Positions 1-64,000 of a DNA stretch of 64,000 bases are shown piece after piece; the stretch's first letter is position 1; every line of letters begins with the position of its first letter. The stretch is from NCBI GenBank assembly GCA_034096865.1, contig JAWQFJ010001799.1:90001-154000 (forward strand), given 5' to 3'. The translations under genes were made by a program, and so were the position numbers. A model generated the notes under the pieces. The model searched no databases. It was given only the letters and a program-made list of their open reading frames with translations, and had not been told where the DNA came from. The DNA comes from Theodoxus fluviatilis (Eukaryota > Mollusca > Gastropoda > Cycloneritida > Neritidae).

Positions 1-512
1 AGGTTACAGTGGAAGCATAGCTGCAAGAGCTCATTGATTATTTATATTGTTCTCAGTGGGGAACGGGAACAGATGTGCAAATATTGATCCATTCCCTGGC
101 AGCACCTTTTCTGCAGTTAATGACTCATCATACGTCACTGCACCCTATCATCCATCCCCCTGTGGAGAGCAGAACACCTGTGAACAGATTCATTCATCCA
201 GGCTGTGCCAGTATCCTGTGCCAGCTTATGATTTTTTTTTTCTCCTACCAATTACATCTGTCCACAAGGGTAGTCTTCTACTGCTCGCAAAATATATTAC
301 AACTGTTGGTGTTTCTTTCTTCTTCATCAGCTTTGTTTTGACAGTGAAATGAGACACAAGTTTAAGAATGTTTGTAAAAGGCAGCTATTAAATTGAGGAG
401 GTTATCCAGTGATGCACTATAGCTTGATGTTTCTGGCCCTTGAAAACTGGTGATGGATGACAGAGATTGAGCATGCGGCAGATTTGGTGCTCACAATCAC
501 ATTCTGTGTTCT

Positions 513-1428
513 GTGGTGGGGTGCATATGAACCTACTATGTTAGGTGGTAACTACGTCGTAGTTGTCTACTTCGTTGTTCACAACTTTGAGTTGTTCCCA
601 ACTATGACAGTAAGGTGTGCATGAGACGCTACTTGGTCGCCACAATGAAGTAATGACCCAGATGAATAGTTATTATTATCTTGGGATATCCCATCTAATG
701 CGCATGCATAGAGGTCACGACAAGAGGTAAACTAGTCAACTCTGTGCACATTTCAATGGGGAACGTGTTGCCGGTTTGCACAGAAAACGCTCTATTTCGG
801 GATACTAGCAACCCATCCAAAGAAAATGTAAGCCATGTACAGCATTAATTTATCAAAGCTGTATGTTGAATGCATCAATAGGTCGTGAAAGCTCCTACAT
901 TTTACACATCGAATGCAGGTCGACGCATCCACGCTGAAGCATGTGTTACCCGTTGCCATTGGTCACGGCTTATTACAGAGAAGCGTCAAGGATGACTGAT
1001 GACGCTTCTCTGTAATAAGCCGTGACTGATGGCAACCGGTAACACATGCTTCAGTGTGTTTGCGTCGACCTGCATTTGATGTGTAAAATGTAGGAGCTTT
1101 CACATCTATTGATGCATTCAACATACAGCTTTGATAAATTAATGCTTTGCTTGGCTTACATTTTCTTTGAATGGGTTGCTAGTATCCCGAAATAGAGCTT
1201 TTTCTGTGCGAACCGGAGAGAGGTCCGCCATTAAAATTTGCAAATAGTTGGCTACTAAGCCGTGTAGTGCTGATACAGAGCACCACTAAATTTTGGGTTG
1301 TTTAGTGGTCAACTTAGGAGGTAACTACGCGTATTCAGCTTTCATGCACACCTTACTTCGCAATTTAGTAGCAAACTTCCCATTTAGTTGCCTACTACCG
1401 TGTAGTAGGTTCATATGCACCCCACCAC
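513..1428. repeat. Foldback (hairpin) element, ~0.9 kb
   Basis: Outer ends are inverted copies: GTGGTGGGGTGCATATGAAC at 513 and its complement ending at 1428. An inner pair (about 770-990 against 1000-1215) is nearly perfectly complementary over about 215 bp with a loop of about 10 bp near GGATGACTGATG. No transposase and no clear target duplication. Confidence 0.85.
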
Positions 1429-1863
1429 TGAGCCCCCTGTGGGTTGGGGGTCAGAATAGGCCCCCTGAGTCTCCCTAAATGATTTGTCAAAGGCGAATAA
1501 CTTGGGACATTGTGACTTGATTTTCACTCATCCTAAACTATTCTGGTGATTTTGTACTCAATGGCCTTACATAGCCTACCAAGGCTGATAGAGTGATAGG
1601 CTATAAAACTCATCCCATGTTCTGAACTTTAAGAGAGGAAAGATTAAGAACATTCATGCATGGGGTATTTTGATAATTTTAATGCTTATTATGTTTTTGT
1701 TTTGTTTTTAATGCCAAGCACACGAAACCTGCCCGTAAAGTGTCACAGAATGACAAGTTTTGGGCCCTGATTTTCAAGTACAATCTTAATTAATGTAGTT
1801 GACCTTCTCAAACTGTGTGTATGGATATCAGCTTGCCTGACAGTATGTGTATATTTATCTCTC

Positions 1864-2303
1864 CAGGTTTACTGGAGGTCCTACAGACTTTATCTGTGTG
1901 TGTGTGTCTGTCTGTCTGTCTGTCCCGACTTAACGGCTGATATCTCAAAAACTACTGGACGGATTTTCTTGACATTTTGCACACTAACTGAAAGTTAGGT
2001 CCGATTGAATGTATCAAATTTTCAGAATCTAGGCTTGAAAAGAAAGTGGTTTTTTAAGGTCTTAAACTCGAACCCAACCCCCCCCCCCCCCCCCCCTGAG
2101 ATTTCAATTGACAGAATAGCCAACTCGATATCGAGTCAAACAGAGTTATCTTTTCCTACTAAAACTAAAACTCTTTTTTGTTTCAACTGTGAGTGTGCGA
2201 GTGTTGGAATGCTTTGTATGAATATAGACTTTTCATTGTAAGCGCCATGAGCTTGCCTATTAGGGAAGGTATGGGCGTATAAGTAGTCTGTATTTTTTAA
2301 ATA

Positions 2304-2352
<49 letters not shown>

Positions 2353-2353
2353 G
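1864..2353 (+). repeat. Dispersed repeat ending in (ATT)n, copy 1
   Basis: Begins with CTCCAGGTTTACTGGAG, then TCTG repeats, then a segment shared with 26885-27045 in opposite orientation. It ends in an ATT microsatellite (2305-2353), the kind of 3' tail seen on some non-LTR/SINE elements. Class not determined. Confidence 0.6.
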
Positions 2354-2621
2354 TGTGTGAATGAGTACGAATGCTGCAATGCACATGTCTGGGGTGAACA
2401 TCTATAATACACCTCCTCCTCTGTGTGACTGTGTAAGTGTTAATTCAGCGTCTATGACATGCCAAAGCAAAACAAAACATGTCATAATAGGAGCTTCCTG
2501 AACCTATCCATCATGTTTAAAATATATGGTCGATTGTTTCCTGGGCCGATAGCTTGCAAGGGGGTTTAGGGAAAAGAACGTTATAAATGCTTTACAAACA
2601 CTCCGTCATGTCAATTCTCTA

Positions 2622-2870
2622 ATGGCTCAGCTGGTAGAGCGTTGGACTCTTGGTCATGCATGACCAGGTTCGATTTTGCGCTGAAACTTTTTTTCTTCTC
2701 TTTTTTCAAGAGGTTGTGGGTTCGAACTCGACCTGGTTTTTTGTGTTTTTGTGTGTGTGTGTTTTTCCCCCCTCTTTTCTTGAGAGGTTGCGGGTTCAAA
2801 CTCGATCTTTAAAAAAAAAAATGTTTAATGCCAAAACCTGGAGGTTCAGCGCCAGCGGTTTTTATATACT
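2622..2870 (+). mobile_element. tRNA-derived SINE with repeated B-box modules
   Basis: The head looks like a tRNA: TGGCTCAGCTGGTAGAGCG (A box, D arm) and an ACTCTTGGTC anticodon region like tRNA-Lys, then CCAGGTTCGAT (B box). Two further B-box-like modules follow (GTTGTGGGTTCGAAC and GTTGCGGGTTCAAAC), each after an AAGAG/GAGAG stretch. The tail is AATGCCAAAACCTGGAGGTTCAGCGCCAGC. A headless copy lies at about 25545-25760 on the other strand. Confidence 0.75.
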
Positions 2871-2881
2871 TGTTTGTGTGA

Positions 2882-2892
2882 ATGTGTGTGTG

Positions 2893-2924
<32 letters not shown>

Positions 2925-2956
2925 TGCGTGCGTGTGCATGCATGCATGCATGCATC
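2882..2956 (+). repeat. (TG)n-(CGTG)n-(CATG)n microsatellite
   Basis: A compound tract in which TG passes into GCGT and then TGCA repeats. Confidence 0.9.
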
Positions 2957-2995
2957 TGGATGAAATCATTTTTAATCCCCTCTTGAGATATTCAT

Positions 2996-3330
2996 GGTGC
3001 CATTGTTAGGCAGAGATGTCGGCATGCACTGAACATGGTGCCATTGTTAGGCAGAGATGTCAGCATGCACTGAACATGGTGCCATTGTTAGGCAGAGATG
3101 TCAGCATGCACTGAACATGGTGCCATTGTTAGGCAGAGATGTCAGCATGCACTGAACATGGTGCCATTGTTAGGCAGAGATGTCAGCATGCACTGAACAC
3201 AGTGCCAGTGTTAGGCAGAGATGTCAGCATGCACTGAACACGGTGCCAGTGTGAGGCAGAGATGTCAGCATGCACCGAACACGGTGCCAGTGTGAGGCAG
3301 ATGTGTCAGCATGCACTGAACATGGTGATC
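2996..3330 (+). repeat. 41-bp tandem repeat, about 8 copies
   Basis: Unit GGTGCCATTGTTAGGCAGAG plus ATGTCAGCATGCACTGAACAT. The first five units are almost identical; later units carry CCAGTGT(T/G)AGG variants. Confidence 0.9.
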
Positions 3331-4271
3331 GGGGGTTCTTCTGTGGCTGCACTAATAGCACCATACTTCCCAGCAGACCTGTCCTGCTTGCTAGCTTAGC
3401 TATGATGCTGCATCCCAGAATGTCACTGGCGTAGGTTTCTCTTTCCAGCCAGGTGTTGACGGGCTGGGATTTCTGTTAACTCATTCACGACACGTAGCAT
3501 CATGTGATCCTACAGGCTGAACAGAGTCGTTGACAAGGTGTAGGTTCATATGATGCTACCTATGTGCATAATTTTCTTTCTTTTACAGGGAAGGTCAAAT
3601 TCACAGAACTAGACTTAATTTCATCACTTTAGTACTTTTTTTAAAACAATTTGTCAAAATATGAGTATGTAGCTTCCTGGGAAGCGGGATGACTGACAGT
3701 CTTCAGAGGAGGATCCCTCCGTCTTAAAGTGTTTCCAGGGTGGGGGGGTGGGGTGGGGGGACACACCTAGGCTGGGGCCACAGTTGTTCGTCAGCCGTCT
3801 ATAGGGACCATGCACATGTGGTGATCTGCCTTGCATAATAGTAGACACGAAGGACACAAAAAATACTGCTTCTTGAGTGAGTTTAATTAAAAAGCTTGTG
3901 TTGAACTTTCGCAGTATTGTTGTGAAGTTCACTCTTGCGACACATCAAGACGGAAAGCTTTCTGTAAGACTGAGTTGATTATTGAAGGTGGTTTGAAAGA
4001 GGAACTGGCTGTTTCTTCCTTGTTGTGTCACATGATGACAGACTGGAGACATACAGGTGTTTTCTTCGATACCATGTTTGTAAAGCAGGTTTTGATGTGG
4101 GCTTTATGAGTTTCCTCATCAGGTCTTCAACTATTGGCATGTATACATGTGAATACTCTAGATTTGTAATGGTTTCCAAGCTCCCTTGTGCATGACACAA
4201 AACTAAAATCCAAAATTGTACATTTGTGGATTTATTGCTTATACTTAAAGCTGCTTAACTTTGATTTGCAG

Positions 4272-18877
<14,606 letters not shown>

Positions 18878-19439
18878 GTAAGCCTGGCCTGGTGCACTGT
18901 GGGACTGGCGCAGGAATGGTCTCGGTTCCAAGAATGCAGTTTTGGGATGCCTGGTGATACCTCTGTCCAAACTAGGGTATTTTCTAAGAATAAGTCAAGG
19001 AATCAGGAATGTTTAGTGCCTTTCGTGCGCTGATGCCAGTTCAGTCTCCTTATCCACTCTGCAGCCTAATTTTACTAGTGGCAAAAGAGTGTATTCCAAT
19101 AGCCCTTTAATTTGTTTTGATGAGATCTAATGGCAATGCTTTTGAATGGATATGATCTTTAATAAGACCAAAAGGTTTTCCCCTCTTTTTGCATAAGGAT
19201 TCATAAATCAGGTGGAGAGTAGACCGTTGAAAGTTTACTTTGTATTTTGCCTTGATTCCTTGTAGATAGACCCTGTTATGTTCTCATGCTAGTGGCCTGT
19301 TAAATGTTACCTACTGTCTTTGTCACAATCAACAATTGTTTTCTATTGTATTTGCTAATTTATACTTGATCCATTTTCATGTGTTTAAGTTTTGTAACTG
19401 AAACTTCCGTTATAAATTTTGGTGGAATTTTTTGTTCTT

Positions 19440-19802
<363 letters not shown>

Positions 19803-19954
19803 TCCATCCCTGCCGGCTTTTCTGGCCTGAAAAGTGCATGCGAGGTGCTGCTCTTCTCTGAGGGATTCCATCGTTTCAACATCTCCTGTGAGAACAGTAA
19901 CTGGTCACTGCAGACTAGTTCTGATCATCCAGCAAGGAACAGTAGACCTTGAGC

Positions 19955-19992
<38 letters not shown>

Positions 19993-22900
19993 CGTCTGTG
20001 TCTGTGTGTGTGTTTGTGTGAGTGAGAGGGAGAGAGGTTGAAATTTCACAGCTGCAACTGGATGCGACATAGCCTTTCTAGGTGTGGTTTGCATTATGAA
20101 TGCTATCTTTGGGAGGGAGGGTTGCTTTGTTTCCGTTGTTCATTAAGATTTGTTATGCCAGCCATCTTCCTGGTCAACTGGGAAAGAAGCCCTTTTTTGT
20201 AGAAAGTTGCTGATGAATGTATCAGATAGGCCTGAATTGGTTGATCTAACGTAGGGTACAAGGTAAACTAAACTTCATTCCACTGTTGGATGTCCTCCAC
20301 ATGGCCTGCCCTGGGATTTGCATCAGAATATTCAGCCTACATCACAACGGAGCTTTCCTGTGTTTTTTGGTTGTTTATACATAGGTTGCAACTGGACACT
20401 GCCTTGGCAAATGACAGAAGCACCATTTAGTTTACACCACGTGATGGGTTGCGCTTGGGACGCGTTAATGATGCACATGATGATAGCCACTATCACTTGA
20501 GGGAATCATTCTTAGTCTTGTATTTTTTGTGTCTTCAAGAAAGAAATTTATCATTTGCCTGCAGTCCCAAAAGTATCATTTTCCATTTTTACTCGCTGTG
20601 GATTACACCTTTTCTTTGTCTACCCATGAGCTAATTTGATTTGTGATATTTGCATTTTGTTAAATTAATCCATTTTTCAATGGGAAAAGCCAAATAATAA
20701 CTGTGTTATTGTCATTTTCTTTCATCAGAGCTTCTCTATGTACCAATTATTTAAACTTGTTAAAATCTTCTCACACAGAAAATGGACTGTTCACTATTTG
20801 GGTCATGGTAGAGTGCAAAGAGGAACAGTGTCAGGTGAGGCATATTGTTCGTCATTCCTCGCTGTACCTTTGTTCTGATGATGACCTTAGCTCAGAGGGC
20901 TCCAAAATAAATGGAGAGATGCCAGGCACACAGTTAGGTTCAGCATATGTCCATCCCATTTCACCATGTGATCATCCATTGGTTCAATAACTAGCATCAC
21001 CGAGAGCTTATGCATAGAAGTCTGGGAGTGGTGTTACCTTGGTCCAGATAAAACTCTCACCCCAGATAAGTCAGTGTGGCAATGGATTGGCGTAGTGTGA
21101 TGGATTGTTGCTTCTGATACAGACTACAAACTGATAACAAACATTCTGCACTTGATTCATTCTTCATCACTACGTGATCATCATATCTTAGCAAAGAGCA
21201 TCATCATGATCATCGTCATCATCATCATCATCATCATCATCATTCATTGTTATCATGTTGGACTTGCACTTATTTACTTGTATTTTATTAGCAACACACA
21301 AATGGGGGTATTTATTTTTCAATTTGCCTGACATGTGTTTATGATTTGTTGACTATTTTTGCAATTGTTGGAAAATTGCTGAGATGTGTTTTTTATCCAC
21401 TTCCTATTGACATTCATTTTTGTGGTGTGGAATTGATTTCTCCCTTGAAGAGATCTGGTTAGTTCTCCTTTCCCCACTTCATTTATGATCACCCACTTTT
21501 GATGTTGTGCTTGTTACACTTTGCTGAGCTTCACTAAAAAAGGAACATGGTTTTTATCATTGCATAATACATACTGTAGGGAGTGAACATGGTTCACGAA
21601 GAATGTATTCATGTATTGTTGTTGTTGGACGTATTGAAAGTCATCAAGACTCTATTGCTATGATGGTTCTAAGGAAATTGGCATGATGGCCGCCTTTGCT
21701 TTTGAATTTTCAGATGAAGCTAGCAGTGTGAGTAGTTAATTTTGGAAATGTAAGGCTTTCTGCTTTTTGGAGCATTCAAAGTTCTGTAGAGGTAAGTATT
21801 GGGATTGCTTGTAAAGAGGAGAATTAGCCTAGATTCCAATAATTATAGGAATAGTATTTGTGAGACTCTAGGAATAGGCATATCTGCCATGAATTCCAAT
21901 TCATGAGCACAGATAGATCTGTTACCCACTGCATCCGTATGTAGCTTGGGGTAATCAACAGCTAATTTGCACCAAGTGCAACTGCCAAGAGGCGATGGCC
22001 TGAGCACCCAACTGTCCTTAGGAGAACCTGAGTGATACGGCTTATGACCAAGGTACTGTCCTACTGTGAGCTTGGTTATCAGCCACCCCCTGACCTTTGC
22101 ACACCGGTCAAGGGTGGACAGCCTGCTGGGCTGCAGGACATACACACACACGGGTGTATGCTGGCCTGCATGAGCCATGCCATTGTGGTGTTGTAGCTCG
22201 TCTCTATGCAAGACTTCCACCAAATGTGTATTTTCTGTCCATGCAAGGCACATGCTTAGGTGGCTAGTGTAAAGTGCTAGTGGTGATTGTTATTACACAT
22301 TTTAGTAGTGGATGTGTTTGTGTAACATCATGCTTCAGCTATGTCTCCTCCAGCGTCAGCTATGGTGCAGTGTGGGCAGCACTGAAACAAGGGAAAACCC
22401 GAGGGCTGTGATGCAGGGTCAGTGCATGGTATATCTTTCACTGGAGGTTCTGATGGGGCCTTTTGCTTAACTTAAATTTGCATGTGTATCTCTTCTTGCC
22501 TGTGTTCCCACACCTAAGTGACCACTTCTGGTAAGGAGTGGATGTGATAATTTGGCCAAGTTGAAGATGCAGCTTACTCCCTGAACATGGATTCCAGCTA
22601 GGCTGCAATTTGTCTTTCTGCAACAATAAGAGTTTATAACTTCATTGCCCAAGAAATGGGCTTTATCACTTGCTTTTGTTCTTTCTTTTTTCTGTGTCCT
22701 TGAAAGTAAGAGAGAAGATTCTGTAGACTGCAGGGTGATGGTAGAAGTTTACATTGTGCAATAGGAGTGATGTGCAAGAATTTCTGCATTGGTTACTAAA
22801 CTTTGGTAACTATGCGTTTCTGATGAGAAGTCACTCTCTTACTGCTGAAGGTTTCACAAGAAGCTGTCATTTTGGCACGAGAATTTGCTGGTGGAACTAT

Positions 22901-23779
22901 GAATGATTGTTTTTGGGGGTATGTTGGTTTTGACTTGCTATCATGGGATATGTCCACTAGCAAATACGTTTGAACTCACCACTAAGGGAAAGGGAGCATG
23001 TACATAAAACCGTATGTCATTTGCACAAGAAAAACAAGAGCTGTTGCCAGGCATGACTTATTTGACTGAATTTACTATAATTTATATTTTGCCCACATAT
23101 CATTATTTCTGAAATGAATTTGCCTTAAGGGTTTTTTGCTTTGCTTGAATTATTTTTTTCAAATGACTGGATTTGTGTGATGAAGGCGTGGGATCCATAT
23201 CTTCAACTTTACTTTTGCATGAAAAACTAACTGAGCTACTTGTGCAATATTTTTTAACACAAGGGTTTTCAAGTCTGATGAATTGGGGTGCATTGCTTAC
23301 TGAAAGCTGAATCTTCTAGGTGCCTATATAAAGGATTGGCTAAGTAAATAGCTATGGTGATGGAAGGAGAGGGGCAAAGTATCCTGTGCTTCTTTAAAGA
23401 ACAAGAGGGAAGAACTGTTCATGAGGAAACAAGAAATACATAAACTGACTTGTAGCAGTTCAGGGCTAGTGAGCTCATATATGAATAGTCAATGTGATTT
23501 TGTAGAATGTTTATGCATCTAATTTACATCTAGGGTATGAGCTTTGCAAAGGGGAAAGGATATATTTTTCTCTGACCGATGACTGGATGGGAAATGGTGA
23601 TGCACTGAGGAGTTAAGGGTTGCCATGAAAGCGTATAGTACAAGGGCACTAGCTGCATCAGGCAGTATAGTGGGGCAGAAGGCCCAAGCATAGTGGTCAT
23701 TGTAACAGCACATGGCAAAGGCCAATACATGTCTAGTTTGGCTGTTCCAGATGACCTCGTAAAACATTTTTGAGCTAGG

Positions 23780-23845
23780 GGTAGACCCCTGCAAAGAAGG
23801 GGTAGACCCCTGCAAAGAAGGGGTAGACCCCTGCAAAGAAGGGGT
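23780..23845 (+). repeat. 21-bp tandem repeat, three copies
   Basis: Unit GGGGTAGACCCCTGCAAAGA A; each contains the palindrome GGGGT..ACCCC. Confidence 0.9.
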
Positions 23846-25544
23846 ACTTATGGGGACTTCTTGCCCAATGTGTCAGAATGTGCCAGTGACTACATGAGAG
23901 CTTTTTGCAGGGAAGGTGTAAAAAAAGGTTCTTTACACCACCAAGTAGACTTGCCTAGTTACTAATGAATAGAAAGGAATGGATTGTATCAATTTCTCAT
24001 TTCTGCTTCATGTCACAGCTTTTGGTGAAGGGAGATGGAAGTGGAAATATACAGTCAACTGAAGGCATTGGTGTTGGTGCTGGTGGAATCATAGCTAGAT
24101 TATTATCCATTGTTTCAGTAAAACCTGCTTGGCATTACTTATTTTTCCTTTCATAGTCCTCAAGTGTTCTAACCTTACATAGTACCTCAAAATCTGTACT
24201 GGTGGAGTTTTAACCTCTTTTTTTCCCTGACATACCTTGTTTTGTCATTTAGATTTTATATTACAATATGTAAGAGTATACATTCAGATAGCTGCATGTA
24301 GTCATTAACAGATTTTAGAATCAGATACATAATGATAATCCACATTTGGGGAAAGTGGAGAAATTAAAAGCAAAGAAGTGGGAAAGAGGAAGTGAAGATG
24401 CCATGCCGTATTCAACCTGTCTGCCACTGCCAGCGGTTGTGTGCCATAAGACATTATGCTTGTCCTGGCTTCAGATGCTCACGTGTATTAGCAAATATGC
24501 TCAACTCCACCATGTGTATATCTTTCATTTTTACTCTTGACTTTTATTCAGCCAATGCTTATCAACTTGATTAAAAAGATGAAGTGATATGTGAGCCTTT
24601 GTGTCTTCATGATCTTTACTGCTGCCAAGGAGGCAATTGTTACCTTTGGTTTGTTACTTGTTATTGGGCAAAATAACTCAAAGTTCACAGAGGATTCTGA
24701 TGAAACTTGCTGGAAGGCCAGAGTCTCACCCAAGGAACAATTCCTTAAATTTTGGATGTTATCTGTTATCTCATTTTGGAGTTGGAACCAGTAAGAGAAA
24801 TGATATCACAAAGTTGATGCTGCCGTAATCGTTCAGCACTATAGACCTCCAGCAGACCCAATGTGGACTAAACTGTACAGGTCATGGACGAAAAATGGTA
24901 GCAGACAGATACACACACACACACACACACACACACGCATGCATTCCTACACTGTCACACATACAAGTGCAGAGACAAGAATTGCATGGACACATGCTTC
25001 CCACTCTGAACTGACAGGTCCACTGGACGTGTCGGTACCATTGGAAGGCAGTAGCCTAACGTGGAGGAGATGCAAGTTTGCCAGCAGGGAGCTTGCTTGC
25101 TTGAGGTCTGGCTTTACTATCTCTCCAGTCCGGCTATGATATCTCTGCAGGACAGATAGGTGTGCTGACCTTGCTATACGCACGACAGATAACTAACTTG
25201 GCCACACAGCAAGATCGCCCCAGGAGGCCCTAAAATCGAGCGGGATATTGTGGCGGTCAGACATCCGGTGCCTGCAGAAAAGTTTGTAGTGGATAGCCTA
25301 AGGTAAGTTCAAATTGCCGTGCATGCACAATGTCCTGTGCATCACATAATGATTTTCTGATGGTGTAGGCAGTGATTAGGGGTGGGATAACTACTGGGAT
25401 GGAAAATGTGCCTACTATCGTATCTGGTATCAATGGTAGGTGTTCTGCCAGCTGTTGACTCTCAATTTGCCTGCTTTGGACTGCCTGTTGTAGAAATGAA
25501 TGCACGAATTAACAGAAATGAAACGTTCAGCTTCCTTCATATAA

Positions 25545-25760
25545 AAAACGCTGGCGCTGAACCTCCAGGTTTTGGCATATATATATATATATATATATTT
25601 TTTAAAGATCGGATTCGAACCCGCAACCTCTCAAGAAAAGAGGGGGGAAAAACACGCACACACAAAAACACAAAAAACCAGGTTGGGTTCGAACCCACAA
25701 CCTCTCGAAAAAAGAGGAAAAAAATTTTCAGCGCAGAATCAAACCTGGTCATGCATTGCT
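25545..25760 (-). mobile_element. tRNA-derived SINE copy, head missing
   Basis: Reverse-oriented match to 2655-2870, with both internal B-box-like modules, a TA-dinucleotide run (25578-25600) and the same CTGGCGCTGAACCTCCAGGT tail. The tRNA-like head stops at GCATGACCAGG and the copy abuts a foldback element at 25761. Confidence 0.75.
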
Positions 25761-26356
25761 CATTGCTCGTGCAAGGCTGGGTAAGTGATTTTTAAAAATC
25801 ATTTATCTGTTACGTGTTTGATGGAGTAACCTAAGCTACTGTTGAAGTGTTGTGTGTGGATCCAAAAAGCTTGCACAACTGTCCTTTGCACTGACTGTCC
25901 TATGCACGGACTGTCCTTTGCACTGACCGTCCTTTGCATTAACTGTCCTTCACACTGACTGTTCTATGCACTGACAAGGAGATTGTCACGAAGGAGAGAA
26001 GGAAAAGTGCGCTTTCTACAGTGGGTAAAGATCTAGCAGTCCGCTCAAAGTTTTTGTCGCGCTCACCAGTGCTTCGGACACGCACCGGTCATTCTGTGCA
26101 CTGGTCAGTGTGAAAGTGCATAGGACAGTCAGTGCATAGAACAGTCAGTGTGAAGGACAGTTAATGCAAAGGACAGTCCGTGCATAGGACAGTCAGTGCG
26201 AAGGACAGTTGCGCAAGCTTTTTGGCTCCACACACAGCACTTCAAGAGTAGGTTCTACAATTTTGGAATGCGAGCTTCGGTTACTCCATCAAACACGTAA
26301 CAGATAAATGATTTAAAAAACAACAACAACACTTACCCAGCCTTGCACGAGCAATG
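25761..26356. repeat. Foldback element with internal GGACAGT-type repeats
   Basis: CATTGCTCGTGCAAGGCTGG at 25761 is inverted at the right end (26356). Arms of about 230-260 bp contain tandem TGTCCTTTGCACTGAC-like units, in opposite orientation in the two arms. The unpaired centre is near 25990-26085. Confidence 0.85.
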
Positions 26357-26884
26357 AGGATGGTTGGTTGATCTTCTGCTTAGCAGCGTCAAGATGGAAA
26401 TAATGTGCGGCGCATTGATCTGAAGCACCGAGCTGTCACCTCCACCGTTTAATCCGCTTGCTAATAGATCTTAATTTCGTCTAAATAACATGAATAGTAT
26501 TTATTCATACCCCTGTCTATCACAGTCTGAGAAATCTTCTCACTGTCTGGCAAAAATGAGACACAAATGATGTCCGGAATACAATGCAACGAGTTAGTCG
26601 GCGTTCATTCGGAAGCCATTTTGGCGCCAGCAACTGTAACCACGCGAGATACAGCGAGAAAAGGGGCGTGGCTGTAGAGTGGGTCGCCATTCCATCAATT
26701 GACTACTTGCATCGTAAAAAATCCTTCTTTATCCTTTCACCAATGTTCTCAAAATCCATTATCATCAAAACTCTACTCGCAAATGACGTCACGTTGTTGA
26801 TGACGTCACAGATTGGCCATTCCATAAATCGAGTATTTGGGGAGGCGCTCTGGAGTGTACGACCTAAAAAAAACACTTTTTCTT

Positions 26885-27050
26885 CAAGCCTCGATTCTAA
26901 AAATTTGATACATTCAATCGGACCTAACTTCCAGTTAGTGTGCAAAATGTCAAGGAAATCCGTCCAGTAGTTTTTGAGATATAAGCTGTGAAGTCGGGAC
27001 AGACAGACAGACAGACAGATAAAGTCTGTAGGACCTCCAGTAAACCTGGA
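26885..27050 (-). repeat. Dispersed repeat, copy 2
   Basis: Reverse complement of about 1864-2035: same CTCCAGTAAACCTGGAG end, CAGA repeats, and GGACGGAT(T)T(T/C)CTTGACATT body. Confidence 0.75.
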
Positions 27051-27765
27051 GGGAAAATTTACTATGCAGAGGTCATTCAGCGTGGCTGAGACTAGTGAAT
27101 ATAGTCTCAGCAACAGGTTGGTCACGTGATAGCCTAAATTCTTCCATAACATGCATACCACCGTTCTGAACAGCCACGCTGAATGCCATATCACATCGTG
27201 AGTGTATTCCTCCGCTTGTTGTGATACACTCCATACTGGCAGCCATTTTTCCGTCAGTTCATTTTCTAAACATCGATTTCCCATGAATGTAAAACTTGTA
27301 TGCGGTAAAATTCGAATCACAAGAGTGTAATATTGTGAACTCTACTAATTATAAGGACTTTGAATACAACAGCAATATTTATACTTCATTGAGCAAGTAA
27401 GGCAACCAATCCCGTCTGCATAATCTTCGATACACACAGAAACCCACTGAGTGCTTTTGCTGATGAGGAATCATTAATTTAATGTATGCTTAGAAGGATT
27501 AAACTTAGAAAAACTGCTTCTGAGCTATCCGATAATATCGAACTTCGGAATCGGACGGATTCCTACAGAAGAAACTTCCACTCGACACAACACAACACAA
27601 CACAGACACAGACGGAATGTAGGTTAAATCACAGTTAGACCACAGGTTCCGGCCAGAAAGCATTTACTTGCGAGAGTATAACCATAGATTCACGAAACCA
27701 GCCCGGACCCATAGGAATCCTTTTCGCTGCGTTTATAGTAGGTCCAAAGATCGCGTGTATTACTA

Positions 27766-28605
27766 CAGTAGTCGCCGCCTATAAAACACGCGGTTAATAA
27801 AAACAGCCGTTTTTTTACACACAGTTGGTCCGGTCCGGATTTACCACTATATAACATATGTAAAATTGCGCCGGTTATTAAGTATACAGGCGCCGTTTAA
27901 TAAAAACACTTTCTGTTCTTTTTCTCGCTGTTCGGAGGGTCAGAGTCGATCTCTGGTTGTGAATTCTTGTCAGCAAACCATTAGATGACAACTAAAGACG
28001 CTTCAGCGTTTGTGTGAACAGTGATTACACCCTTGTCAGCAAACCGTCAGATGTCAATTCAACACTGTCTAGTCTCGCTGGATAAGCAGTGAATCAGAAA
28101 ATGGCTTTAACTTCAGCTCCAAAGAAAAGAAAAAGAACAGAAATGACACCCAAAGACAAAGTGGACTTGCTTGATCGCTACCGAGAGCTAAATTCTAAAA
28201 GTTTGAGGGAGGGTGCTGACATTTTGGGTGTGTCGGCATCATTTCTGTGCCAGACACTGAAAAAAGAAGATGAACTTAGGGCTGATATCGCAGAGGGCTC
28301 CAGTCAAGGCCAAAGGAAGCGTCGGCGCTGCGGGAAGGATAAAGAGACAGAAGATGGCTTAAAGCGGTGGTTCGACTCTATCCAAGCGCGCAACACACCT
28401 GTAAACGGCCCAATCCTGTGTCAGAAGGCGGAACAGATTGCTTCCCAGCTTGGTCGCTCCGAATTCAAAGCTACAAATGGGTGGTTTAACAGGTGGAAGA
28501 AACGCAACGGCTTGGTGAAGCGGGAAGTGCCGGTTAATAAAAACGCCGCTTATTAAAAACACTTTTGTTCGGTCCCAATGTGTTTTTAATAAGCGGCGAC
28601 TACTG
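27766..28605 (+). mobile_element. pogo/Tigger-like mini-element, 840 bp
   Basis: Termini CAGTAGTCGCCGC in inverted orientation at both ends, each next to TA (27764-27765 and 28606-28607), the target of the Tc1-mariner/pogo group. The start CAGTAGTC resembles Tigger ends. TTAATAAAAAC motifs recur inside both ends. It carries one reading frame. Confidence 0.85.
28089..28556 (+). CDS. CENP-B/pogo-type DNA-binding domain protein, transposase core deleted
   Basis: 155-residue frame within the mini-element. It starts MNQKMALTSAPKKRKRTEMT (ATG at 28089; a second in-frame ATG at 28101), then a psq-like helix-turn-helix (KVDLLDRYRELNSKSLREGADILGVSASFL), a basic linker (GQRKRRRCGKDKE) and a CENP-B/Tc5 second helix-turn-helix ending KATNGWFNRWKKRNGLVKRE. 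In full pogo/Tigger proteins a DDE domain of about 250 residues follows; here the frame runs into the terminal repeat (VPVNKNAAY) and stops. It could make a protein that binds element ends without cutting. Whether it is expressed is unknown. Confidence 0.75.
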   Translation: MNQKMALTSAPKKRKRTEMTPKDKVDLLDRYRELNSKSLREGADILGVSASFLCQTLKKEDELRADIAEGSSQGQRKRRRCGKDKETEDGLKRWFDSIQARNTPVNGPILCQKAEQIASQLGRSEFKATNGWFNRWKKRNGLVKREVPVNKNAAY

Positions 28606-29163
28606 TATATACACAATCGCACGTGCTCAAGGCAGTTTGCAACCTTATAGACACGTTCGCGCTAAAAGTAGTTCTCAAATGATTTCCTGAAAATCTCATA
28701 GATTAGTTTTATTAGAACACCAAATTTGTGTTTATCTATCGGGATAAATAATTGGAGTGAAATAGAATCGCCTCTTTTTACTCTCAATGGTCTTCTGATC
28801 ATGTTGAATTTTGATTGGTAGAATCATTGGAATGTGGATTCGAAGTCACGTGACCAACCTGTGTTCAGAATGTGCAGAGGTAATAATGTGTCAGATAACT
28901 CGTAGACGTCTCCATAGTAGTCTTTTGAGGAAAGGATCAATCCAACCGTACCTTAATTTCTCCTCTCATTTAATTTTGGTTTATAGCCTACATGAATTTG
29001 TTCCTCTTGCTGCTTTTGCTTGCTGCTAACCCGTCAAATCTTGCTGATTTCCCCCAACACCCCCTGCACCTTCAATTGCATGCAAGCAGCGATTGAGTCC
29101 CTCTGTTGCAGTGGCCATCAGTAACACCGTACGCCAGCCACCTCCACCCCATTCTTTGCAGCC

Positions 29164-29453
29164 ATGAAGGGCTCACTTGTGACGTCATGGGTGTGTGTCG
29201 TCATGATAGCTCTCCAGGCGGAAGTGACGTGGGGTCAGAAAAGGTGCTGCGGACCTGCGCAGTGGTCTGGTGTGTTGGAACAGACTCGGGGGCTGTACGT
29301 TGCTAATACCGCTTTTCCAGTCACCCTAGCAACGACTTCTGCTAACATCTATATGGACCGCACCAAGGGGCTCATTGCAGTGGACAAGTTCATCGTCAAC
29401 GCCACCACTGGAAAGTCCTACAGCCAAACTGTCATTGACCACCTGATGGAGGT

Positions 29454-29517
<64 letters not shown>

Positions 29518-29648
29518 GTGTGTGTGTGTGTGTGGTCGCGTTTGCGAGTATGCATGCGTGCGCGCGCAAACAGGCGGACGGGAAGGCAGGCGGATGTGGG
29601 CACGCGCGCGTGCACGCATGTGATGTATGCAAACCTACTCGAACACAT

Positions 29649-29689
<41 letters not shown>

Positions 29690-30878
29690 CACACACATAT
29701 ACACACACACATAGGCCTATATACACACACTTTATATATACACACACATATATATACGCACACATATATACGCACTCACACATACACACCATCAGGCAGG
29801 TTGGCAGGCCGATCGGCCAGCCAGTAGGCAGAGGCATGCAGAAATGCAGGCAGGCAGACGGAGAGGTACGCAGAGGTACATGCAGTGCAAGCAGAGAGAC
29901 TGAATGAGATGCAAACTGACAGAGAAGATTTCAAACCATTGTGCATGCATACTCGTTGAAGGAGTAGGCAGCAAGCATCCTCGAACAATTGTAATGAGTA
30001 ATGCATAGTCACAGCTAGTTTTGTTTGTAATTACAGCCTAGATAAACGCGGCTGGACAAGAGAGCGAGGAGGGGATGGAGAGAAAGGGGGTGGGTTTGGG
30101 TGGGTGGGATGGGGGTGGGTTTGGGTGGGTAGGATGAGGGGGAGTGTGTGTTTGGGTGTGAGGGAGGGGGCAGAGAGAGGGAAGAGAAGACAGAAGATCT
30201 GAGAAGGAAAAAAAAAGCTGGATCAGGGAGGCAGAACAGGAAGATATCAAAGAAGACGAGAAGCAGGAGTAGGAGTATATAGTAACAAGAGGAGGAGGAG
30301 CTGCAGGAAGAAGAAACTACAAAAGGAGGAGAAAGGACAGGAACACACAGGAGAAGAAAGGAGAGCAGGAGGCTTATCCGAGCAAGACCAGGCAAGGCGG
30401 GCATAGGAGTAGGAACAAGTGGAGGAGGAGGGATGTGAGAACAAAGTCCTGACAATTTCCATATAGAAGATGTGTCCTTTGACAGCGATGGATATTTTCT
30501 GTTTGCTGTCACAGGGAGCTCGATGGGTCATCGATGAAAACGATCACTGTGAGAAGTTCGCGCTCCATGGAGAGACTTTGATGCAGTGTGTGCCAGGTGA
30601 GGTATTCAGAGAAAAACACAAGTTGTAAATTTGAATATAATAAATTTCACTTTTTAAGATAGGAAAATTGTTAACTGAGTTTTCTACCACGAGATGGTGT
30701 CGCAAAATTTGTTATCAGTCTCATTGTGGTGATAATCGATTATAACACATTTTAAAAAAATTCCTCGTAAGAGTACGTATTCATATTCATTGCCATCTCA
30801 AATCGGAAACCCAACCTTAATGTGTGTATGTGTTAGATAGGGGATAGATACATGGGGAAGGAATGGATGGGGCAAAGA

Positions 30879-30940
<62 letters not shown>

Positions 30941-33900
30941 GACAGAGAGAGACAGAGAGAGAGAGTGGAGGAAAATAGGGGACAGCTGTAGCGAGAATAT
31001 AATCGACAAAAGTTTCTGGGTATTTAGCAGAAGCAAGAAACACAGTAGAATTTAGAACCCAAACAATGGCGGTAAATGAAAAGTCGCTTTAAACACAGGG
31101 CGAGCACAAATGTAAATTTTCGACTTAAAAGTCTTCATCAGGCATTGTGTTTTTGTTTAATGCCTGAGGAAGACTTTTAAGTCGAAAATTTGCATTTGTG
31201 CTCGCCCTGTGTTTTAAAGCGACTTTTCATTAACCTCCGTTGTTTGGGTTCTATTTTACGTGTCGCCTGCAGTCCAGGGAATACAGTAAGACAGTAGAAT
31301 GTAATATATCTACCTCAAAGCGCATCGTACATCCTTCGCTTCAAAGTCAACTTGAGACGATTTTGGGTGTGTCACACTAGGATTGGTCGAAATTGGTGTA
31401 GGGGGCGGAGCTACGGAAAACTCCATTGACTGTCGTCTCCTGCAGATTCCGCCTCATTCCTTGGTGGGCGGGACTACCTGACACTGCCTGTGGACGTGTG
31501 GTATGAGCAGCCCCCCGGCAACGTAACCATCATGGTTCGATTCTTCCTCGACCACGAGGCGTGCTTCAACGTGGCTGAATCCCTTGCTCTCCTTGACCAC
31601 AGCAACAGTGAGGTTCCCTGTCCTGCTTCTGTTTGTGGCAATAGAGATATGAAATATTACATCACGCTTGTCGTGTAAACATGTATATCTTAAAAACCCA
31701 ATCGAACACATGACACGAGTTGAATGGTCACAGTGAATAAAATGTTTGCTTTTGGTTTAGATGTGATAAAGTCTACTGAACATATTGAGCTCTGAAAAGA
31801 TAGATTGTTTGGAATATCACCCAACCTTTTCCCCCTTGATTTCTTAGAATACATGTACTTTTATTTGAATTGAAATCACCCAACGTTCTCAACAGCTCGT
31901 CTGTGCAGAAAAGGAAGTGTATTTGTCAGCGCAAGTGTGAAAACTGTCACTGACCCTCTCATCCATGTTCCAGTCCATCCAATCCTCCGTCCGTCCATTC
32001 GTACGTCTGCACGTCCAAACTTCCGTTTATTCATCCCCCCACTCATTTGTCCGTTATTTAGTCCTTCCGTTCCTCCATTTATCCATTCAACCTCCTCCTG
32101 TCCATCTTTCCACCAACTATCTATCACCCACCCATCCACTCATCTACCATTCATCCATCCATCCATCCAACGTCTATCTTTCGATCAACTATCCATCCAT
32201 CCGTCCGTCCGTTCGTTCGTCCGTCCGTCCGTCCGTCCGTCCGTCAGTCGATTCTACCGTCCATCTATCCATCATCCATCCATTCATCCATCCATCCATT
32301 CATGTATTCATCCATCCATCCATCCATTCATTTATTCATTCATCCATCCATCCATCCATCCATCCAACAATCATCCATCCATCCACCCGTCCCTCGATCA
32401 CTGTTCGCAATTTCTCGTCAATTCTCTTCATCCCCGTCACACGATGGTCATTCCGTGGCAGTGTTTTCGCTGAGCGTAATCCACATCGTCAACGTGACCC
32501 TGGGTGTCTGGGACCCCAGCGTTTTCGTCCCCCCGCCATCTTGCCCCAAGCTGGCCAACTTCCGGGTAGGCTGCCTTACTGCACTTCCTTTTTTTTGTTT
32601 CCGCCGGAAAGCTTGGCCCTTTACATTGAGCCCTTAACTACTGTTGTAAATCTGAGCGGGTCATTACTCGAGTGTTCATAAGAACAGCCAATGTATTGCG
32701 CGCACTCTTCTACCCTTAAATACGTTATAATGTACGTGACGCTGAAATGGTCGTTGTCGGAAACATTTCCGGACACTGTACCCGGGGTACTCTGTCCGAT
32801 CGGAATCTCGTCATTTGAACGAGAACGAGACCGCACCCGCCACTCCGCCTGACTGAGTTCGCACGCACGGGGAGTTATGCTAAGATCCGGCCGCGTTAAT
32901 GTATCTGCGTTTTGTGACAAACGTCTTGCTCGGCGGTACTGTACTCCTTGCACCTTAACGGTCCCGCGTGATTCGGGTGTAATCTTAAGCTAAACGACGT
33001 TTATTGACGCTGCTAAACGACGTTTATTGGCGCTGCAAAAATGGTCGAAGTCGGAAACATTCGGAACGTCGTTTAGCTTAAGATTACACCCGAATCACGC
33101 GGACCGCTAAGGTGCATGGAGTACAGTACCGCCGAGCAAGACGTTTGTCACAAAACGCAGATATATTACCGCGGCCGGATCTTAGCATAACTCCCCGGGC
33201 GTGCGAAGTCAGTCAGGCGGAGTGGCTGGTGCGGTCTAAGCTGAGCGCTATCACCGGTATGTCACGTGACTGTAAGGACGAGATTTCAAACTGGGGTACT
33301 CTGTCCGATCGGACACTGTACCCGAGTGGTTAGCGCGCCAGACCTGTATGGTCGCTGCATGGTGACTAGTGGGTGCGGCGTTCGAAACTGCGCGGTTCCC
33401 GGAGTTGCATCTTTGAGCAAGATGCTTTACTCCCATTGCATCTCCCCACTCAGGGATAAAACCTGAGAGGGCAGTGATGGTATACTGTAGTGCGATTAAT
33501 TCTTGTATGCGGCCATGAGCCAGCATATTGGGTTGGAATCCTCCCCAGGTAGTGGAGTTGCTGCTGCATGGTATCTGACTGTGTGCGTCTTAAATGTCAC
33601 TGTGCTTGTTGTGTTTGTTGTCAGGTGCGAGTGAAGGTTTGAGACCCGGACATGGGTAATGAGTCACTATGTAAAACCACACCGTAACCCTTACCTTTTG
33701 TAGGCCTATGGGGAATTTTACAGATGTCTCAGTTTTTCTTACTGCTGCTGTTCTGTGTTTCGCTGCTCTCTTCCCGTATGCAACTAGCCACCTGGCTTGT
33801 TCTGCATGCGCCAGTTTGTGTGACTGTCTTGCTTTGTACATAAGATTGAACTGGAATAATTTATGTTTTCAGGTACCGGGACGGGCGAATCAACCTCTGA

Positions 33901-33968
33901 CTTTCCATGGCTACATCGAGCAACTGCGAGACACAGTTGGCTTGAAACGAGAACATGACAAACTGTAA
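29164..33968 (+). CDS. Ependymin-related secreted protein (EPDR-like), complete, five exons
   Basis: Exons 29164-29451, 30515-30596, 31446-31607, 32462-32565 and 33873-33968, all GT-AG, joining in frame to 732 bases (243 residues). The ATG at 29164 follows a purine-rich GCAGCC context and starts a signal peptide (hydrophobic [10 protein letters not shown], likely cleavage before QKRCC). The mature chain has the ependymin pattern: CCGPAQWSG near the N-terminus, paired cysteines in HCEKF, MQCVP, EACFN and SCPK, and the diagnostic [15 protein letters not shown], close to the DPSVFTPPSTC of mammalian EPDR1. NATT, NVTI and NVTL are possible N-glycosylation sites. Family members are secreted or lysosomal calcium- and lipid-binding proteins, and many molluscs carry expanded sets; the role of this copy cannot be told. 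A polyadenylation signal lies 77 bp past the stop. Introns hold microsatellites, a 200-bp hairpin, a foldback element and a SINE. Confidence 0.9.
29460..29790 (+). repeat. (GT)n, (AC)n and AT/AC tracts at the EPDR exon 1 donor
   Basis: A GT run begins a few bases past the exon 1 donor (29460-29540), followed by GCGC-rich sequence and AC/TATATAC repeats at 29660-29790. Confidence 0.9.
30884..30965 (+). repeat. (GA)n tract in EPDR intron 2
   Basis: GA repeat with a few GACA interruptions. Confidence 0.95.
31054..31252. repeat. ~200-bp hairpin element
   Basis: AGAACCCAAACAATGGCGGT at 31054 is inverted at the right end (31252). Arms of about 90 bp are near-perfect complements around a short GTTTTTGTTT loop. 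MITE-like; no clear target duplication. Confidence 0.85.
31975..32395 (+). repeat. (CCAT)n/(CCGT)n tract in EPDR intron 3
   Basis: About 400 bp of CATCCATC and CGTCCGTC repeats, ending roughly 65 bp before exon 4. Confidence 0.95.
32762..33321. repeat. Foldback element, complete copy, in EPDR intron 4
   Basis: Left arm to about 33000, right arm from about 33062. Arms are near-perfect complements, including the CGTCGTTTAGCTTAAGATTA segment and the CGGCCGGATCTTAGCATAAC segment. The GGACACTGTACCC and GGGGTACTCTGTCC motifs recur at both ends. A V-SINE directly follows. Confidence 0.85.
33322..33698 (+). mobile_element. V-type SINE, head truncated
   Basis: Starts within the head at CCGAGTGGTTAGCGCGCC, has the TTGCATCTTTGAGCAAGATG central domain and the GGTTGGAATCCTCCCCAGGT part, and ends near TTACCTTTT. 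Homologous along its length to 14160-14578. Confidence 0.75.
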
Positions 33969-34044
33969 TCACTATTTACACTCTCTTTCTTTTTAACTTC
34001 AGACGATTTGATGAAGCAAATACATATGATCACACATGATATTC

Positions 34045-34050
34045 AATAAA
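34045..34050 (+). other. Polyadenylation signal of the EPDR-like gene
   Basis: An AATAAA hexamer 77 bp downstream of the EPDR-like stop codon, on the same strand and before the minisatellite. Position fits a short 3' UTR. Confidence 0.6.
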
Positions 34051-34504
34051 GAGTGCTAATCATAAAACTAGTATTTTCAACAATACAGTACGTGTTATTT
34101 GACACTCGTTGCCAATTAAAGCTTGTTAAATACACATTTTAATTGTCAATACAGCTACTGCGCTATAGTTAATCAAAAATGTAAATCAGGGAGCAGTTTG
34201 AAGACTTAATAACATATTAAGTTCTTTGCGTGCCCTGCTGACGGACTTCGTCCAAAAGAGACTTGTAGCCTATAGTAGCTCGTATACCTCTTGAGCAAAG
34301 TACGCGTGTCTATCCCAAATGCAAATATCGAATGCTTCAGGAAAAGCACAGACTGATCTTGTGGACTTACTGTGCCATTTGCATTCTACTGCCATTGACA
34401 TAAAACCTTGTTAAAAAGTACCCGTCCATCATGCTTGGAGAAAACGGAGGAACTATCAGCATGGCTGGGTCATTTTGTCATATCTGTAATGTGCAGGGTT
34501 CGAT

Positions 34505-36893
34505 GGTATGTGGTTTTGTCCCGATTCAGACAACACTTGGTGGTATGTGGTTTTGTCCCGATTCAGCACAACGCTCGGTGGTATGTGGTTTTGTCACGAT
34601 TCAGGGCAGTGCTTAGTGGTATGAGGTTTTGTCCTGATTCAGGGCAGCGCTCGGCGGTATGAGGTTTTGTCACGATTCAGGGCAGTCCTCGGTGGTATGT
34701 GGTTTTGTCCCAATTCAGCACAACGCTCGGTGGTATGTGGTTTTGTCACGATTCAGGGCAGCCCTCACCGGTACAGTATGAGGTTTTGTCCCGATTCAGC
34801 ACAACGCTCAGTGGTATGTGGTTTTGTCCCGATTCAGCACAACGCTCGGTGGTATGAGGTTTTGTCCCGATTCAGCACAACGCTCAGTGGTATGTGGTTT
34901 TGTCCCGATTCAGCACAACGCTCGGTGGTATGTGGTTTTGTCCCGATTCAGCACAACGCTCGGTGGTATGAGGTTTTGTCCCGATTCAGCACAACGCTCA
35001 GTGGTATGTGGTTTTGTCCCGATTCAGCACAACGCTCGGTGGTATGTGGTTTTGTCCCGATTCAGCACAACACTTGGTGGTATGTGGTTTTGTCCCGATT
35101 CAGCACAACACTTGGTGGTATGTGGTTTTGTCCCGATTCAGCACAACGCTCGGTGGTATGTGGTTTTGTCCCGATTCAGCACAACGCTCGGTGGTATGTG
35201 GTTTTGTCCCGATTCAGGGTAGCGCTTGGCGATACAGTATGAGGTTTTGTCCCAATTCAGGACAGTGCTCGGTGGTATGAGGTTTTGTCACGATTCATGG
35301 CAGTGCTCAGTGGTATGAGGTTAATTTGTTCCAATTCAGGACAGTGCTCGGTGGTATGAGGTTTTGTCACGATTCAGGGCAGTGCTCAGTGGTATGAGGT
35401 TTTGTCCCAATTCAGGGCAGTGCTCGGTGGTATGTGGTTTTGTCCCAATTCAGGGCAGTGCTCGGTGGTATGAGGTTTTGTCCCAATTCAGGGCAGTGCT
35501 CGGTGGTATGAGGTTTTGTCCCAATTCAGGGCAGTGCTCGGTGGTATGAGGTTTTGTCACGATTCAGGGCAGTGCTCAGTGGTATGAGGTTTTGTCCCAA
35601 TTCAGGGCAGTGCTCGGTGGTATGAGGTTTTGTCCCAATTCAGGGCAGTGCTCGGTGGTATGAGGTTTTGTCCCAATTCAGGGCAGTGCTCGATGGTATG
35701 AGGTTTTGTCACGATTCAGGGCAATGCTCGGTGGTATGAGGTTTTGTCACGATTCAGGGCAATGCTCGGTGGTGTGAGGTTTTGTCACGATTCAGGGCAG
35801 TACGTGCTCGGTGGTATGTGGTTTTGTCACGATTCAGGGCAGTACGTGCTCGGTGGTATGAGGTTTTGTCACGATTCAGGGCAGTGCTCAGTGGTATGAG
35901 GTTTTGTCCCAATTCAGGGCAGTGCTCGGTGGTATGTGGTTTTGTCCCAACTCAGGGCAGTGCTCGGTGGTATGAGGTTTTGTCCCAATTCAGGGCAGTG
36001 CTCGGTGGTATGAGGTTTTGTCACGATTCAGGGCAGTGCTCGATGGTATGAGGTTTTGTCACGATTCAGGGCAATGCTCGGTGGTGTGAGGTTTTGTCAC
36101 GATTCAGGGCAGTGCTCAGTGGTATGAGGTTTTGTCCCAATTCAGGGCAGTGCTCGGTGGTATGAGGTTTTGTCCCAATTCAGGGCAGTGCTCGGTGGTA
36201 TGAGGTTTTGTCCCAATTCAGGGCAGTGCTCGATGGTATGAGGTTTTGTCACGATTCAGGGCAATGCTCGGTGGTGTGAGGTTTTGTCACGATTCAGGGC
36301 AGTGCTCGGTGGTATGAGGTTTTGTCCCAATTCAGGGCAGTGCTCGGTGGTATGAGGTTTTGTCCCAATTCAGGGCATTGCTCGATGGTATGAGGTTTTG
36401 TCACGATTCAGGGCAATGCTCGGTGGTATGAGGTTTTGTCACGATTCAGGGCAGTACGTGCTCGGTGGTATGAGGTTTTGTCACAATTCAGGGCAGTGCT
36501 CGGTGGTGTGAGGTTTTGTCACGATTCAGGGCAGTACGTGCTCGGTGGTGTGAGGTTTTGTCACAATTCAGGGCAGTGCTCGGTGGTATGTGGTTTTGTC
36601 ACGATTCAGGGCAGTGCTCGGTGGTATGTGGTTTTGTCACGATTCAGGGCAGTGCTCAGTGGTATGAGGTTTTGTCCCAATTCAGGGCAGTGCTCAGTGG
36701 TATGAGGTTTTGTCACGATTCAGGGCAGTGCTCGGTGGTATGTGGTTTTGTCACGATTCAGGGCAGTGCTCAGTGGTATGAGGTTTTGTCCCAATTCAGG
36801 GCAGTGCTCGGTGGTATGAGGTTTTGTCACGATTCAGGGCAGTGCTCGGTGGTATGTGGTTTTGTCACGATTCAGGGCAATGCGCAGGAGGCC
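34505..36893 (+). repeat. 38-bp minisatellite, about 62 units
   Basis: Unit GGTATG(T/A)GGTTTTGTC(C/A)C(G/A)ATTCAG plus 12 more bases. Units before about 35220 carry GCACAACGCTCGGT; later ones carry GGGCAGTGCTCGGT. Four units contain an extra TACG (GCAGTACGTGC). Stretches recur at an exact 540-bp offset (35581-35700 identical to 36121-36240), a higher-order repeat of 14 units. The unit lacks stops in the plus frames, so long spurious frames appear. Confidence 0.97.
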
Positions 36894-37149
36894 ACAGCTT
36901 GACCTTGTGACCCTCCATTATCAATGCCTGTACCAGGTAATCAAGGACACAAGTCAAACACATAGCTGGGTCTACTACAAATGGTGCACTGGCACACTCT
37001 GGTGAACTACATACGTGTGTGAACAACCACGCACAAGCCATTATCAGTTACAATATGATGACTGATACGAAGCACTGTGCACAGCCCCTTAATTCTCTTT
37101 CACACAATAGCAGCTGTACCCTTTTTGTTTGCTGGACTTTTTTTTTTAG

Positions 37150-37495
<346 letters not shown>

Positions 37496-37664
37496 GATCT
37501 GACCCAGATTATTGGTGCGGCGTGCTTGTATGATGTGCTCAGTGACACTCTCTGCACTCTCATCCTGTATATATGTTGAGAATAAAGGCAGAACAATAAG
37601 CCACGCATACGAATTCAGCTATTCAGCTAGTATGATGGGCATAAAGTGTATAAAAAATCCCGGG

Positions 37665-37752
37665 TAAGAAACGTCTCCTAGAAAAGGTACGAATCGACTA
37701 AATGAGGTACACAACGACCAGGGTACGAAACGTCCAGGGTACGAAACGCCCT
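37665..37752. repeat. GGGTACGAAACGTCC repeat cluster
   Basis: Several imperfect units (AAGAAACGTCTCCTAG, GTACGAATCGAC, GTACACAACGACC, GGGTACGAAACGTCC, GGGTACGAAACGCC). They share the CGAAACGTCC core with the palindrome at 13527-13722. Confidence 0.55.
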
Positions 37753-38583
37753 GTATCCAACTCATGACCCACTCTCAGTGATAGATCGATGGGGTTTTAC
37801 GCGGCCTACATCAGCCTATGTAAGGCCACCAATCACGAGGCTAGAGAATGAGAGCAAGTCAAGTCACGATTTCCCTAGTTATGCGCATTTACGAATCACG
37901 TACGGAGGCGCGGTGGGTCTATTCTTACCCCCAACCCACAGGGGACCACTATCAGGGAATGAACTAACTGTGGGTGGAAAATTGAGAATCACGCGTACTA
38001 CCAGTGGTTGCGCAACCAGCTCTCCGGCGTTGCTCTTCTATGCCACAGAAAAGACAAATCTACACATGCTTCATCGCTGTCTTCAATTATCAATACGCCT
38101 TAAAAGGCACGGAAGGTTTAGAGAGGGTCTCAAACACACAGTGACCCAGAGAGGCGCATTTCATCTCGAGAATACATGTACGGTTATGCAAGACACGTTT
38201 TTCTAGCTGACGCAGTTACGGGAGGACGCTAGCTGTACTCTAAATTCCTGATCTAAAAAGCGTGGCATCATCCGAACCGAATGCTCCCAGCACATCGTTA
38301 TGCAAATACAACGTCTAGCTACACTACTCCTATCATTAGTCACCTAGTAGGCTGCATTGGTGTCTTTCGGCATGTGGGTTGAACTGTATTCCATGAAGAA
38401 TGCTCACCAGACGAGAATTTTGTCTGCTGCGTGGCATTCTTTGCATAGGTTTTGCCATCATCTGTAGAGAAAATTCCATAGCTAAGTTTGAACTGTGCAA
38501 TCTCGATCTACCCATTTACCAAAGTACTCCTAGGTAAGATAGTTGTTACAACTTTTCTTTTTCTGTGCTTGCACACTAGTAGC

Positions 38584-38587
<4 letters not shown>

Positions 38588-38667
<80 letters not shown>

Positions 38668-38697
38668 CAGAGGCAGAGAGACAGGCAGGCATGGAGT

Positions 38698-38755
<58 letters not shown>

Positions 38756-38800
38756 TGCTGACATATGGACGGACGGATGGACACACATGCATGCATGCAG

Positions 38801-38867
<67 letters not shown>

Positions 38868-38995
38868 AACACACACATACACACACACAAACACACACAC
38901 AAACACACATACACACACACGCACAAACACACACACACACACATACTCACACACATACACACAAACATACATACACACACACACACACACACACG
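38588..38995 (+). repeat. (GA)n, (ACAG)n and (AC)n compound tract
   Basis: GA at 38588-38650, ACAG at 38698-38755, AC with A interruptions at 38799-38995. Confidence 0.97.
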
Positions 38996-40123
38996 CAAGG
39001 AGGTATGCAGGCAGGGAAGCATACAGACGGACGGATGGATGGACAGACAGATGACATCGAAAAAAAAGTATAAATAACAAAAATAACAAACCAATTTTCT
39101 CATGTTTTTGATAAATTTCTTGATACAATGTAAGAGATTAAAAATATAATGAGAAGACATGCTTGAAAAATAATGCACCCGTCAATGCTCTCTGAAATGC
39201 AAATTGTCTGATGGAGCATGAAAGTAAAATTCTCACTTCTGTAACCACTGACCATCACCAAACATCCCTTTAGTCTCTTCCCTCCTCCCCATGCACCTCC
39301 TCCATTCACCCCCTTGCCTTCTTTTCATTAGGCCCTACTTGAACAAAGTAACATCTCACCTGTATCCTCAACATTAGTTCGTATATATATGGCTCAAAAC
39401 TCTTCTAATCACAGACATAATGCACACACATTTCCATCTGAACATTTCACCCACCCACCCCATCTGTCTCCCACCTTTTCCTCATTTACATTTCCTCCAT
39501 ATTTTTGTCTTTCTCATTTTCTCATACCTACACCTCAGATGTGCTTAGTCATTCAACTCCTAATTCTCTTATACCATGCTACATTCCTATCAAATCAAAC
39601 ACATGGTCTGCAGAAAACATAAAAAGAACCAAACAAATCCCAGGATTTCAATGAAGACCTTTTCCTGAAATAAATCTGTATCACAGAAAAATGTCTTCAG
39701 TGCAACACAAAATGTCATACCATTAAGAGAACAAATGCACAGATAAATCTTAACAACTGAATGTCTTAAAGACATTCTATGAACAGCAGTATTAAAAAAA
39801 TTACTTTGATAGACACATTTTATTAAATACTTTTTCTCTCACTCTCTCTGCTTTTTCTTCTCCATCAACTCAGGCTGACTTTAAAAAACTGTGGTGACAT
39901 GATTTGTAAATGTGCCTTCCATGTAAAATCATACAGAGACAATGATCCATCCTTCAACCAAACAACTTCAGCTTAAATGCAAGAGATAAAAGTGATGAAT
40001 CCATACTCTGACAGTACAGAAAAATAACAAGAAAACAATCATGCTTAATGTCCTAAGCTCATATGTGTCTGGGTGCAATGTACAGCACATCTGCCATACA
40101 AAACAATTTATTTCCATTGAAAC

Positions 40124-40230
40124 ACCCCCCCCCCCCCCCCCCCCCCCCCTCCAGCACCCCATCCCCACACCTCTCATTACCCCCCCCCCCAAAAAAAAAC
40201 CCCCCCCCCCCCCGCCTGTCCCCCCCTCCC
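40124..40230 (+). repeat. Poly-C runs
   Basis: Three C-runs separated by short A-rich or mixed sequence, probably in or near the H6PD 3' UTR (on that strand, G-runs). Confidence 0.9.
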
Positions 40231-40844
40231 CCCAAAGAGAAACCCACGACAAAAAATCGCAATTTTCACCAGCATTAAATACAAAGCAGGCACAGACGAA
40301 CAATACTGACTGAACAGATAGCTGTACATCACAAAACATAAAACTGAAGTTAAAAAAAAATCTTTATGAAAATAACAATCAAACAATAAAAAACAAGTTA
40401 TGAATTAAAAAATTAATGAAATCATGCATACTAATGAGGAGTTGTATTTGAACACCCCTAAAATAACCCCCCCCAAAAGTTTTAAAAATATTTCTGTGTG
40501 AAATATTGAACAGACAATTGAAATGAGATGCTGGGGATGCACCAACAGTTCTAAATTGTCATCTTTAACATATTTTCTTGAAAATGCATGATCTGCAGGT
40601 TAAAGCTGTCCTTAGAGCAAAACAGAGCATTCCATAAATGTGAAAATCACTTCAACCACAAATTCAAATTATGTCAGTCTGTGGTACTGTTCCTCTTTCA
40701 TTAAAAAAATGTAGTCTCCTCATTTCCAAGCAAAAGATTACTGATAATATATAATGTAGACAAACCTTTGATTATTCACATTCTCCTTCATCATAAGCAA
40801 TAAAAGACATCAGTCAGAGTAAAAGCAAAAATATGTCCATCAAT

Positions 40845-46599
<5,755 letters not shown>

Positions 46600-47393
46600 G
46601 GCTGAATTTGAATATGAAACTGAAAGTCAATGCGATTCGGTTTCGGCCGTATTCACGTGGTTATGATAGCATGATGGTTATCAAGTGGGCACCGGCAGCG
46701 ATCAAGTCTGTGCATGCATCGATATTTAAAGTCTCAATGGGCAGGCGCTTTCATTAATATATAATTACTGTGCTTGGGCGAGAAGTGACACTCAAACCGG
46801 TGAACTACTTAATAAGTCACAAAATTCATAGAATTCATTCGTTCAAGTGAATCAGCTAAAATCAGTCCGTGGTAACGATCGTGAACATTCAGCGTTACAG
46901 GACGATAAAGATTTAACGATGCTAGCACGATTTAACAATGCTAGCACGGTCGTTCCTTACACCTCAAGCCACAACACTGCAACGAAGCAAGCAAAACTGC
47001 CCCGGTAACAAATGACTATATATATATAATTTGCAGGTGTGGTGTCGTCATCTGCAGCGAGACGCTCCGCAGGTGGGAGCTCGGTGGAGCTAAAACAAAT
47101 CTTATGGTCAAAGCATTTACGTAAAATGTAATTTTTACTGCTATTTAGTAAAGATTTAACGTGCAAAATAACCCTTTAAAGCCTCAAATTAAAATCCTGA
47201 CATATTATCTTTTCTTTCTTATCTGTTTTCGGATTTTTTTGCTTCTCAAAATTTACGCGTTGAACGCATTAGTTTAACTTTTGCAATCACCACGATCGAC
47301 CTTCGCGATGTAAACAGCAGTTGCAGACGGCGTGCGTGCGAAGCAAGTACTGTTGTCTCTTCCATTTGTTGACGCAGCAGCACAACCGGCACA
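46600..47393. promoter_or_regulatory. Candidate bidirectional promoter between H6PD and ISOC2
   Basis: The start codons of the two divergent genes are 794 bp apart. No TATA box is obvious close to either ATG, and 5' UTR ends are not visible. The interval includes a 19-bp direct duplication (about 46916-46953, GATTTAAC..TGCTAGCAC twice) and a short ATATAT run near 47020. Shared promoter function is inferred from spacing only. Confidence 0.4.
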
Positions 47394-50300
47394 ATGACAG
47401 TGTCAAAGCTCGGCAAAGTTGTGCTGAAAAACTCAGCTCTTTTTCTGTGTGATATGCAGGAGAAATTCCGACCAACAATCCAGTTCTACCCTCAAATTTT
47501 GGCCGTGTCCGCACGAATGCTCGCTGCTGCTAAAATCTTGGAAATGCCAGTGATCGTAACGGAACAGTATCCAAGAGGTAAAAAGTAGCCATAGAATAAG
47601 TACTGTTGTCTCTTCCATTTGTTGACGCAGCAGCACAACCGGCACAATGACAGTGTCAAAGCTCGGCAAAGTTGTGCTGAAAAACTCAGCTCTTTTTCTG
47701 TGTGATGTATGCAGGAGAAATTCCGACCAACAATCCAGTTCTACCCTCAAATTTTGGCCGTGTCCGCACGAATGCTCGCTGCTGCTAAAATCTTGGAAAT
47801 GCCAGTGATCGTAACGGAACAGTATCCAAGAGGTAAAAAGTAGCCATAGAATGTCTTCTTTACACCGGAAATTTTACTTTAAATATCGGAATCAACTTTG
47901 TCGACTATCAACTCTATAGCACTGGTGACCTTGCAATTTGGAAGGATGGGGTTAAACCAGGCCAAGGCCTTATCATGTCACTGTGACTTTCGTGTCAAGG
48001 CCTTGTTCATGTCCTATTCACTTCTCTCCCCTCCAAGATAGAATTCTTCGCATTAATCTAGTTGAATATGGAACTCTACGTTGTCTTTACCCCTACATTT
48101 AAGATGCCATAAAATAGTTCAGTGGTCTTTGCAGCAATCTGTCACTAGCCTATAGTATTAGTGATAATGCAAGTTCAGACGTTGCAATTACGGTATATTT
48201 GATTTTGCTTGTGCACATTTTGTCCTTTTCAGCCTTCTGACGCCCCCTTAAAACATCCCCTTCCTCCCCATCAGGCATGCACATCCATCTACTTGTCTTC
48301 CGTATTCGAAGCAGGATATGGGATGTTAACTAAAAACGAAGATTAAAATTACTATATTGGTATCTTGTGATGGAGTCAAAATTGACAGGAAAAAAGGCCA
48401 ACTTTAATGTAAACATAAAATAAAACTTTTATAAAACCAACACTTTTTTAACTTTAAAAACATCAAATTTGAATCAGTGAAGTGTATTATGAGATTTCAT
48501 TATTTTGACTCAGTTCAGCATCTACATGGGATCATACCAAAGGGCATAAAGTTTAAATTTACATGGAAAGGGATTCATTTGCATTCTTTGGGGAAGAAGT
48601 TTGCTCATTGCCATTGGATGTGTTGAATGTTTAAAGAGACCAAGAATTAGATCCCACCCAATATATTCTGTATACATTTACAGCACATGGGAGACAGATT
48701 CGTTGTTTCATGGAAGTTGTATGAGGAGTGTGTCACTCTGTGGTTTGATCATCTCATCACTAGGGTTTTTTGGTCTCTGTGTCTCATTTTCAAATGTTTA
48801 CTAGCATTACATCAACATTTATGTGCATGTTTATTCATCCCTTCCTCCTTTCCATCTATCCATCCATCCATTTATTTGTTCTCTACAGGTCTAGGACCTA
48901 CCTGCTCAGAGTTAGATGTGAAAGGATTCAAGGTATTTCCCAAGACCCAGTTTTCCATGTGCATTTCTGAGGTGAAGGAGGAAATGAAGAAAATGAAAGG
49001 TAAGCCAGGCAAAGCCATGGTCTCCAAGTTTCAAGGACTGAAGGAGTGAATCTGAGATGTGTGTAACGGATCGGGCCTGATGCGCTGGTGGGAACAGTCC
49101 TGAGGTAAATGAATTTGAGAGTCTGAGGAGGAGAGTGATACTACTGCGGAGATGGAGGAGGAGGAAGATGAAGAGGAGGAAGAAGACCGATGAAATTCTG
49201 GTCCTCGAATTGTTAGTAGCTTCATCCTCTTCATCTTCCTCTTCCTCCATCTCCAATCCGCAACTCCCTGGTTTATGCAGACACCATCCAACGGAACACA
49301 GATCACCCCAATCCGCTCGGGCACAAAATCCTTGCAGAACCGTTCCTTTTCCTTCAACGTCACAATCCCGTGACGACATACGTATCCAAGTAAGGGGAGG
49401 GAATTAGATTTAGAAATCGAGAACAGGCCCAAAACGTCGGCTGCTACAGACAATAGAAAAGGGAAATAATAATTATGTAATAATAACGGGAAAACCATTT
49501 GTGGGGGTCACAGTATGATAACTTGGAACTCATTCCTTTGAACTGTACGTTAAACCCCTTCTCTGCAGGTGTAATTTGCAATAGCCCGTGCTGAAGAACA
49601 TTTTTAATGAAAATGTCTGAAGATCAAATCCACTGTGTTCAATCGCTGTCAAGGGAGGTAATTCTGCAAGCCACAGAGTAAATTTTTCAGCAGTGCTGGA
49701 CTATAACATTGAGATTTCATTGAATGTTATATGTTCATTAATGCATATACATGTAACATCAGTAAGAGTGTAAATAGGCCTGACTGTGTATATCCATATT
49801 GCAGTGAAGGGCTTAAATAAATGAAAGGAAATGTATACCATTTTAAAATCCTCTGCTTATATTCTAATGAAAAGAGTTCCTTTCGCTCAACAAATATTTT
49901 GAATTTGCCAACACACATTTACACATACACACAAGCACATGCACAAGCACACACGCACATGCACACACACGCACACACACACACACACATACACACACAC
50001 GCACACACACGCACATGCACACACACACACACACATACACACACGCACACACACCCACACACACACACACATGCATGCACGCATGCACATGCAGATGGAT
50101 ACACATGCTCTCATCATTTACACATGTGGAAAATGTGATGGATGAGTTTACTCTGGATTCGAAGCCAGTTATATTATGTGGCATTGAGCCTCTCTGTAAA
50201 ATGCAGGTTTCTCAGATTTGAAGTCTATTATTTATTTGTCTTTGAAACCCATTGTAGAGTGTGTAGATTTGAAACCAATCATTTTGTAAAACTTTGCGGC

Positions 50301-50998
50301 CCACTGTGGGTATGTGAATGCATTGTAGATCTGAAGTTCGGAAGCTTTTGTCACGACGTATTTTTGGCACTGTAGTTAGTGTTCCAGATCGGAAGTTGCA
50401 TATCCTTCAAAGCCCACTGTAGGATATTAGTGTTCCAGATCTGAAGTTGGTCATCTTGTGTGGAACTGAGGACCACTGTAAAAATGCAAGTTTGTCAGTT
50501 TTGAAGACATTCATCTTTTCAGTATTGTAGCTCGCTGTAGTCGTCTCATGTTCCAGATCTGAAGTCAGTCATCTTGTGTGGCATTGAAGCCCACTGTAAA
50601 AATGCAAGTTTGTCAGTTTTGAAGTCATTCATCTTTTCAGTATTGTAGCTCGCTGTAATCTTCCAAAGTCAGTCATCTTGTGAGGCATTGAAGCTGACTG
50701 TGAGATGCAAGTTTTTCAGTTTTGGAGTCCTTTATTTTTATTGGCATTGCAGCTCATTGAGGGCTATTTGTGTTCCAGATCTGAAGTCGGTTGTCTTGTG
50801 TGGCATTGAAGCCCATGCATGTGTGCAGGCCACAACACTGGACTTGATAGAGGAGAACTACGATGTCCATGTGGTTGTTGATGCAGTGTCAGCTCGCAGC
50901 ATGACAGACAGGTGGGGAAGCTTGTTTTTTGTTGTCACTAATGGAGGAGGAGGAGGAGGAGGAGGAGGAGGAGGAGGAGGAGGAGGAGGAGGAGGAGG

Positions 50999-51033
<35 letters not shown>

Positions 51034-51681
51034 GAGGAGGAGGAGGAGGAGCAGCAGCAGCAGCAAATGAAATTTTGTGGTTAAACCAATAATTCTTATG
51101 CAAGAAATGAATGTTCGGAGATGATGTATTGAGAAGATGAGCCTTCTTTGATGATGAAATATTAGGGGAAATCTGATGAATTGAATGTCAGTCAGCCTAT
51201 AGGGAATGTCATGGTTGCTTCCAGTGTCAGTTTACAGTCACTAACTCTTGGACAGCTTGCCTAACTATATCATTGTTGCCTGTCATTATCAATATTTAAC
51301 ATGACCACTCTATGATTCAATGAGGTAGGATCAGTAACAGCAGGTCTGACTAATTGTATTCTTTCATTAGAGAAAGCGTGACCCTGAAAAGAGTTGTTTA
51401 AGTGCATCGCGTCTGAGCTTGGCATTGACTGGGCGTTAGCTCTGTGTATGGTTATGGGAGCAATGCACTAATATGCTGTTGCCGTTTCCTCTTGCAGGAT
51501 GTTTGCTCTGCAGCGGATGCGAGAGGCAGGTGCTTACCTTACTACCAGCGAGAGCATGCTTCTAGCACTGGTGCGCGATGCCTCCCACCCAAAGTTCCGA
51601 GAGATCCAGAAAATCATCTGGGACTCAGCCCCCGACACTGGTCTGCTGGTAGGGAAGGTGGATGGAGAGACTCCAGTGTGA
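47394..51681 (+). CDS. ISOC2: Isochorismatase domain-containing protein 2-like hydrolase, complete, four exons
   Basis: Small cysteine hydrolase of the isochorismatase/nicotinamidase fold; the physiological substrate of animal ISOC proteins is unsettled. Exons 47394-47577, 48889-48999, 50779-50911 and 51498-51681, all GT-AG and phase-consistent, total 612 bases (203 residues; human ISOC2 is about 205). Family catalytic positions are visible: Asp20 in [10 protein letters not shown], Lys80 in [10 protein letters not shown], and the nucleophile Cys113 in [17 protein letters not shown]. The remainder ([52 protein letters not shown]) is collinear with ISOC2. There is no targeting signal. Oddities: exon 1 is tandemly duplicated with a frameshifted second copy, intron 2 holds an array of exon-3 acceptor copies, and intron 3 begins with an in-frame GGA repeat. 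The cis-peptide region [10 protein letters not shown] is intact. Likely functional. Confidence 0.95.
47598..47852 (+). pseudogene. Tandem duplicate of ISOC2 exon 1 with 2-bp insertion
   Basis: Bases 47345-47597 (253 bp: 5' flank, ATG, coding exon, donor and a little intron) are repeated directly at 47598-47852 (255 bp). The only length difference is an extra GT in the codons for CDMQ, which shifts the frame and destroys the catalytic Asp-Met-Gln context. The GT donor at the exon end is preserved. Joining copy 1 to the 48889 exon gives the intact protein, so copy 2 is probably skipped or non-coding. An assembly artefact from two haplotypes is possible. Confidence 0.85.
49925..50095 (+). repeat. 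(AC)n/(GCAC)n tract in ISOC2 intron 2
   Basis: AC repeats with GCAC and GCAT variants, ending about 60 bp before the acceptor-unit array. Confidence 0.95.
50155..50828 (+). repeat. ~59-bp tandem array of ISOC2 exon-3 acceptor units
   Basis: About twelve degenerate units with starts near 50155, 50214, 50269, 50329, 50388, 50439, 50499, 50557, 50617, 50661, 50720 and 50779. Consensus is a TTCCAG-like acceptor followed by ATCTGAAGTC.GTCATCTTGTGTGGCATTGAAGCCCA. The last unit is the genuine start of exon 3. Several upstream units still read [13 protein letters not shown] or close to it in the exon frame; others have stops or lost the AG. Units end in TGCAG or TGCAAG-type sequence that resembles the acceptor of the next unit. 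Confidence 0.85.
50942..51065 (+). repeat. (GGA)n/(GCA)n trinucleotide tract in ISOC2 intron 3
   Basis: Long GGA run interrupted by a G-run and ending in four or five GCA units, starting about 30 bp past the exon 3 donor. Read in the exon 3 frame it encodes polyglycine then polyalanine before a stop at about 51090. Confidence 0.9.
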
Positions 51682-52779
51682 AGCGCATGGACTTTAGGCA
51701 GACAGAGTTGGCTGGAGTTTATCAGAGAAACGTAAGGTTTCATTGCTAACTAATCAGAATGTTGAATTTGAATGTGATTCCAGTGTGAAACAGTGATTAG
51801 AGATAGAGGGGCAAAGCAGCCAGTCTTCCTATGAAAGGAGTTGATACGTATAGTTGATATGTAAGAACTTACTTTTCAAATACACACTATGCAATAAGTC
51901 TTCTAATTAATTAAAATAATGTACCAGAGAATGAGCAAGACAGACAATTATCATGTCTGTATGCAGTAAATTTAAAAGTTTGTACTTGCATAAGAGTAAA
52001 TTAGAGATGAGTGTTAAAAATCCTAATTGATCAATGGAATAGTTACTACCATCTATATAGGAAGCTGTTACAGGAGATGCTCTCCTATCCAACCTTCTAA
52101 TACGATTTAATGGATATTCTTGTGTAATGTCATCTTTAGTATACCAAATTCTCTTTACTCAGTTGTTTGTTATTTGTCATCAATTTATTGCACAAGCAGT
52201 TGCTTTGAAGTTGAAAATGTGCCATATTTGAAAAAGTAGAGTTTGATGTGGTGCACAGAGTTTGACGTTGAAAATTTCAACTGTCTGAATGCTGAATTGG
52301 AATTTTTTTTTAGCACAGATGGTATGAATGCAAACATTGTTTTCCATCAGCTTGAAACAAATGCTAACGGTTTGATATTTTCATTCCAGTGTCAAATTTG
52401 AGGGAGGAAATGTATCACAAGTGCATTTCCAAATCTTTAATGATCAGCTTGATGGAGTCGGGCTTTGAGGGCATTTGTAGAGTGTATTGTTAAAAATTTA
52501 ATGAGGAGTGATCATGAAAACAAAATACAGTGGAATCATAGCCACAGCACTACATGGGCTGTGCCTCTCATATTGAGAAAGAACCACTTGATAATAGTAA
52601 CCCAGTGATTCATCTCGCAGTTATTCAGATTGTGAGGTATTATTGATCTTGTGTGATTATTGAAATGATTATGTTTCTGTTTTCTTGAAGAAATGCAGAA
52701 CAGTGACCAAATGAGGCAGTGTGTGTGTGTGCATTATCACCGTGTGCTAGTATTTCTTTGGAATTGTCTGCCATAGTTT

Positions 52780-52785
52780 AATAAA
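52780..52785 (+). other. Candidate polyadenylation signal of ISOC2
   Basis: An AATAAA hexamer about 1.1 kb past the ISOC2 stop. It is the first I see that is well placed; others may be used. Confidence 0.4.
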
Positions 52786-52891
52786 CTGAGGTTTGCACCT
52801 CAATATGGACTTCATGGCTGAATTTAATTTTGTGTAGAAACTTGACATTTTTTAACTGTTAAACAATCCATGCTCATCCTGAATGAGAAGG

Positions 52892-52928
<37 letters not shown>

Positions 52929-55900
52929 TGCCAAAATTGATGTTGACCAACATCATCCATCATTCTGAGCTTGTTACAATGACTGACAAGTCCTTTTTTG
53001 AACACTTGAAAGAGCAAAGCCAGTTCATGATGTACTTGTTTATTCTATTTTTTTCCAGCACATTTGTCTCCCAACAAAGCAACAACTGACTGAGACTTGC
53101 CCTTTCCCCCCCACAGACAGCATGGCCTTCCCTTACAAGCAAGAACAAAGTGCAGCAACACATTCAATGTCACCATTATCTGCTTCTAGTAGACATATGC
53201 TTTGTGCTCAGTTTTTGGAGTAACACTACGCACGATGATGAAACCACCGAGGACAGACAATACATGCAGGCAAGTCCTGGATGTCTGGTGGAGTTCAAAA
53301 ATGGCTTGCTATATCAATCAAGGTGTATTGCTTTCATAATACTGAGTTCTCATGTAATGAGTAATCCCTCCCCGAGCCAACAGTCTGGAAATATATGTAC
53401 ACTAATGAAGATTGTACAGCATGGATGAGTAAATGGAGAAACAGGCAACAACTACCCACCCACAGCATGGCCATGTGATGTGCATTGCAGAGACCAGAAG
53501 CCTCACTTACTTTTACCAAATTCATCCAAGTTCATGGAATAATTCAAATGTATCCCTGGGACTTGTGGAATGTCAGTTTGGGTCTACAAAATAGCTTATT
53601 GAACTTGGAGAGCACCGACAAATGTGCAAATTATATTCTGCTTTTGCCTCAACAACAAAAACCGCAGAGGGAAGGAAAGAGTGACAAGGAGGAGGAAGCG
53701 GAGGGCCGCGGTCTGGAGTCTGCTGGAGGCAAACAGTGCTTGACACTGAATACAACACATTGGCAACACCAAATGAAAAAATTACAGCAGTCCTACCAAG
53801 CACACATTCACGCCACAGCAACAGCAACCCTGCGACAGTCGTCATCATCAGCAGCACCATTTACATTTCTTCAAATAAACATTCAAGATATGCTGTGCAG
53901 TCACCTTTTAAATCTGCCTCGCTTGTTTACACTTACACAGAAAGCAATTTACAACAGCAATTACTGCTATAAACACATGGCTATGCTGTGTGTTATACCA
54001 GTGGCTTCAAAAATTGTGGACATACTGGAGGGAAAAAAAACCATACACACACACAAACTAAAATCACAATGGATGCACAACACCGGTGCAACATAATAAT
54101 AATAATCTGTTCCACTTTCCTTCAGAATCGAGCACATTAACTGTGAAGACATTTGTAACATATACACTTCACTCAAACCATCAAAAGTTACATTTGTATT
54201 GATGACTTACTGCTGGCTATAGCCACAAAACTCCGTAGCAGACTCGTTCTGATGTTGCAGAAAATGCCATCATTTATTGTTCATTCTGTTTCATACTTTT
54301 AGATTATTTTCCTGTTTTGAGAGAGATCACAAGCAGTTTTGCTACATTATCAAGTCTCCATCATCACTAAACTGTAGGAGAAGAAAAAAAAATTGCTGAA
54401 GGACTTGCTGAAGTTAATACACTGAACAAAATTATCTGCACATCAAATTTACCCCACAATGAGATTTTGTCATCAAAACCATTGCTATGCATCTGTCACA
54501 TGTCAATCTCATCTAGGGTATGGAATGTAACCTATATTATTTCATCATGCGACACAATTTCAACTTCAAGCAAAGATGTAAGTACCAAAGCATGCATGAC
54601 TTGCCATAAAACCCATCTAGATTTCCAATAGGCAACACATGACCCAAAGTGACATATTGATCTTGTGGACAAATGCAAACGTGGTGGGCTACAATGAATG
54701 ATTGGCCATGATCCCAGAGCTGTTCAATAGCTAGTGAAAGGTCTCGAGTTAGGAAGGAGTGACATACAGAGTTCAGTCAAATGCACCAGCAGACTGGGAG
54801 AGGAGTAAAACCTAAACAGAGGAAGGTTACTGGATTTGAATGTACACACATGATAATGAAATGCAAAGGTATGCAGATGATTCTTTTCTATCTTATCAGT
54901 GCTTGAAAATTTGTCTTTAAAAAATCCTACGTCTGCCACATTATTATCTTGAGGGAAGAAAAAAGAGAAGATAATAAATACTCCCTCAAAAGATTAACCT
55001 GTGGCATTTTCACATTGCCAAACAACATATTTGATCAACCAAGCAGTTCTCACTTCTGAGGCTCAAAAAATGTTAAGCAGCTGGTGAAGGATGGGACTTC
55101 ATTAATCAGCAATAAAACAGTAGCAGTTAATCCAAGCAAATCCTTCCATTGAGTCCACCCATGTTCTCCATACAGTTTGCCAATGAGCTTGGGTGACAAA
55201 TGGGTATATGGCCCAGCAGCAAAAGGAAGGAAAGAAAATGCTTTGACATCAAGATATGGTACATGATTCCCAACACCAGTTTGCCTGCAGGAAGCTGACT
55301 CCACTCCACCCCAAACTACTTGCTAGTGACTTCTATCCACATGTACACAGTACACTGCCTAGGCCAGCTAGCTATGTTTGTATGGCCTTCTCAGCATAGG
55401 AAGTAAATGCAGACAGACATATTGCAATAGATAAGGTGTTATCACACTGGTATGGGCAGTATCCACTCCTAGTGGAACCTGTGAGTTACATCCATGCTTA
55501 TCACTTGCCTATAATGACACAAGTAAAAACCAGATGTAATTAATTGTATGTCTCTTTGACTTTAGTGCGAGAGAGTAATAAGTAGCTACTTGTAGTTAGA
55601 TGATGATGTCAACATGATAACTGACAACCAATACAGCCACAAGAGATGTTTTAGGGTTAAGTATTCTACAGGGAAATTTTTTTTGGCAGTCTGACCTCGA
55701 ATCATCACAACACTGCTGTTACAACCACTACCACCTGGACACTGTCCATGAAAAAAAGACTGAAAAACACAGGGCATGATGAGGAGCAAGTATGGGATGC
55801 AGCAGAGTTCAGGAAACCGTCCAATGAAGCAGTACAGAGCTACGCAAGGAACCCCTGCCTCTCCTGGTGTGAACACTGAAGGTGGAGATTACTTCAATGA

Positions 55901-56363
55901 AATCTAACTGCTACAGCACTTCCTAAGTCTACAGACACAATGCATGCGCAAGTGAGTCAAAGAATCTAAACCTGTAACTCTGCAACTTGACTTAGTACAA
56001 GGTGAGTTTGTCGACTGAAATACCACATTTCTAACTGACCTAATCATCTATTATTTCTACCAATGTCCAGTTTTAACAATTAATCTCAACAACTGTAAAT
56101 TCTCAAGAATCTACTTAGAACCATATATATACGCCACTATTTTTTCCTCCTCCTTTTAATATGTTCACAATGTTAATAAGATATAACAGACAATTCTTCA
56201 AGAGGTGAAGTTAGAGAGATAAAATACAAGTTTTCTGTGGTTTGAATGCACATGGAAAGAAATATGGAAAATTCTCCACACAAAGATTCTTATTTCAGAG
56301 ACACCGACAATCTTGAACTAGTTTCCTTCAAGAAGTGTACCTAGACATTTCATCAGACTGCGG

Positions 56364-56706
56364 GGCACAGTTTCAGGCTGGCAGACAGTTTCAGGCTGAC
56401 AGACGCAGCTTCAGGCTGGCAGACACAGCTTCAAGGCTGGCAGGCACAGCTTCAGGCTGGCAGACAGCTTCAGGCTGGCAGACACAGCTTCAAGGCTGGC
56501 AGGCACAGCTTCAGGCTGGCAGACACAGCTTTAAGGCTGGCAGGCACAGCTTCAGGCTGGCAGACAGCTTCAGGCTGGCAGATACAGCTTTAAGGCTGGC
56601 AGGCACAGCTTCAGGCTGGCAGACACAGCTTCAGGCTGGCAGACAGCTTCAGGCTGGCAGATACAGCTTCAGGCTGGCAGGCACAGCTTCAGGCTGGCAG
56701 ACAAGG
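56364..56706 (+). repeat. ~20-bp tandem repeat (CTTCAGGCTGGCAGACACAG)
   Basis: About 17 units with CAGGCACAG/CAGACAG variants and occasional CTTCAAGG or CTTTAAGG. Probably in the ARFGAP1 3' UTR or just beyond it. Confidence 0.9.
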
Positions 56707-57290
56707 CTCCAATGGAGTGGGGTCTTGCTGTAGCTTACTCCTCAACAACCACAAACCCTGTTTCCCCAAATCCAAACATTTCATTCTCCTTTAAATCCCG
56801 CAACAACACCTCTCTGTTTCAGTAGAGCAAATGGGCAGTACCTGATTCACACACATCTATTTTCTATTCAAATTGTTGCCCCATGGAACTTGAATCTCCA
56901 ACGTCTACAAAGAAAACATTTCTCTACTGATGAAAATGAAGATTAGGGTACAGGTTACCTTTAAGGGCAACTAGTTCCATCTGCCTTCCTTAGTTTCAGC
57001 GTTTTAAGACAAGTCGCCTTATGCTGGCTCTACAGCATCAAGCTATCATCTAAAACTCTCAGAGGAAAAATTTGATTCCTAAATTTTGCTCTCCATCCAT
57101 CCCCAACATTCCAGCTGCTGAAGCAAGAGCATCCCTCTGACTGGCAGCAAACTGCAAGCAGCCCCTCAAAAGTTTGCTCTTCAAGCAGCGGTGGAGCAAA
57201 TCACAAAGTAGCAGTCCTGTAAATGTTGTCAGTTTCATGACTTGTGTAACCATCCAGCATTGAGGTCCGGGATCCTAAACGTCTCTACCT

Positions 57291-58058
57291 TTAGCTAGCC
57301 TTGCCCCCCTTGCCTTGAGATGAGGGGTTCAGATCAAGAGACTGCCACTCATCTTCTTCCTTCTCATCGGCCCAGACCTCATTGTCCCATCCGCTGTTGA
57401 CGTTGCCCGAATCCTCGCTCAGATCCACCAGGTTCCCAACCAAAGGCTCCTTTTGCTTGGCAGGGGAGGTAAATCCGCTGTCCCAGTTGACATCCCCCCA
57501 GCCATCAGTGGTGTCTGTCTTGGCGCCTCCGCTTGGAGACTTGGCCTTCTTGCCTCCCTCCCAGCTGCCCTTGCTCTTTGGTCCCAACTTGGCCTTGGTC
57601 TTCTTGGGGGAGGTCTTGCTGTCATCCTCGTTAAGCCAGGCTTCAAACTCCTCATGCTCGCCCGACTCCCATGAGTCAGGTGTCTTGGCCTTCTTTTTCT
57701 CCTCTCCCCTACCCTCCTGCCAGTCACCCCCCCACTCTCCCCAGGAGTTGTCATCCTCATCCAGCAGCCCCTTCTGGCTGGGGTCCCTGTAAGGAAGAGA
57801 GGCAGGCGTGAATTGAGAGTTTGGGGAAGGAAGCAGTGCTCCAGAGAGAAATGCAGCATGTCATGTGGCATGTGCACACTTCTGTTTCAAAGATTACCAT
57901 TTTGAAATGCATGCAGAGCGTCATCTTTATTTCCCTCCCAAGAAACAAGGACCAACACATGTGTATGGACTGCGATAAATCTATCAAGCCAATAAATGAT
58001 AAATTTACTTTCTGAGAACATTGAAATGGTTCATGCACTGAAGCAAATTGAAATGAAC

Positions 58059-58150
<92 letters not shown>

Positions 58151-58219
58151 AGGGAGGGAGGGAGGCGAATGAACGATTTTATTTCAGAGGCCATCCACCC
58201 ATTTGAATCATGTGTACAA

Positions 58220-58318
<99 letters not shown>

Positions 58319-60904
58319 TGAAAGGCATGCTAAAGTCACACAAAGAAAATCAACTATACAAAATGATATTCATCTGATTTTCTTTCTAAGGCTGACTTTC
58401 ATTGCACAAACATGCTGTAAAAATAAAACTGTTCTTCAGCAAGACAACATTGACTACAGCCAACTTGTAGACATATTTTTGGACCAAGAGTAGTTCAGAG
58501 CTGCAATACAAGCCAGTTTCATTCAGATGCTACAGGAATGTTTCTCTTAAAGAGTAATATAGAATCACTAGGTGAGTGCCTTACTGAGCAACAGAAAGCT
58601 GAGATAACAAAACACTGTGAAACAGTATGAGCTGCATGATGACATGCACCATCTTTCCCCTACAGTCAAAGGCTCTGAATTCTTAGCAAGAGACCCAGAT
58701 GGATATAATTGCCACATAACTTGCAGAAAATATCAGACTGAGTCCATTTAGAGAATCCTCTACTTATATCCCAAAGATTTATATAAAAGGGTTTCATTTG
58801 TTGGCTCTGGTCTTGGATTCCCATGCATGAGAAGATTCCACATTTGAGACCATGCATGAAAAAACTAGACTGCAGAGTAAAAATAACAAAGATAAAAATT
58901 TCCAACCACAAATTTTTCACCTTTTCAACAAAATTGTTGAAAAAACATGTTCATAGCACTGACCACTGACTTTTCATTTTGGGGTATAGTAAAGCTATGG
59001 AAAAAATAGGTTACTCAGCCCCCTGATGAGTGTTGGCTGTTAGCTCATTGACTTAAGCCTGCACTGCCATGCACAATCTCCTTTCCAAGCCACTCACGAG
59101 CTGTTGCTGCCGTACGAGCGGGAGTTGAGGAGGGAGGACTTCTCGCCAGGACTGGTGTCGGCTGTGGCCAGCGTCGTCTTCTGCTCTCCCCACAGGGAGC
59201 TCAGCCCGGTCCATCCCTTGTTCCCCACCGCCGAGATCTGTGGTAGCAAGATTATCATTCATTGAAATACGGGGAAGGATGAACACAGCATGCTGTGACG
59301 TCACTAGTTTCCTGGCTGTTCCTGTCTCTGCATGTAAAAGAGAGCATCTCTGTCCTCCCTCCTCTGCACTGACAATGTCGAACATGCACATGGTAATTTC
59401 AACATTACAAAAACACAGTGAATGGAACCATTGTGCTGTCACTATTTCTTGCCCCCTATTAGGGATGAACTGGAAAATGTGTTAGGCAATGAAAAAAGAA
59501 GTAAAATAAGAATTAAAAAAAAAGGGGGGGGGGGGGGGGGGGTAAGCCTGACTTCTTTAGTTTTGTTGTTGTGAGGCCAGACCAAAACTGTGCACATCTG
59601 TGTGTGTATGTGTTGTAAGAAATGTCATTTATCTGGTGGATTAATTTTTTAAAATAAGTCTCTTTTGCCAAAAACGCTTTTTTAACTTAATATAGGGTCA
59701 ATCAGGTCACCTTTTGTGGGTGTGTCCTCGTCCACTATCTCTGTCTGGAATGTCATCTCTGCCATAAATGTAGCTCCACTTTTGTTTGAAGCAGGAATTT
59801 CACCAGAATATAGTCCTTTTGATTTATGTAAAATCTTAGAGGGCTAACCTGTGTACAATCCTGCTGAAGATACATAACAAGAAAACAAGTCAGATTTTAA
59901 CTGCTGTTAGTTCATGGTTGCACCTTTAATGGAGAAACAACACAAAAATTCTGTATACAGAGTGGTCTTTCTGGTAAATGGGGGTGAGACTTTATGCAAG
60001 AGAATCAGTTACAACTTCGTGAAGGAGATTCCATCTCATGGCAGTTCGACACTCAAAGATTTTACTGATACTGGCTCTAGCCTTTCAACATAGCTTTCTA
60101 TTACACAGACTCCTTCTCTGTGACAAGACAAGCCAGTGTCCAGACAGCCATGACACTCCAAGGAGCTCGGCCTCTAACTCTGAAAGGGCAGTCCAGACAG
60201 CCATGACACTCCAAGGAGCTCGGCCTCTAACTCTGAAAGGGCAGTCCAGACAGCCATGACACTCCAAGGAGCTCGGCCTCTAACTCTGAAAGGGCATTGC
60301 AAGACACTCCAGCTTCTCTTGTGCTGCCTACAATGTGTCACGGCGCCACTGTCAGTTACCACACAACTGTTGTACTGGCAAGAGACACTTCCATACAGGC
60401 ACAGTTGAGCAGAGGTCAGCATACCCAGGATACTATCAGGAAAATGGTGGATCAAGTGCACCAGTTCTTGGCTCTTTGTTACACAAAAACTGAACTCAAG
60501 GCAGCAGCTCCACATTTTGTTCCAATTTTTCTATTTTGTTACACTCCTATTTCCTCATGAAAACGACTCAATACCAACTTCAACATATTTTTTTTCTCCA
60601 AATATTTAGACACATAACTATTGCACACTCCCATCTTGCTGATTTTCTATTTGTCATCCTCCTTTTTATTCATGTCTCATCCCCTTTGATAAAGTTCTCC
60701 CACCCTACAAAATACATATGCATATCCAAATACTCTTCCCAGTGATAAGAACATGGCATTAAAAATCTGACAATTTATTGAAAATATTCACAGTACAGTC
60801 TGCAGAAATCTAAATGCAAATAATAACATGTGTGGGTAGCTGTTTTCTTTGTTGAGTGTAAAGCAGAATTTTTTCTTAAAATAAACATAAGATTTTACAT
60901 AGAT

Positions 60905-61002
<98 letters not shown>

Positions 61003-62111
61003 GAGAGAGAGGAGGGGGGGGGGGGGGAGGGAGGGAGGGAGGAGAGTGGATCAGTATGCTTCCCTCACCTTTGAAGCAAAGCCACTCATGGATGTTCCCA
61101 CGTCATTTAGCAGAGTTCCGTCCTTCACCTGCAGGGAACAAGGCTGCTAATGAACTCAGGTCTCAAGAATGCCATCAGCATGCCCATGTTGCCATGGTAA
61201 CCAGAAAAAGGGGCAATATATGTATGCACAGCTCTGTTTTCTTTATGTCAATAAATATAAATGAGAATAATCTTACAGTCAATCTATACTGAAGATCCTT
61301 CAATTTAATCATCATGCATTTTCATTTCACAGATAAAACTTTCAAATGGAAGATATTTACAGCTGAGATAACCGAGTTTTCTAATGAAAACATATTCAGA
61401 TACAGAGTCTGTTCAAGATTTTGTGTTTTGGTGTCATATCTCTCATATAATATGAAAAATGACTCATCATTAAACAGTCACGTATCCCAAGTTTGATTAA
61501 AATATCGTGGCAGGGCGGAGAAAGAGCCACGACCAAACACTACTGAGTCAACAATGGCAAAAAACGCAGTCATGCAGGTGTCAAGCTATGAACAGAAGTG
61601 TAACACAAGGAGGAAGATCAGCTACACAAAGTTTGGGTAGGTGTGAACGCAAGTTTGATGCAGCCAGGACCTGGGAACTTAAGGTCGGCTTGTGTAATCG
61701 TATTCAAAACAATTTGTAATATATTTGAAAACCAATTATCATTTATCAAAGCCCTTTACATAATCGTGCAATCCTGAAGCTTAGATATCATGCTTTATAG
61801 CATCAAAATTTTCCAAGTACAATGCAAGAAATAATTACAAATATTATATGTTGCCAATTTCAATATTCTGCTTGTAAACATCTACCCACCATCAGCAAAT
61901 TTTGAAAATCCTTTTACTTGACAGGCTGTCTATTTCACTGGCTTCGAAAGTCATCCTACAGGTGCCAAGGATTCTGCATGACCTACTGACCCACTGAGCC
62001 TGAGAAAAGTGGCAGTATACATGTATACACTCAACATGTCTGTGGACTTACTTTGTTGGCCAAAGAGGCCATACCAGTTGACATGTCTTCTAGAATTTTC
62101 CCCTCTTTTAC
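57291..62111 (-). CDS. ARFGAP1: ADP-ribosylation factor GTPase-activating protein 1 (ARFGAP1-like), 3' part, four exons
   Basis: ARFGAP1 stimulates GTP hydrolysis by ARF1 on the Golgi and senses curved membrane through C-terminal ALPS motifs. Minus-strand exons: 62052-62111, 61069-61128, 59098-59237, 57291-57786; AG/GT borders and phases agree and the total reads open to a stop. The first two exons are both exactly 60 bp, phase 0, and encode VKEGKILEDMSTGMASLANK and VKDGTLLNDVGTSMSGFASK. Both resemble the human VKEGKIFDDVSSGVSQLASK stretch that begins ALPS2. The third gives ISAVGNKGWTGLSSLWGEQ, matching the following GVGSKGWRDVTTFF. The last exon is rich in Trp, Lys and acid (SWGEWGGDW, TDGWGDVNWDSG), like other ARFGAP1 tails. 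The zinc-finger GAP domain and any earlier exons are not in the window. SCYL1 was considered because of the Trp-rich tail, but the VKEG exons favour ARFGAP1. Confidence 0.85.
58064..58318 (+). repeat. Two (GA)n tracts in ARFGAP1 intron
   Basis: GA at 58064-58144 (ending GGGA repeats to 58164) and GA at 58221-58318. Confidence 0.97.
59519..59543 (+). repeat. A/G homopolymer tract
   Basis: A-run followed by about 18 G in the ARFGAP1 intron. Confidence 0.9.
60138..60298 (+). repeat. 53-bp tandem repeat, three copies
   Basis: Unit begins GTCCAGACAGCCATGACACT and ends CTCTGAAAGGGCA; the copies are almost identical. It lies in an ARFGAP1 intron. Confidence 0.93.
60908..61050 (+). repeat. (GA)n and G-rich tract
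   Basis: GA to about 60998, then a G-run and GGGA repeats, ending about 20 bp from the ARFGAP1 exon at 61069 (on its donor side). Confidence 0.95.
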
Positions 62112-63382
62112 CTGCCATGCAAGAATGCAAGATACACAACCATAAGCAAAGCACGCAACAAAAAATGGCCACTACAAACCAAAATCGGTGACACCGAAAA
62201 TTGACAGAAAAGTCTCTAAACAAAAACACAACCAAGCACATAAACAATGACCTGGGCAAATTCATCTCTGTTGAAAAGGATTTTGAACAAGTGTGTCAGT
62301 AACTGTGTCTACCGAATGAATTGTTGATTCTTGAGTGTAAAAATCAGCTCTAAATATCATGCTGTTAATGGACATTTTCCTTTTCTGGAAGTCTACATGA
62401 CACTTGAAAAGCCGAAACACATTACACTATTCATTCTGCCATTAGCATCAAAGGAATAGGATATAGTGAAATTCACCAATGAAGATTTCTCAGAGGATCC
62501 CTATCTTGGAAAGCAGACAAAACCAAATGATGTAAATGACTTGAAGATAGCTTGTGCAGATGTATTGAGAACACAACCCCGGCGAAATGACATTCTAGAA
62601 ATTTCTAAAATTCTAGAACATTCTAGAACATTCTAGAATGTTCTGGAATAAATTTGATGGAATAATTCTAGAATTCTTTAATTCCAGAATAATTCTAGAA
62701 AATTCTAGAACATTACTTTTTCTTAGAATATTTTTCTAGAACAAGACCATTCAAAGAATATTATAGAAAATTGTAAATAAAACGATATTTAAAAAAAGAA
62801 GTGAACAATAAAGCATTTCAACACACACGCAAGACACTTTAGTGATCACACACAGAATATAAGATTTAGTGTTAAATCACCTAAAGTTCATTCACAGTTC
62901 TTAATTGTCCACAATTTTCATTTTCTGATCACAGAACAGTTCTAATCATAACTCGCTGAGTCGCTCACAGTTGCAGTGTGCACATTTCTTTGCAATACAC
63001 AATAGTGATCTTGATTAAAACTCAGAATTTAATAATAGAGCAACTAGTGTTTGTCACGGCCCGAGTGGATGACTACTGATGGGAATTGTAGTCCCGTGCG
63101 ATCATGGATCCAATATACAATGTCCATGGGAGCGACTGAATTACGCGTCTGATCATACCCTCGCCTTATTTACGTCAAGATCTAAAAATAGCATTAGCAA
63201 ACGGAAGTGGCCGACTTATCGCAATGCCTGCTGGGAAGCAGAGACCGCGCATTTAGATCGCTTTCAAACTTGTGCAAGTTTGATCTCGAAATCGGACCAG
63301 TTTTAGCTGTGATCGAAATCGGACCAGTTTTAGCTGTGTTGTGGTGATTTTTGTCGAGATTTCGACTGACTTTTTTCGCGTC
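62112..63382. other. Region upstream of the last visible ARFGAP1 exon
   Basis: No further ARFGAP1 exon is recognised. It holds the heat-shock-element-like array. At 63079-63096 is GGGAATTGTAGTCCCG, whose complement contains ACTACAATTCCC, like the ZNF143/STAF consensus. A 24-bp direct duplication (ATCGAAATCGGACCAGTTTT) lies at 63288-63336. Confidence 0.5.
62589..62752. promoter_or_regulatory. Array of heat-shock-element-like TTCTAGAA motifs
   Basis: At 62611-62648 GAA and TTC pentamers alternate without a break for eight units (TTCTAGAACATTCTAGAACA and onward). More TTCTAGAA/TTCCAGAA motifs continue to 62752. This matches the HSF1 consensus nTTCnnGAAn; function is inferred. Confidence 0.5.
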
Positions 63383-64000
63383 ATGGCCGAAGGAAGCGAC
63401 ATGGATGCTGATTTTGACGATGTCTGAACTCTGATGCGAGAGATGTTGGAAGAGGAATCGTCGGAGGAAGAGTTTCTAGGCTATCCAAGGATCGTGGCAG
63501 GAGTAAAGACTGACATCCCCTCGGACGCAAAACCTCTTCATGTCTTCTCTGATCTTCACAGACGCGATCATGCGCGATGTGGGAACGCTTGTGACAGAGA
63601 CACATCGGTATGCTGAGAGAGAGAGAGAGAGAGGAATCCACCTCCTACCAGCTCCAAGTGGGCACTTGTGACAGTTCCTGAGATTAAAACTTTCATCGGT
63701 CTCTCCATCGCAATGGGTGTGCTTCGCTTGCCTGAGAAGCTAGATTTTTGGCGACAGAAGTGGCTTTTCCGTCGACGTAGTTTTCGAGACTAAGTTCCCC
63801 AAGGCAATCGAGAGACAGATTCCTTTCTCTGTGGCTGTACCTGCATCTACAATTAGGTCCCCAATAACTTTCTTCACTGCTCACAAGAATTGCAAGGTAT
63901 GAGGTACAATTATGAAAGGGATTTGATTGATAAAATCAGTTGGATGGAAATTGGTGATTCAGATATTATCTGAATCTCTGATGTGTGCAGTTGTTTCAAA
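63383..64000 (+). pseudogene. piggyBac-type transposase N-terminal part, broken
   Basis: Starts MAEGSDMDADFDDV, an acidic head, followed by a stop. It continues LMREMLEEESSEEEFLG in the same frame. The conserved piggyBac segment FTDAIMRDVGTLVTETHRYA is in another frame, followed by a GAGA expansion, then VTVPEIKTFIGLSIAMGVLRLP in a third frame. Two frameshifts and a stop mean a dead copy, or an unrecognised intron or errors. It probably runs past the window. Confidence 0.7.

Follow-up and report, generated by a model that had tools for sequence, protein, structure and literature searches.

A probable mirage-type minisatellite at the intron 2/exon 3 edge of an ISOC2-like gene in Theodoxus fluviatilis

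Intron 2 of an ISOC2-like gene, located in the 64,000-nucleotide stretch of Theodoxus fluviatilis DNA analyzed here (the window), ends in a row of copies of its own acceptor and of the first nucleotides of the following exon. This arrangement raises the question of how the copies arose and whether any of them takes part in splicing. As argued below, the array is very likely an exon-edge minisatellite of the kind termed mirages in lancelets, with copies that are decaying while exon 2 is spliced to the genuine acceptor at 50779.

The exons, the intron, and the repeat units are listed in Table 1. Joining of the four exons, all of which have GT/AG edges, gives an intact open frame of 203 codons and a stop. 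The 203-residue product matches the Pfam Isochorismatase domain (PF00857) with an E-value of 2.6e-32, and Cys113 is invariant in the 36 aligned rows, i.e., the gene product and 35 homologues. By domain content and conserved cysteine, the product is classified as an ISOC2-like isochorismatase. Among the matches listed (the best 120 of 1315), the best E-value belongs to a two-domain nematode protein of 50% identity; the named matches after it are mostly from molluscs, including Aplysia (69%), Lottia (68%), and Haliotis (67–70%), and the highest identity is 73%. At the exon 2/3 join, all 35 aligned homologues lack an insertion, and the homologue P0001 shows a 3-residue gap. Since no insertion is present at this join and Cys113 is invariant, 50779 is regarded as the genuine acceptor. 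The exon 3 start given in the initial annotation was thus confirmed, both by the 203-residue open frame and by the lack of an insertion in all 35 comparisons. The gene's own three donors score 6.1–11.1; these and all other splice scores given below were calculated with an approximate consensus matrix.

Two further repeats occur in the gene. A 253-bp tandem copy at 47345–47852 holds exon 1 together with its 5′ flank and donor, and the sole difference between the two copies is one 2-bp insertion, which shifts the frame of the second. This duplication could be a very recent event or an assembly error. In addition, a long GGA repeat (50943–51051) starts 31 nt past the end of exon 3.

Table 1. Exons, intron 2, and repeat units of the ISOC2-like gene (positions within the window).
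Feature	Position	Strand	Remarks
Exon 1, ISOC2-like coding	47394..47577	+	First of two near-identical tandem copies
Exon 2, ISOC2-like	48889..48999	+	Ends in phase 1, followed by GTAAGCC
Intron 2	49000..50778	+	Array at its 3′ end
Exon 3	50779..50911	+	Contains LCGIEAHAC with Cys113
Exon 4	51498..51681	+	Includes the stop codon
U12	50149..50207	+	A type; acceptor lost (GG); 13-residue reading, stop-free
U11	50208..50259	+	AG retained
U10	50260..50320	+	AG retained; copied frame with stop
U9	50321..50379	+	AG retained; highly diverged, weak match
U8	50380..50430	+	AG retained; shortened
U7	50431..50490	+	A type; AG retained; 13-residue reading, stop-free
U6	50491..50548	+	B type; AG retained; extra internal TTTTCAG acceptor-like site before 50523
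U5	50549..50608	+	A type; AG retained; 13-residue reading; nearest copy to the exon
U4	50609..50652	+	B type; AG retained; 98% identical to U6 (ungapped columns)
U3	50653..50711	+	A type; acceptor AG lost; copied frame with stop
U2	50712..50770	+	B type; AG retained; weak match
U1	50771..50829	+	Genuine acceptor (50771–50778) and start of exon 3; source of the array

The array consists of 12 head-to-tail units between 50149 and approximately 50829, the last of which coincides with the genuine boundary between intron 2 and exon 3. The units are 44–61 bp long, with nine of the 12 measuring 58–61 bp. Within 50140–50830, 597 windows matching in at least 12 of 16 bases were counted over offsets of 20–399, whereas 200 dinucleotide-preserving shuffles averaged 21.5 and never exceeded 61; the periodicity expected from a dot-plot is therefore present. 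A profile built from four units gave 12 consecutive matches in 50000–51199, with E-values of 2.7e-23 to 0.037, which upholds the earlier count of about twelve units made from the acceptor and the start of exon 3. When the whole window was searched with the same profile at E < 1, 11 matches were obtained, nine in the array and two weak ones on the reverse strand elsewhere; beyond the latter two, no array unit was found elsewhere in the 64 kb. U9, U6, and U2 are the weakest units, fall short of E < 1 in the window-wide search, and are supported by position and register.

The initial annotation had proposed a period of ~59 bp. Tandem Repeats Finder (TRF) detected periods of 59, 104, and 118 in the array, so that a 59-bp period does exist, but the dimer is dominant: the strongest offset is 118, with 128 windows, against 29 at offset 59 and 16 at the best single offset in any shuffle. 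Moreover, identity in 50411–50646 is 86% at offset 118 and 39% at offset 59. The array is thus best described as largely a 118-bp A/B dimer and not a uniform 59-mer, in which A-type units (U12, U7, U5, U3, and the exon unit) partly alternate with B-type units (U6, U4, and U2). The limits of the array also had to be moved, from 50155–50911 to those given above, as 50830–50911 is ordinary exon. Each unit carries ~8 nt of acceptor and ~38 nt of exon of secure homology; a copied exon stretch is indeed present, although not the ~50 nt first estimated. Homology in the last 13 nt is doubtful since the exon base differs from all nine scorable copies at both 50817 and 50818. The end of the unit, TGCAGG or TGCAAG, is nevertheless in register in U12, U7, U5, and U3, a hint that the unit reached ~50829.

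Except for the U6/U4 pair, pairwise identity between units is 43–90%. U7 and U5 are 90% identical over ungapped columns, while the exon unit is at most 80% identical to any copy. Its nearest relative, U5, shows 80% identity over the unit and four differences in the 38 exon-homologous nucleotides, and one upstream copy still encodes a 13-residue LCGIEAH-like segment. This spread of identities bears on the possibility that the array is an artefact of assembly, as the near-perfect tandem copy of exon 1 in the same gene might suggest. Misassembled reads from a single locus would not yield units as diverged as these, and such an origin is very unlikely.

The direction of copying is indicated by the protein. 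The copied part of the exon codes for the LCGIE-x-x-x-C region, in which Gly107, Glu109, and Cys113 are invariant in the 36 aligned rows, and Leu105, Cys106, and Ile108 are conserved in at least 90% of them. Since this motif is shared with homologues, the exon is taken to be ancestral and the copies derived, in agreement with the earlier suggestion that the pattern grew from the exon edge. The first exon nucleotides, being common to exon and array, could in principle have been recruited from a pre-existing intronic satellite. Yet, the motif they encode is common to 35 aligned homologues, among them annelid, priapulid, nematode, and lancelet proteins, and this reverse direction is scarcely credible.

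The copies were then considered as potential acceptors. The initial annotation held that each unit copies the acceptor; an AG is indeed found at the acceptor position of nine of the 11 upstream units, but U12 has GG instead and U3 has none. Of the 52 AGs in the array, the genuine acceptor has the highest score, 8.46. Four upstream unit acceptors score 4.4–7.3, with U5 (7.29) and U7 (6.38) the highest, and two internal TTTTCAG sites reach 8.02, nearly equal to the genuine one. Some use of the high-scoring internal or upstream acceptors may thus occur. AGs scoring above 4 are found at 17.1 per kb in the array, the genuine site included, and at 8.3 per kb in the window. High-scoring acceptor-like sites also exist outside the array, however: one at 49569, in plain intron 2, scores 12.3; this site is possibly an unrecognized exon edge or a product of chance. 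The two columns of the acceptor AG are kept in 10 and 11 of the 12 units, compared with a mean of 0.73 in the other columns; of those 50, 18 equal or surpass the weaker AG column in conservation. A yUnAy motif lies 22 nt upstream of the genuine acceptor with no AG between, and the internal site at 50753 also has an AG-free motif. At the ten upstream unit positions checked, none has such a motif 15–50 nt upstream without an intervening AG. This evidence carries little weight because a clean motif accompanies 13% of AGs by chance, both in the array (7/52) and in the window (563/4185), and 27% of window AGs scoring above 4 (141/529).

The predicted consequences of using the copies were examined by joining exon 2 to each of the 52 AGs in 50140–50830. 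A full-length frame results at only three of them, 50728, 50779, and 50812, none of which is an upstream unit acceptor. Use of 50728, which scores 2.75, would add 17 residues unlike the motif, and use of 50812 would remove 11 residues. When the nine AG-bearing upstream units are read directly into exon 3, a stop is met first in every case. The initial annotation had offered two outcomes of upstream acceptor use, and the introduction of stops is the one that holds. The other, the insertion of LCGIEAH-like segments, fails because a single acceptor switch at any of the nine units meets a stop and cannot produce it. Use of an upstream acceptor would give truncated and probably decay-prone messages, and the open frame and the homologues are consistent with use of 50779.

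To insert 13 codons, a copy would have to be cut a second time, at donors of the ACT/GTAAAA type, whose scores stay below 3. With the acceptors tried, 11 stop-free in-frame acceptor/donor combinations were found, three of which use the 39 nt that precede GTAAAA in U12, U7, and U5. The array contains ten GTs scoring above 3, the best with 6.29 at 50310, and none of the ten takes part in a stop-free in-frame combination. These results bear on the idea that some units are spliced in as 39-nt micro-exons, so that a second such segment would come to lie next to the catalytic cysteine. U12, U7, and U5 do keep a stop-free 39-nt frame that would lead to a full-length protein. Nonetheless, U12 lacks an AG, the donors of all 11 combinations are absent among the array GTs scoring above 3, the copies are without visible coding constraint (see below), and none of the 35 aligned homologues carries such an insertion. 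In addition, the motif pattern does not occur twice in any of the 120 homologues listed (the best 120 of 1315), although its strict form is unmatched in 15 of the 120, including P0001 with its two domain copies. Taken together, a role as micro-exons is highly improbable.

A different role could be imagined for the truncated messages themselves: the copies would compete with 50779, the stop-containing products would be removed by nonsense-mediated decay, and the array would tune ISOC2 output, perhaps through copy number. The retention of AG in nine of 11 copies and the scores of the four unit acceptors and the two internal sites relative to the genuine one are in line with such dosage control, as is the position of the stop, which in each of the nine units precedes exon 3 and hence the last exon junction. 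Against it, no upstream unit position shows the clean yUnAy motif of the genuine site and 50753, a weak test as noted, and the site at 49569 outscores them all in plain intron. Furthermore, lancelet mirages have been reported without disturbance of splicing, while the authors note that units could be cryptic sites (PMC3087553, PMC3902484). Overall, decoy acceptors with a dosage role are unlikely.

Constraint on the copies was assessed from copy-specific changes, counted wherever a unit departs from a base that 70% or more of the other units share. Over the 11 upstream copies together, 16, 24, and 19 such changes fall on codon positions 1, 2, and 3, compared with two changes in the exon unit; in these counts, changes common to the sister units U6 and U4 are counted twice, and U8 and U9 align poorly. 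As no third-position excess is seen among the copy-specific changes of the 11 copies, no coding constraint is apparent, and the pattern is that which would be expected of unconstrained copies of a constrained exon. When all differences from the exon are counted in the six units translated, U3 and U10 of which carry stops, 32 of 68 fall on third positions. This mild excess over one third can come from the exon's own changes, counted once per unit. A coding function of the copies was considered and rejected, as none of the nine AG-bearing units gives a full-length protein and no third-position bias is present. One position stands out: at 50793, the exon has G where every one of the 11 copies has A, so that the six copies translated in register read Ile in place of Val. 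A substitution in the exon that postdates the origin of the array would be the simplest explanation.

The history of the exon-edge minisatellite may be outlined as follows. A short segment reaching from ~8 nt before the end of intron 2 to a point at least ~38 nt into exon 3 would have been tandemly duplicated, and later duplications, in part as 118-bp A/B dimers, would have built the intronic array. The homology of the units and the dimer period are observed, and we infer the order of events and the mechanism, which may have been slippage or unequal exchange. After duplication, the copies presumably decayed without visible coding constraint. Exon 2 is very probably spliced to the exon-proximal acceptor 50779, and the upstream copies would contribute at most noise in the form of stop-containing transcripts. 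On the basis of their sequences, the copies look like decaying by-products and not working parts.

The initial annotation knew of no described gene with this arrangement. However, lancelets are known to have mirages, in which an intron/exon edge, in some cases the 3′ one, is duplicated in tandem (PMC3087553, PMC3902484). In BflGb6, the duplicated stretch joins the 3′ end of an intron to the beginning of the exon that follows, the same layout as in the ISOC2-like gene; AG/GT persists in many of the units, though not in every one, and judging from RT-PCR, regular splicing seemed undisturbed, although units could serve as cryptic sites (PMC3087553). Mirage clusters are described as including the genuine edge and as having units of 10–160 bp (PMC3087553, PMC3902484). 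Length instability between haplotypes and concerted evolution among the units, from which the edge unit is excluded, are further mirage traits; bearing on the latter, the highest identities in the ISOC2 array are those of U6/U4 (98%) and U7/U5 (90%), with at most 80% between the exon unit and any copy. Further lancelet cases are described in PGBD5, Adh, and TnC (PMC3902484), the PGBD5 units being imperfect and 60 and 108 bp long (PMC3087553, PMC3902484). The ISOC2 array shares this anatomy of 3′ intron plus 5′ exon: its units span the boundary, the genuine edge lies within it as U1, most but not all upstream units retain AG, and both the unit lengths and the 118-bp dimer lie within the range given. 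It differs in gene and phylum, in the greater divergence of its units (43–90% identity compared with 81–100% in BflGb6), and in its A/B dimer.

Human parallels are found on the donor side. In factor VII intron 7, 37-bp repeats located after the exon repeat the donor site, and normally the most upstream one alone is used (PMC6627357). The 31-bp VNTR of CBS, c.1444_1467+7(16_21), by its notation covers the end of an exon plus the adjoining 7 intron nucleotides, with a polymorphic number of 16–21 units (PMC2630376). Both differ from the acceptor-side array of ISOC2. In Drosophila, partial tandem duplication of an exon can give rise to a new intron, for which duplicated coding sequence containing a proto-splice site is the material (PMC2891723), whereas the ISOC2-like gene keeps an existing intron and no new one is seen. 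The arrangement therefore belongs to a known kind, the mirage type. Among the papers listed in a literature search, there was no exon-edge mirage from a mollusc; the queries that gave no paper at all combined almost every term, which makes this a weak negative.

The ISOC2 array would thus extend mirage-type exon-edge repeats from lancelets, with donor-side cases in humans, to a mollusc, and it would strengthen the view that minisatellites repeatedly arise from splice edges. Given a constrained exon and unconstrained copies, the array may preserve a record of older exon sequence, such as the A at 50793. It also provides a natural test of how the spliceosome chooses one acceptor among a dozen copies. 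A bolder reading is that the copies form an active, copy-number-variable bank of decoys, by which some ISOC2 pre-mRNA would end up as stop-containing transcripts, and that exon-edge arrays recur in the lineage, exon 1 of the gene being tandemly copied as well. This is decidedly unlikely, but if true, the length of an exon-derived satellite would be a heritable regulator of enzyme dose.

Other features of the window were recorded as well. Minus-strand open reading frames at 40848–46626 match the G6PD_N, G6PD_C, and 6-phosphogluconolactonase domains, an H6PD-like layout. A 38-bp minisatellite of ~62 copies with 90% matches occupies 34493–36883, and a 53-bp unit containing GTCCAG, not assigned to a gene, is present in three perfect copies at 60138–60296.
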